This document shows positions 1 through 64,000 of a stretch of DNA of 64,000 nucleotides, one piece after another. The notes under the pieces are model-generated. The model searched no databases and was not told the origin of the DNA. It saw nothing but the letters and a program-made list of their open reading frames with translations. A program made the position numbers and the translations under genes. How positions within the stretch are numbered: position 1 is the first letter of the stretch; every line of letters starts with the position of its first letter. This stretch comes from Lophium mytilinum (taxonomy: Eukaryota; Ascomycota; Dothideomycetes; Mytilinidiales; Mytilinidiaceae). The stretch lies in the NCBI GenBank assembly GCA_010093605.1, contig MU004181.1, positions 1,860,001 to 1,924,000 of the forward strand, given 5' to 3'.

Positions 1-176
1 CTAGATCCGACGATGCTCCAGTAAACACACGCCTCGACACGATCCAGCCTGCAGCCGCCCTCTATAACCTCGTGCCCGCCCGACACCAGGCCCCGCGCCC
101 CTAGAATCCCGTTTGCTCCCCAGGACCATGTCGTTATAGCAGCCGTCCCACTGAGGCCTTGCCTACGCTCACAGCT

Positions 177-3100
177 ATGAGTTCCCCGAGTCTCTCCGCA
201 CGCTCCTCCGAGCTGCACCTCAATGGCGATACCCGCGCGACACGTCCGCGTATCCCCTCTCCCCAGCGTTCCTTTGGCCGCATGTCGTCAAAACACTTCA
301 TCATCACCTCGATTCCCCTAACAGTCACACCCGCTTCTGCCATAAGCAACTCCTCCTCACGCAACAGCCCGGCCTCCACGCCCTCCCAAATGGCGGCCAA
401 CAGCTCCCTCCAGTCCACGCCCGAGGGCCTGGTCCCGGTTTCCCAACCCCTCGCGACACCGGCGCCGCTATCCCTCGGAGAATCGTATATGCTTCCTCCA
501 GCCTCGCCCTCCGCTATGGCCGTAGCCCTCGGCAAAGGGCCCAGCCTGATACGGAGGGTGTCCCGAGGAGCGCAAGGGATACCGAACCGGTTTCGACGGC
601 ACGGTCACCGTGACAGCAGCTGTGGTCCCGTCATTATGCGGCGCCGTAGCGACAGCAGAGGCGTCGCGGACAACTACATGGACATTTCAGACCTCGAGCT
701 CGGGGATCTAGATGACGAGGAGGCCGTCGAGGACCTTACACATTCCTCCCAGGACCCACACAACGCGCTTGGAATCACTGCTGGCCGGCCAAGCGTCACC
801 TCGGCACCCGACCCAGGCGTCGTTGCCCCGATCCGCTCTTCCCTTCTGCAACAAGGTACGACACTCACCAAAGTGCACAAGGGGAAAGAAAAGAAAATCA
901 AATTTCGAATGGACTTTGAGTCCGCAAAAGTTTGCTGGGATTCCGCGCGGTTGTCAAAACAATTCTACATCGATGATGTTCGAGACTTCCGCATTGGTAA
1001 GGAGGCCCGGAATTACCGCGAAGAAAACGGAATCGCCGAGAAGTACGAGCCCTTGTGGTTCACAATCATCTACTCAGACAGCAGATCAAAAACCCGGCCT
1101 CCCAAGCATCTGCACCTGATAGCGCCTACACCGGGCATCTTTGATCTGTGGATCAACACCCTGGAGTTGGTCTCGCGAAGTCGCCTCAACATGATGGCGG
1201 GGTTGGTTGACGCGACCGAGAAAAGTGCCAAGTCGTTCTGGCGACACGCGATGGATAAAAAGTTTGATAGGAGTGAGCACGCCGAGGAAGACGAGACCAT
1301 GGATTTGCAGGGGGTGTTGAAGCTTTGCCGAAGCCTGCACATCAACACTTCCGAGAACTCTATTCGTAGCCACTTCGACAAAGCCGTCAGTGAGAACTCG
1401 CGTGTTCTGACCCAAGCTCAATTCTTGATGTTTGTGAAAAGGCTCAAGGAGCGCCAAGATATTAAGAAAATCTACAAAGAGATCAAATCGAACAGCCCAA
1501 CTGGCCTCGTCGACAAAAGTGCATTTCTGGCCTTCTTAAAGCACTCTCAAGGAGTCGATGTGCAAGCTGACCTGGAACATTGGACCAACGTCTTCGAGAA
1601 GTACGCCCGCGCGTCGAAACCAAAGGCAACGGCATCACCACAGCTTAGCAGCGAGTCAATGTTTCTCACGATGAGTTCGCAAGCGTTCCAGGCCTTTCTC
1701 TCGTCCACTCACAATTCTACGTATGCGCCTGCTAGTCCGGAACCCAAGTTTGACCGTCCCCTCAATGAATACTTCATATCTAGCTCTCACAACACGTATC
1801 TGCTAGGTCGCCAAGTCGCTGGTGAGTCAAGCACTGAAGCGTACATCACTGCTCTTCAGAAAGGCTGCCGATGCATCGAGGTCGATTGCTGGGATGGTAG
1901 TGACGGCAAGCCCGTTGTTATGCACGGCCGCACCCTTACCAAAAGCATTCCCTTTCTTGATACTATCAAAGTCATCGCCAAGTATGCATTCGTTTCATCT
2001 CCATATCCGGTGATCATCTCGCTGGAAGTCCATTGCAATCCTGCCCAGCAAGAAATCATGACACAGAACATGAAAGCTGAATTTGGGGACGCGCTCCTGC
2101 TAGACCCCTTAGATGATTCGAAGACACTGCCATCTCCTGAAGCTTTAAAAGGGAAAATTCTAGTCAAAGTCAAAGCCGCTGCTGAAGATACTGACGACAC
2201 CACCGTCGTAAATGAGCTTACGACTCAACGGCGGCAGCGGAGTTTCAGTTCTCCGTTCTCACGACCGACGGTTTTTGCAGACCAGGGCCCGATGTTGTAT
2301 AGTCCGCAATCAATTAGCCCTCCGGAACGACCTGGCTTTCTTTGGGCATCGCCCAGGACCTCGACAACTTCCACTGTGGGCACCACTACTACGACTCCAG
2401 GCACAATAGGGAGCATCAGCTGTAGCTCGGACGAAAGCGATACTCCACACGCTCCCACACCACCGGAGAAAAAGAAGAAGAAGAATACCAGTAAAATCAC
2501 GAAGGTGCTCGGCGATCTTGGCGTCTACACCCGCGGTATAAAATTCTCCGACTTCACAGGCCAGGACGCAAGCACCTACAACCACGTATTCTCCTTTGCC
2601 GAGCGAACCTTTGACAGGCTATGCAAGGCCGAAGGCGACACCAAAAGACTCATCGAAGAGCACAACATGCGCGCCTTCATGCGTGTGTATCCCTCTGGCC
2701 ATCGCATTTATTCCTCAAACTTCGATCCCACGAAGTTTTGGCGACGTGGTGTCCAGATGGCGGCGCTCAACTGGCAGACCTACGATGTTCCTCAGCAACT
2801 CAACGAGGCCATGTTCGCTGCTGGCAACGATCGGCTAGGATACGTCCTCAAGCCCGATGAGCTTCGGCCTGGCCACTTCCCTGTCAAGGGTGCCAGCAAG
2901 ACACCGAAGAAGCTCGTCAAGTTTACAGTGGACAGAATCACTGCCCAACAGCTTCCTCGTCCCAGCGGTCTCAGCTCGGACTCGAACATCAACCCATACA
3001 TCGAATTCGAAATGCATTTTGCGGAAGACAAAGGACGAGGAATTGCTACCTGCGAAGGTGGAGAGGACGCCTCTGATAGACGTGGCATGGCAGGAATCGG

Positions 3101-3611
3101 AGAGCCGGTCCGTGTCCGCACTATTACTGCCCCGGGCAATGGTTATGATCCGGAGTGGCAAGATACCATCACGATGAGCTGCGAGACCAGGTATCCAAGC
3201 CTTGTGTTCGTCCGATGGACCGTCTACAATTCACTAGATGGCCGCAACAAAGGAGGGATAGCCCTTGCCACCTTCACCGCAAAGCTGAGTAGTCTGCAAC
3301 AAGGTTACCGCCATCTCCCACTATACGACGTCAGCGGCGAGCAATATCTATTCTCGACACTTTTCTGTCGCATCAAGAAAGAAGGTCATGTCTTAGTTGC
3401 GGAGACTCAGGCTCCATTCGAACGGACACTATCTAGTCCGGGGCATATGGAACCTCTAGAGCTGCCAAAAGAAGGAGAAAGAGCCTCACGAGGCATCCTC
3501 AAAAAGCTGCTCACTCGTACACCCAGCGACCGCAAAAAGCGAAAGGAGAGCGAGTCAAAAGAAAGAAACGGATCACTCTTCAGCCGCAGTAACACGATCG
3601 AACGACAATAA
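177..3611 (+). CDS. plc1: Phosphoinositide-specific phospholipase C
   Basis: Single exon, 1144 aa from the first in-frame ATG; the frame is open slightly upstream but without an ATG. The enzyme hydrolyses phosphatidylinositol 4,5-bisphosphate to IP3 and diacylglycerol at membranes. Domain order follows yeast/fungal PLC1: Ser/Pro-rich N-terminus (1-220), PH-like domain (about 226-331), EF-hand-like helical region (361-471), catalytic X box (525-668), a low-complexity Ser/Thr/Pro and Lys-rich linker (670-770), catalytic Y box (775-895) and C2 domain (910-1071). The two catalytic histidines are visible in SSHNTYL (His538) and VMHGRT (His583). The Y box contains NMRAFMRVYPSG and GVQMAALNWQT. The C-terminus ends in a basic tail. 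The length is typical for the long fungal paralogues. The start is the least certain part, since only 176 bases precede it. Confidence 0.95.
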   Translation: MSSPSLSARSSELHLNGDTRATRPRIPSPQRSFGRMSSKHFIITSIPLTVTPASAISNSSSRNSPASTPSQMAANSSLQSTPEGLVPVSQPLATPAPLSLGESYMLPPASPSAMAVALGKGPSLIRRVSRGAQGIPNRFRRHGHRDSSCGPVIMRRRSDSRGVADNYMDISDLELGDLDDEEAVEDLTHSSQDPHNALGITAGRPSVTSAPDPGVVAPIRSSLLQQGTTLTKVHKGKEKKIKFRMDFESAKVCWDSARLSKQFYIDDVRDFRIGKEARNYREENGIAEKYEPLWFTIIYSDSRSKTRPPKHLHLIAPTPGIFDLWINTLELVSRSRLNMMAGLVDATEKSAKSFWRHAMDKKFDRSEHAEEDETMDLQGVLKLCRSLHINTSENSIRSHFDKAVSENSRVLTQAQFLMFVKRLKERQDIKKIYKEIKSNSPTGLVDKSAFLAFLKHSQGVDVQADLEHWTNVFEKYARASKPKATASPQLSSESMFLTMSSQAFQAFLSSTHNSTYAPASPEPKFDRPLNEYFISSSHNTYLLGRQVAGESSTEAYITALQKGCRCIEVDCWDGSDGKPVVMHGRTLTKSIPFLDTIKVIAKYAFVSSPYPVIISLEVHCNPAQQEIMTQNMKAEFGDALLLDPLDDSKTLPSPEALKGKILVKVKAAAEDTDDTTVVNELTTQRRQRSFSSPFSRPTVFADQGPMLYSPQSISPPERPGFLWASPRTSTTSTVGTTTTTPGTIGSISCSSDESDTPHAPTPPEKKKKKNTSKITKVLGDLGVYTRGIKFSDFTGQDASTYNHVFSFAERTFDRLCKAEGDTKRLIEEHNMRAFMRVYPSGHRIYSSNFDPTKFWRRGVQMAALNWQTYDVPQQLNEAMFAAGNDRLGYVLKPDELRPGHFPVKGASKTPKKLVKFTVDRITAQQLPRPSGLSSDSNINPYIEFEMHFAEDKGRGIATCEGGEDASDRRGMAGIGEPVRVRTITAPGNGYDPEWQDTITMSCETRYPSLVFVRWTVYNSLDGRNKGGIALATFTAKLSSLQQGYRHLPLYDVSGEQYLFSTLFCRIKKEGHVLVAETQAPFERTLSSPGHMEPLELPKEGERASRGILKKLLTRTPSDRKKRKESESKERNGSLFSRSNTIERQ

Positions 3612-6600
3612 CGCTACACAACCTTTCCGCCGCATCTCGCGGTAAAACATTTCTTGTATCATATTCCCGCGTACTAGCGACCTTTTAGACTTTCTTTTGT
3701 TTTGCGGATTTTGGTGTTACTCGGAGTTTCACAATCACACACACCGGGGCGGCTTTTTGTAACCATACCACGGACCCTTTTTCTGAGGTTGGCGCACTCG
3801 CTATGATTTTATACCCCAGTAATAGTCGCATGGATCTTGATTTTGGGCTTCTCGGTGTTTTTTTGGGAAATAGGAGTCGTGATCAACAAATTGCCGACTA
3901 CCAAGGGGACAGGAGTTTCGATTCTTTATTCTTCGTGTCCGTCAGGGACTACCGAAACTATAGACTGTTCGCGCGCCTACAGTGGCACCACTCATTTTCT
4001 TTCACTTCAATCTATCTCTTTCAATTTCGAAGCTAGGGCTTGGGGCTCATTGGGAGGCAGGATTTTCAATTCTTTGGCTGTGCGGGCTTTTCGCGCTGGA
4101 TCGTTTCTTGTCCAACCTTTCTATGTATGCTGGCATCTGAGAGTGGAATTGCATAGCTTGTGTCATTGTCCTTAAGGGACCAACAGAGTGCTCTGCAGCC
4201 AGACCTGCAGCGAGGGGGGGTCGATTCTTGGCTGGGCTGAGGATGAGGCTTAGGTTACAATCAAAACCCCGTTTATTGTCACGGCGAAGAAGGCCTGATG
4301 ACGACCCACCACTGTACTTGAACCAAACCTCTCTACCCTTGATGCATGCGATTTCCTCGATTGTCTGACGGACGCCTAACAGCCGAAGTGGTTCTATGCC
4401 AATCCAACCCTTCCACCCTCGCCAATTTAATCCCGCACGAAAAAGTCTATTTCGGAATCCTCGTGCTCAGCCTCAGGCAAAACTCCACTCCTGCACTCCA
4501 ATCTCGCTGAGCTTACCGGGAATAGGCATGCAATAGCCACGGTCCCTATCCGGTCACCATCGCCGGGCGATACGAGCCCTCGAACACGATACGAACTTCG
4601 ATTACGGGACTTGGGAGCCGAGGGCCACTTCAGAATCAAAGAAAAAAGATGACGAGGCACAAACCTACCACGCCTACCTCGACGCTAAAGGGCCGTGCTG
4701 ACGCGGCAGTAGGCAAGTTGTAGCGAATATCTACACGAACGACAAATACTCCACTTCGCGCTGAACACGTAAATGGTCGGATGGGTTGTGCCGGCCTGGC
4801 ATTATTGGCATGGCATGGCACCCATTCCTAACCAGCTTATCGAAACATTCTTACATTCCCGCATTAGCTTTCCAACCCACACCAGATCCTGGACCCTGCA
4901 TGCATCGCGAACTGGAGTTCAGCGCTGGCAAAGGCAAGGTGGGGTTGGGTGGAGTGGAGAAGAAGAAGCGAGCGGTGCGTGCATGCATCCGACAGCTGAG
5001 CGGTTGCAAGGATGTGATGGCAGAAACAACGAAAACGCAACGTTCTCTTTGATCCTGGCTCCCTGTTGGGGATAACATGCAATCCTTCATGCACCCCGCA
5101 CTGCGGTGCAGCGCCCCGGCACGCGCGCAGCACGCAATAGAAGGGGCCAATTGTGGGCGCAGCGCGCGGTCGAGGGCGAGGGGGATCAGCCGGGTGGGCC
5201 CGTGAGGGTGTGCTGGCTCTTTCGCTGTGGGCGGTTCGCCTCACTTTCTGCTGCCGCTAGCTGAGGGGTGGGGTGAGGTGAGGTGGGCGGACTTGGGTCC
5301 GTTTGGATTTTGAAGGAGGTGGGAGGTGTAGCCGGTGAGGCTTGGCGGATTTTGTTTATCTAGGCTGGATGGAGGATATGGTGTGTTTTGGGTTGGGCGT
5401 GCGTACGTAGCATGGTTTGGTTGGTGGTTTCATGCTGTGAGATGTTTGGGATTATATGCGGGTCTCGGTGGCACACACTTGGGGTGGCGCAGATTTTACT
5501 ACCTGGCAGGCTGGGTACAGTGGGAAGGTAGGTACTCTAGGATACCCAGGCACGTTTTCAGACGAAGGAGCTGGTCCTGTATAGCTAGTTTGGGGAGTTG
5601 GAAGGGGTACGAGTGGAGCACTGTCGGACAGTTTTAGATCGACTTCCTGGATGAACTCTCTTGTCGTGATGTTCCTTTCCAGCACAGTGGCTTGGGACTG
5701 TCTGGAACGCCTACGAGGCCCACTCTACTTCAATCTCAATGCTGGGTGGGATTAGTTGAAGGGATACCTAGGTCCCCGGGATCAGATATCGGTCCTGCAA
5801 AGGCCATCTTTTCGGCGGGAGGTAATTTCCAGGGGGAGTGGCGGGTAAGAGAACTGGCAGGAAATGGGGCAACTTACTTGCCTGCCCGATGCCTCCGAAG
5901 GTACCTTAGGGTATTATAACAGTGGGACCTGGGATTCCAGAGTTAGTCCTATCGCTAGTCGGAGGTGATGGTTGAAGCATAATAAAAGATATCAGCTTCT
6001 TGATATGAATTCTTTGACTATGGATATTGGGCGGCTATCGGCGGTATACTAGAGTGTCTCTGTAGGAATTTGAGTTATAGTCTCCTCTTGGACACCGCAT
6101 TGTCCTACCCCTGCGACTATTGTAAACGCTCTCCACTCGGGAGTGATAAGAATGCGTGTCGAGCTTGTAGTCGTGGGTTGCTAACAACATTGCACTGGAA
6201 AGACTTTTAGATTTTCTGTGAGCAAGCAAGGTACTGCATCCAGAATTCACAAGCCTCAGAACAAAACGCCTGTATTTACTTACTAGAGAAAGCCCGTATT
6301 TGCTGTGCATCACATAGTATAACGAGTGAAAGGTGGTTTCATTACTCTGACAAAGCCAAGAAGGAAATGAATCCGAACTCTATCTGGAATTCGAACTGTC
6401 ACCTATTTTTCTACTCCTAGGCAGTTCCCACCACAGTATCGTGACATATAGATAGTGTTCACGTATGTACCTTATGCCAGCCAGAATACCAGCTTACCAT
6501 GTGAAATTACTAACAGCTTTCTGAGAGTCGGGGCCTCGCGGGCCGCCCGGAGTTCTGTCGCATTCCCTTATATGACGAGACAGAAGGGAGAAACGAACAT

Positions 6601-7700
6601 GAATCATATAGATAGCGTGTGAGGAAAGGAGACACTACAGTTGACACTGCAATGGAGGACCAACGGGAGTCTCTCAGCTTCAGAAGGATAGCTTTCGTAG
6701 GCTCCATGGTACCTGGTAAAGTGTCGAAAATAGGTCAGTGCATACCAACCTATCACTCAAGAATTCAGGATAAGCATACAAAGTAGAATGCTGTTGAGCG
6801 TTAGTCTGTTGGTAGATGCCCTTCACCGTTCAACGAATTGGTTAAGGACAGCGTGCTCAGCTAGCGGCGAACGTTGCCTGATAGAAAAGTAAAGTCCGGG
6901 TGGTATAACTAATTCTTAGGTTGAACTCACCAGAGCATGCTACTGCGCCACTGTAACCTGAGGAAGGCAACGAAATTTGAATCTACGCCCCGATAGAGGC
7001 TGAAAGGACCATTTTAATCTTGAGGACGACCATCGTCCGATAGTTAGCACATTGCTGTACCCGAGGGACATAGAATGATTATACTGCGATTGTAACGCCG
7101 CCGTTGGGGCAACACAGTTAAAATGAAAACTTGAAATATAGTTGTGTACTCGAGGAAGAAGTGAACGGGTCGGAGATGGAAGGACATTGGATGCTACCGA
7201 GAGAAATGTGTAGAGAGAGCTGATGGAGCATGTGAAAGCGAAAACTGGTGAAGCAAGGATCAACGTAGAATGCTCAAGTCTCGAGGCTCAACACGTTCTA
7301 CAAGTTTCGAAACAGTTGCGTATCTCCCCTACTGATGAATTATCGTGTCGAGGGTGATGTCAGGGAGACGAAGGGAGACGGAGTAGGTGCACCTGCATGG
7401 ATGTCAAGCGTGCCAAGGCCACTCATAAAGCTGCCGCTGCTCTGCGGCTCCTCGACTTTTGCCGCAACTCCCACCACCCATCTCCACCCCCCACACTCGC
7501 ATCTACACCACTCGCCGGGGATGGTCTGAAGAGCTTCTACAGCTCCCGACCTTTTCCATTCACCAGAGAGGCAAATCTGCCATCCATACCACCGGCCCGG
7601 CGCCGCGCCCGCCAAACCTTCTCCCACCTTGGACCCCCGAACTTTTTCTGCGCCTGTACACCACCTACCTAGACCTGAGCACCAAGCTTATTAGACCATC
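3612..7700. other. Intergenic region, no gene recognised
   Basis: About 4.1 kb between the phospholipase C stop and the UPF1 start. Open frames here are short, lack domain signatures and overlap on both strands. The first few hundred bases should be the phospholipase 3' UTR. A G-rich stretch lies near 5255-5345. Pyrimidine-rich sequence with CACCACCC-like blocks at 7440-7700 directly precedes UPF1 and is probably its core promoter and 5' UTR. No tRNA or transposase was seen. Confidence 0.6.
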
Positions 7701-10700
7701 ATGGAGGGCGCCTTTACGCATATGGGCAACCACCTGGTCTCCGACTCGGCCTCGACCATCAACGCTGGCGCTGCGGATGACGAAAGCATCCTGGATGGAG
7801 ACCTTGGCCGCAGCACTCTTGCCGGCTCCAGGAGGCGGAGGGTAGATGACGACGAAGAGACTGATATCTACGATGACGATGATATGGAGAGTATGGCCAG
7901 TATGGCTGTCGACGGTGTCAACGGCAAGGCTGGAGCGAAGGTGGAGGAGGAGGTTGAGCTCCCCCCACATGCTTGCGCGTAAGTTCTGCAACCCCCATCC
8001 TCTGCTGAAGCAAAGCTAATGTGTTCCCTCCTTTAGGTACTGCGGCATTCATAACTCCAGCAGCGTTGTCAAATGCCTCGCCTGCAGCAAGTGGTTCTGC
8101 AGTGCCCGTGGCAATACGTCCTCATCGCACATCATCAATCACCTGGTCCGAGCGCGCCATAAGGAAGTCCAACTGCACCCTCTATCCTCGCTAGGAGATA
8201 CTGTTCTGGAATGTTACAACTGCGGAACCAAGAACGTCTTCCTTCTCGGCTTTATACCTGCAAAATCGGATACTGTTGTAGTCTTGCTCTGCCGACAGCC
8301 ATGCGCCGCTATGCCGTCACAGAAGGACATGAATTGGGATACCTCACGCTGGCAACCCCTCATTGAAGATCGTTCTTTTCTGACCTGGCTTGTGTCTCCT
8401 CCCACCGATCAGGAACAGCTACGTGCTCGCCATCTTAGCCCGCAGATGATTGCTAAGTTGGAGGAACTCTGGAAGGATAATGCTAGTGCCACAATTGCAG
8501 ACTTAGAGAAAGGCGCTGGCCAGGAGGACGAGCTCGCTCCGGTACTTCTCCGCTATGACGATGCCTTCCAATACCAAAATGTCTTTGGTCCGTTGGTCAA
8601 GATCGAAGCCGATTATGATCGCAAACTTAAGGAATCCCAATCCCAGGATCAGCTAATAGTGCGCTGGGACATGGGACTCAACAACAAGCACTTAGCTAGT
8701 TTCATTCTTCCCAAGTTGGAGCTCGGGGATGTCAAGCTCGCTGTTGGTGATGAGATGCGCTTGCGATATACCGGGGAACTGCGACCTCACTGGGAAGGGG
8801 TAGGATATGTGATCAAGATTCCAAACAACCAATCCGACGAGGTAACGATCGAGCTCCGGACCAAAGGCGACCACAAATCCGTTCCCACCGAATGCACGCA
8901 TAACTTCAGCGCCGACTACGTCTGGAAGGCTACCTCTTTCGACCGCATGCAGCACGCAATGAAGACCTTTGCCATTGACGAAATGAGTGTTTCTGGTTAT
9001 ATTTTCCACCGCCTTCTCGGCCATGAAGTTGCTGCGGCACCCATGAAAACTCAGATGCCTCGGAAATTTAGCGTCCCAGGACTCCCAGAGCTGAACGCTA
9101 GTCAAATCAACGCTGTCAAGAGCGTCCTGCAGAAGCCGTTGAGCCTGATTCAAGGACCTCCAGGTACTGGCAAGACCGTCACGTCTGCTACCATCATCTA
9201 TCATCTTTCGAAGATCAGCCAGGGCCAGGTTTTGGTCTGTGCCCCCTCAAACGTGGCTGTCGACCAGCTATGTGAGCGCATTCACCGCACAGGCTTGAAG
9301 ACTGTTCGTGTCACTGCCAAGTCACGAGAGGACGTCGAATCACCTGTTGGATTTCTCTCTCTCCACGAGCAAGTCCGCATGAACGACACCAATGTGGAAC
9401 TCAACAAATTGAATCAGCTCAAAGGCGAACTTGGCGAGTTATCTAGCCAGGATGAAAAGAAGTTCAAACAGCTCACCCGCGCTGCCGAGCGAGAGATCTT
9501 GAACAACGCTGATGTTATTTGCTGTACTTGCGTCGGCGCAGGAGATCCCCGTCTATCCAAACTCAAGTTCCGTACCGTACTCATTGACGAGTCGACACAA
9601 TCTGCGGAACCTGAATGCATGATTCCCTTGGTGCTCGGCTGCAAGCAAGTCGTTCTAGTTGGTGACCACCAACAATTAGGACCTGTCATCATGAACAAGA
9701 AGGCCGCAAAGGCAGGGCTGAACCAGTCTCTTTTCGAGCGCCTGGTCATTCTTGGCTGTGCCCCTATCCGGCTCCAGGTGCAGTATCGAATGCATCCATG
9801 CCTCTCTGAGTTCCCTTCCAACATGTTCTACGAAGGTTCCTTGCAGAACGGCGTTACTATGCAGCAGCGCCTTCGTCGCGATGTCGACTTTCCCTGGCCC
9901 GTTGCGGACTCACCTATGATGTTCTGGTCTAATCTGGGCAATGAGGAAATTTCGGCTTCCGGTACCTCCTATCTTAATCGCACTGAAGCGTCCAACGTGG
10001 AAAAGATTGTGACTAGGTTCTTCAAGGCCGGAGTTCAACCTCAGGATATTGGCATCATTACCCCTTACGAAGGTCAGCGCAGCTATGTTGTCAGCTCCAT
10101 GCAGGCAACCGGGAGCTTCAAGAAGGAGAATTACAAGGAGATTGAAGTGGCCTCAGTGGACGCGTTCCAGGGTCGTGAAAAGGACTTCATCGTTCTTTCC
10201 TGCGTCCGTTCCAATGACCATCAAGGCATCGGTTTCTTGAGTGACCCACGTCGTCTCAACGTTGCGCTTACTCGAGCCAAGTATGGATTGGTCATTCTCG
10301 GGAACCCGAAGGTTTTGTCGAAGCATCCCTTGTGGCACTACCTTTTGCTCCATTTCAAGGAGCGCAATTGCCTGGTCGAGGGGCCGTTGTCCAATCTTCA
10401 GGTATCCTTGCTCCAGTTCAGTCGCCCGAAGCAGAGTTACCGCGGTCCACAACGCTACCAGATGGCATTTCAACATGCCAACAACATGACGACCGGACGT
10501 CCTAGTGCCAACGGCAAATCGTCTCGACAAGAATATAACGACAACGGGTCCATTCTTGGCTATATCCCAGATGATGTTTCGTCTGTCCACTCCTCTGCTC
10601 TTGGCGGCGTTGGCGTCTCATCCAACTATCCTCCAATGTTTTCCGGTTTCGCGGAGCAGTGGCCGACTCTGGCGGGAGGCCGAGGTGGTCCAGGGCAGAA

Positions 10701-11034
10701 AGCCAAAGGCAATGGTGTTGCCGGCAGCGTTGCGGGCGAGTCGGTTGCTGCGAGCGACATCACAGATACTAAGAGCACCACCACTGACACCAAAGGAGGC
10801 GTCAGCCTTGCCGGTCTTAGTTTGAGTGACCTGCAGAAGCCTACGTCTCTCAGTCAGTCAGACCGTCTCAAGCGATACGTGGAGGCTAGTGGACGCAACG
10901 ACAATGTGGCCGGTGGATATGCTGGCGTCCGTGGAATTCACGGTGGGCTGGGTAATTTTGATGACGACGACTCTCGCAGCGTTTCCACGGCGTTCGCTAG
11001 CCAGATCGGAGGTTTGAGGAGCAGTTACGAGTGA
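7701..11034 (+). CDS. upf1: ATP-dependent RNA helicase UPF1 (nonsense-mediated decay)
   Basis: Two exons, 7701-7978 and 8037-11034, with a 58-nt intron between (GTAAGT..TTTAG), giving 1091 aa. UPF1 is the superfamily 1 helicase that drives nonsense-mediated mRNA decay with UPF2 and UPF3 in the cytoplasm. After an acidic N-terminus ([11 protein letters not shown]-like) comes the Cys/His-rich UPF2-binding domain, starting at the exon junction (ACAYCGIHN, then [14 protein letters not shown] and [16 protein letters not shown]). The helicase core has Walker A GPPGTGKT (about 466-473), a DES(T) motif [18 protein letters not shown] and VALTRAK. The C-terminus is Gly/Ser/Asp-rich. Similarity to human and yeast UPF1 is collinear throughout. 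The splice removes an in-frame stop directly after the first Cys of the CH domain, which confirms the intron. Confidence 0.97.
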
Positions 11035-13467
11035 TCGCCTACGTTTTCCCGCGAGACACGTGCCTCTGCCTACATCTCTCGAGACTCATGGGCTCACCAA
11101 CCGCCCAGAACCGGTCGTCGCCCGATAGGTCGATAACCGGTTTCCAAGCGGTGGTCAGACCCTGAAACAAGGGAAGGATAACGAAAGCGAAAGCTCAGCG
11201 TACATGTTCGATATCAACAGCTCCACAGACACCCAACCTACACCCTTACCGCCCTTGATACCGCCTCTACTACGATCCATACGCGCGATCGTCCATCGCA
11301 TAAGCCCTTTGCTCGGCGCCATAGCGGATCTACACCAGGGGATAACCAGCAGATATGTCCTGGATGCCTAGAGCTACGTATAGAGATGCATCGGCTTGCT
11401 GGCCTGCTCCATCAGCGGTTTGCGACTCTCATTGGAAGAGTTGCCGATACTGTTTAGACGGAGGAGGTAGTTGGTCCTGCGAAGTTGCAGCAGGTCACTT
11501 GCGGACGTTTTCTCTCTTGGTATTTGATTTGACTGCGGCAATTTGGGGAAGTGGACGGTGCGCTATACGAGTGAAGCGGGGCACTATGTAGCGCCGTTAG
11601 ATTGCAAATTGCATAAACCGTGGTTTTAGTATTGTCTTTGTTACCTTTGTACCCGTTCACATGCTGTCAGACAATCGTGTTGCTTCCTGCAAAACAAGGC
11701 TAGAAGTCTGTGCACGTACTAATTCTGCTTGAGTGCTAGAGGGTGAGCAAGTGATAGAGAAACAACATAAGGGTTATGAGAAGGTGTGCAGGTTCAGCGT
11801 GGAACGATTACCATGGTCGCACTCAACAGAATATTCCTAGTATGACTTAGCTTCCCAATTTCCAACTCGGGTATAAATACCTGTTATTCCTTGGTACATT
11901 TCAATAAACCAATCAAACCTGGATAGGACTTTGCTCGGGTCACGATCCGTTAGCAATACCATCGTCAGTTCAGTTGGTTCAACCAAAAGAACCACAATAT
12001 GGTGGCTATACCCTCTTAAGGAGGGTAGTGTTTTGCTCCTGGGATTAGATCGGGGAGCGGACATTCCTTTTGCGACTTGGAAGACCGGCATAGGAGACAT
12101 GTAATTTGCTCGCCTAGCTACGCGATGTGTGTTCAGAGAGAGAAAGCTGGATTAAATCTCTTTTCAAGCAACGAGGAATTGATCATGAAAACCTACTTAA
12201 ACGCGGAGTCTGACGAAATGACATACTAGCCATCGTTATGTAAAGCTGCTCCATCATGCAACTGAGATCCTTTAAAAGTGAGCTCAGATGTAGGCGCGTT
12301 GAATTTTTGAAAGCACTGCACAAAGGCCCAGACAAAGATAGTATTACTACTGTTGAAGGAAATATCTAATTCGGCCCCAAGATTCTAAACAGCGCCAACA
12401 CCAGCAAGCTCCAAACTACCATAACCACTTCGCGAAAGCGTATCCAAACTGCATGTAGGCACTGTACAACTCCCTATACATCCAGCCTTCTCTTCGGAAT
12501 TTTCCCAGCGTCAGGAGATCAATCGAACCCCACGTTCCAGTGCCATGGACCTTCACGTGGTTGCGGTGCGTCATTCCCGCCGCTAGTGCGGATCACGATA
12601 AGCGAGGCAGATCTCCTGCAGCGGAAGGAAGGTTTGGCACCCACGTGGAGCGCTAAAAGCGTTGCCAAGACTATGGATTGCAATAGGACCTCGAAGTAAC
12701 AGGTTTTAAGATGTCTGGGGAATGGGTTAAGAAGGTTTCAATTATTTCAGAGGAAGGGCGATGAGTGTAAAGCTTTGTAAGATAATTAGGTGATAGAGGT
12801 TCAACGGATCAAAATAGGTGGGCAATTAGATTCATAGCTCGTAGGACGAGGAGTCTGTAGGATGCTATCTTAGTAGGTGGGAGGGTTGATAAGGGCAAAG
12901 GTGAGCGTATATGGCGGAGGTATTGGTTGAAAGTGCTCAGATAGTATTCTCGCCATCTTGTCATCACGCAAGCTTTAGGTCCCGAAGGCGTTGCACTCGA
13001 AGTCAACACCACCATTTCTCTCTCCTGTAGGAAGCTCTTCATATTGGGGGGACCAAAAATGTGTAGAACAAGCGAGGGACCCGCGGTGCGTAGCATGTAA
13101 CGAGTGCCGGTCATCGCCTCGCCGATGAGAATGTCAAAGTAGAAGTTATGAGCTTGTCGAATTGGACGATACATTCCAGTACGGGTAGCCTCTCGCGAAA
13201 CAACAAAATCAACTATACATAGTAGAAACTTGTGACATAGCAAGACACTTTTGAGTAGTACAGAAATGACAAGACTCCGAGGAATTTTCGTGCTCCTGGA
13301 TACATACTCTTTCCGTTCTAGTTTTCTCGTATGTATGCTCTGCAACTGCATCCCCCATGCTGTGCTGACTAGACTTTACATCTCATCCGAACTTCGAATG
13401 ATGTACCGAGCCACCCAAGACGATGCTAAAGAGGGTTGCATAGACTATCGTCCGGGCACTATATAGC
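11035..13467. other. Intergenic region, no confident gene
   Basis: About 2.4 kb between UPF1 and the F-box gene, which converge. Both 3' UTRs must lie here. A 180-codon open frame on the minus strand (12809-13351) begins with ATG but has no recognisable domain or splice partner, so it is not called. No repeat or RNA gene was recognised. Confidence 0.5.
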
Positions 13468-15389
13468 TCAAAGCGACAGATAATCAGGAAACTGCCCGCT
13501 CTCAGGAATTTTGGGATCGAACTCAAGCAAGTTGAGATTCGGTACTGCATGCCTCAGATTCTCAAGAGATGTAGGTATACCGACTGCAACCTTGCAGCCC
13601 CACATATCTGTCCGAAACCCCCTCGCAAAGTACAGCTTGGGTACAAAAATGTGGTCTTCGACCTCCGTGCACATGGACTCGGTCCCAAAAGCAACTAGTT
13701 GGAGCTTGGCTTCGGAATTGGATTGGTAGAAACGTCGGAATATGAAATCCGCTAGCTGCTGGAGAACAGAATCTGCTTCCTTTCGAGTGCTAGGGGGATC
13801 CTCTTCATCGGTACTCAAGAGGTTCTGGATGTGTAGGACTCTGAGCTCGGGCAGAGCTTGGATACGATCCTGGTATCGTTAGTTGGTTCGAGTATTCCAA
13901 ACTAAGCACTGCTGCGTTGTGTGTGGCGCTGATGGGATCCACTTACAATCCATCGGCAAAGCGTATCGTCGACCGCATCATCGATTTCTATCGATGGAAA
14001 GCGCAGAGACAACTGAACGATTTCTCGACAGCTTTCAACAATGATGATGAGAAATGCGTCATTAGAGAATTCATTGTTGTAAGGGAGGTTTAGCCCCAGG
14101 GTTTTCAGTGTTTTTCCCTGCTTGATCATTTCGTCTACAGTGAAAGTCTCATGATCCTTGTTCGGGTAATAGTAAAGTTCTTCAAGACCCGAGATTGTAG
14201 AAATGAAATGCTCGACAAAGGAGCAACTGTTGAAAAGGTCGTCCTCGATAAGATCAGCTTCAAAGCCATCGTCATATTGAACGCACAAGCGTCGAAGCGT
14301 CTGTCGGTAGTTGCTCGAAGATTCTTCAAGGTCTGTCAAGAAGGTGGCCCAGTACGTACAATTCCGGATGGTGAGGCTTTTCAAGGCCGATTTCTCTATC
14401 AAAAGTAATAGTAAAGGGCCAAAGGTCTCAAGATTAACATAGCGCAGGTCTAGGTGTGCTAATTGTGTACTCTTGAGGGAGGTTAGAGCATCAGACGGAG
14501 AAACACTGATACTATCTCGTCGCATGTAGTCTGCTAAGGACTGTATGTCGTCGCTAATAAATTTGCCTTGCACACATAGCTGTTTTAACTTTGGAAAGGG
14601 GAACTTCCAGAGTACGCCGGTGTAGAGATCGTGTCCGTCAGCAGAACACACAAGGTTGAGGGATTCCAGTTGCTCAACCCTTTTTGTATAGAGCATTGAG
14701 AGCAGATTTTCCGAGAATTTGGCAAACTGCATTGGCATTTGGACATGTCGGAGATTCCCCTGCATAGCGCCAAGCATGTCGCGACATCTTTGACTAAGCT
14801 TCACTGTTGGACTGTCCGAAAGAAACCTGTAAGATCCTGTTAGATTTCTATTAACATATTCATGTCTACATACTACAGACCGAAAGGTGTTCAGGGTATT
14901 TTCGGGAAGTGTTCGGATGAGGGTGTCGATCATGAATTCGATCTGATCCTCACTCTCCAAAAGGGGCGTCCAGTCTAGCACATCAGGGGAGTTCTGCTCT
15001 GCTAGGGTTGGCACTCGACAGTATTTTTCATCGCGACTCTTTAGGTCTAGCAATATGAGCTCCCGAGTCGCACATAAGTTCCTGCCACCCCCTGCACAAA
15101 GTGCTCTCATGAGGACCCCATATTTCCGCTGATTCCTCACATCCAGGCTGATCGTATGGTAAAGCCGTGGCGTTGCGATAGCCCGAAGGTGCTTGCAAGC
15201 GAGGCAGAGGGACTTGAGATCGGACGGACGTGTAATCTAGGCGATGGGAAGCGTTAGCACACGCGTTGAGAACCAATTGCAGCCTTCGTGTTATGGTAAA
15301 CCTGACTCAGAGATGCAACAGAACGGTGTGCTTACCAGATCCAACACAAGCAGCTGGATGTCAGCAGAGATGCTCAATAGGGTTGCCAT
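13468..15389 (-). CDS. F-box protein with leucine-rich C-terminus
   Basis: Proposed exons, read on the minus strand: 15389-15336, 15236-14881, 14826-13947 and 13869-13468, total 563 aa. The N-terminus rebuilt across intron 1 reads as a fungal F-box: LLSISADIQLLVLDL joined to ITRPSDLKSLCLACKHLR and then ATPRLYHTISL. Such proteins are substrate receptors of SCF ubiquitin ligases. The remainder resembles the leucine-rich, irregularly repeated region common to fungal F-box proteins. Introns 1 and 3 have good GTAAG donors; intron 3 also has a CTAAC branch and CAG acceptor. Intron 2 (14827-14880, 54 nt) has a weak GTCTGT donor and is a multiple of three, so the protein could also be read through it. 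I favour splicing because NTFR then joins FLSDSP as expected for the family. The substrate is unknown. Confidence 0.75.
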
Positions 15390-15842
15390 TGCTGAATTGC
15401 AACCCTACCCGTCTAGTTCGTCGGTGCGGATTGAGGTTTTGGTCCTAGAGCGGAGGATGTCGACGTTAGGAGGTGCAGTTGAAGAGCTTGGACCACATCA
15501 CGTCGCGCTATCACATGATCAACTTCATAACATGGATAGTGTCACGTACTTGTGTAGCTTTAAGGTGGTTTTAGGGATGCGGAGGGGAGTGTAGTACCTA
15601 AGTCCATCATCTTGAGTTTCACATTAGTTTACGGGGCCACTTCAGATAGCGGTGTCCTGATCGGACGACACCTCTACATTCGAGTAGTCAGTTCCACATC
15701 GGTAGGAGTCACTGGAACAGTTCCACAAGAGGTAGAAGAGATCCACACATATGCGTGAGTGGTATTATCATCGAGGCCTCTGATCTTAGAGGCCGGGAAC
15801 ATAAAATTGATTGTCCAAGACGCTCAGCTAGTCAAGAGGCAA
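15390..15842. other. Intergenic region, F-box promoter side
   Basis: About 450 bases upstream of the minus-strand F-box gene and downstream of the minus-strand gene that follows. It should hold the F-box promoter and the neighbour's 3' UTR. No element was recognised. Confidence 0.5.
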
Positions 15843-18812
15843 CTATCCAAAATTCAGCTCATCCTCGCTATCACTCCAATCAGCACCTTTCCCAGCACAA
15901 TACTTCTGTTTGGTCGGAGCACTTCGCGTTGAAACGGTGCGCCTCAGACCACTTCTAGGCAAAGCCCTCTTCACTCCGTGGCTAGCGATGGATGCCCGAG
16001 TTTCGGTGAACGATAACTCGTCTTCCTCACTATCTTCCGTGTCGAGTGTTCCTGCATCGCTTGTACTTCTCTTGTAGGGGCGCTCGAATCGAGAGTCATC
16101 GCTAGCGGGACGTTTGTAAATTTCGATCCGAGTGTCTCCTAGCTTTGGACGGCTGGCGCGCACACAGCTGTTGCTCCGATCATCGTCTTGATCTGATGTT
16201 ACTCCCTCATATTGACACGAGTTCTGGGCATTGCGATTTGCCTTCTCGGAGAGCTTAGTACGCACTTTCCCAGCCTTCAATTTGGTGACTATGTCAGCTA
16301 TCTCGCCCAAGCTTCTCCGCTTCCGGCCGAAAGAAGAGTGATCACTAGTTTTCCGGGAGCCTAAATCAAGGCGATTTTTTTGAGAATGTGAGCTTGGAGA
16401 GGATGGCTTTGTAGCTATAGGCTCGTTTTGGTAGGGGGATTCTGCTCTTCGCCGCTTCGATACAGCAAGATCTGGGCTATATCTCCTCTTCTTAGAGGAG
16501 CTTGGAGAGCCATCATCCTTCGCCTCGATATTGCTCATTAGGGATATCTTTGGTGAGTAAGCATGTGACGGCGTAAATCTGGGGGACGAGCGCGAGGGCG
16601 ATGTGGCAATTGCAGAAAGGGGTGTAGTATTGACGGCATTGATACTTCCACTAGACTGTGGTGTATCTGGTTCAGGTTCTGAATCCGTCGGTGTTGGTGG
16701 GTATGCAGAGCGTTGCATAGCTGGCCGCGTAGCTTGCTGGATCTGTGGCCTAGTGAATGGTGTACAGGCAACCCATTCGCAAATACCCTCCTCCCAGCGA
16801 AATCCCTTCCGTACTGTCGGAGAAGATGGTGAAAGCTTCTTAGCCGGGGTTTGTTCCAAAAGGAAAGGTCCAGTGTCTTGTATGCTCCTTTCAATCTCGT
16901 TCGCAAAAGCTGCATAGGTACATTTCCTAGTATCCATTGCGAACTTCATTGAAGCCGCGAGTGCAACCCTCTTTGCGAACCACTGGGACTGTGTTGATAT
17001 TTGCCGAAGCGGATTAGCTAAGCACCGGACGAGTCTTTGCAGATGAGCAAAGCCGTCATCCTGGGAAGCCCGGCCAAAGCAACGAGCCGAGGAACAGACC
17101 AATTGTGGGAGAGTCTCAGCGTTTGTACCCTCAATGGACTCGCTCCGGGAAATAGCAGTAGATAATCCGTCGAGTACAGTAATATGCTTATTCATGTTGA
17201 TATTGATGAACGTGGATTCCAGGGTAATTCCTTCAATGAAGAGAAGAAATGGCGCTGCGATGGCATATAAAGCGCGTTGAGCATAAGCTGCGCCTGTCTC
17301 GGAGTCATGGTCTGTACCAATATTGACTCTGTCTATTACCGACGTCGTGATCCCAAGTAGGGCCCAGGTAATAGAATGCACAGTATCCTTGTCAATACCT
17401 TCTGCCCGTTGGTGTGATACCGATGCAATGCTCGCCAGCAAAGTAAATAGGCTTGAGAATGTGTTGCTCAACGCATCACGTATGTCGGCTTTTGGCAAAG
17501 CTCGGACTACATGATACTGGTTGTTTAAGTGTGCTAGGCCGTTTGCGTTGAGAAGACAAGCATCTTCCATCCCTATTCCAACCATTACCGCACGCTCTAG
17601 GAGCCCGAAAGCGCTAGCATAGGTGCGATGGTGCTTATCAGACAGCACACGGACAACTCTAGTCCACACAGGGTGCATACTCCGGGTTGCAAGCCACTCT
17701 ACTGGCAAGAGGTCGTGTGAGAGCGCCAAGTTCAATTTATCGAAGAGGAATTGATATCGTTGGGTTCGCGCGACGAATTCGTTGATCATCGACCAGCATG
17801 GTGACTGGTCTAAGCCGAAGAGATTAGAATGTACATCTTTCGGGGGGGCTATAGGCCCTTCGGAAATGACGTAGCTGGACAGAATTTGTTCCGCTTCGTT
17901 CCAAGCCGACGCATTCATGCAGAGGCGATAAAGCCCAAGGATCACACCCGGAATCAATAGTTTGTCTTCAATGGCCTCTTGGAGAAGGGATATCGCATGA
18001 GCTCTAACCACCTCTCTCAGAGGCTTCCAACCGATACCATCTTCGACTGCTCCATGGTCCTCCAGGTAGGAATAGATCTCGTTGGCGACATCCGTGTCAT
18101 CATCGTCACCATCCTCTTCGAGGAAATGTTCCTCTAGACGAATGTATGCAGGTACTTGCCGCATGCATGTCGAAAAAAGGGACCTGGTTCCTTTTCGGCT
18201 CTTGTCCGTATCGGATTTGGTGGCCTGAAGAAGGTTTGACAATCCATCGTAAAGGCCATCAATTTGTTTCCACATATCCGCGTTCATTTGTTTTCTCAAT
18301 ACTTGAAGGTCCTCCTTGGGCTTGATAATCTTTGGCTTTAGATTCCGGCTGTGCTGCAAGGGTGAAGGCTGTATATGCGGGCTGTCCTCAAGCTTTCCTA
18401 GATTTCGAGCAATATATGGCGTTGGCAGATAGACATCTCCAGGACGGGCCAAATGAACACGGCCTGGGGTCGAGCTCAATGATCCTTTCGGTTTCGAGAC
18501 CTTCCCCTTGTAGATACGTCTAGCAATTCCAACCTGCTTAGGCTTTGGCATCCAATCTGGGTCCTGGGCCTTGTCGAATCCGCGTGGCCGTACGTCCTTC
18601 GACCCTTGGGATATATTCACCCTCTTCTCAGCTTGTGCGATTGGTTTGGTTCGGCCATCAAGCTGACTATTGGGATCCTTCAAAAGCAGTGACCTCCGAT
18701 CGTGTGTGTGCTTGCGCAAGACGGCAAGGCGAGAAGCGACTGGGCGTAATAATCGATTGCAACGGGTGGTAGTCCATGGGACCTGGCCATCGAGCGCGGG
18801 TAGAGTATCCAT
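15843..18812 (-). CDS. Large conserved-looking nuclear protein, function unknown
   Basis: Uninterrupted 989-aa frame starting at a clear ATG (MDTLPALDGQVPW). I do not recognise a named family. The N-terminal 190 residues are basic (KPKQVGIARRIYKGK and similar). Residues about 190-640 look like an all-alpha, HEAT/TPR-like helical body (for example LIPGVILGLYRLC and ASAFGLLERAVMVGIG). Residues about 680-989 are disordered, Ser/Pro-rich and carry likely nuclear localisation signals (SKKRRYSPD, SKRRRAES, GRKRRSLGE). The protein ends in an acidic aromatic tail, GADWSDSEDELNFG. That layout suggests a nuclear scaffold or chromatin/DNA-metabolism protein, which is inference only. Long intronless length and even codon use argue that it is real. 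Confidence 0.8.
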   Translation of the reverse strand: MDTLPALDGQVPWTTTRCNRLLRPVASRLAVLRKHTHDRRSLLLKDPNSQLDGRTKPIAQAEKRVNISQGSKDVRPRGFDKAQDPDWMPKPKQVGIARRIYKGKVSKPKGSLSSTPGRVHLARPGDVYLPTPYIARNLGKLEDSPHIQPSPLQHSRNLKPKIIKPKEDLQVLRKQMNADMWKQIDGLYDGLSNLLQATKSDTDKSRKGTRSLFSTCMRQVPAYIRLEEHFLEEDGDDDDTDVANEIYSYLEDHGAVEDGIGWKPLREVVRAHAISLLQEAIEDKLLIPGVILGLYRLCMNASAWNEAEQILSSYVISEGPIAPPKDVHSNLFGLDQSPCWSMINEFVARTQRYQFLFDKLNLALSHDLLPVEWLATRSMHPVWTRVVRVLSDKHHRTYASAFGLLERAVMVGIGMEDACLLNANGLAHLNNQYHVVRALPKADIRDALSNTFSSLFTLLASIASVSHQRAEGIDKDTVHSITWALLGITTSVIDRVNIGTDHDSETGAAYAQRALYAIAAPFLLFIEGITLESTFININMNKHITVLDGLSTAISRSESIEGTNAETLPQLVCSSARCFGRASQDDGFAHLQRLVRCLANPLRQISTQSQWFAKRVALAASMKFAMDTRKCTYAAFANEIERSIQDTGPFLLEQTPAKKLSPSSPTVRKGFRWEEGICEWVACTPFTRPQIQQATRPAMQRSAYPPTPTDSEPEPDTPQSSGSINAVNTTPLSAIATSPSRSSPRFTPSHAYSPKISLMSNIEAKDDGSPSSSKKRRYSPDLAVSKRRRAESPYQNEPIATKPSSPSSHSQKNRLDLGSRKTSDHSSFGRKRRSLGEIADIVTKLKAGKVRTKLSEKANRNAQNSCQYEGVTSDQDDDRSNSCVRASRPKLGDTRIEIYKRPASDDSRFERPYKRSTSDAGTLDTEDSEEDELSFTETRASIASHGVKRALPRSGLRRTVSTRSAPTKQKYCAGKGADWSDSEDELNFG

Positions 18813-21800
18813 ATTTATTGTATCCCAATGTTGAGCTGCGTTATCAGTAAGTACATGTTTGTAAAGATAGTGTCAATGCGACAGCAGTGATGCGCATTCA
18901 CCGAATGCGCCGGCATCGCACTCACTGTCATGGGTCCAATATGTAATATTAGAGTAGTCTCTAATAAGAGTATGTCATGGTGTAATAGGATATCCAAATT
19001 CTGTGGGAGGAGGGGTAATATGTGGAAGAGAGGGGCGTGGTGGTGTTGAGATCGCTGTCGCGAACCCATCAAAACATTCTTGGCAAACATAAACCCTGAT
19101 TGCATCACGTGACCGTCTACTGACCAACCCCTGTTCATCGGAAACATTGACTTCGAATCACTGAGTCTAGGGGTTGCAAGTGGCGCTTAACAGTTTTTTA
19201 AATATTCACTCTAGTTTTGGGTATCAAGAATCAAACCACCACCGGACAACTCAGGACTCAACAAGGACGCTTGATGGCTATGTCGTTTTCTCTGAGCGCT
19301 GCACACCTATCTAGCTAGTGGGCTCGTATTTTTCGGCATTCTCGGATCTGTCGTGATGCCATTCAGCGAGGGACGCGAGGTGCAGTCTGCTCAGCCTCAA
19401 CTCCTTCACTGCGAAAAGCGTGTTAAAGATTGCCTATCTGGGCACAAATGAGCGACAATCTCGGAACTTCAAGGAAACCTGTAAACTACGCTTTCGAAAA
19501 GCAAAACAGATCTATTGAAAAACCTTGACTGTTAATAATGGCGTAAGAGCTGGAAGGCTGATTGCAATCACGAAATGGTAACTGGCTCGCGCTACATAGG
19601 TATGGTATTACCCACGAGCTGAAGCAGGCGTAGCCAAAGCATGCACAGCACGTCGTTCATCATCGAAGCGCTCGACGGATGCGTGGCAGACAGCAGAAGT
19701 GTATATATAATATACATACTCTCTCGTTCGCACGTGCTCTCTGCTGCCTATTACGACCTTATACCTTTGTATGAGCGACTCTACGGAGTGCCGCCCTTTC
19801 TCGTGACTACTTCTTCATCCTTATTACGACCTCGACTGTTTTGGAGTAAATGCGCTCAACTCCTGATATTTGCAGTTCCTCAAATTTGGAAAGACGAAGT
19901 GCCTTAGGTTGGCTTTTCTGGAAAAGGAAGGCTCGCCGGGTGCACCAGTTTCCCTAATAGGTCTAGCGTCTTCCTGCTCGGGTAAGTCTTGGCAGTGTCC
20001 AAGAAGTGTGGAAGGCAGAGAGGGTTGCGTCCAAAATTGCCATCACGTGCCATGGCGGTTTTTAGCGCACTGCTCGCGCGCAACTTTGACATGTCGGCCT
20101 CGTCTGTAGCACGGCAATCATTCGTACACCAAACCTTTCCTTTCTCATTGTCCTTCTCTCAAAAACGAAGTCCCTGCTGTTCTTTGCTCGCGACTAACCG
20201 AGAACCTACAAGATGCATCTTGATATCAACTACCTGTGCAGAAGTATGGAAGTAAAACTAAAAGCCGTTGCAAAGGCCTCCTCGAGTTTCAGTCAAACAA
20301 ACCGAGTTTGTTGGCACGGATATTTCGTGCCCTGGCGAAACACCACCCGAGAATTCGCTCTCTTCACTGAGTGACTCTTGGGTACAATGGCACCACAAGC
20401 CGGTCCTAGACTATCTCAACCGCCTCGAGCTGTGGGCTCTGCTCCAGTCCCGCGCCGATTCAAACTTCATACCGGAATTGGCACTAACCAAATCATGGCT
20501 TCTTCAGGTCAAGCTGGCTGTCTCGGCGAATTAGAAGGATACGTCGATGTCCAGAGGGTTCAAAGATTCTAGGTATTCCAGAGGTTTAGAAGAAGCCCGA
20601 TGCAAGAGAGCTGTTACACCGAGGACTAGATCATTGAGGTACTCGAGGAAGCAAGTAAGCAGATTAGATCGGACGAGGGTTCAGATAACCCGTCGCAGTA
20701 TCGGTTCGCTGAACGAGTTGTCTGGACACGCTGGAGAAAATGCTTGAGAGAATAGGAGCTATCAGTCCGATCAACATCGATAAACAAGTCGACAAGATTG
20801 ATGAAGATATTGGAAAGGGATCCATCAATACTATCATCTAGAGGGGTAATTCTCCTCTAAGACTATCAAGACAACGGATGTACGGATGAAAGCCAAATCC
20901 GCGGTTCGGAACACAGATCCGAACTTGATACTAAAGGGATATTGGTGACGGCGTAGCCTGAGGTGGCCACCTGAGAGATCAGGACGATCAGAGTAATACA
21001 CCCAAGTGTTACCTCAATTCAGAAGTCCAATAAAACCTAGTGGCGATATACAATCATGCGCAAGCGCATATTGCCACGAGAAAACGGGCTTCTTCAATCT
21101 TTGAGTTGGGAGCGGTTAGGAAACAGCACCCAGCGGAGTTTCACATAACCGATGCCAAGTCGATCTTACCCGCTTCAGTACCTGGACAACCCTGTACCTG
21201 CCTAGCTAGTATTCAACCTAGATCCCGAGGTCCTTCTCCTGGCTCCCAGCAACGCCCGCATGCATCAGAATTTCGACCGCATTGCGTGCCTGATCCACAA
21301 TGCCATGGCATGAATGCAATCAATCAACCCATAATCTCACCTCAGCGTCTCCCCTGCCAAGCGACGCGCTCCTCCGAGTTTTCTTGCCAGCATCCCATGA
21401 CATCCACCCAGACTCCACCTCATGAGCTAGGTGTGACTTATTGAATTGCATGTGTATCGGCCCGCAACAGCGCCAAGGTGCATGAGGAGGTGCAGTTGAT
21501 CCCGCGTCTGGTGGCTGGCTGAGTTGTGCCTCAACAGTATCTTAAAGATTTGAGGCGCTTCGAAAACTAGAGCGAGCTTCCGCTTCAATATATAAGGCCG
21601 GTTTCGCCTTAGATATACTCGCGCACCCTAGGCCGCCCAGATGTCAGAGCATTGATGGCGGTTTCGAAAACGCGAAGTTCTAGGAGGCTTGCAGCGGCGT
21701 TATGCCTTCATGAGGATTTCGAGCCGAGAGTGCGTGCTGACACTATCACAAGCAAACAGAACCTCGACTGAAAGCATCGACTAGCAGCTCAGCGATTATT

Positions 21801-23006
21801 TTCTCTATTTTCCTCAGCTTTGGATGGCGTCGGCAGGGTTTTTCCGGAAACCTGGCGTTCGACATGTGTACCTCACGCTTCACGACTCCTGACATGCGGT
21901 TCTTTTTCACGTTTCAACCCCATATTCGGCTAGCAGTGTGGCAGTAGCCCTACGTGGGGGACGCACAACTAATCGCTCATCGCGGCGCCGATGAACTCCA
22001 CTTCACAACGGTAGTCTCTCGCGGTTCGTGCCCCTTGCAGATGGCCCCATCAGCAGCAACGGAGCTGTCCCGAAAGACTTTAGACACCCTTTTTGAAACC
22101 AAAAGCACGGAGACCAGAAACGACCTCACACATGCCGTCTCCCTCAACGCTTTTTCAATGAAATACATTCTGCACATGGACGGACCCCGCCTACGCTGAC
22201 CGCTGTGGAAAGCCGTAATCCAACCTGGGTAGGTCTCTAGATGCCTCCGTAAGCGCCCCCCGCTATATACTCCGGCCCCGTCGATACGTAGTACGGGCTG
22301 ATCTGTGATCATTGTGAACAACCCGACGGGACCCGAGTACAATAGGGTAGATCAGATGCAAGTGCACTCTTCGGGCACACGCCTGACTGGCACCTCGGCG
22401 GTTTTTCAATCCCTACAGCTAATCCTAAACTCTCGAGAACATTCGGCAGCCATAAAAAAGAGAAGGAGGGTCCTTCCCTGGTTATCGGGTCCCTTCAGGG
22501 ATAGACAGGCCCTCCACTTCCAGGTATGCCAGGAACATTGGCAGCTCGACCGACTCGTTACTAAGACTTTGCTCAAAGGGTTCACACATGCCTCAGATTT
22601 TTCTGATTGGCCTGCTCTTCCCTAAATAGTACGCATCCCCGTCGATAGCGGTCTCTACTCGGTACTGCAACACGTACCTGGTGTCCAGAAGCGTCTGCAT
22701 AAACGTGCATCCGGCGCCCTTGCCACAGCACGCTCTAGCTCACGCGAGGGCTCCACATGCCGTAGGGCTTTAATCTAGATAACCTTATGATCCCTTGTGG
22801 TGCCGCTGGCTTTGCGCCCTCTTCCGCTTCCTTCTGGAAACCCTAAATTGATCCCCACTCTCATTTAGCTTCACGATGAATAGCACACAAACATTTCCAT
22901 AACGTATCATTCAATCGAAGCGCTACTCATCAAGTTGATAATTTGCGCCATAGCGGCGGGCGTCGACGCCTGCTTGAACCCCTAGAACCATCGGTCGCTT
23001 TCAAGA
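18813..23006. other. Long intergenic region with one dispersed repeat copy
   Basis: About 4.2 kb between the divergently transcribed nuclear protein and the CFEM receptor. Open frames are short and show no domains. One copy of a dispersed repeat lies at 19976-20073 and is listed separately. The 20.3-21.4 kb part has several overlapping short frames without any signature, and could be decayed mobile DNA. No intact transposase or reverse transcriptase motif was seen. Confidence 0.5.
19976..20073 (+). repeat. Dispersed repeat family A, copy 1
   Basis: This stretch contains AAGTCTTGGCAGTG, then AGTGTGGAAGGCAGAG, GGTTGCG, AATTGCCATCACGTGCCATGG and CGGTTT. The same ordered blocks recur near 24.95-25.20 kb and, inverted, at 46.61-46.71 kb. 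The unit is roughly 90-100 bp and has no coding potential, so it resembles a MITE arm or another small non-autonomous element. Confidence 0.7.
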
Positions 23007-24795
23007 ATGAAATACTTCAGATCACTCCTACTTTTCACTTCGACTCTTTCTTTGGTTCAAGGGGACTTGCTCGCTTCCGCAACAAAGGCTCTACCCGATT
23101 GCGCGGTAAACTCAACCTTGGAATCGGCTCGTTGACCGTCATGCTGACAACTTGACAGATCAAGTGCCTAGTATCTGCAATATCAGTGTCGTCATGCGCA
23201 GTCACGGATGTAGCATGCATTGCTCACGATCAAGCATTAGAGCTAAAGGTTCAAGGATGCGTCAAAGAAGCATGTACTATCAAAGAAGCTTTAGGTATGT
23301 GGTCTATCAAACTTAAGCTCATCAGTAAAGCAAGACGATGCCAACACAATTCCAGTCACGAAAAATTTTACGAGTTCGGCATTCGGCGCACCAATAAGAG
23401 ATCGGACGAAAGATGTCAGCATCACCGGGGTGACAGGTGGAGCTCTTGCTTTGGTAGTTGTGGGATTAAGAGTAATTGCACGGTTACCCTGCTTGGGTGG
23501 CCAGTGGGGTAACGATGATTGGGCGATACTGGTAGCAATGGTAAGATGTCTTGCTATGTAATGAGGGAACTAACGCTCACTATAAAATTAGTTGCCTGTT
23601 ATACCTCTCACCTGCCTGTCGGTTATCCGTATGCATCCCCGCCACTCACATCCACGCGCATAGCTAAGCAGAACGTAGTTGCGAACGACGGTCTCGGCAA
23701 GGATCTATGGACAGTTCCATTTGAGAAAGTCACCACGATATTACATGTCAGTCCAGCCCCTCAATTAGCATTGATGAATCTCTATTGATACCTACCCTAC
23801 AGCTCTACTACTTCGACGAGATTATATACCTCACCGCAATCGCCCTAACCAAGATCTCAATCCTCTTCTTCTACCTCCGTATATTCCCCGGAAAGAACTT
23901 TCGTAAATGCGTTTACGGAGTCATGGCTTGTTGCGTACTATACATCGTTGGTTTCATTCCTCCGGTCATTGCGCAATGCCGGCCTATCAACTTGGCATGG
24001 AAACATTGGGACGGCGAGCACGAGGGGCACTGCATAAACCTCAACGTGGAAGGATGGATCTCAGCGGCTGTGAACATTGCAATTGATGTTATGGTCATCC
24101 TGCTCCCATTGCAGCAGATAGTAAAGCTGAAGCTGAGTCGGAGGAAGAAATACGGCTTGATAGTCATGTTCACGATGGGCGTATTGTAAGCCATTCGCCC
24201 CTATCCACTCCTCCACCTAATCAAAGCTGACAACACAGCGTCACCGTCATCAGTATGCTTCGTCTGAAATGGATGATTCAATTCGCAAATACGGAAAACG
24301 TAACTTGTACACAACATCCCATCTCCTCCATCACAACTCCCCACTAACGATCGCACAGGGGACTACGTACCAATCGGCTACTGGTCCACAATCGAAGTCC
24401 ACATTGGCATCATCTGCGCCTGCCTCCCCGCCTTGCGCGCCCTCCAGTTCCGCATCTTCCCCTCCACCGCCCACGCCTCGCAGTACGCAGCCAACTACTA
24501 CGACACCAGCAAGCGTGGCCACTCGGGCTATAACACGCAAGCCAGCAACGCCAGCATCATCCACTCGCCAGCGATGAAAAGCGAGCGCGATAAGGATAGG
24601 AAGGGCGCGCGGGAGTTTGTGCCCCTGGACGATTTGTGTGTGGAGAGCATGAATCTGGTTGTCGCGGGGAAAGGGGGTCGGCCGCGGGAGATCAGAACGT
24701 TGGGTAGGGCTGAGAGTGATGGGGGGACTAGGATTGTGGTGAGGAAAGAGTATAGTGTTGCAGTTGAGGAGGGGAGGGGAGGCGTTTTTGAATGA
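23007..24795 (+). CDS. CFEM-domain 7-TM (Pth11-like / rhodopsin-domain) membrane protein
   Basis: Eight exons: 23007-23105, 23159-23294, 23356-23540, 23592-23628, 23679-23746, 23803-24185, 24239-24306 and 24359-24795; 470 aa, all phases consistent. Residues 1-19 are a signal peptide (MKYFRSLLLFTSTLSLVQG). A cysteine-rich CFEM domain follows (Cys 32, 36, 46, 53, 67, 72). Then comes the fungal rhodopsin-like seven-helix domain, with APIRDRTKDVSITG, GQWGNDDWAILVAM, NDGLGKDLWTVPFEKVT and VTWDYVPIGYWSTIEVHIG as landmarks. The tail of about 120 residues is cytoplasmic and polar. Pth11-type proteins of this architecture are GPCR-like receptors for surface or chemical cues in plant-associated fungi. 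The ligand here is unknown. The 61-nt intron 2 was chosen because it restores the family pattern KEALVTKN after the CFEM core. Confidence 0.9.
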
Positions 24796-24953
24796 CCAGG
24801 GGGTGTGTTGGTTTTGAATTGATTACTTGATGAGCGATGTTTCTTGGAGACTCGAACTATGACTTTGGTATGTCTGGTGTTGCGAGTCGGTGAGAAGGAA
24901 AATCTGATGGGGAATTGTATGATGTATGATAAAGAGTTCTATAGGACGAGTCA

Positions 24954-25204
24954 ATTGGGCAAGTCTTGACAATATGCAAAAGCGTGGAAGGCAAAAAGGG
25001 TTGCGCTCGGGGGGGTTAGCACGTGATGAAATACTTGTTCGGGCAAGTCTTGGCAGTGCGCCAAAAGTGTGGAAGGCCGAGAAGGTTGCGCCCAAATTGC
25101 CATGGCGGTTTAACGGGGGGGGGAGGGTTCAGTTAAACCGCCATGGCAATTTGGGCGCAACTCTCTCCGTCTTCCACACTTTTGCAGGCTCTGCCAAGAC
25201 CTTC
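24954..25204. repeat. Dispersed repeat family A: tandem copies ending in a near-perfect palindrome
   Basis: Three copies of the family A unit lie here. One is direct and diverged (24954-25024), one is direct (25036-25113), and one is inverted (25131-25204). The last two face each other across a G-rich spacer of about 17 nt. Both arms contain AAAGTGTGGAAG, GTTGCGCCCAAATTGCC and ATGGCGGTTTAA, so single-stranded DNA or RNA from here could fold into a hairpin with arms of about 70 nt. No open frame spans it. It lies 3' of the CFEM gene. Confidence 0.8.
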
Positions 25205-25475
25205 CTAAACCGGAACCCCCTGCACAGGTATTGATGGCAACTTCTCCACTATGGGCTCTGCCAAGACTATCCCGAATCAGTGTCTAATCAATTTCACCAC
25301 CGGTAGAACGCATTTACGTTAAACAACCATATATTCTTCTCGGGAATATCCATGAACGTTATTGTGCTCCTTTCAAGATTGTCTACTCGTCTCCGCAATA
25401 AATTTAGGCTGACATTCTCCCCTGCTGACAGCCTCTTCAGGTACTGAACAACACATTTGCGTTTATCTCTCATCT

Positions 25476-26045
25476 ATGTCTCCGCGCGTTGCGTTCATAT
25501 CAGGGCCCCTCGATGCCTCCGACGAGTATTTCGCGACTCATTACGCTCCACGTATTCTCGCTGCCGCCGCCGCGGACGACTCCTTCGTGATCGGCCCTGT
25601 TCGCGGTGTCGATACCCTCGCCCTCCAGTTCCTCCTCGACCCTTTCCACGATGTCGGTCCTTCTCGCATCACGATATTCATGGCCGAGTTCGAGTTTGCT
25701 AGCAGGGGTTGGCGGCAAGGGTATGTAGAGAAGGGCGTGAAGATCTGGGAAGAGGGTATAACCACGCGGGAGCGGGACGCGGCCATGACACGAGAGAGCG
25801 ACTATGATATTTTAAGATACAGGACGGAGGAAGAAACGAAGGAGCTGTATGGAGCTGCTTGGTGGCCAAGAGTCAGCAACACCGAGATGAATGAGAGGAG
25901 GAGAAGGGAGCAGAGGGGCGAGGAGGTCGCGAAAGGAGGCACAGGGCTCCAGCAGGAGGTGCTGGACGAAGAGGTTAACATGCGCACTACCAAGACAGGC
26001 CTTAAAAAAACGCTTCGAGGTTTATTTGGAGACGCAGCTTCGTAA
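25476..26045 (+). CDS. Small SLOG/Rossmann-like protein of unknown function
   Basis: Intronless, 189 aa, starting at ATG (MSPRVAFISGPLDAS). The first 55 residues follow the pattern beta-strand, glycine loop, helix, beta-strand, glycine-aspartate loop: VAFISGPLDAS, then DDSFVIGPVRGVDTLALQFL. This resembles the SLOG superfamily of nucleotide- or nucleotide-derivative-binding Rossmann proteins, where an SG loop and a GxD motif bind the ligand. The middle contains AEFEFASRGWRQGYVEKG and a tyrosine-rich charged stretch. The C-terminal third is charged and probably disordered or coiled (EMNERRRREQRGEE). Assignment to SLOG is by eye and tentative. No neighbour suggests a pathway. Confidence 0.75.
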   Translation: MSPRVAFISGPLDASDEYFATHYAPRILAAAAADDSFVIGPVRGVDTLALQFLLDPFHDVGPSRITIFMAEFEFASRGWRQGYVEKGVKIWEEGITTRERDAAMTRESDYDILRYRTEEETKELYGAAWWPRVSNTEMNERRRREQRGEEVAKGGTGLQQEVLDEEVNMRTTKTGLKKTLRGLFGDAAS

Positions 26046-26403
26046 GTGGTCGACCTCAAGCCGGACTGGCCCCTGAACTGGGTGGTGGCTGTCTGAGGAC
26101 TTTGGGAAAGCAAACATGCTTGAAGCTGGAGATCTGATATATGAAGAACACTGAACATAGGTTTTCCTCCTATACCCCTACGGGAATCGAGGTTGTATAG
26201 TTTCATAGTTCTATTCTTATCTCATGAGTGCTCCGCGGCGATCATCCGCAATATCCGAGCGCCTTGCAGACGGCGTTTTTAGCAGCGCGACGGTGGACGA
26301 CGTCACGCCTTCACAGCAGATTTTTGCATTTTCTTTTACCAAACAACAACACCCTAATTGGCCTTTCATCCAGCTGCTGTGTAGTTGCCGATACCTATTC
26401 TTC

Positions 26404-26694
26404 TCAATTGACCCCTTCATAATACTCCTCCGCCTTCTCAATCAACTTGGCATCAGAAAAATGGACTGCATTCCACTTCCCATAGTTTGCTTCCAGTGCG
26501 GAACGTAGGGCTTCTCTATGCGCTCCATATCTCCGCGACCTAGGGTTACTGACTGGGACTGGAGGGACCAGAACCCATGTCACTGCAAAGTTGTCGGGCC
26601 AACAATTGGATTCGCAGTGACAGTCGTGATGGCGGTGAGTTTCATTTCTGTATACGCTCACAGAGGCACAGTGACAGGCCATAAGTCTGGGCAC
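26404..26694 (-). pseudogene. Possible short gene or 3' gene fragment
   Basis: Minus-strand frame whose last 65 or so codons look protein-like (TWVLVPPVPVSNPRSRRYG, then HREALRSALEANYGKWN, ending IEKAEEYYEGVN). Upstream of that the frame becomes His/Cys-rich and unconvincing and runs into the dispersed repeat beginning near 26678. A TTTGCAG acceptor-like site precedes TGACATGG at 26581, so the real 5' exon may lie further upstream or may have been lost to the repeat. I do not recognise the family. It could equally be a small intact gene with an exon I failed to find. Confidence 0.3.
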
Positions 26695-26895
26695 ACTAGT
26701 TCACCACTGCTTGGGGTAACCCCACAGGAGTTCCGAGATCCAGCAGCGATGTCGAGGTTCAAGCACTACAGATTAGACTACCTCTTGCCTATCTGGCTGT
26801 TCAGCCACCAGGCTACCCCAAACAGTGGTGTCGAGTGAGCAAGTTGGAGCCAAGCTGTAATGAATCTGTGTGCTCAGGCTTATGGCTTAGTACTG
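26678..26895. repeat. Inverted-repeat element, family C
   Basis: About 218 bp with imperfect terminal inverted arms. The left arm starts GGCCATAAGTCTGGGCACAC; the right arm read in reverse starts AAGCCATAAGCCTGAGCACA. By hand count 30 of 39 terminal positions agree. An inner pair, CTTGGGGTAACC and its counterpart GTTTGGGGTAGCC, also matches. A direct copy of the right arm, read in reverse and about 78 bp long, occurs at 31363-31441. This looks like a non-autonomous MITE-type insertion. Confidence 0.65.
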
Positions 26896-27634
26896 TATAT
26901 CAAACTTGACTGACATGCATAGGTTGTCTGCTGGCCAGCCTCTCTTTTTTGCTGCTGCTGCGCAACCGAAACCGGGAAACAGTATGACAGTCCTTCTCCT
27001 CCTCGAGACGTGGTATGGGATTACCCTGACGCATATTTAGGGTTCTTGCGGCTCCGGTGGATACAGGGAACGCGGTCAGTAATGCGATACCGTTCTGATA
27101 TTTAGCTTGGGGCGAGAGTAAAAGATAGAGGTACACAATGGACAATGAGGGCATGTAATGTCTGGGACGGGTGAGTGAAAGAGGGTTTCTGCCAAAGAAA
27201 TGCGGCGAATCATGCACCATAACATGCTGCGGGTACTTATAATATGGTGAAGAGTCTACTTTCTCATCCACTATCATTTCTGTGTCTTCCTCTGTGAAAA
27301 TCTACCACCGGGAGAAGCCTTCTTTCCCCTCCACCCATCCAGCAGGTGAAGTGAAAGCTCGCCAGTGATAGTCACATGACCCGTCGCCTACAACGGCCTT
27401 TATCAACTCGGAGTGCGGTGAGCCTCCTCCAACCTCCAACCTCCACCAACCTTCTTGTGGTCGTCGTCACCTTCCACCTCCATCTCTTCCTTCTTCAACG
27501 CGCACACGTACACTCGTCCAGCACCGTCTGACGTCCTTCAACACACTTTCATATCGCCTGCTCTGAGCGTTTTCCACGACCTGTCACCTCACTGGGGTCC
27601 TCCGCAAGGCGCCATCTGACGGTGCGAATTCACC

Positions 27635-27681
27635 GTAAGCACAATCCACTGAGCCTTTTCGACCGTCTCTAACCTTGCTAG
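27635..27681 (+). other. Probable 5' UTR intron of the SAP-like gene
   Basis: GTAAGC donor, CTAAC branch-like site and GCTAG acceptor, 47 nt, located 110 bases before the downstream ATG. It fits the intron style seen throughout the window. This is inferred from signals only. Confidence 0.5.
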
Positions 27682-27790
27682 GGTCCTCCTGACAACGTCA
27701 TTCCAACCGTTTGCATCCCACTACTGTACCCCCAAGGGCACCCCAACCACTCCACCTCCTCCGCAAAACCCACACCGCACAGACCCAATA

Positions 27791-28699
27791 ATGACGTCCT
27801 CTGCCTGGAAGGAGGATTGGGACGCTGAAGAGTTCGGAACGTGGCAAGACGGCCTAGATGCGATCGAGAACTTCGACTGGGATGCACACCCGATGAGTGC
27901 TGCCAGGTCCCCCAGCGCTGTGCCAACTCAGCAGCACGGCGATGTCAAGAGCAACACCCCCCAGATTGAGGCTGCTGAGACTGCCCAGGAAGAGCGCGTC
28001 CTGGAGGACCCTGACGCTGCTACCGCCCCGTCAAACGCGCAGGCCGAGGCTGCTGATTCCAATGCTGGCCCGAGTCAAGAGGATGATCGAGCCGCCATCA
28101 TGGCACGTCTCGTGGCCATTGGTTGGGACGCCAAGGCCCTGCAGAAGCAGAACATGGACAAGTTGAAGAAGAAGCTCGCAAAGGGTCCTGCCAAAGAGGC
28201 CACCGCGTACGACAAAATGACGCGTGAGCATTTGAAAGAACTGCTCAATGGCCGCAACATCGCCTTCATCGTCAAAGAGAGCAAGAAGGTCTTGATCGAG
28301 AAGTTGTTGCAAGATGACGCGAAAGAGGGTGACAAGGCGTCGGAAGTTGAGGAAGATGAGGCGAAAGAGGGGACCCCCGAGTCTCTCGATCTCGTGGACG
28401 CCGACGCAGTGGCCCCCAATGCGTCGGACTCGGAGCTCAGCAGTGAAGAGGAGGCCCCAGAAGTCGTGGAAGAAGAACCGAAAGCGGCCCCCAAGCGTGG
28501 CAAGATGAGGAAGAACGAGCACGAAGAGCCTACGCGGCGTAGCACTCGTGTTGCTACCAGGACTGCAGTTGTGGAAGAAGCACCGAAAACGGCCCCTAAG
28601 CGTGGCAAGAAGAAGGAGAAGGAGCAGCAAGAGCCTACGAGACGTAGCGCTCGTGCCGCCTCCATGGCCGCCTCCAAGGCCGCCTCCAAGGCCTCTTAG
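27791..28699 (+). CDS. SAP-like, lysine/arginine-rich chromatin-type protein
   Basis: Intronless, 302 aa. The N-terminus is acidic and Trp-rich (WKEDWDAEEFGTWQDG). A helix-extended loop-helix motif resembling SAP/HeH DNA-binding domains lies near residues 140-175 (MTREHLKELLNGRNIAFIV, then KKVLIEKLLQDD). A related weaker motif precedes it at about 100-130 (RLVAIGWDAKALQKQNMDKL). The C-terminal half is acidic, then strongly basic with two near-identical modules of 35 codons (each APKRGK..EPTRRS) that resemble AT-hook or histone-tail-like segments. It ends in an Ala/Ser/Lys repeat (AASKAASKAS). A nuclear DNA- or RNA-associated protein is the likely role, and the exact function is not known. A long antisense frame over the same bases is a composition artefact. 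Confidence 0.8.
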   Translation: MTSSAWKEDWDAEEFGTWQDGLDAIENFDWDAHPMSAARSPSAVPTQQHGDVKSNTPQIEAAETAQEERVLEDPDAATAPSNAQAEAADSNAGPSQEDDRAAIMARLVAIGWDAKALQKQNMDKLKKKLAKGPAKEATAYDKMTREHLKELLNGRNIAFIVKESKKVLIEKLLQDDAKEGDKASEVEEDEAKEGTPESLDLVDADAVAPNASDSELSSEEEAPEVVEEEPKAAPKRGKMRKNEHEEPTRRSTRVATRTAVVEEAPKTAPKRGKKKEKEQQEPTRRSARAASMAASKAASKAS

Positions 28700-28941
28700 G
28701 GGAGAAGTTTGGGGGAGGGGGAGGGGGAATGATGGGGCGGAAGCGTGGGGTGGATGCTTGGTCGCTTTGGGTACTAAAAGCGCTAAAAGTTGGGCACGTA
28801 GGGTAGTTTGCCTCGATCCTTGGGCCAGTCGTGAATCAGGACAGTTGATAGTTTGATTTGGGAGGTTGCTAGCGGCTCTATACCCCCCCGGGCCCAATCG
28901 GTTAGGCGTTTCGGCGAATGTCAAGTCTCTAAGATCCTAAT

Positions 28942-29922
28942 TCTGACTCTCTTCTTGAAGTGTTTGACCACGTGCTGGTTTGTGAGGTGTGGGTTTGTGA
29001 ATTGATATCGAGGCAATAGATTGAACGGTTAATAGGTTGGTTTTGGGGGGTTAGTGATGGCTCTATACCCCCCCTGGCCTAACCAGCTAGATTTTTCGGA
29101 GGATGTCAAGTACGAGAGAGTTCAAATTAGGCTCGCGGTGCTAGGGTTGTAAAGAGTAGTGTGGGACACCTCCAGCCGTACTGAAAAAACACAAGTAGAA
29201 TGTCAAGTGCAGAAGGGTTCAGATTGTATTGGATTGATTTGGGCTTGTTTGGGGGTGGGATGGCGCCGTCTGAAGTCCTCTGGCACTGCCGAAAAATCCA
29301 GAATAGGATGTTAAGTGCGGCAGGATTCAGATTGTATTGGGTTGATTTAGGCTTGTTTGCGAGTGGGATGGCACCGTCTGAAGTCCTCTGGCACTGCCGA
29401 AAAATACATAATAGGATGTCAAGTGCGGCAGGGTTCAGATCGTACCGCGTTGATTTCGGCTTTTTTGGGGGTGGGTTGGTACCGTCTGAAGTCCTTCCGC
29501 AGTGCCAAAAGATATAGAACAGGATGTCAAGCGCGGCAGGGTTCAAATTGTATTAGGTTAATTTAAGGCCGTTTGGGCACGGGATACTACCGTCTGAAGT
29601 CCCCTGGCACTACCAAAAAATATGGAATAGGATGTCAAAGTTCAAGGGGTTCGAATTGTACTTCGTTGATTCGGACCTGTTTGGGGGTAGGATGGTACCG
29701 TCTGAAGTCCTCTGGCACTGCCAAAAAGTATAGAATAGGATGTCAAAGTTCAAGGGGTTCGAATTGAGATCGCGATGCCTGCGCTGTAGGATATGGCCCC
29801 AGACACCTCCGGGCGTACTGAAATAATACAGGGAGGATGTCAAGTTTGTAGGGTCTTTTACCTGACTCTCTTCTGAACCTCTATGACTACGTGCTGGTTC
29901 GTGAGGTGCAATTTTGTGAGTC
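28942..29922. repeat. Region bounded by diverged direct repeats of about 62 bp
   Basis: Sequence at 28942-29003 (CTGACTCTCTTCTTGAAGTG, then ACGTGCTGGTTTGTGAGGTG) recurs in the same orientation at 29861-29922 (CTGACTCTCTTCTGAAC, then ACGTGCTGGTTCGTGAGGTG). Related shorter blocks (CCTCCAGCCGTACTGAA at 29169 and CCTCCGGGCGTACTGAA at 29805) sit just outside the tandem array on each side. The arrangement suggests that the array lies inside an older duplicated or mobile unit. Confidence 0.55.
29200..29767. repeat. Tandem array of 108-bp units, five full copies plus a partial copy
   Basis: Unit starts at ATGTCAA-like sequence occur at 29200, 29308, 29416, 29524, 29632 and 29740, exactly 108 bases apart. 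Each unit contains GTTCAGATTGTA-like sequence, a TTTGGGGGTGGGATGG-like block, ACCGTCTGAAGTCC and TGGCACTGCC. Because 108 is divisible by three, frames on both strands stay open through the array and give apparent 36-residue repeats. Nothing else supports a protein. Copies differ at many positions, so the array is not recent. Confidence 0.85.
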
Positions 29923-30007
29923 GACTTGTACTGCTGATTCTGAGGCTGAAACGCATTAGGGGCATCCGGAATTGTGAATTATATGCTGATGTGTGTATAC
30001 TTATCTA

Positions 30008-30800
30008 CCACCGTCTGGGGTGCCCCCATGTACTCCTAGAAATCAATCCAAAACAACAATATCCGTACCTACTCCCAGTGTGTACAACGGTTTACCGCCG
30101 TCTGGGGTGGCCCCACGTGATCCTAGAAATCAATCCAGAACAACAATTTCTATTCTTCATTTATGCACACCGGTCCACCGGCGTCTAAAGTGCCTTAGCA
30201 TGTTATAAGAACCGAGAACAGCACACCATGTTTCTACAATATGCACACCAGTCTACCGCCGTCTGGGGTGGCCCCACGTGCTCCCAGAAAACAATCCAAA
30301 ACAATAGTTTCGGCTCGTAGTATGGGTACCCCTCTCTGCCAGTATCTGGAGTGCCTCAGCATATTACACTGAGTTTAATTTTCTCTCAAAGAGCAATACA
30401 AGATGCTACAAAGGAAAAGAGATAACTATACGTAGTGAAAAGGGGGTGTACGAGCAGTGACTAGGGAGTGTGCGAGTAGTATCCCCTATTATCCAAGACT
30501 GGAACCAATACATTATACTTCCCATCTAGGTGTCCTTTCCCGCCACCGTTTTATAGTGCCTTAAAATACTTCCAGAAACCCAGCACAGCCCGTCACAATA
30601 ATATATACGTATACCTATCTACCGCTGTCTGCGGTCCCTCAGCCTATCCCCGCATATCTAAAATCAGCTCCTATTTAATCTACCTACCCTTTCCCGCCAT
30701 TGCTTGTGGTGCCTCAACTTACTCTTAGAAATCTAGAATAGTACGTCCCAGTTCCAGCCCGTGTACAGCTCTCTACCGCCGTCTGAATTCCATCATCCCA
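30008..30800. repeat. Degenerate field of about 80-bp repeats (family B)
   Basis: CCGTCTGGGGTG-like cores recur at 30011, 30098, 30181 (diverged), 30259 and about 30339, then less clearly to about 30780 where ACCGCCGTCTGAATTCC appears. Spacing is 78-87 bases. Several units have a GTGTACA or TGCACAC box 10-20 bases before the core. Related cores lie at 31575 and in introns of the histidine kinase. There is no coding potential. Confidence 0.65.
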
Positions 30801-30889
30801 TCCTCAGAAAATCCGAAACATCAGCTCCCCTCCCAGTTTACTCACCCTCTCCCGCCACCACCTGAAGTTCGTCCTCATACAGTACTGCG

Positions 30890-31441
30890 CTACAGGTCTA
30901 TGCACACAATTCCGTCACTGTTTAGCTCCAATGTTGTTCACTGAACAACACTGCAACGGGAAGCCTCGCTAGTCGGTGACCACTCTGTTAAGAGTTGTTT
31001 TTAGTTCTTATTTCGTCAGCCACTGCATCTGATATAGCATATTTAACTTAAGAAGCCCTAGTCTTACTCAGCCAACACTACTATAAGAGGTGGCCCCGCT
31101 GGTCGGTAACCACTATTGTAAGACGTAGTCCGATTCCCTTTGCGTTAACCACTCCATCTCATGTCGCATATTCAACTTAAAAAGCTTTCGGCCTATCAAG
31201 CCAATACCACTATAAGGGGTAGCCCAACTGCTCCGCAGAAACCTAGTCAATTGGTAGTCTAATCTCCAGTACTTAGACCTCAACATCGCCCATAGATCTT
31301 CAAACATCCTTCAACGACCCGCAACAACAACCTCAGAATCCTAGCCTGTGTACAGCACCAGGCCGTAAGTCTAGGCACACGGACTCATCACTGCTCGACT
31401 CCAATCTTGCTTACTCGACACCACTGAGAGGGGTAGCTCGA
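30890..31441. repeat. Degenerate repeats, including a 129-bp duplication (family C relatives)
   Basis: Sequence near 30971-31090 (AGTCGGTGACCACT, then CACTGCATCT, TTAACTTAAGAAG and CACTACTATAAGAGG) is repeated 129-130 bases downstream (GGTCGGTAACCACT, CACTCCATCT, TCAACTTAAAAAG, ACCACTATAAGGGG). The block 31363-31441 matches one arm of the 26.7-kb inverted-repeat element. The stretch appears to be accumulated, decayed mobile DNA. Confidence 0.6.
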
Positions 31442-32875
31442 CTAGTTCGTAGCCAATGCGCCAGAAAGCAGTCTGACTTGCACGGCCTCATGTACGAGAT
31501 CTCATGAGGTAGCTATAAGCAGTGGTGAGGGAGTGTGGACGCACTTCTGGCCGGTCGCTGTACGCTGTGTACACGCGCTCGCCGCCGTCAGAAGTCCCTT
31601 CATACATCAGCAATAGTTAAGGAAAAGGATTAGCACATCCAGTCTACGCACACTCACTCAACACCATCAGAGATACCCCAGCAAGGTTCACAGGCAACTG
31701 AAGAGTATGATGTTAATAAAATCAATTCGCATTGCATTGCCTATGCGCACACCCCCATCCTCTCATCTCCCTGCCCACAGTCATCAAACACTCGTTCTTA
31801 CTACCACCCGCTGCCCCTGCCCCGCGCAAACAAACTCCCCATTCCCGCTCTCGTGATGCAAGTCTACACCTCCACCATCACCACCTCCCTTAGCGCACCA
31901 CACCGTGGGCAGAACCAGAACACAAAAGAATACAGCATCAGGAGTCGGTGTGCGATACAGAGGTTGCATGTGCTAACAAGGCATAACACAAAAAAGGTGA
32001 ACAAAGCCCAGACGCCGCCGCCGCCGCCGCCCCAGTCCCATATTCTCCCGCCCTGGGTGCTCTACCCAGTTTGACAAGCCTCCCCTGGGTCCCTCTCGCT
32101 GGATGTACCAATCTGCGAGCCGGGGAACACCGAGGAAACCAAACAAGACGAAGAAGAATCAAGGGACGCATGTGTACGTGAGGTTTAGAAAAAACGCCCC
32201 CGCCCGGAAAAGGAAGAGAGATATAGACAGCGGGCGGACTGTCCTAAATGAACATAAAGGAGCCACCGAAAGAAAATCAGGAACGCAAACAAGGGAGCTC
32301 ATATTTGTCTACAAGACAGGTTACGCAAGGAAATGAAGTGGAAATGGAATAGTGGTGGTGGGCTCAGCCGAATTTTGGGGGCGGAAGATTTTCAGACTGA
32401 GCTGATGGTTTGATGTTGTACATGTTGACGAGGGGGGCGGTCCTCGATGGTAATCCGGAACTCCAGTTGTGTGCCCTGACGTAGAACTCCGAGTTTTGCT
32501 TTCGTGGGTAAGATATGAGAGTGGTGACTTGGTCTCATGTTGCACTGATGGTTTATGGAAGCCTGTTAGATAGAAGCCGCCGATGAGGATGTGCGAATAT
32601 GGATGGCGAGACTTCTCCGAGGGCCTGAGGTCCTCTGACGACCATTTGAACGGGCGGTTGGAGGTAGATTGCATGTTCGTTTTGATTTGGCGATATAGGT
32701 GAGTGGCGCGAAGGCGGGCGCATATACATTGGCGGCTCCAATAGTGAATCGTGCCGCTCAACACTAACCGCACGCGTGTTAACATCACGTGCTGCTGGCT
32801 TATGACAATAATGATGATTAACTGCGACGGTGTGAGTCTCCTCTGGCCATCCATCTGCTCAGATTAGTCCGCCAC
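31442..32875. other. Intergenic region with a short (GCC)n microsatellite
   Basis: It lies between the repeat field and the 3' end of the AtfA gene. A run of six GCC units is at 32014-32031. The part nearest 32876 should include the AtfA 3' UTR. A TGACGTAG octamer occurs near 32478. No gene was recognised. Confidence 0.5.
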
Positions 32876-34767
32876 TCACCTCCGGTTCATCTGACCTTGC
32901 TGCATGGCCATGCCCATAGGCACCCCGTTTGGTTGCATGCCGGCCATGCCGTAAGGATTCTGATGATGACCCATATCCTGTGCCAGGAAAGTGCTGATCG
33001 GCATTTGATTCAGTCCTTGGGCTTGTCCGATAGAACAGTCTTTGTGCGCAAGGAGGAGTGTCTTCAGGTTGACGATCTCTTCGCGGAGCTGAGTGACCTG
33101 GGCTGATAGCGCGTCATTCTCGGTACCATAGACTTCGACTTTGTTCTGCAAGTTGGCAAGCCATTGCTTCTTCCGTTGACGACATTTCAGCGCAGCAACC
33201 CTAGAGCCACGTTAGCATTGAGCAGTCTGACTAGACAGCTAGTGAAGAATGGAAGGGTGAACGTACCGATTTCTCTCCAAAAAGTTCTTTCGCTTTTCCT
33301 CGTCGGTCATCTTTTTGCCATGCTCGTTGAGCTCTTCCTTCATGTTGTCCATGTCCATATCGGAATCTTCGTCCGCTGTGTGAGACTGAACGCTACCGCT
33401 ACCGCCCTTCTGCTTCTTGTTGCCACCTTTGGGACCGTCGTCGGCCTTTCTTCGGGAAGCCGCTGTTGTTTTGGTGTTGCTGCCCTTCTTCTGTCGTGAT
33501 CGCGTCGACGGCTTCGTCTGCTCACTGTGACCGCTTTCAGAGAAGTCGCCTGTGTCGGCAGACCCTGTTATGCTGTGGACGGATCCCTTGGGATTATGGT
33601 GATGGGTTTGCTGCTGGTCCTGTGGCATCTGGACGGGCATGTGGCCCATGCTGTTATTCATGTGAGCTGGCTGGTTTGGAACAGCAAATTGCCCGTTGGT
33701 GCGATTGCCGTTGGGTTGGTTAGCCTGTGTAGCCTGAGCGAATGATAATAAGTCGTTCGCTGCACCAGTCACGTCGTGCTGTCCGAATATGTCTTGCTGA
33801 TTACGCTGCTGCTGTGGATGCTGTGGCTGCTGCGGTTGTTGATAGCTGTGTTGAGCAGGATCTGGCTGCGAGGTTGGGTTGCTGGTGACCGGAAACTTGG
33901 TCTGAGCAGCTGCTCTCAAAGCGGATTGCTGGAAGTCAGCAGTACTGGGAGTGACACCACCGCTTTGAAGATTGAATATGGCTTGTGAGTTTGGACTCGG
34001 TGCCGGGAACATAGAACCACCTCCTCCAGGCGTAAGACCAGTGCGGAGTGACGACTCGTTGGGTGTGGGGAAGCCTCTGAAGCTCTGATTGAAGTAATCG
34101 CTGTCGCCGGTTGGCCCTTGGAGCATAGCAGGGCTCAACGGGCCAGCTCGTAACGATTGCCAGCCAGGCGTGATGCCCGGCAAAGGCGATGGGGACGTAA
34201 TATTTGCGACGGGCGGTAGGATCGGCCGACCGCCGGGTGTTTCTGCGGACGGGTTCCCGAAGGACTGCTCGAACACGTTCGGCTCGAGACTGAATGGATT
34301 GTGTACGGTGTTGAAGTAGTCGGGCGTGTCTGACGGGCCGCCGTTCTGGCCTCCGTTCTGGGAGGGTCGCGGTGGAGGCGCAAGCGGCGCATTCGAACCC
34401 GTCTGTGGAGCGGGCTTCGAATCGGGTTGTGATGGAGCAGCAGGCGCTTCTGTTATCGTGAGCTGACGGGGTCGAGGGCAAGAAGGGCAAGAGCGCAATG
34501 CGACATACCTGAGGGTGGCGTGGTCTGTTTTTCAATCTTCGTTATGTCTGCTGCAGAGGGCATTGTTGTCAGCGTCGTCGTCACTCAGGCCATAGTTCAC
34601 GCAACAACGCCTTGGCTGGCAAGCAAGTAAAACAGGCAATGGGATTGAGGTGAGGGCACAGAGTCAGGGTGGCGACCATTGGCCCAGCGCACAGTGAAGC
34701 AGAGAAGGGTGGGCTCACCAGGCACAGTTTTAGAGTCAGTCCGTTCGGGCGACGACTTGACAGCCAT
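32876..34767 (-). CDS. atfA: AtfA/Atf1-type bZIP stress transcription factor
   Basis: Exons on the minus strand: 34767-34719, 34550-34509, 34449-33267 and 33200-32876; 532 aa. AtfA-type factors act downstream of the HOG/Sak1 MAP kinase and control oxidative, osmotic and conidial stress genes. The short N-terminal exons give MAVKSSPERTDSKTVPADIT, matching the start of fungal AtfA. A long Gln/Pro/Asn-rich middle includes aspartate-, serine- and NPFSLEPNVFEQSFGNPS-type HRA segments. The bZIP is split by the last intron: EEKRKNFLERNR joined to VAALKCRQRKKQWLANLQ, followed by a leucine zipper ending in VNLKTLLLAHKDC. The acceptor of intron 2 was chosen because it alone keeps the frame. The C-terminus (NRR) may be one exon longer in reality. 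Three TGACGT cores lie upstream. Confidence 0.95.
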
Positions 34768-36437
34768 GTTGAAAGAGGAGGTATGTGCCGGGTATCGTAT
34801 GAATGGCTCGAGTTGGGCGAAGTGACGTAGTGTGGAAGGTTGTCTGCCCTTTAAAAGAACGACGTATTCTCGGCTCGTGGGTGCAATGGGTGCCAGCAGC
34901 CAGCACCACCAGCGGGCTCCGAACGACTCGGTGCTAAGGGGCCACACGCCTGTTCAGCCAATTGACCTCTATCTCTACAAAGACCCATGCACGTTAGCAA
35001 AGTGCTCCAACAGCGTCCTGCACCGCTGCGACGGCCACGGACGGGCGTCGAGGGCTGCTGCGCTGGGTGGCGACGCCCTTGCGACGAGGGAGGACTATGG
35101 ACCTACCAGTGAGGCAGCACACCAGTACCACGGCGACAGCTGCGGGGGCGCGGTGGGCGTTGGAGAAGAATCCACGGCGCAATGTCCAGGCACGCTCTCG
35201 ACGTTCCAGGGCTGTCTTGTCGCAGTCGGCCAGTGTCGTCACGGCCAAAGATGACGTCGTGGTTCCCCTTAAACGAGGCGGCAGAGGCTTCCGTCAACAA
35301 CGCGCTTTGTTCCGCGGTGCTGGGCGTTTTGCTCGATGGGCCGGACGTGTGAGAGGCCGCTTGCCAGTGCGATGAATGTCTTCGTGCCGGGCGCGCGGTG
35401 CGGGGAGGCGATCTGCTCGGTGGCTTCGTGCTGCGTGTGTGATGACGTTGGAGAACCTGGGAGAGAAAATGTCGGGGCGAGGGCCACGGGCGATGTCATC
35501 ATACACATCATACACCCGGCAATGGCTGATTTAAAAGCCAATTGCCGAATTGGGCCTGGTCCGCTCACGTGATACCCTCTGCTAGCCGCATTCGAGGGGC
35601 TCCTCCGTAGCGCTGGCGGCCTCTGCACACTCCCTTCACACCGCCTACATTCACTCTCCTGTCTGAATAATATACGCAATTCTCATTCGATCTCTCGCTC
35701 TCGCTAGCTACTCAGAGGATTAGAGCCTCGAGGATCAGAGCTGCTCTACATGCTGCCGCGTCCCGCCTCTCCCTCCCTCCCTCTCGGTATCTGATGTCGG
35801 AGACACTCCGAGCGCCTGCTCGGCAGCCAGACGCCGATGGGGCCACTCAAGCCGCATCCCTCGCCATCGGTTGCTGGCCAATATTCTCCTCCATTCGCTA
35901 GTTTCTCCTGCCGCCGGTGAAAGGGGTGCATTAGTCTCGCTGCCCCTTTCTTGACCTCCTATATATTGACATCAATTTCTTAACCACCATTCGTGATAGC
36001 ATGCTACTGAATGTGTACGGGTTATTTAGGTGGTCACTGTGATTAGAACTGTAATCTTCCAACCGGCAAATACGAAAGCATCGATGAAGGTTCCAGCTCC
36101 ATCGTGTCAAACTAAATGCCTAAAACATTCAGATGTTCATATGTAAACCCAATGCCTATAAGATCCAGATGTCGTCCTTCGTTCAACCTGTGGACTGAGG
36201 TAAGGGTGAACAATCCCTGACATGACAATGAAGGAAGAGCGCCAAAGACGTGAGATGGAAAGAGGTAGTGCGACGTTGGAATTAAGCTTGCCGGGTGCAT
36301 CGGAGGTACCAGGCGCTGTACCAATCCGATCACAACGATGCAAATACCTCTCTCAGCGGCTATACTCTCGTGATCCTAAAGATTCAAAATCAACTCCAAT
36401 GCTACGCGATATTTGTCCTTCATCCTCTTCCAACAAC
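34768..36437. promoter_or_regulatory. Long upstream region of atfA with three CRE-like cores
   Basis: TGACGTAG at 34823-34830, TGACGTCG at 35252-35259 and TGACGTTG at 35443-35450 lie within 700 bases upstream of the minus-strand atfA start. All three contain the ATF/CREB half-site bound by factors of the AtfA class. A pyrimidine-rich tract (35640-35790) lies further upstream. The end near 36437 should contain the ceramidase 3' UTR. No gene was recognised. Confidence 0.5.
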
Positions 36438-38778
36438 TCACGCCAGCGTGAACACCCCGCTACTCCCCTCAAACTCACTAATCGTCCCCGTGAACGCCGC
36501 CTTGGAGTCGCCGAAATACTTGATCCTGTACGTCCCCGCCTCCGCGGTCAAGCTCGTGTCCCAGGTCACCGTCACCTCGCTGTATCCCAGCACACTGTTC
36601 GTCCTCTTCCACTCAAACAACAACTCCCAGTCTTCGTCGTTCTTGACCTGCGTCCAGCTCCCGTCATCACCCCCCTTCTCCACTGCTGCGTACGTCGCCT
36701 CGAGCTTGAGGTTGTTGCGCGGGTTGGCCGCTTGGAAGACAACTTTGACAGGAGAGCCAAGCGCATAGCTCGACGATGCCTCTGTCAATACCTGTCCAAA
36801 GCTCTTACCTAACGGCTTGCCGTCGAAGACAACGCCCCTGATGAAGCTAAGGCTCTTGTTGACGTTGTTTGGCGGCAGGGGGCCGAGCGGCGAGGTCTCG
36901 GTTGAAGAGTCGGAGACGTATGGCAGGTAGGTCAGCGTAGCATTGATGTAGGCGTTGAGAGTGTTCGGGCCATAGAGCGTGGAAGCGCCCTCGTATCGCT
37001 GGATTCCAAACTCTTCTTCCGTCGCGATGTAATGCGTGTAACTGTTTGCGGGGCCACCGAGTACGACGATAGGGGAAGTAGAAGACGACGAGACCAGGGA
37101 TGAAGAAACGGCCGCGTCGTAAACCGCCTCGCGCCAGCGGCGACCAGACATTGTGGTGGCTTCGCCGGGCGAAACGATCATGATGAACTGGCCTACGCGC
37201 AAGACTTGGATGTCGACGATATTCGGCGTCCAGTCGTACGGTGTGTGGGCTTCTCCCACGTTCAGGAGGATGGGTTTGGGGTATTGGCACTTGATTTGCT
37301 CGGGACCTGGTTCCGCGATCAAACCCCCAACAACATTCCATAATGGATTATCGGGAGCCCCGGAGTTGTTCTGCTTAAAGTCAAATGCTCCCGGGCCGTC
37401 CGACGTGCCAGCAGCGAAAGAGTTGCCCATAGCTGCCGGGCAGGTGGAAGCAATGGTGCCGTTCGGGAGCGTAAAGGTAAAGTTGGAGAAGTCGACAAAG
37501 GTATGGAACGAGCGGACAGCATTTCCTGAGATTGGAATGCCGCTTACAGCCATAGAGTTGTAGATGCGGAGCGCTCCGTCCGCCTGCCGTTTCCCGATTT
37601 CATAGCAGCTCTTGACCCCTCCGTCGTCTAAACCGAAGTATGGGCCACGACCATGGCAATCCTGACTCTTTCCACCACAAGTACTGTCTTCAAAATTGCA
37701 CTCCGTATTCGAGCCATCTTCACACCAAGCCCCCTCTACGTTTGGCGTCGTGTCACCAACGTTGGCTTGGGAGAAGCCCGCAACGAATCCTTCTGCGGCA
37801 TTCGAAACGCTTTTCATTTCTTGTTCGACCAGATACGCTGCCACACCTTTGTTGTCTGCCGCAATGACAGTTTGGTTCCCCAGCAACGATGTTCCGTGGA
37901 CGGCAAACCAGGTCAGAATGCCGACATCTTTGCCATCGCTAGCTCTAGTAAACTTCAACAGTGTCATGGTTTTATCAACGTTATCGGTATATCGGTCTCG
38001 CTCAGACTTCGGATTTGCGAGATAAGCGTAGAGACTGCGGTTGATATTGGCGTTTTTTATGGTTTTAGTCCCCGCACTTATGGTTCCTAGCTCCATGCTC
38101 TCATGAGCTCTCTTTATGGACAACACTGCACCGTCCACGATAGCTTGGTAACTTTGCTTGCTGAACCCTAAGCTGGTGATTTGTGGAAGGAGATAATTGA
38201 GCCAAGCTCCAGGTCCGGAATGACTATGCGTGCCTGTTACGGCTACATTCTTCTGGCTATACATGGAATACTCAGATCCCAGACTCGCCAATCCCTCCAG
38301 TATTCCATATCTCACAGCTGTATCACCAGACTGTGTGTCCAAGACCATGTATACGAAGCGCTGAGAGGGGTCTTTGGGGTCTCCGACGATGAATGCGCGC
38401 GAGTAGATGCGTTGGCGGAGGCCGGTTCCGACTTGAGATGAGTTGGCATAGCCCATCATGTTGAGCTCGACGACGGGCCTGCGAACGTGATTAGCATCAT
38501 CCTCCTAGCCGAGCCGCAGTTTCACAGTCTGCTCACCCAGTGATATCCGCCTTACCAACTCCGAGCAGGTATTGCGAGCCTTCCGCTGATTCCGCCACCG
38601 CTGCAGCATCATTCTCGCTGAATATATGTGTCTGAGGGACAGGATGTCTCCCTTCTGGCCCTAATTTCCAATGCCAAAAGCCTACCTGCGGAACTCCGAA
38701 GCTGCTGCAGAGCTGGAATATTATGAACAAAGCGAAGACAGCAGCGCCTAGGGCGACTGCGATGTGTGAGCGTGCCAT
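36438..38778 (-). CDS. Neutral ceramidase
   Basis: Two exons, 38778-38537 and 38478-36438, separated by a 58-nt intron (GTGAGC..CGCAG), 760 aa. It hydrolyses the N-acyl bond of ceramide to sphingosine and fatty acid, usually at the membrane, in the secretory pathway or outside the cell. The N-terminus has a signal peptide or anchor (AVALGAAVFALFIIFQLC). ADITGP followed by ELNMMGYA opens the catalytic domain. Zinc-ligand motifs GTHSHSGPGAW and VHGTSL are present. The nucleophile motif NINRSLYAYLANP places the catalytic serine at about residue 229. The C-terminal immunoglobulin-like domain follows (about 600-760). The start is the first ATG, just ahead of the hydrophobic segment. Length and domain order match the family. 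Confidence 0.95.
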
Positions 38779-39172
38779 TCGCGCAGGCGGAGTTGGAGGT
38801 CGGGGAAGAGGAGCAACGCGCGTTACATGCTCAGGCGACGATCCGGGCAATACAGAGGCTATGGACAAGCCGGACGGCAGGTGACGATAGCTACGCAGCT
38901 ATAGCTGGCGTTACAAGGACAAGGGATGGAATAGTTGCAGCGTGGTGTTGCTCGTGAATGCAGGTTCCCCAGTGACGTGAATTTCATATACATTAGCGCC
39001 CCCTCAACGCCTATCCGCCGACCCTTGTGATCCCTGAAAACCGCCAAAAGCAGGGGAAAATAAATCCCATGTCGCGGGGCGTCTATCGAGCTGCCACAAA
39101 TCGACATCCCCTCACCTACCTCACCCACACCTCAATCTCCCCTCCAAGTTTCCATTGCCAATCGCGTCCAAG
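38779..39172. promoter_or_regulatory. Divergent promoter between ceramidase and SPF27 homologue
   Basis: About 390 bases separate two genes that point away from each other, so both promoters must lie here. A TGACGTGA octamer occurs at about 38973. No further element is confidently assigned. Confidence 0.5.
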
Positions 39173-39928
39173 ATGCCGCTAATCAGCGAGGCGTACGACT
39201 CACTCCCATGTACGTTTAATATCGCGAAGTCTCCAGACATCCCCCAGTTCCACCCCCAGCCACCCGCTATCGCAGCTGCGCGCAACAAGGACAGCTCTAA
39301 CCCCAGCGCAGACATCGACGCAGTCCCGTCCACACACGCCCTCGACTCTGCACGCGCGCTGATAGAGGCCGATATCAAGAGCGCCGGCGTCGACTCCTCT
39401 GTACTCCATCCCGCCCTACTACCCTCCGCGTCCTATGTCCCGACGTACTCGCCCGCGCTCGAGCAGGAGCATGCCCGCCTGGCCGCAGACCCGAAGTCCA
39501 AAATCACAGGCGTAGATCTGAGCCGGTACGAGGGCCTTGAGGAACCGCCGGAGGCCGACAACGAGAACCCCGGGGAGCTGGCTGCGTGGACCGAGACGCT
39601 GCGCAAGGCGTATGCGTCGTCTGAGTACCTCAATGCGCGCCTGACCGAGCTAGGGCTACTAGAGAGGTTTGGCAAGAACATGTGGCTGGTTGGGAACGCG
39701 CAGCTAGAGGATATACTCAAGGCCTTGGAGGCGGAGCTAGCGGATACGAAGACCCAGATCGAAGCCACCGAGGAGGCGAGGAGGACGAATCAGGGCGCTG
39801 TCAAGGGCGAGGTGGATATATTGGAGGAGTCGTGGAAGAAGGGTGTGGGAAGGGTGTTGGAGACGCAGGTGGCCGCGGAAGCATTGAAGAGGGAAATATT
39901 GGAGCGGCGAAGAGCTGGGGCTGTTTGA
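39173..39928 (+). CDS. Pre-mRNA splicing factor SPF27 / BCAS2 family
   Basis: Intronless, 251 aa, starting at the ATG in CAAGATGCCG; upstream in-frame codons lack an ATG. It belongs to the BCAS2/SPF27 (fission yeast Cwf7) family, a core subunit of the Prp19/NineTeen complex that activates the spliceosome in the nucleus. Family landmarks are the N-terminal SEAYDSLPC, the central LSRYEGLEEPPEADNENP block, and the long C-terminal coiled coil containing NARLTELGLLERFGKNMWL and a Lys/Glu/Arg-rich tail ending in LERRRAGAV. Length agrees with fungal homologues. The gene is divergent from the ceramidase. Confidence 0.93.
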   Translation: MPLISEAYDSLPCTFNIAKSPDIPQFHPQPPAIAAARNKDSSNPSADIDAVPSTHALDSARALIEADIKSAGVDSSVLHPALLPSASYVPTYSPALEQEHARLAADPKSKITGVDLSRYEGLEEPPEADNENPGELAAWTETLRKAYASSEYLNARLTELGLLERFGKNMWLVGNAQLEDILKALEAELADTKTQIEATEEARRTNQGAVKGEVDILEESWKKGVGRVLETQVAAEALKREILERRRAGAV

Positions 39929-41025
39929 TCTGGGATGTTGATATACAAAGGCGGCGTTCATCGGTCATAAAAGCGTTGCATATCCCAGGCTGTGGCCCGG
40001 CGAGGCTTCACCCGACGACCATGAGGTAGCAGAATACCCAAGAAGTAATGTGTTTTGGTCTCAATCATCATGTCAGGCACGTACTAAGTTACTGAACGGG
40101 GGCATATTAATGATCGTTGACATTATACACTGCTTTCTCATAGGTTTGTGTCCTCTTTGTCGCCGCTTACGGTACTTAATTGTAGCAATAGGGATCCATA
40201 ACGACAGGCTACATGTTCGGTGTATATTTAGACAGCTCCCTCATTCATTTATTTCAAAACACATTGAGGAGCCACCAGGAGCGGCAAACGTCTCGAAGAC
40301 GTATGTATCGGGTCTTTCCATATGGCCTATCGATTGGGGGAGAGCACGCATGCAGTCTTCACAGTAAATCGATAACCTTTTCGCTGGGCTTGTAATAAAA
40401 CGCTTCTTGATGCTCAATGGCACCTGATAAGTATGCGACTTTCTCAAACGTCATTTTCAAAAAAGAATAGAATGCCGAATGTAAGCTCTCATTTTTAGGC
40501 AATAGGCTAGACCAGTCTGAACGGGCCGATATCGCTTTAAGCTTTCTAGAGGACCTCGCGTTGTCCACCGCCACATCGTCATTACGCCTAGGAAACTCTC
40601 GACAATACCGCGAGGCTCTTGAAGATTGTAGCCACATGCCCATGGGGTGTTGAAAAGGGAACGCATCAAGCCATGATAAAAGGATGTGGAGATTCCAAAT
40701 ATCTTCTTACAACTGCCAAGAAGTGGGGACGCCAATATAGGTAGATAGATCTAGACCTATGCACGCGGCATCCATGGAACTAGAATCCCGAACGATGGTG
40801 GCGGTAGGCGCTGGATAGCTTCAATAGCTTCTGGGGCTCCGCGCTGGTCGTCTCCTCCGAATATCTTTATCATCCCACCTCTAACACACAGGCAAGCATC
40901 ACGGCCATCTGCTCTTTTCTAGCTTGATGCCGATGCATGGTCGATCGTGACCCGTTCCTGGCCAGGTACGCGACTCTACCCCTCCGCCCCCGCCTGAATT
41001 TATGCTGACGATTCGCTGTCTAGAC
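39929..41025. other. Intergenic region including probable 5' UTR intron of the kinase gene
   Basis: About 1.1 kb. Open frames at 40050-40740 are short and featureless. A plausible 58-nt intron (GTACGC..TCTAG) at 40966-41023 ends two bases before the chosen kinase ATG and would lie in the 5' UTR. Nothing else was recognised. Confidence 0.5.
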
Positions 41026-44000
41026 ATGAACGCCGACGCAGCAGTACTTCAACCTCTGGCTGCCCTCGACCTGTCCTCCCACAACCACCTTGACAGCCAC
41101 GTCCTCGACCTCGATTCGCTGCGCTCATTGCATCTTCTCCCCGTCCTGGAGCTTGACGACCGACCTACTCTCATACTCGATCTCTGGACTGCCGAAAACG
41201 ACCAATCGAAAGCACTCCAGCCGATATATACCAACCCAGCATTGCTGGCCTCAGGAGAGCTGCTCAGCCTGGTGACTGGGAATGTTCAAGTCAGCTCGAC
41301 GAACCCTACTCCTCTGCGTCCGTACTCGCGGTTCCGACAATGGCTGCTCAAAAAGAAGCATCAGTCCAACGCATCCTCGAGAGGGAACGCATATATGTTC
41401 GAGGTAATAGTGCCAGCTACAATGTCTTATCATCGGTCTATTCACGCTCGTCTGCCGCTGCCTGAAGTCCCAAAATGCATCCTCAAGTACATCGCTTCGA
41501 ACGATGAGTAGCTTTGCTAGGATATATCGGATGATGGCCGATGAAGCACGTACTTAGGCATGTGGCCCATCTCTCTACGGAGAATCTATAAATACGGTAA
41601 AGCGCCACAGGCAGCGGCAGAGGAGTGTACACGAATTGATGGAGGGGCATTGTTTGTGTAATATGGTCAGTTATCTGACGAAATACCAGGGTTTCTTCTG
41701 GTCGGCAACCAATATCGATGATAGATGGAAGATCATCAGCGGCCTCCAGAGCTTCCTGAGTCCAGTCAAGTCTAGCGGCATCTCTGCTCACGATAATGCG
41801 AAGCCAGACCATACCAAGCCTCGGGCAGTAGCGCGAAACTCATCTGATCAATCAGACCGCGACGAGAAGCTAGAAGGCGTTTTAGGCGGCCCCCAAATGC
41901 CTTCCCGCGCGTTATATACTATCGACCAACTTTCCCAAGCCAATTCCAAGGAGCATCCACCCAGGCTTAAGGAAAGGTCATCCAGTACTGAGGAGATCTC
42001 CCCCAAAATAGGTCCGTTTGATTGCACTCTAGATGGCAGCTTCGGACCTACGAGCCCCCATATCGACTTTTTTAGAGAATTTAATTGGTCGGAGACTTCT
42101 CTAGGCCCGATGAACCAATGGCCAGAGCATTTACGTACGATCGTAAACGTCGTAATGAAAGACACCAATCCCGCCGTGATTTTCTGGGGTGACGATGTAG
42201 TATTGATATATAACGAAGCCTACATTGAAGTTTTGGGCGTCCTACACCCCATGGCTTTCGGAAAATCCGCGAGGCTGGCTGTAAGTGAGTAAACCCCCTT
42301 GTCTGCTAGATAGAAGTGCGTCGTCATAGGTCTGTGTACATTTCTTCGCTACCATTTGTGGTGCTCCAACGGGTCTTCGAATATCTACATGAAAATGGAA
42401 TATACCGTTTTAAATACCGAGTAAACACCGTCCGCTACCTCCGAGAAGAGTAGATGGCGTGCACAGGTTTGAAGTTCAAGATTTCAGAAAATGACTTGAA
42501 GCACCGCATGCAATGGCACAAGAGTGTACACTTGTTCATGACGAGGCAGCGTAAGTAAAGTACAAATCTGACGTTCTTGTAGGCGAATACTGGGGGCACT
42601 TCGAACGTACGTAAAGATCTTTATGATTGTCACATAGTGGCTATCCATAGCCGCCTCCCTCCTAGCCGCCTACATCTAAACACACAATAACACGCCTCGA
42701 CCCCTTCTAACATCCTACAGCGATCGTGCAACACATACGCTCAACAGGGGCAGCCGTGGTATCACACGACTTGCCACTATTCCTCGACCGGCACTCATTT
42801 CTCGAAGAGACCTTCTTTTCCTTTCAAGTGAGTGTGAATCAGGTGGCCATGTACACGCTTTATGGGCATGGATGTCCCATACTTTTCATAATTGACTGAG
42901 AAATCACAGTTCATGCCAATAATGGACGAACATGGTTATATCGCAGGGTTCTATGAACCGATAATGGAGACCACGAAGTGTGTTCCCTGCTATTAAATTC
43001 TCTTCACAAGGGACGCTGATCTTACTGGAACCTAGACACAAACTGCTCGAGCGAAGAGTCAACTCGCTCATGGAGGTTGGCGCGCAGACGGCGAAAGCTC
43101 GAGATATCAAAACATACTGGAACTATGTTTTGGAAACATTAACAGCGAACGACAAGGTTCGTTAACAGCGCTCCTAGAACACTGAAGTTCAGTTTCAAGA
43201 GCCGTTGGGCTAACGGTTTCAGGATGTCCCTTTCGCCTTGTTGTACTCTGTCCAAGAGGATGACCGGTTCAACGATACTGCTTCCGTATCCACGACGAGC
43301 ACGCAACCACCCAAGCGTTGTCTTCTGAAAGGGGCAATAGGCGTCGAAACTGGCCATCCAATAGCGCCGTCTGAGATCGATCTGACTGACGTGTCCAAGT
43401 TGTTTGTTCCGCAGCTACACCGCGTAGCTAAGTCTAGAAAAACGATGTTGATGAACATTTCCGTCGACCATTCTGAATTACTGGAGGGCATCGCATGGCG
43501 CGGTTATGGGGATCCCTGTTCCGAACTGATCATAACGCCTATACTACCTACCAGAAACTCTGAACATGTGCTCGGTTTCGTCATTCTCGGACTAAACCCC
43601 CGGCGCCCTTATGATGAAGACTACGAGAATTTCATCGGGGTGATGAGCCGGCTTCTCGCCACATCTTTAGCATCGGTTGTCTTATTCGAGGAGGAGATCC
43701 GTCAAAGAGAAGAGAAGATTGAAGAGACCACCAAGACTCAACATCTCCTAGCTGAGAGACTACTTCAGTCGCAGCGTGAGGTCGAGATCCGAGAACAGAA
43801 ATTCCAGCGCTTTGCCGAGCGAGCAGACGTGGCTATCTTCATCTGTCTGCCGACGGGCAAATATACCTGTGAGTAGCAGGAGGCACTGCACACAGCTGCG
43901 AGTATTTACTAATCACCTGATTCTAGACCGTAATCAAAGATGGTTCGATATTTTCAGCACTGCTGTACAGTACGAAGATGTCACGGAAGCCTGGTCGCAT

Positions 44001-46016
44001 ATAGTGACCCCGGAAGACCTGAAGCTTTGCGAATCGATATTTGCTCGTTTGGTAACACAACAAGCAGCTCAAGTAAATTTGATAATTTACCAAGCCCAAC
44101 TGTAATAAGCACTAATTGATTGCAGACGTTCGAACTAAAGACGAAAATGCACTGGAAGCCACCGAAAGTTACATCTCCACAAAGTCAAACGCAAACGCAC
44201 TTCGTTTGGATTCTCTGCTCTGCGTGGCCAGAGATTGGGCCCGATGGAGAGGTTATTGAGATAGTGGGCTGCGTGACTGATAGTGAGTTCATCCGCCGTC
44301 CTCCGTTTTCTGTATCACATCCGGCTAAATCTCATCTAGTCAGTCGACAGAAATGGGCCGAAGGCATCCAGAAAATCCGCAGCGAGAACGCTCTGGAAAG
44401 TAAGCGGCAGCTAGAGACCTTCATCGACACTACATCTCATGAGATGAGGAACCCATTGTCTGCAGTCATGCAATGCGCCGACGGCATCATTACTTCCTAC
44501 TCAGGGGCCAAACGAACATCCTCTTCGGATCCTCCAACCGCCTATTCTGGTCTTATCGACACTGGATTAGATGCTGCACAAACCATCATCCAGTGTGCCC
44601 AGCATATGAAACGAATTGTGGATGATATCCTAACGATTTCGAAACTCGACGCTGGACTCTTAGTCATCACACCAGTTGCTGCACAACCCGAAACGGTGGT
44701 CGCGCATGCAGTAAGGATGTTTGAGAGCGAGGCAAGAGCTGCAGACATAGAAATGAATCTCGTAGTTGAGGATTCGTATCGCGAATTGGCCGTTAGCTGG
44801 GTAAATCTTGATCCGACAAGACTATTACAAGTTCTCATCAACCTTATCACCAACTCGATTAAGTTCACGAGGTTAGAGACGACACGCTCAATATCTGTTA
44901 GACTAGCGGCGAGCTCGGAACGGCCAGAAATCTCCCAAGATGGCATCAAATACGTTCGAACCAAGGCCGCGGACGAGAACTCAGAACTGATTGAAGACTG
45001 GATGCGAGGGAATAACGTCTTCGTTCAATTTTCCGTGCAGGACACCGGCCGCGGGCTTAACGAGGACGAAAAGGCTTTGCTCTTTGCTAGATTCAGCCAG
45101 GCCAGCCCCAAAACGCATATTCACTACGGTGGCTCGGGGCTTGGTCTTTTCATATCCAGAAAACTTGCTGAGATGCAAGGAGGCGCCATAGGATTTGATT
45201 CTACGGAGAAAAAGGGCAGCACATTGTAAGTCTGATATTCTCTCTACGTACAACACATCGTCACAGACCTATGTAAACCCTTCTGCCACTTCGTGGGGCA
45301 TGGTATCAATCGTCCAGATCTGACAGTCTCCCAGCTCTTTCTACATTAAGGCTCGGCGCAGCAGGCCACCTTCAACAGCCCGGCGCGGCTCCATGGCATT
45401 CCTAGATGGCCAGAGAGTTTCCCAGAGCTCAACCACTGGACACGACACCAGGCCTAACCTCATAAGGCAGGCGAGTGGTCTTACCAACAGCCCCGAAGCC
45501 ATATCTGAAGAGGCCATCAAACCACCGGAAGCAACATCTCAACTACCACTCCAACAGGCCCCCCGGGTGCACAAAGCCCCCGAGGCCCTCCACGTACTAG
45601 TCGTCGAAGACAACCTCGTCAACCAACGCGTCCTAGCCAAGCAACTTCGGAATCTGGGCTGCATCGTGGACGTGGCGAACCACGGCGCGGAAGCCCTCGA
45701 CTTCCTTCGCAAGACCGTTCACTGGAACTCGACTGACTCAGCTGTAGTTGACGACGGCCAAGAGCTTTCAGTGATCCTAATGGACTGGGAAATGCCAGTC
45801 ATGAACGGCCTGACTGCCGTGAGGAAGATACGGGAATACCAGCAAGAAGGAATGCTGAAGGGCCATGTACCGGTGATTGCGTGCACCGCCAATGTCAGAC
45901 AGCAGCAGATTTCCGAGGCAATGGATGCTGGTATGGATGATGTGGTCAGTAAGCCGTTCAGGGTTCCTGAGCTCTTGGAGCGGATTCGGACACTTATTGA
46001 GTCTTTGCCGCCTTGA
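41026..46016 (+). CDS. Hybrid histidine kinase (PAS-HisKA-HATPase-REC)
   Basis: Eleven exons: 41026-41403, 41690-42284, 42583-42606, 42721-42827, 42910-42977, 43036-43156, 43223-43868, 43927-44072, 44126-44282, 44340-45225 and 45335-46016. These total 3810 nt and 1269 aa, with all phases consistent. It is a cytoplasmic-type two-component sensor with no clear membrane segment. An N-terminal PAS-like part (DDRPTLILDLW) is followed by a second PAS region (about 252-390: NWSETSLGPMNQWPEHLRT). Next come a GAF-like region, HisKA with TSHEMRNPLSA (phospho-His781), HATPase boxes NLITNSIKFT, DTGRGL and GGSGLGLF, and a receiver domain with VVEDNLVNQRVL and MDWEMPVMNG (phospho-Asp1193). Signal and phosphotransfer partner are unknown. 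Introns 1 and 2 are unusually long (286 and 298 nt). An ATG 24 bases upstream, in frame, is an alternative start. Confidence 0.92.
41440..41636. repeat. Inverted-repeat insertion inside kinase intron 1
   Basis: About 197 bp. The left end contains TTCACGCTCGTCTGCCGCTG then CCTGAAGTCCC. The right end is CAGGCAGCGGCAGAGGAGTG followed by TACACGAAT, that is, the inverted form with the shared core CTGCCGCTGCCTG. Its core resembles the CCGCCGTCTGAAGT cores of the 30-kb repeat field. It explains the excess intron length. Confidence 0.65.
42333..42533. repeat. Inverted-repeat insertion inside kinase intron 2
   Basis: About 200 bp. The left arm reads TGTGTACATTTCTTCGCTAC, then CATTTGTGGTGCTCCAA. The right arm read in reverse is TGTACACTCTTGTGCCATTG, then CATGCGGTGCTTCAA. 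Terminal TGTACA boxes and size match the insertion in intron 1, so both are probably members of one non-autonomous family. Confidence 0.6.
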
Positions 46017-46605
46017 GAACAATGCCTTCGTGGAATTGATTGTTCACTTCACTGCTTGATAGAGATGCAGGCATGACTAGCACACAGTCATGGGCTTATC
46101 GAGGCTAGAAGAGCCATCGCTGCATCAAGCCGCTTTGGGCCTTCTATGCACTATCATGCCTATCAGAGGGGGTCTTCCAAGGTGCTGTGCCATAGACGTT
46201 CGATGCCAATAGGCCATGGTACTAAAGAAAGTCCTTGGGCCCGAGTTGGAGAGTCCCCATGTGGAATCGCTGAGTTTGTTGCTGCTGGAATACATATTCT
46301 TGGCTTTAGTCAGAGTGTGGAGGCTTTAGGAATGAGATTGGGAATAGAAGCAGGACTCTGCTGAAATACCAACCTTAATAATCTAGACCCCCGCGAGCGG
46401 TTCAACTGATATGGAAGGCAGAAGAGCTATAGACTGGTTTCGTGCTTTCTGTTTTTCGGCATATTGTTAGTCTTTGAATTGAGGAGGAGGGATACACTTA
46501 GGATACGAGGAGAGTTGCAGATGAAAAAATAGGGCGGGTATATATATAGCAGGTAGGGAGGCATTCGAATCCTCGAAGTTATATGATAGATCAACAACAG
46601 TGAGG

Positions 46606-46715
46606 ACCCATAAGTTGCAACCACGACCAAAAACCGCCCTGGCACGTGATGGCGATTTTGCGGGTCTGCCCTCCACACCTTTTGCGTACTGCCAAGACCT
46701 GCCCGAACAAGTATA
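46606..46715 (-). repeat. Dispersed repeat family A, inverted copy
   Basis: Read on the minus strand this contains CTTGTTCGGGCAGGTCTTGG, CGCAAAAGGTGTGGAGGGCA, ATCGCCATCACGTGCCAGGG and CGGTTTTTGG, in the same order as the copies near 20.0 and 25.0 kb. It lies in the 1.1-kb gap (46017-47138) between the kinase and the hydroxyisourate hydrolase. Apart from it that gap shows no recognisable feature. Confidence 0.7.
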
Positions 46716-47138
46716 CAATCACGTGCCATCCCTTTCTATGTCGCGAGCGAGGCCCAGTTTAGGCTTTCACTCACAAGTAGTCCACGCATTAACTCGTATG
46801 CAGTTATAGTTACACTCACGCGCAAAACTATTCTTGAAAATTCGAAGCTAGGAACACAGATGCAGAAAGATGCCGGTTCACCTGCGTAGACGTCAGGGAT
46901 GTCGGCGCGTTCCGATGTTGAGATCGACCACTACGCATCGCACATAAAAACAACATCCCCTCCAAGATAACTAACCAGCTTTTCCCACTGACAGAGCCCT
47001 CTCTCAACCACTTCAATTGAATGTGTGGCGAATTGATTTCCAGATAGTTCTGAGTCTTGGAATCAAAAGAAGAAACACCTTCTCTTCACTTCCCCACTAC
47101 CCCTCTAGGAGATCCGACCTCAAGCCATTTCTCGCCGT

Positions 47139-47633
47139 ATGCCGGTCCCCTCAACCTCTACGCAAGCAATCCAGCGGCTATCAACCCTCTCCTCCCATCT
47201 CGAACCATCTCCCGCTTCCGCGACCTCAAACCCTCCCACCATGTCCACCGCTCCTCGACCCCCCATAACCTGCCACGTCCTCGACACCACCGTCGGCCGT
47301 CCCGGTGCCAACATCCCCGTAACCCTCACGCTCGTATCTCCATCTTCAACAGCGAGTGCCTCCTTTACGTCTATCACGAACTCCGACGGACGCGTCACGG
47401 CGTGGAAACCTGCCTCAGATAGCCACACCTCCGATCTTGCGAGTGTCTTCCAGGAGCCGACGGAGCAGGTGTGGGCTCTGATATTCGATACACTAGAATA
47501 CTTCAAGGAGAAGGGGGTGGATGCGTTCTTCCCGGAGGTGGAGATCAAATTCGTGGTGAGGAGCAAGGAGGAGCATTATCATGTACCTGTGCTGCTGGGG
47601 CCGTTTGGGTATACGACGTATCGGGGGAGTTGA
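47139..47633 (+). CDS. 5-hydroxyisourate hydrolase (transthyretin-like)
   Basis: Intronless, 164 aa. The enzyme hydrolyses 5-hydroxyisourate, the product of urate oxidase, in purine degradation. The core matches the transthyretin-related family: ITCHVLDTTVGRPGANIPV with the active-site His at residue 46, SDGRVTAW, HYHVPVLLGPFGYTTYRGS and the diagnostic C-terminal YRGS. A second ATG at 47241 would give the minimal 130-aa core. The longer start is preferred because residues 13-21 (RLSTLSSHL) fit the peroxisomal PTS2 signal exactly, and peroxisomal location is known for this enzyme in other eukaryotes. No other urate gene is adjacent. Confidence 0.93.
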   Translation: MPVPSTSTQAIQRLSTLSSHLEPSPASATSNPPTMSTAPRPPITCHVLDTTVGRPGANIPVTLTLVSPSSTASASFTSITNSDGRVTAWKPASDSHTSDLASVFQEPTEQVWALIFDTLEYFKEKGVDAFFPEVEIKFVVRSKEEHYHVPVLLGPFGYTTYRGS

Positions 47634-48126
47634 GGGGTGATGGCGCTGTTATAGGGGTGCATGTGTTGATCAAGGTTTGGCATTTAGGACTGGGTATATA
47701 TCGGTGTACAAGCAATGAAGACGGATGAAATGAATCATGATATGATAACTATCACGAGCAGAAGGCACATGTGGGAATGGTCTTAGTGTGTAGGATTCGG
47801 AGGCTTTCTGGGTTCTACCAAAGTAGTTCTCTTGTCGTTCAAGTCTTTCACTTCCAGTTTCTTTCCTATCTGCTACTCTGATGTTTTCGTGCTTCCGGTT
47901 CCATCGACGAGGATATCTTTGTAGGCATTCTGCCTGAAGAAAACACAATCTATCGTAGTATCATGCAATCTGCAAGTCGCTTAGGAGCATATCACACGCA
48001 TTTGAAGACATCCTCATAAATAGTCTCAGTCCCTCGCATCTCTAAACCTTTCCCTCCCCCATCCAACCACTCCGATCTCAAACCCCTCTCAACCCCCCTA
48101 TTCCCTCTCCAAACACCCAACCCCCC
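47634..48126. other. Intergenic region between convergent genes
   Basis: About 490 bases holding the 3' ends of the hydroxyisourate hydrolase (plus) and glutathione transferase (minus). CCCTCC- and CCAACCCCC-rich sequence is seen at 48040-48126. No gene was recognised. Confidence 0.5.
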
Positions 48127-48886
48127 TCAACCCCTCTTAATCGCCTCCGGCTTCTCCGCCCCCAACAACGGCTTAAACCCGGGATCCCCCTTCTCCATCG
48201 CCCGCTTATACGCCGGCCTCTCCCCCACCCTCTCCAACCAGCTCACCACATTCGGATACGGCGTCAACTCAAACGGATTAAACTGCCTTAACCCCGTCAG
48301 ATTCCACACCGTCATCAGATCCGCCAGCGAAAACTCGTCTCCCGCAAGCCACTTGCTTTCCCCCAGCCGGTCGTCCACCATTTTCGCCGCGAGCTCGAAC
48401 CGCGCCTGCACGCCCTTCGCGGCGGGGTTCGCGGGGTCCACCTGCGCGAACGCGAACATCATGACGCGCCCGGTCGAGGGGCCGAGCGTGCCGTTGGCGA
48501 AGTGGCGCCAGAAGACGTAGTCGGCGAAGTTGGGCGCGGAGGGGGCGGGCACGAGGGCGTTGGGGGTGGGCGCGTATTTGGCGAGGAGGTATTCGGTGAT
48601 GGCGTCAGTTTCGGCGAGCTTGACGGGGCCGTCGTAGATTATGGGGGCGGTGCCGGAGGGGTGGCTGGGTGGAAGAGAGGTTAGAATTGTGGATTTTGCG
48701 AAGAATGGGAAGAATGGGAGGGGTTAATAGGGAGCTGGCTTACAGGGCTTTGTACTCCGGCGGCGCGAGTAGAGTGTGTTTATCGCGCTGGTAGAGTTTT
48801 AATTCGTAGGGGATGTTCAGTTCTTCACATAGCCAGATGATGCGCTCGGACTGGGAGCGCTGGAGGTGGTGGAGTATGATGGTCAT
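48127..48886 (-). CDS. Glutathione S-transferase
   Basis: Two exons, 48886-48744 and 48664-48127, with a 79-nt intron, 226 aa. GSTs conjugate glutathione to electrophiles or act as peroxidases, and isomerases of this fold occur in fungal metabolite pathways. The thioredoxin-like N-terminal domain contains MTIILHHLQRSQSERIIWL and the cis-proline region HPSGTAPII, with ETDAITEYL for glutathione contact. The alpha-helical C-terminal domain contains WLAGDEFSLADLMTVW, the conserved N-capping and hydrophobic staple region. Length is normal. It neighbours the MFS transporter and may belong to the accessory region, but nothing shows this directly. Confidence 0.93.
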
Positions 48887-49349
48887 GGTGAAGCTTTTGA
48901 TCGGCTCAGAGTTCTGTTATTTGTCTCTGTTTAGAAAAAGCTGGCTTGTTGAAGTATAAATGTTTTTCAGGTACCTCGGCGGTCCGGACTTAAGAGCGGG
49001 GGAGGGGTATACGTACGTCACTGATAGCCGGATGTTTTGGAGGCGCTTGTTGAAGGTGGAGACAATCATGTTATTCTGACTAGTATGGGGTAGTCTAGAT
49101 CTTTGAGAGCTTGACCGGAGAGGAAAGAAGCCGAGCGAAGAGATAATTAATGTTTTATGCAGGGTATATACATTGGAGACAGGTCGTACATTAGACTTGA
49201 AAGAGAAATTATTGTACACGCTTGATAATCATGGCTTTTATGAAGATTCTCGTACGAGAAGTTGAGGGAACTGGAACCTTTGCTGATTGATTTAAGCTCT
49301 GTCATACGACGTTTCAGATAGAGTCGGACCAATGGTGGACATCACCCCA
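48887..49349. other. Intergenic region between GST promoter and MFS 3' end
   Basis: About 460 bases. It contains the glutathione transferase promoter and the 3' UTR of the transporter gene. No element was recognised. Confidence 0.4.
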
Positions 49350-51357
49350 TCACATATCTGTAGGGTAGCTACTTCGGGCCCTGATCTGAGGGCCCCATTT
49401 GAATAACACCCATGGAATGGGTAGCATGGCTACTGAGATGAATCCGAGAAGGCTGGTAGCCCATCCAATGCCCAAGTTATCGTACACTAAATTATATTTA
49501 GCTACAGTAAAGCCATTTGGAAGAACAAAAACTTACTCTGAATGGTGAACAGCGGGAAGACGGCGCCGAGGGTGTAGCGAAGAATTCCATTGGCCGCAAT
49601 TGCAGACGCTCCGTTCAAAGGGCCATACACATCGATCAGGTAAAGAGCAGTTGCGATCTATTTTACGGTTAGCTTATCTAGATCAGTTGTAGAGAAGGTT
49701 TCATAGCGCTTACGAAGAGATTCAAATTGCCCCATGCAAATGGAATTGCACCAACAACAGGAACAGCCCAGTGTACTCCGTTATCAGCGGTCCATGCAAA
49801 CCAGAATAGACCAATTGGAAGGCCCAAACTGCCCATCATGGCGACGTAGAGTCGATGCTCTGGTGCTGCGTGTTTGCGACCTTCCGCTATGGCCTGCTTA
49901 TACTTCTTTTGGTATACCGTCCTGTCAATTACAACTGCTGAGAAGCTACTGATGACAACTCCAAGGCCGATAGCGAGGAACGTTAGACCGGTTTGAGAGA
50001 CCGTGAAGTTGTATGGTGGAGCTTCGAAGACGACCGGGAAGGCGGCGAAGAAGGCGAAGAGCACGGAGAAGGCAAAGGCCGTATACATGGAGAGGAATAG
50101 GACTATGGGCTAGATGGTATGTCAGCAATGCTGTGTAGAGAATGTAGAGACATGTTTCAGGGATGTTTAGTCACATGGCCATTTCCTCATGAATTCTCTC
50201 ATATGGGAATGACCCGCAACCAATACAAGTAGTAAATTGAGTAGACTTACTTCTGAATACAACATATGAACAGGCCTAATCAAAGTGACTGTAAGTAGGA
50301 ACTTGATCGCTGCAACTCCAGTTGGTCCTTTGGGACCTTCCAGTCCGCGTTTTGCGGCGCGACGCCTGAGAAGAATCTTTTTGTAGGTTTCACTCATGAA
50401 CAGCCCAGGGATCCATGCCGCGAGAGAGATGAAGAGGATACACCACTGGGTCCATCTCCATCCCTTATACTGCGCCGCGAATCCACCAATGAATGGACTG
50501 TGGCAAACGGTCAGCAAGCTGTCAATATTATAGCTGAAGGATTGGTGGATGTAGTACATACCCAAGTGCAGGGCCTGCGAATGGTGCCATTAAGAAGAAA
50601 GAGGTTGCTATAGCCCTCTGGCGCGGCGGCCAGATGTCAGCATTAGTTCCGGCGCCAACTGCAAGGACAGGACTGCCGAAGAAACCTGCGAAGAACCGGC
50701 ACACCAACAGCGAAGCAAAAGAGTTTGAAAAGCCTGCGCCGAGAGTGAAGAGCATGGAAACCGGGAGAGTAGTTCTGTAGACGATATTTCGTCCGAGGCT
50801 CTCGCTGACTGGTGCTGCCAACACCGGACCAAACCCTAGGCCAACGACGTAGACTGTGAGACCGACTAGAGCTGCGGTTGAAGAAACGTTATATTTTTCC
50901 ATGATCTCCGATACTGCCGGGGTATACATGGCGGACCCAATGGTACTAAGAAAAGTTAGCAGCAGCTTCGCAGATGTTGACAGCTCAGGGCAGACAGAAG
51001 GACGGAGCTAGAGCGGGTTAATACTAACACTGCGAATCCATAAAGACCTGGAACTGCCGTATGGTAGGACTTCTTCAACATCGACCAGTTTTGGGGGTTC
51101 TCAGGATCTGAAGGTCCATCCCAGTCTTGGACGGTGACAACTTTGGTGGCTGGCGGAAGTTCATTTTCCGGCTTCTCTGTCGTTATAGGCTCGAAGTTTG
51201 ATATTGCTTCTTCTTCGTCCCTAGGATGGATGTCTGATTCCTCATATGCTCGATCCGTCCCCGCCTCCAGGTCTTTGTCGTCTTTCTCCAGGTCAAGCAT
51301 GCTGTGCGACGAATACTCTGATCGGTAACGCTCCTCTCCTATTTCTTTTGCCTCCAT
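49350..51357 (-). CDS. Major facilitator superfamily transporter (DHA1-like)
   Basis: Six exons on the minus strand: 51357-51029, 50945-50562, 50497-50251, 50109-49714, 49657-49537 and 49486-49350; 537 aa, phases consistent. The N-terminal 90 residues are cytosolic, acidic, and end in the DHA1 hallmark VQDWDGPSDPENPQNWS. Twelve membrane helices follow. Motif A-like sequence occurs after helix 2 (GPVLAAPVSESLGRNIVYRT), and the antiporter-type helix 4-5 region includes RFFAGFFGSPVLAVGAG. A charged central loop separates the halves (LLRRRAAKRGLEGPKGPTG). The last exon ends RARSSYPTDM. The likely role is proton-coupled export of polyamines, drugs or a metabolite made by the adjacent redox genes, which is inference from context. 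Confidence 0.92.
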
Positions 51358-52677
51358 GAGGCCTTGACTACGTGATAAGCGTTGAGTTCCAGAGACCTGC
51401 AGTAATTTTGTTTTATCCGAAAGAATCTCAGGGAGCAGGCTGGCACGGAGGAGCTTGATGCTGAAAGTGAGGAGTAATGGATGAATGGATGATTGTTCGA
51501 ATGACTGACTATCGTAGTTATATGTGGAGACGAAGCATGTTTATCTTGTCAGCCAGTTCGCCTGCAGGCTGAGCTGTGACGCATTCGTAGGCGATTCAAC
51601 GCCATCAACTCATCGATTATTCGAATGGCACCCGAGGCTTCGTTCCTCGAGCGAAAGGCGTGTGGATGTTTGTTAGTGGGCACATACTAGATCAGGATTG
51701 GTTGAAACTTGGTCCTCGGCTCTTTTGTGCGATAAAGTAATCATGAAGACGAGGAGCGCGACTAATCAGAAATGCCGGGAACCATGAATCTCGGAAACAA
51801 ATCCAAGAGAAGACTGAGAGACGGCCTGCATAAGCATGTTGGCGCACTGCCGTCATGATTCTCGGGCCTAATATGATGCAAATAATTCTTGCGTGCAGTT
51901 GAGGACTGCTCGTGTGAGATGAACACAGGCGGCTCCGGATTCTCATTCGAAGAACGACAAAGGGATTACTTAACAGGCAAGCCCGACTATTCTCCGAGCC
52001 CTGAATTTGACTGATTATAGAGCGGTGCGGGCGTAGAAACTGCGCGCGCGATTGTGAGGGTTTCTTGTCGTGGAAATACTGGAGATAATTGAAGGTAAAC
52101 TCGCCCCTGGACAGGGGTAATCAGCACGTGATAACCTGATCGATACGGGCGGGTTGGGGCAGCTGCTGCGCTAGGCTTATACGGGTAATGGGCCGTTTAA
52201 CATGAAGGGGGCACTCTCAGCTAAACCGCCATATTACGTACTCAATCTAAGCCAGAAATTCACACCTCCTCGGAACCACTACACTCCACACACACATCCA
52301 TTCCATCTCTAATACCCTGGACTTACTTGTGAAATGCATTGAGGATTTTCTAGAAGTCATGAGTTCTTTCATATTCTAATACGTGGTACTTACTACAGTA
52401 TTTCCCTAGGCCGTCTCGGATCGCGAGTGCGGGGTGTTCCCCAAGCACGATCTTTCACTTACCCCACGACGAGCTTTAAGGAGGGGTCCCATCTCGCTCT
52501 TTCATCCTGCTAGATTGGTCTCGTGCGTATGTGGGGTTTTACCTGTCCGATCGCTCGAGAAAAAGTCCATTGCGAATATGAGGAAGGCAATTTGCCGCGC
52601 AAGAAGATTGCCAATGCCAAGCTCACACAACGCTACATCGCCCCAATCGCAAGCAACTGTTTACTTTCAGTGTAATA
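51358..52677. promoter_or_regulatory. Divergent intergenic region between MFS transporter and FAD oxidase
   Basis: About 1.3 kb between two genes that point away from each other. ATGTGGGG lies at 52529-52536, 142 bases before the FAD oxidase start, and CCCCACGAC near 52462 adds a related core. GTGGGG fits the CreA consensus SYGGRG. CACGTG occurs at about 52126. No gene was recognised. Confidence 0.5.
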
Positions 52678-54160
52678 ATGACCGTTTGGACTCGACCTTC
52701 GGCTCCTCAACCTGCCAATCACTGCGAGTATGAGCGCCTTCGTCGGTTATACATCAACGCGGATGTAAGAGAAGCATATCCAAGAGAGATCCATCTTGTA
52801 GACTCTACCTCTGAAGTCCAAAATGCTGTCAAAAGCGCAGTCAACTCCAACAGCAAGATTGGCGTCCGTTCAGGAGGACATACATTTTCAAATCCTTCGT
52901 TGATACATGATGGCATTCTTGTTGACACAACAAATTTGCACCGAAAAGTGGAGTACGATCCAGTCACACACCATATCTGCTATGGCCCTGCTGTGCGCGT
53001 AGTAGAAGCTTCGGAGATGTTACAAAAGCTAGGACGGTTCTTTCCTCACGGTCATGCTCCAACGGTAGCCTTAGGAGGTTTTACTCTTGCAGGAGGGCAA
53101 GGCATGTTCATGCCTACCTGGGGCCCAACAGTCGGCGATTGGATTGTCAAAATGGAAATTGTCACACCTGACGGCGATGTCAAGACAGCAAGCATGACGG
53201 AAAATGCAGACCTCTTCTGGGCGGCTCGCGGCTCTGGCCAGGCCTTCTTCGGTATTGTGACCAGGATCTGGGCGCGTACCATGCCTTCACGACGCCTCTT
53301 CATGAGAACGATGCTCTTCGAGGTCAAAGACAATATCGAGGATCTTCTGCAATGGGCTCTGAAAACTAGCTGCATCATACCAAGATGGGGTACCGAGACA
53401 GCCATGTTCACGAGCTATTCGCTTACGCGAACAACCGACACCATTCCGGCCCCTTCAAAGCAGCTTTTTGGGCTTGGCTCTACTGCATATGTGGATACTT
53501 TGGAGGAGGCGAAAACACTCTTGAGTGCTTGGGATCATATTCCAGCTTTCTTGCAAGGATCAATCATCGATGCGGGATCGGTCGCCGAAATGTCTTGGGC
53601 GGCATACTTCGAGCTTCAGGAGGCCGTGACACCGTCAACGCCTGGGAACAATTGGCAAATCAACAGCTTCCTTAACGATCCAGAAATGCCTCTGGAGCAA
53701 CTCGTCAAAGCCATCAAGCCCGCGATGACCGAATTTCCCACGCCCACATCGCTCGCCTGCATATACTGTTGCCACAGCTATCCCGACGACAACGACCACC
53801 TCTGTGCCTTGCCACAGCAATACTACATATCCACCTTCACGCACTGGAAGGGCAATTCCTTGCAACCCAAAGTATACGAGCCAATGGCGGACATATACGC
53901 CACCTTGTACCCACTGGGCGTTGGGATGTATGTTGCGGACTACAATCCGTTCGATGAGAGGCAAGCGAATGTAAGTTCCAATGTTCTAAAAGAGTCGCAG
54001 CTATATACTCACTAGATGTTTTCAAATATAGGTCAAAGTGTGGACTGATAAAGGCTTGCAGCGATTTATGGAAATTCGTGCAAAGTACGATCCACAGGGA
54101 CTGTTCCCTGGTTTCAATCCATTTGAGCGCAGGGCTAAGCAGATCGGAATGAAGTTGTAA
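52678..54160 (+). CDS. FAD-binding (berberine bridge enzyme-like) oxidoreductase
   Basis: Two exons, 52678-53970 and 54032-54160, with a 61-nt intron (GTAAGT..ATATAG), 473 aa. The family (FAD_binding_4 plus BBE domain) oxidises alcohols, amines or ring carbons and is frequent in fungal metabolite clusters. RSGGHTFSN carries His68, the usual site of covalent FAD attachment. The second, cysteinyl attachment motif is not apparent: the region reads PTWGPTVGDWIVKMEIVTPDG. The C-terminal BBE segment is complete after splicing (YVADYNPFDE, then RAKYDPQGLFPGFNPF). There is no signal peptide, so the enzyme is probably intracellular. The substrate is unknown. Confidence 0.92.
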
Positions 54161-54757
54161 AGGTTACTTGACTAGACAGAACCTGATATATTGGAGTTAT
54201 ACAGCGTCTTGCGATGAGCCTGAGCTATGAGCACACAGTACGCTATCTTACAGTTTCGTGAGTCTGATTGCACAACCATCAACTCAAGCAATGACTAAGT
54301 ATGCGACAAGCCTCATCAAACGTGATGCACATCTGCCCAGTCATCAGGTTTCTACCTGTTCATCCTCGCTTCAACTTTGAAAATACTCCATCTCTGAAAG
54401 TCTTCGAATATATCGGCCTTTCCAAGCCGTGTGTGCAGCTTATGCATGATCACGTTGAAAGCGTTCTACTGCTTCACCCCACGAGGTAAAGGGTAAGGAT
54501 GCCTGCTATTGCTTCTCCCACAGAGCAGTCGAAGGCGAAGGTAAACCGGCGGGGTGGGGAAAGCAAGAGTACGAGTTGGGCCTAGTCGAAGCATGCTCCA
54601 CATGCGGGGTGAGCCACAATACCCCACACTCGCTTTCTCCCCGAGTCTGGGGATTGCTGGAGTAGCGGTTGGAGTCAGCTGATCAACGCTACAGAATCTT
54701 TTTAGCTTTTGGACACGAAGCTCTTCCCAAGCCCGAAAGAAATTTAGCACCTTCACG
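54161..54757. promoter_or_regulatory. Cytochrome P450 upstream region
   Basis: Contains CTCCACATGCGGGG at 54596-54609 (about 150 bases before the P450 ATG), CCCCACAC at 54622-54629 and CTCCCCGAGTCTGGGG near 54638. The first is an inverted pair of CreA-type cores (GTGGAG and GCGGGG) and recurs identically at 60496-60509. Confidence 0.5.
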
Positions 54758-56494
54758 ATGTATACGACCACTCTTCTGTTTGGCGCGGCGCTTCTTACGC
54801 TGTTATATGCCTTTGCTACGCGGCGTCGTGTGCCAAGAGGCTACGAAACTGTTCCAGGGCCACAAGGCTCACTTCTCTTTGGCCACACATCTCTGCTGGG
54901 TGCCGAACCTCAGGCCCAACTCAAAGCATGGGCGAAAGACTTTGGTCCTCTTTTCAAGCTTCGCCTAGGCTGGGAGGACTGGATCTTTGTCAACGAGCCC
55001 GGCGCCATCAGGGAAATTTTCGACAAACAGTCAAGAGTGACATCTGGCCGCGCTCCTATGCCTGTTCTTTCTGATATCTTATCTGGCGGCAAGCGATTCT
55101 TGTTGCAGACGTACACTCCGGAGTGGCGGAAGCTGAGAACTATCGTGCACAAGCTGCTCACGCCAAAATCATCGTCTACCTTCAAACCCAGCCAAGAATT
55201 TGAGACCAAGCAGCTTCTGCACGACATATACACCAGCTCTAAGGCAGGCGATCAAGAGCGTTTCTATATGCATGTTAGGAGGTATACGACTTCAGTAATC
55301 ATGACATCCATCTACGGGCGGCGAATCCCCGAATGGGTGAGTTAGAACTCTTGGATCTCAATTGCGCGCGGCGAGCTGACCCAATTCAAGGAATGTGAAG
55401 ATGTGGAAGAGATTTACGGCCTCATGAAGGATTTCTCGGACGCGGCAAGGCCAGGCGCATACATTGCGGACGTTGTACCACCTTTAGCAAGGCTACCGAC
55501 CTGGATGCAGTGGTGGAGAAAGTCTGCTTTGAAGGCGTACGAAAGGCAGGCTTCAATATGGCTGAAGTACTGGAACCAGCTCCGCGCTCAGATCAAGATA
55601 AAGACCGCCCCGGAATGCTTCGCAAAGCAATTCGTCGAAGATGTCGACCAAAGGGACGACATTGACGAAGTGACGGCGGCGTTTGTGGCAGGCAGTAAGT
55701 GCGCCAAGCTCGAAATAGCATATAAGCTTCTAACCTAATATTCAATTCTAGCGATGATCGAAGCTGGATCGGAAACTACAAGTTCATCAGTGAACAGCGG
55801 TTTCAAATATCTCGCGGCCTACCCAGAAGTTCAACAAAAGGCACACGAGGAGATCTCGCGCGTCATTGGCGACGGCCGGTCTCCAACCTTTGACGACGAG
55901 GACAATCTGCCATACATTCGGGCGATGGTGAAGGAGATCTTACGATTGAGGCCGGTTACAAACCTGGGCTCCCCACATTATACCACCGAGGATATGACTT
56001 ACCAGAAGTACTTCATACCCAAGCACACCGTCGTTGCAATCTGTCAATACGCCGCCCATAACGACGCTAGATACCCTGAGCCTGAAACTTTCCGACCCGA
56101 GCGGTATCTTGACCACCCACTCAAGGCAGGGGCATATGCCGCGCACCCGGATCCCTACGTGCGAGATCACTTTACCTTCGGGGCTGGAAGACGTATCTGC
56201 CCAGGCATGCATCTGGCAGAGAATAGCATGTTCATCGTCCTCGCAAAGATTCTGTGGGCCTTTGAGATTAGACCTGTGGTGGGACCGGACGGCAAGGAAG
56301 AGAATGTGGACGTGTCGGACCAAGCGTACGAGCCCGGTATCAATACGCTGCCGAAGCCTTATCGCATGCGCTTTTTGTCGCGAAGTCCAGCGCGGGAGGC
56401 GAAGATGCTTCAAGAATGGAAAGAGGCTGAGTCCACGGGTTACTACCTTGGAAATGTTAGGGTGGACGCGGCGGGCATGGTTCTGTCTGCATAG
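54758..56494 (+). CDS. Cytochrome P450 monooxygenase
   Basis: Three exons, 54758-55336, 55391-55694 and 55752-56494, 541 aa. It is a microsomal class II P450: an N-terminal anchor (LLFGAALLTLLYAFA) is followed by basic residues and the proline hinge VPGPQG. The I-helix oxygen-activation motif is rebuilt across intron 2 (AGTMIEAGSETTSSS). The K-helix ExxR (EILRLRP), the PERF-like FRPERYL and the heme-binding FTFGAGRRICPGMHLAENS are present, with the thiolate Cys at residue 444. The C-terminal tail after the heme domain is somewhat long. The substrate is unknown. Context suggests hydroxylation of the same scaffold as the neighbouring flavoenzymes. Confidence 0.95.
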
Positions 56495-57101
56495 AGAAGG
56501 TTAACGAGGACGGGTGAGGCTGGAAGAAGTTGGCTTGTGTTGAATGAAGAGCGTAAATCGTTGCGGCCCTTTTACTGAGATAGTACATAGAGTCCCCGAA
56601 CTTTCCGTTTGGTTGTATATAGAGACTTTTAAACGAGTCATTCTGGCGGCTCGAGTCAGTCATCGTCATCAGCCTGTCAACGCAAAAGACAAATGTACTC
56701 TCATATTGGTGGAACTCTGCTTAGATATTTTATGATTCACTCGGGGACGATCGACAAACTACTGGCACTACAAAGCATGCTACATTCCGCACTCTAACAA
56801 CGGCCTATGAGCAGAGCATCCGAACGTCAAAACCTTTGAGTTGAAGAGTGAGCCTTGTTACTCTTCCTTGCTAAAAGTCTCACCTCGCATTGCATTCAAA
56901 ACTTCGCATTGGTATCCATACATCTTTAACGAACTTTGCAGAAAGTGATGCATTTGACGAAATGGTCTCCTAGCAGCGGAGCAAATGAGCATCGGAGTTC
57001 GCTGACAATTCGTCTTAGACCGAACGAAGCGATTGAATGTTAATTAACTAAATACAGCTGTAACTAAAACACCCACCGTTCGGCATCGCTCACGAGACTT
57101 T
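56495..57101. other. Intergenic region between convergent P450 and FAD monooxygenase genes
   Basis: About 600 bases holding two 3' UTRs. No gene or repeat was recognised. Confidence 0.4.
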
Positions 57102-58616
57102 CTATACCGCTGACGATACAGGGGTAAAGTGCTGCGAGAAATCATATTTGAGAATGCTCACGCCCTAAATCTGCGTTAGCTGATCCGTTGACCAATGCAG
57201 ACTTGGCGTCCAAGATAGCTGAAGGTTTTGTTAAACGTTACTTACCTCATTGAGCTGTCTCGCCAGCTCGTTGTCTGACTCGGCTTTTAGACAGAGCTTG
57301 AAGAACTCATCGTCCTCCTTAGCTTTCTCTGGATCATTCTCAAACAGTCGCCGGAAGTTGCTGCTGGATATCGGGTCCACGACCGTCTTGAATTTCTCCA
57401 TCCGCTTGTCGGAATAGATGTCTAGGACTTCGTCGCCTGCTTTGCCATGATGGATAGCAAGCAAGCAGTCACATAAGCCACCAACATCGACGATACCACT
57501 CGTCAAACCCATCCCACCGCTGGTATTCGACAAGAGTCAGACTGGTATTACTAAGCGAATCGTATACTGAATCAAGACAGACACTTACAAAGGATTGCAC
57601 AAGTGCGCGGCATCTGCAGCGAGGAGAAATCTTCCAACACGCATCTTCTGAGCTAAGCGTTGGTGGACTTTGTACGGGCTGATATTAGCCAGCTTGTATG
57701 AATTTGGGTCTGGATGACCGGGAAGGATCTCCTTGAATCTCATGGGCTGTCTTGCTATAAGCTCTTCCCGCGTAAGACCAGTGATGTCCCCGTAGGTCAC
57801 CCGCCAGAGGCCGTCGTTGGATATCCTCGCGGCCATGAACCAATTGTCCGGATGAACGATGAAATTGGAGTCGTTCCACCCGTATTTCTTGAAGTCATAG
57901 TAGGTCTAGTGAGTTTTCTTGTCAGTGAAGCAAATCACAGCCGGAATGGTGACATTAATACTCACGTTCGTGGCAACAACCTGTTTGTCCCATGTGAAGC
58001 CTGGGAACTGCGCGTCGCCGAAAAGACATCGCCTGATTTTGCTGTTGGCGCCATCACAGCCGATAATATAATGCGCTGTTAGCCGCTTCTCTCCATCCTT
58101 CGTTTCCACATCCACCCAGGCTTCTTCCTCATCTTGCCCTATGTTCACAACATTGTGGTCGAACAGGATCTCAACATTATCCTGCTGATCAAGATAGCGC
58201 TTCAATATCATGGACAACTTGTCCAAGGGAAGGCAGACCATCCTGTCCGGTGCGTCTCCGAGGATGTCGGCATTCAACGATGCTATCTCTTCACCGTTGA
58301 TCTTCCTCCAGCTTACGCCATGAGGCTGAAACCCTTCGGCTTTGATATCCGCGATGACGCCGGCACGTACCAGCTCTGTTACCGCTGGTGCTGCATAATG
58401 TGTTGCGCGGGGATTTGTGTCTAGGCCTTGGCCCATGTCTACCAGAGTGACAGGTACGCCATTTTGGGACAAGATTAGGCCTGCTAGGAGACCTGCTGGT
58501 CCTGCCCCAACAATGATGATCTGTTTGGTGTTTGGTCAGTAGGAAATTTCGCAGGTTCAGTTTCTGAATCTGGCACTTACGTTCTTGATGGCGCTGACGT
58601 TGTGAAGTGAACCCAT
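57102..58616 (-). CDS. FAD-dependent aromatic-type monooxygenase
   Basis: Five exons on the minus strand: 58616-58581, 58520-57966, 57905-57589, 57519-57246 and 57164-57102; 414 aa. It resembles the PheA/TfdB and salicylate-hydroxylase type flavoprotein monooxygenases that use NAD(P)H and O2 to hydroxylate or open aromatic rings. The dinucleotide motif IIIVGAGPAGLLAG begins right after intron 1. RATHYAAPAVTEL and the DG motif region (IIGCDGANSKIRRCLF) are present. The second FAD motif reads LLAADAAHLCNPFGGMGL, with Ala where GD-motif glycine is usual. The 20-codon last exon was found from the GATTTAG acceptor and keeps the frame. There is no transmembrane segment. The substrate is unknown. 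Confidence 0.9.
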
Positions 58617-59200
58617 GACGAGAAGTTTGAGAAGCAGGACAAGGACCTGTTGAAGCGCGTTTAAAGTATCTTGAATCTGTGCGCAAGGATTACACTACTA
58701 TTTTATCTTATGGCTAGCGTTAAGACTCATGCCATGTCCGCTGAAATGTGTGTGTGGGTTAGCTAAAACAGCATGCCACCATTTGGAAGCTGTTTGCGGG
58801 GACGATCACACGATGTGGGGGATTCACGGCACAGTTCCTACTTATCGCATGCTTTTGGTTTATACGGCCAATGAATTGCGATAATGGTATACATGAGGCT
58901 TTTGCGGGGCCAAAGAACTGGAATGAAGGGATGCTTTGGTGGAAAGATCTCAGGGCCTGGAAAACTTTCCATTTTCTGGAATGAACCAGTTCGTGATAAG
59001 AGCTATTATATGTACACGAGAAGCAACTAAAGTAGGCCGTAAAAGCTTCTGGGGCACATTCGAGAGCTTGCGAATGATTTGAGTTGATTTGTTTTGCTCT
59101 GCGGCTACATTCAAACCCAGGTGCGAGTCGATGCCGGGATGTGTGATTCGGGGAGCATTCTTGCCACCTCATACATAGAAAGAACTACAGCAAACATATT
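58617..59200. promoter_or_regulatory. FAD monooxygenase upstream region
   Basis: ATGTGGGG at 58813-58820 lies about 200 bases upstream of the minus-strand monooxygenase start, and TCGGGGAG occurs near 59151. The rest contains the 3' UTR of the NmrA-like gene. No gene was recognised. Confidence 0.45.
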
Positions 59201-60201
59201 CTACGATATAGTTACATATGAAGGGTAGGGTGTATCGTCTGACAAGTCGCCGTATGCGCTCCAGTGCCTGCCAACACGTGTCTGCTCCTCAGCCTCATCT
59301 GCAATAGCAATAGCCAAATCCGCAGCAGTGATACCGTGCAGCCGGCCCTCCAGGTCTGACGCATTATCTTTGACCGCAGATTTGAGGGGTATCTCATCAA
59401 GAATGACCTCATACCTGCCGCTTCGTCGCCCGGGGCGGTAGAGAGCCGAAGGGGAGATGTATGTCCATCGGAAAGACGTGTTCCCATCGAAGAACATGAA
59501 GGATGTCCTGCAGGCTGTAACGAATACCAGTGCAGAGTCGTTGCTCGCTGCTTTTTCTTCGTATGCAGCGATGGTAGCGCGAGACTCCTTTGTTGCTTTG
59601 CCCTCCTTTTGCAGCTTGCGTGCGTTCCTGTAATCACGCAGTGAAGATCCCAATGAGCCTAAGCGGGCCTCCATGTATGAGACATGCGCTTCGCTGTCAG
59701 CTATGCCGCGCCTATATGCGAGCCAGAACGCCTTGGTCTCGCACACGCTCTGGAATGGCTTATCGGGCATGTGGAGGCTTCCGCAACCCCCAATCATAAT
59801 GAAGTAGTTCACCTTGGAAAATTTGGCTGCGAGCACGATCTTTCGAGTGAGCTCGAGGAAGGTCTCTAAAAGGACAAACCTATTAGTTCCCAAAACACAC
59901 ACTGCACGAGATACCCAGATGAAGACTCACGGTATTGTAACGCCCCCTCTCCTGCAGTATGAGGCCCATACTCGTTCACAAGGACGTCGAGGTTTTTGAA
60001 CGCCTCAGCAAGCTCGTGAATGCTGGCGTTGGCAATATCAATGCTTCGAGGCTCATAGCTAGGGTGCTTGCCTAGCTTCGATGGTGAACGCGAGATGCCT
60101 ACAATCTTGTGTCCTCTGTTGAGTAGCTCGACGCAAAGATAACTGCCGCCAAAGCCGGCAGGGCCAATAACACCAATGTTCAAGCTCTTTCTCGAAGCCA
60201 T
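59201..60201 (-). CDS. NmrA-like / atypical short-chain NAD(P)-binding protein
   Basis: Two exons, 60201-59931 and 59865-59201, with a 65-nt intron, 311 aa. The N-terminal Rossmann fold has the dinucleotide loop IGPAGFGGSYLC and basic NADPH-type residues (GISRSPSKLGKH). The continuation DVLVNEYGPHTAGEGALQY, then FIMIGGCGSL, matches NAD(P)H-binding NmrA/SDR-a proteins. The C-terminal substrate domain contains TYISPSALYRPGRRSGRYEV and ITAADLAIAIADEAE, as in NAD-dependent epimerase-like YwnB/NmrA families. It may be a reductase, an isomerase or a redox sensor; a canonical YxxxK pair is not obvious. It is tightly placed between two other cluster genes. Confidence 0.88.
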
Positions 60202-60701
60202 ATTCGCTTAACCTTGTCGGCACAGTACTTGCTTTCAACGTCTGCTGAGTCGTACGTTTGGATTGAGTAAGGGGCGGGGAGACATGCAAGGATCTGCAGC
60301 GAAAGATAATCAGCCGAGCACGTGCGCGTGATACGCGAAAATCTCAAGCTTCAAAGCCGTTAGAATTATTCTGCCGAGCACTGGGTGAAGTGATGGATGC
60401 ATGCTTCGAACGTGGGGCCCCAGAGCCAAGCCCCACATGTTTCTTTGCAGACGACCCCACCTACTTGGGGTAATCTTGGGGTAATCTCTGAGATACTCCA
60501 CATGCGGGGAATGAAGTGCAACTTGTGGGATAGGATGGCAAGATGGGCGCTGAGCAGTGGCTGATCTGAGGTAGCTGACCATGTAGGTAAGATACTTTGA
60601 GTCTCTGACAGTTCCGCTAAACTGCACGTGATGTGTTCGATACTTCTCGATCACTGTGAGTGCAAGGTGCGCCTGAATCGACAGTGACCTATGATACTTC
60701 G
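60202..60701. promoter_or_regulatory. NmrA-like gene upstream region
   Basis: CCCCACAT at 60431-60438 and CTCCACATGCGGGG at 60496-60509 lie 230-310 bases upstream of the minus-strand NmrA-like gene. ACTTGGGGTAATCTTGGGGT at about 60463 is a short GGGGTAATCTT duplication. The rest is 3' UTR of the hydrolase gene. Confidence 0.5.
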
Positions 60702-61844
60702 TCAAGGCGCCTCCCCAGCACGTACAGCTTGCAAGAAATGTTCTCGGTTCTCAGTCGGAAGGATGGACATGAGCACTTCATCACTGCCCTGTCGCAACCA
60801 CTCAACATCGTGTGCCATAGCAACATGCATTCCGTGCCCTTTTTCAGCTTCTTGGAGTCGCCGTAAAGTGTCCTTGGCTGCGTTCACATCGTCGTGTAGG
60901 CATGCTTTGCCACCTGGGACATCGAAATAAGCAAAGTCTGCATGTCCGTCCAGTAGCTCCCTAAGACAGCTTTTGTAAGCTCAGTTCATGGGCAGAGGGC
61001 TGTGTGGTAAGTACCTTGAATGGCAGCAGTCGCTCGCCAGGACAATCCAAGAGGGCGCATCCCCATTCGAATTTAAGCGTGCTGCAGCTGCAAGATTCCC
61101 AGGCATATGACCAGGCGCGTCTATGACCATGAAAGAACCGTCTCCAAAAAAGTCCAATGCTCTCTCAAATGGTCCGAATTGTTTCCATTCACCTGTGATC
61201 TCTGCCCAGTTCTCTGAAGCGTAGCCATCGCTATCGAAGAACCTTCCATCCCAAAGGCTCTTCGTCGTTGCGACTCCGTTGTCTAGATGTCCAGGTGAAC
61301 AGTGGGTCTTGGTACCTCCTCCGAAAAGCCCCTTGGCTTTAGGAAATTCGCTTTGAATTGGCCGGCAATGATCCCAATGTGCATGGCTATACTACTAGTC
61401 AGAGAACAGCATAACTTGGATGAATGATGTGCTGGGTACCTGAATATCACAGTGTCTATCTGTTCACAACTGACGTCTAGTGCTTCGAGCTGCTCATGCA
61501 GTGTATTTCCAGGGCCCACAGGATTCGCGCTCCCCCATTGTACATCTAGTACCAGAGGTGTATAAGCCGATCGATCCTACTCCGTCGGCCGTTAGTCTGG
61601 GAGAAGAGCTTCAAGCTGCTGTGCGGCCACTGACTGAGCTAATGCCAACATCCCAAAGAATGTGACGGCCAGAGCTTGGATGAAAAACATGAAAACACCA
61701 GTCGTACAGACGGAACGAGTCTGGTTTGGCGTTCGCGTGCAGTTTAGACATATCCGCTGTTGAGAAACTACCACCATCTAAGAGGGTAACGCGCACCGTT
61801 GCCGATTCGTCAGTGAGACCAGATTCATGATTCGAAGATGGCAT
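60702..61844 (-). CDS. Metallo-beta-lactamase-fold hydrolase (lactonase-like)
   Basis: Four exons on the minus strand: 61844-61635, 61576-61440, 61386-61015 and 60960-60702; 325 aa, phases consistent. The zinc-binding signature HAHWDH (residues 117-122) spans the exon 2/3 junction with the preceding serine. The other ligands are probably in DAPGHMPGN and LASDCCHS, with the late histidine in AMAHDVEWL. Fungal members of this group are annotated as lactonases, thioesterases or glyoxalase II-like enzymes. Here a lactone- or thioester-cleaving role in the local pathway is inference. There is no signal peptide. It shares a 300-base divergent promoter with the dehydrogenase at 62.1 kb. Confidence 0.92.
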
Positions 61845-62148
61845 TGTGTGATAGTGGCAATACAGTTGAGATCTGATACGCAAGATTTCTGCAATAAGTT
61901 CGAACGCGCGAACATTTACAGGCGACGTTGATAAATGTGAAAATGTGGGGGTGTCCCCCGAGGACGCTAATCATTACGGGGTCAGACGCACCAACTGCCC
62001 CCTTGGGACTGGGGTTCGCGGGCTTGAGCTCTGACTGTGGTTCAAAATAAATGGCCTTGTGCCCCTGGCGCTGCTTCGGTGATGTTCCAGCACACCTTTC
62101 AATCATTGGGTCCCTTTACGTGACCTACATAATTCTCAAGAATCGTAG
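61845..62148. promoter_or_regulatory. Divergent promoter between hydrolase and dehydrogenase
   Basis: 304 bases between oppositely oriented genes. ATGTGGGG at 61943-61950 is followed by GTGTCCCCCGAGG, giving facing G-rich and C-rich cores. Both genes could be controlled from here. Confidence 0.55.
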
Positions 62149-63279
62149 ATGGAGCAGAATATCGGCTTTATAGGTGACAGCCGCTGAAATTTGCTCGCTA
62201 TAGATGGATCAAACTAATAGTATCAAAGGACTCGGAGCCATGGGCTATCCAATGGCTAAGAACATAAGAACCAAGATGAACCAACAATCAACTCTATGGG
62301 TCTATGATGTACAGAAAGAGGCCTGCGAGAGATTTAAGCAAGAATTCATGGGTTATGGACCGATATCTATCGCGAACTCAGCAAAAGAAGTCGCCCAGAA
62401 CGCTTTGACCATCGCCACGATTGTACCTGCGGGCCACCATGTCCGTCAAGTCTTTTTAGATGAATCAGATGGCGTAATAGCCGCGAAAAGATTGCCACAT
62501 GACAAGGAGCGACTATATCTGGAGTGCAGCACCATTGACGTAGCGACGGCTCGAGATGTTGCGCAGAAGCTCGAGACCATGGGTATGGGGCGTTATGTTG
62601 ACTGTCCGGTATCTGTACGTCTATGTCCCTCCGATGCTTGAACGTTATTTGATGATCTTCCTCTCGCAGGGCGGCGTGCCGGCAGCAGATTCTGGGACAC
62701 TGTCGATGCTGGTAGGAGCCACGAAACCCGCTCCTGCAGAAGCTGAACAAGGTGTGGGTAAGCGATTGCAAGCTTTACTGCTATGGATGGGCGATGCGAA
62801 GAAGCACTTCTACTGCGGTGGTGTAGGCTCAGGCTTGGCTGCAAAGATATGCAACAACTATCTGTCGTGTACGATCCTACTGGCTAACGCCGAAGCCATG
62901 GCGACTGGCGTCAAGCTTGGTTTGGACCCGAAACTCTTGTATGAGGTCATTGCAAACTCCACGGGACAGAATTTCATGTGCGATCACGTCTGTCCCGTTC
63001 CCGGCGTCGTCCCTCATGCCCCGAGCAGCAACGGGTATAGACTGGGATTCAAGGCGCAGATGTTGTCCAAAGACGTCGGGCTAGGGGTTGAGGCTGCGAA
63101 GAGTGTTAATATTAAACCCTCTATTGGCGAAGCTGCTGTAGCCGTGTTTGATCAGGTTGGTAAGGATGAGCGATGTATCGTAAGTTTTGCTTGCTCAGGA
63201 TAGCATTGAAGCCCCTTCTGATGCTGTCTAGGACCGCGATGCATCTGTCGTGTATCGATTTCTTGGGGGGCCAGAATAG
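62149..63279 (+). CDS. 3-hydroxyisobutyrate/6-phosphogluconate dehydrogenase-like enzyme
   Basis: Four exons: 62149-62173, 62229-62614, 62670-63179 and 63232-63279; 322 aa. The 25-nt first exon was found because splicing creates the expected N-terminus MEQNIGFIGLGAMGYPMAKN, the NAD(P)-binding GxGxMGxxMAxN motif. YLECSTIDVATARDVAQ and CPVSGGVPAADSGTLSML are the substrate-binding motifs, and GSGLAAKICNN has the catalytic lysine at residue 196. The C-terminal all-helical dimerisation domain includes LGFKAQMLSKDVGLGVEAA. The family oxidises beta-hydroxyacids, classically in valine breakdown. A cluster copy may process a branched or beta-hydroxy acid intermediate. Length and motif order are normal. 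Confidence 0.93.
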
Positions 63280-63497
63280 GCCATGTCTCGATAGCGGACG
63301 GCAGAAGTCCTGCAGGGCCCACAAGGTTGGAGGGCGAATCTTGAGGTCAGCTAGACGAGCCGACTGAGTGTTCAGAGTGCCTGAAGGCACGCTCGCTAGG
63401 ATTATTTCTAGTGCGGCCGCGGTAGGTCAACCGTAGATATACGGACAAAGAGTATGAAACAGTTTCCACAGTCGTCCGTGTCCAGTCCCCAGTTCTG

Positions 63498-64000
63498 TCA
63501 GCGAGCAAAGGTCGCTGAAGACCTTTCCCCAAAACCTCTAGCTTTCCTTGAGCTACTTTCGTAGACCTTTGCAAGATCCATCAGAAGGCGGCCCATTCTC
63601 GTAGTGATTCCCCAAACCCAGACCTAGGATTGGATTAGCTGAATGAACACTACGTGGACTAAACAGCGCGACATACGTCGGTCATCAATGAAGCCCAACT
63701 CTTTACAATAGCAGCTGCAAGCGAATCGTTCTCGCTGCACTCGATGTCCATTCCCTCAAGCGCTACTTTGACTTGTGAGATGATCTCGGCTTCCGCATGG
63801 GTAAGTGGAGTGTCGCTTGATTGATCCTCGAGACAGTGGATCCATTTTGAAAGCAGTAGAACTTGGCAACACTCATCAGTAAAGGTAAAGTAGATCGGCT
63901 TGAGCTGGGAACTTACCGCAGCCCCAGCCTGCGACAGCATGCTCGACGCTCCAACTTATCGCTGCCGTCTTCTGCACAAGCAGATAGCCCGCTTTTGACG
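63498..64000 (-). CDS. C-terminal part of a probable fungal transcription factor (truncated by window edge)
   Basis: Only the 3' end is inside the window. Proposed exons on the minus strand are 64000-63917, 63861-63677 and 63623-63498, about 131 codons including the stop, in one continuous frame. Visible pieces are KTAAISWSVEHAVAGWGC, then VLLLSKWIHCLEDQ, HAEAEIISQVKVALEGMDIE, and the end VWGITTRMGRLLMDLAKVYE. This helical C-terminus resembles the last part of fungal cluster regulators and Zn2Cys6-type factors, but the DNA-binding domain lies beyond the edge. Identification as a regulator is therefore tentative. Introns have GTAAGT and GTATGT donors. Confidence 0.55.

Follow-up and report, generated by a model that had tools for sequence, protein, structure and literature searches.

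The eight genes that close a 64,000-nucleotide stretch of Lophium mytilinum DNA (the window) are the left third of a fungal cluster of 24 genes and about 50 kb, whose remainder lies to the right of the window. The best explanation, which we consider probable, is that of a co-regulated catabolic cluster for the uptake and breakdown of a para-substituted phenolic. Gene content, protein motifs that are intact where checked, the cluster-wide enrichment of a promoter motif and a bacterial counterpart were computed; the substrate, the catalytic order and the protein that binds the motif are what we infer.

All eight genes proposed by the first-pass annotation were confirmed in their places by domain matches and gene models, the stop of the MFS gene lying at the left edge (49350), and its "probable regulator" turned out to be TF1, a protein with a C2H2 zinc finger and a Fungal_trans domain that leaves the window and reaches about position 66589 in joined coordinates (C1:1926589) (Table 1). 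The rightward extension recommended by that annotation was carried out over 60 kb more of the 3.85-Mb contig C1, in joined coordinates that continue the window numbering, and it added 16 genes, none of them annotated as a synthase. Gene boundaries were drawn with a small self-trained script and by hand reading, without transcripts, and the start and end of P450 D were placed by eye. The extension contributes a homogentisate-dioxygenase-family enzyme (HGD), a maleylacetate reductase (MAR), and PcaC-like and PcaD-like enzymes. It also duplicates the P450, the PnpA/HspB-type flavin monooxygenase (FADMO), the lactonase-like metallo-beta-lactamase-fold (MBL) protein, the hydroxyacid dehydrogenase (HIBADH) and the C2H2 regulator; five families occur in pairs with one member in each half of the cluster. 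Carboxylesterases and MFS proteins are also found among the cluster genes.

Table 1. Features of the cluster (positions in window numbering unless marked as joined coordinates)
Feature	Position	Strand	Remarks
MFS transporter MFS1	49350..51357	-	6 exons; MFS_1 on two exons; last exon and stop read by hand
Three CCCCRC sites	52434..52536	.	Divergent promoter MFS1/BBE
BBE-like FAD-linked oxidase	52678..54160	+	FAD_binding_4 6.6e-21; spliced to 54032
Five CCCCRC sites	54477..54622	.	Upstream of P450 A
Cytochrome P450 A	54758..56494	+	p450 1.4e-54; heme motif FGAGRRICPG
FAD monooxygenase FADMO1, PnpA/HspB type (FAD_binding_3)	57102..58616	-	PDB PnpA 6ain 2.6e-72, HspB 7da9 7.6e-56
Three CCCCRC sites	58801..58909	.	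Upstream of FADMO1
NmrA-like NAD(P)-binding protein	59201..60201	-	NAD_binding_10 5.5e-11
Five CCCCRC sites	60279..60509	.	Upstream of NmrA-like gene
Metallo-beta-lactamase-fold hydrolase MBL1, lactonase-like	60697..61844	-	4 exons; Lactamase_B 6.6e-05, 23.4 bits (cut-off 22.7)
CCCCRCAT site	61943..61950	-	Divergent promoter MBL1/HIBADH1
3-Hydroxyisobutyrate-dehydrogenase-like HIBADH1	62149..63279	+	NAD_binding_2 3.5e-32, NAD_binding_11 9e-22
TF1, C2H2 zinc-finger and Fungal_trans regulator, 3' part	63498..64000	-	Fungal_trans 3.3e-18
HGD, homogentisate-dioxygenase family	92.0-93.6 kb (joined)		TIGR01015 (hmgA equivalog) passed

FADMO1 is nearer to PnpA and HspB than to its next PDB match (5.9e-21), and shares 60% identity with FADMO2, located at 77.2-78.8 kb in joined coordinates. 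PnpA and HspB hydroxylate a substituted ring carbon. The HxHxDH metal motif reads HAHWDH in MBL1 and HMHYDH in MBL2; against the AHL lactonase AttM model MBL1 reaches 38.6 bits (8.4e-10) and MBL2 48.1 bits, both far under the cut-off of 390. P450 A and P450 C, another member of the cluster, share 39% identity. The BBE-like oxidase retains the histidine of its covalent-flavin motif (RSGGH), and its PDB matches include EncM, glucooligosaccharide oxidase and SorD.

EncM and SorD are enzymes of biosynthesis, and P450s, BBE oxidases, MFS and NmrA-like proteins, all of them present here, are frequent in biosynthetic clusters, as would be expected if the genes were the tailoring half of a specialised-metabolite cluster, decorating a product made by a synthase that is encoded elsewhere or acts in trans. 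We regard this as very unlikely, given that the PKS/NRPS core synthase of a fungal biosynthetic cluster is missing from C1 (none of the 21 ketosynthase and none of the 20 condensation-domain matches of the genome falls on this contig), that the genes for HGD, MAR, the PcaC-like CMD protein and the PcaD-like hydrolase lie within the same motif-bearing stretch, and that the nearest bacterial counterpart found has a PcpA-like hydroquinone dioxygenase. No terpene synthase or other core outside the PKS/NRPS classes was seen among the 24 modelled genes (23 scanned whole or in part, P450 D by eye). The statement of the first-pass annotation that the window has no polyketide or peptide synthase holds, and because ketosynthase and condensation domains are absent from C1 the flank of a biosynthetic cluster was dropped as the leading reading. 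That proposal was right in that the cluster continues past 64 kb, but on the present evidence not as to its kind, since no synthase is annotated there and a ring-cleaving dioxygenase and MAR are found instead. The other proposal, a stand-alone catabolic route with ring hydroxylation, ring opening and lactone cleavage, was right as to kind, but the route does not stand alone: both the enzyme that cleaves the ring and the lower pathway are encoded further right, and a core enzyme seemed to be lacking only because of where the window ends.

Clusters for the catabolism of aromatics are known from fungi, and the ring-cleaving dioxygenase that characterises them is represented here by HGD. The protein scores 548.8 bits against a cut-off of 510.75 for the hmgA equivalog and retains the Fe ligands and the catalytic histidine; a second HGD, on contig C8, is closer to the human enzyme (54.8% identity) than the cluster HGD is (50.4%). 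The maleylacetate reductase that belongs to a pnp-type hydroquinone operon is represented by the cluster MAR, which matches the maleylacetate reductases of the PDB at 2e-96 and 4.6e-96, outranked by an unnamed Fe-ADH at 1.2e-100. The PcaC-like CMD protein (136.8 bits, cut-off 155.7) and the PcaD-like hydrolase (87.2 bits, cut-off 255.85) both remain under their cut-offs. Among the modelled cluster genes there is no hydroquinone dioxygenase of the PnpCD or PcpA/LinE type, HGD being present instead, no visible aldehyde dehydrogenase, and neither maleylacetoacetate isomerase nor fumarylacetoacetase. A true HGD would yield maleylacetoacetate and leave MAR superfluous; this counts against our explanation, as do the lack of such a hydroquinone dioxygenase and of an aldehyde dehydrogenase and the low lactonase-model scores of MBL1 and MBL2.

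In the pathway that we propose, MFS proteins would transport the substrate, and carboxylesterases, the BBE-like oxidase and the P450s would liberate and oxidise its side chain. Intermediates that are lactones may be opened by the two MBL-fold proteins, the hydroxy acids so formed may be oxidised or reduced by the HIBADH-like pair, and the CMD protein may decarboxylate a lactone or a keto acid. The two PnpA/HspB-type monooxygenases would then hydroxylate the ring in ipso, para to the hydroxyl group, with loss of the side chain, giving a hydroquinone whose ring would be cleaved by the HGD-family enzyme. MAR would finally lead 3-oxoadipate-type products to central metabolism. Alternatively, the cluster could consist of two adjacent pathways under common regulation. 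Esterases, lactonase-like enzymes, P450s (the last of which may resemble pisatin demethylase) and an MFS protein that could be an efflux pump could also serve to render a phenolic of plant or microbial origin harmless rather than to use it as food, ring cleavage being incidental; this we consider unlikely, as the ring-cleaving enzyme and MAR point to carbon use, although both ideas are compatible.

A common promoter motif, which serves here as a proxy for co-expression, runs through the cluster. CCCCRCAT occurs 21 times where the genome rate (2147 in 43.18 Mb) predicts 2.5; derivation and counting of the motif both used this one cluster, which makes its form a fitted one, with the genome rate and the control of convergent gaps as independent references. 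Its core, CCCCRC, is present in all 16 promoter-bearing gaps and in two of the seven convergent ones (binomial p = 7e-4), counts that omit gene models with scores of up to 9, including a 139-aa frame at 67.7-68.2 kb; with the initial gene models of this analysis it is present in 18 of 23 gaps. Relative to shuffles, CCCCRC (52 versus 11.9) and CCCCRCA (26 versus 3.3) are enriched. Genome-wide, the longer words stay near their reversed-pattern controls (CCCCRCAT 2147 versus 1917; another longer word 500 versus 502), and the excess is therefore local to the cluster. Counted over genes as well as gaps, WCCCCRC has a density of about 1.0 per kb at 52-100 kb, against 0.75 per kb at 100-124 kb and 0.46 per kb at 0-48 kb; this word continues into the right flank, from which the cluster is distinguished solely by the longer word and by the counts in gaps, and this slightly lowers our confidence in the explanation. 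The STRE (CCCCT) was discarded as the motif, being only mildly raised (44 versus a mean of 27.1 and a maximum of 45 in 200 shuffles; 2.88 per kb in the cluster versus 2.42 in the flanks). CCCCRA is mildly raised as well (22 versus 13.0, maximum 22 in shuffles).

The two C2H2 regulators, TF1 and TF2, are paralogs with near-identical recognition helices, and probably are the readers of the common word CCCCRCA(T). The general carbon repressor CreA/Mig1 recognises SYGGRG, of which CCCCRC is a subset, so the common motif need not imply a dedicated regulator, and catabolic genes are usual CreA targets. The sites could then be general CreA-type sites in a cluster that is merely jointly glucose-repressed and that possibly comprises two or more unrelated pathways. 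We give this some weight but think it rather unlikely: the remaining words of the CreA consensus, unlike CCCCRC and CCCCRCA, are not enriched over shuffles (CCCCRG 12 versus 12.0, CTCCRC 19 versus 14.1, CTCCRG 13 versus 15.2), and the distribution of the five paired families over both halves also argues against it.

Within the genome, the nearest relatives found for FADMO1, MBL1 (by score) and TF1 are members of the same cluster, that of TF1 being TF2. No second copy of the cluster was seen by eye around one paralog of FADMO (C3), one of HIBADH (C7) and three of MBL (C13, C3 and C14); outside the cluster, paralogs from two different families come no closer together than 46 kb, the distance between a FADMO and a HIBADH on C7. 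Another MAR, on C2, is 75% and 64% identical by exon to that of the cluster and has no visible catabolic neighbours. The paralog regions, those of the C2 MAR and C15 included, contain four CCCCRCAT in 136 kb against 6.8 expected; hence, the motif is not simply tied to these enzyme families.

The first-pass annotation had named conservation of these neighbours in some relative as a test, a point answered only in part, with this as the one fungal genome searched, by two Rhodococcus plasmids in which seven families of the fungal cluster stand side by side. They lie within about 11 kb in R. qingshengii pLP337 (298 kb region) and R. rhodochrous pGD02.2.2 (150 kb region), with relatives of CMD (65% and 62% identity), MAR (39%), FADMO (31-34%), HIBADH (29-30%), an AHL-lactonase-family MBL (28-29%), an SDR (28%) and a P450. 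In a search with the fungal CMD, the two records rank first and second of 507. A PcpA-type hydroquinone dioxygenase comes next in both clusters, the assignment having been made on the R. qingshengii protein, with which that of R. rhodochrous shares 85% identity. The systems differ in that Rhodococcus cleaves the ring with a VOC protein where the fungus has HGD, the regulator is annotated as GntR-family instead of C2H2, and FADMO, MBL and HIBADH are single-copy instead of paired; unlike in the fungus, none of the genes in the stretch read is annotated as a BBE oxidase, an NmrA protein or a carboxylesterase. No described function was found for either Rhodococcus cluster.

These were the only two of 18 FADMO neighbourhoods read with at least three further families in common with the fungal cluster, and P450, SDR and MBL matches in these neighbourhoods are weak (24-29% identity). 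A MAR relative accompanies FADMO in Massilia, Paraburkholderia and R. koreensis, and a CMD relative does so in Sphingobium. A scan of bacterial chromosomes with the two FADMOs was uninformative, giving one poor relative (Rothia, 26%), probably owing to the use of just two peptide patterns. MBL1 gave weak AHL-lactonase-family matches in 43 plasmid records, and the genes around MBL and CMD relatives in Rhizobium have little in common with the fungal cluster. In Variovorax SRS16 the CMD adjoins a HIBADH relative and an AHL-lactonase-family gene is present, there is no FADMO, and fungal MBL1 and MBL2 gave no match to the lactonase-family gene at 1e-4.

Among described pathways, the pnp operons of Paraburkholderia terrae pPT365 and of a Massilia putida plasmid have, like the fungal cluster, a PnpA-type monooxygenase with MAR nearby. 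They use a two-subunit dioxygenase (annotated as hydroxyquinol and read here as hydroquinone dioxygenase) and an aldehyde dehydrogenase, whereas the fungal cluster has HGD and extra lactonase-like, HIBADH and P450 genes. The dioxygenase family is common to the homogentisate (tyrosine) pathway. In the parts of the source available, the Scedosporium clusters for gentisate, hydroxyquinol and catechol combine transporter, regulator, monooxygenase and ring-cleaving dioxygenase, as here; the hydroxyquinol group, of four genes, has MAR near a P450, and the catechol cluster has five genes (PMC8283699). As far as that account goes, the present cluster differs in having 24 genes, in combining MAR with a dioxygenase of the HGD family, and in its two PnpA-type monooxygenases and two MBL/HIBADH pairs. 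The clusters of the toluene-degrading black yeast Cladophialophora immunda, in the portion of the report available, do not match it (PMC5595782). No description of this gene combination was found in the PMC subset of the literature, outside which most subscription papers lie.

The likeness to Rhodococcus suggests, at the level of protein similarity and gene neighbourhood, that the fungus and actinobacteria have one route for a common environmental substrate, which may have arisen through the transfer of some genes or through convergence. A more specific version, which we put forward only tentatively, is that the cluster is the eukaryotic form of an undescribed pathway of the Rhodococcus-plasmid type, in which lactone and side-chain processing by MBL, HIBADH, CMD and P450 is coupled to PnpA-type ejection of the side chain and the HGD paralog acts as a fungal (substituted) hydroquinone dioxygenase. 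The existence of specific fungal hydroquinone dioxygenases remains unclear according to the available part of a published account (PMC7842363).

The cluster illustrates how its defining enzyme can be hidden by the edge of a window. What appeared as a core-less set of redox genes becomes a testable pathway, a proposed regulon of 24 genes, and yields a candidate pair of regulators with a candidate binding word, together with a candidate fungal dioxygenase of the hydroquinone type. A substrate found in either the fungus or Rhodococcus would inform both.

All eight genes that the first-pass annotation had claimed at the right end of the window were borne out by open frames, Pfam matches and spliced models. 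A check of conserved motifs in six of the eight proteins found the heme Cys of P450 A, GxGxxG and CDGA in the flavoprotein, HxHxDH in MBL1, K[IL]CNN in HIBADH1, RSGGH in the BBE-like oxidase and two C2H2 fingers in TF1. The window covers bases 1,860,001-1,924,000 of contig C1 (3.85 Mb of a 43.18 Mb genome in 24 contigs). Reading was extended by 60 kb to the right, as that annotation had asked, and gave 16 further genes, for a cluster of 24 genes over about 51 kb. Its left neighbours, below 49.35 kb, are a GST gene (48127-48886) and, to the left of it, a frame (47109-47633) that by eye resembles a transthyretin-like hydroxyisourate hydrolase. Genes to the right of 100.4 kb, another MFS among them, seem by eye unrelated. 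Just past the cluster, at about 101.2-101.5 kb, lies a repetitive stretch whose translation shows KGFRKG/GSERV-like repeats; it may be a minisatellite that marks the edge. At about 106.6-106.8 kb short units form a simple repeat, broken by a tract of N, and at 113.3-116.4 kb a peroxidase-like domain is apparently fused to WSC-like cysteine-rich repeats (by eye).

Genes of the cluster, in joined coordinates (the window ends at 64,000)
Gene	Position	Strand	Evidence
MFS1	49350-51357	-	open frames, Pfam, spliced model
BBE-like FAD oxidase	52678-54160	+	open frames, Pfam, spliced model
P450 A	54758-56494	+	open frames, Pfam, spliced model
FADMO1 (FAD monooxygenase)	57102-58616	-	open frames, Pfam, spliced model
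NmrA-like	59201-60201	-	open frames, Pfam, spliced model
MBL1 (metallo-beta-lactamase fold)	60697-61844	-	open frames, Pfam, spliced model
HIBADH1 (3-hydroxyisobutyrate-dehydrogenase-like)	62149-63279	+	open frames, Pfam, spliced model
TF1, C2H2/Fungal_trans	63498 to about 66589	-	open frames, Pfam, spliced model
SDR	68456-69224	+	
P450 B	69776-71386	-	
Carboxylesterase	71849-73765	+	
P450 C	74230-75966	-	
CMD (PcaC-like)	76426-76839	+	
FADMO2	77184-78778	-	
HIBADH2	79303-80354	-	
MBL2	80705-81643	-	
Zn2Cys6 regulator	81988-83919	+	
PcaD-like alpha/beta hydrolase	84775-85662	+	
TF2, C2H2/Fungal_trans	85939-88894	-	
MFS2	89782-91452	+	
HGD (homogentisate-dioxygenase family)	92022-93552	-	
MAR (maleylacetate reductase)	94714-95848	-	
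Carboxylesterase-like	about 96.9-98.1 kb	+	
P450 D	about 98.6-100.4 kb	+	open frames only

Pairs recur within the cluster, with identities of 60% (FADMO1 and FADMO2), 41% (TF1 and TF2), 39% (P450 A and C), 38% (HIBADH1 and HIBADH2) and 28% (MBL1 and MBL2); MFS1 and MFS2 are only 22% alike. In whole-genome searches the closest relative found for FADMO1, MBL1 (by score) and TF1 lies inside the cluster, while for HIBADH1 the cluster copy (177.0 bits) nearly ties with a copy on contig C7 (172.5 bits), both at 42%.

Against the PDB, FADMO1 matches PnpA, para-nitrophenol 4-monooxygenase (2.6e-72), and HspB, 6-hydroxy-3-succinoylpyridine 3-monooxygenase (7.6e-56), the next entry standing at 5.9e-21. 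Both enzymes put oxygen in place of a ring substituent, and HspB releases succinate semialdehyde. The presence of monooxygenases of this type with HIBADH-type and ring-cleaving enzymes suggests that the FADMOs would eject a side chain from the ring, leaving a hydroquinone. The cluster HGD scores 548.8 bits with the hmgA model, above the cut-off of 510.75, and retains the iron ligands His335, Glu341 and His371 together with His292 (human numbering), with Tyr at the Arg347 position and Arg at that of Lys353. Two further HGDs are encoded on contigs C8 and C15; the C8 copy, 54.8% identical to human HGD versus 50.4% for the cluster copy, is probably the housekeeping one. Among the PDB matches of the iron-containing alcohol dehydrogenase of the cluster are maleylacetate reductases (2e-96 and 4.6e-96), ranked after an unnamed enzyme of its family (1.2e-100). 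HGD beside MAR is one poor fit to the proposed pathway: a genuine homogentisate dioxygenase would not need MAR, so either the cluster HGD would act on a hydroquinone that lacks the acetyl side chain, or the cluster would be the end point of two routes. The same frame would alternatively accommodate ipso-hydroxylation with side-chain shift, the chemistry of 4-hydroxyphenylacetate 1-monooxygenase, leading to homogentisate-type products. The second poor fit to the proposed pathway is that no aldehyde dehydrogenase for 4-hydroxymuconic semialdehyde is found among the modelled cluster genes.

CMD (136.8 bits, PcaC cut-off 155.7) and the PcaD-like hydrolase (87.2 bits, cut-off 255.85) fall below the cut-offs and are thus relatives of those families, not members; MBL1 and MBL2 score far under lactonase cut-offs, so that 'lactonase' is a family guess. 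Ketosynthase and condensation domains have 21 and 20 matches in the genome, respectively, none of them on this contig, and the gene set reads as catabolic. Another catabolic-looking group lies on C15 (about 33-47 kb); it includes an HGD-like dioxygenase in which Gln stands in place of the catalytic His292 and, by eye, an NCS1-type-looking transporter, a fungal regulator, an NmrA-like protein, a P450 and two isochorismatase-like hydrolases.

Among 72,556 plasmids searched with FADMO1, 428 records matched, and 18 neighbourhoods were read from the best 20. Two of these, on Rhodococcus qingshengii pLP337 and R. rhodochrous pGD02.2.2, share at least three further families (E up to 1e-4): like the fungal cluster, each has P450, MAR, HIBADH, CMD, SDR and MBL relatives beside the FADMO. 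Their order is MFS, P450, MAR, GntR, HIBADH, CMD, FADMO, SDR, P450, alpha/beta hydrolase, AHL-lactonase family, hydrolase and VOC, and a PDR/VanB-family reductase lies beyond these; the R. qingshengii VOC protein matches PcpA, 2,6-dichlorohydroquinone 1,2-dioxygenase (4.9e-66). With fungal CMD as a separate query, the same two records take the top two places among 507 (65% and 62%). On Sphingobium EP60837 pEP1, relatives of FADMO and CMD are accompanied, according to the annotation alone, by P450, MBL, SDR, MFS and succinate-semialdehyde dehydrogenase. The neighbourhoods from Massilia and Paraburkholderia resemble operons of the para-nitrophenol type with MAR, and the unannotated R. koreensis one has FADMO, MAR and SDR relatives. 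The remaining 12 share at most one further family each, two being nicotine clusters by annotation. The CMD-HIBADH pair recurs without FADMO on plasmid 3 of Variovorax sp. SRS16 (4.8-10.3 kb), where a PcaC-like gene adjoins an HIBADH relative; the fungal MBLs do not match the AHL-lactonase-family gene (annotation, Pfam) that lies nearby, at a threshold of 1e-4.

The 24 genes may form one regulon. Words counted de novo across the intergenic gaps yielded CCCCAC and CCCCGC, with the longer forms CCCCRCA and TACCCCAC. In cluster gaps CCCCRC occurs 52 times versus 11.6 in 200 shuffles (maximum 21) and CCCCRCAT 17 times versus 0.8 (maximum 5); the flanking gaps gave 44 versus 36.3 and 1 versus 2.5. 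Over the 50.57 kb of the cluster 21 CCCCRCAT were found versus 2.5 expected from the genome rate of 2147 in 43.18 Mb (reversed-pattern control 1917), with a Poisson p of about 5e-13, p-values here being optimistic because the motif was picked on the data in which it was counted. The joined 124 kb hold four outside the cluster, and no CCCCRCAT at all lies between 30.7 and 52.5 kb. TACCCCRCA occurs five times versus about 0.6 expected (genome total 500, reversed control 502). CCCCRC is present in all 16 promoter-bearing cluster gaps (4.22 per kb) and in 2 of 7 convergent ones (0.66 per kb); the flanks have it in 12 of 16 (0.98) and 3 of 4 (1.58), respectively. WCCCCRC, counted in genes and gaps, runs at about 1.0 per kb at 52-100 kb, 0.75 at 100-124 kb and 0.46 at 0-48 kb, which speaks against a sharply defined right edge; the cluster stands apart from its surroundings only by the longer word and by the counts in gaps. 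The finger helices of TF1 (KRSEHCSRHE, ARRDLVKRHE) and TF2 (KRSEHCARHE, ARKDLVQRHE, by eye across two introns) are nearly identical, the best-aligned remainder of the proteins being 41% identical. Since RSEH-type fingers read GGGG, this pair is the likely candidate reader of the CCCCRC-type motif. CreA is a rival reader, but other words fitting the CreA/Mig1 consensus show no enrichment.

A literature search, with most subscription papers outside its scope, found no cluster combining PnpA-type monooxygenases, MBL, HIBADH, HGD and MAR. Fungal gentisate, catechol and hydroxyquinol clusters are described (PMC8283699), toluene genes are clustered in a black yeast (PMC5595782), the Scedosporium hydroquinone A route is credited to hydroxyquinol dioxygenase and maleylacetate reductase (PMC12366324), and whether fungi possess specific hydroquinone dioxygenases is described as still unclear (PMC7842363). 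Fungal aromatic catabolic clusters are known, and the present gene combination appears new within the literature searched.
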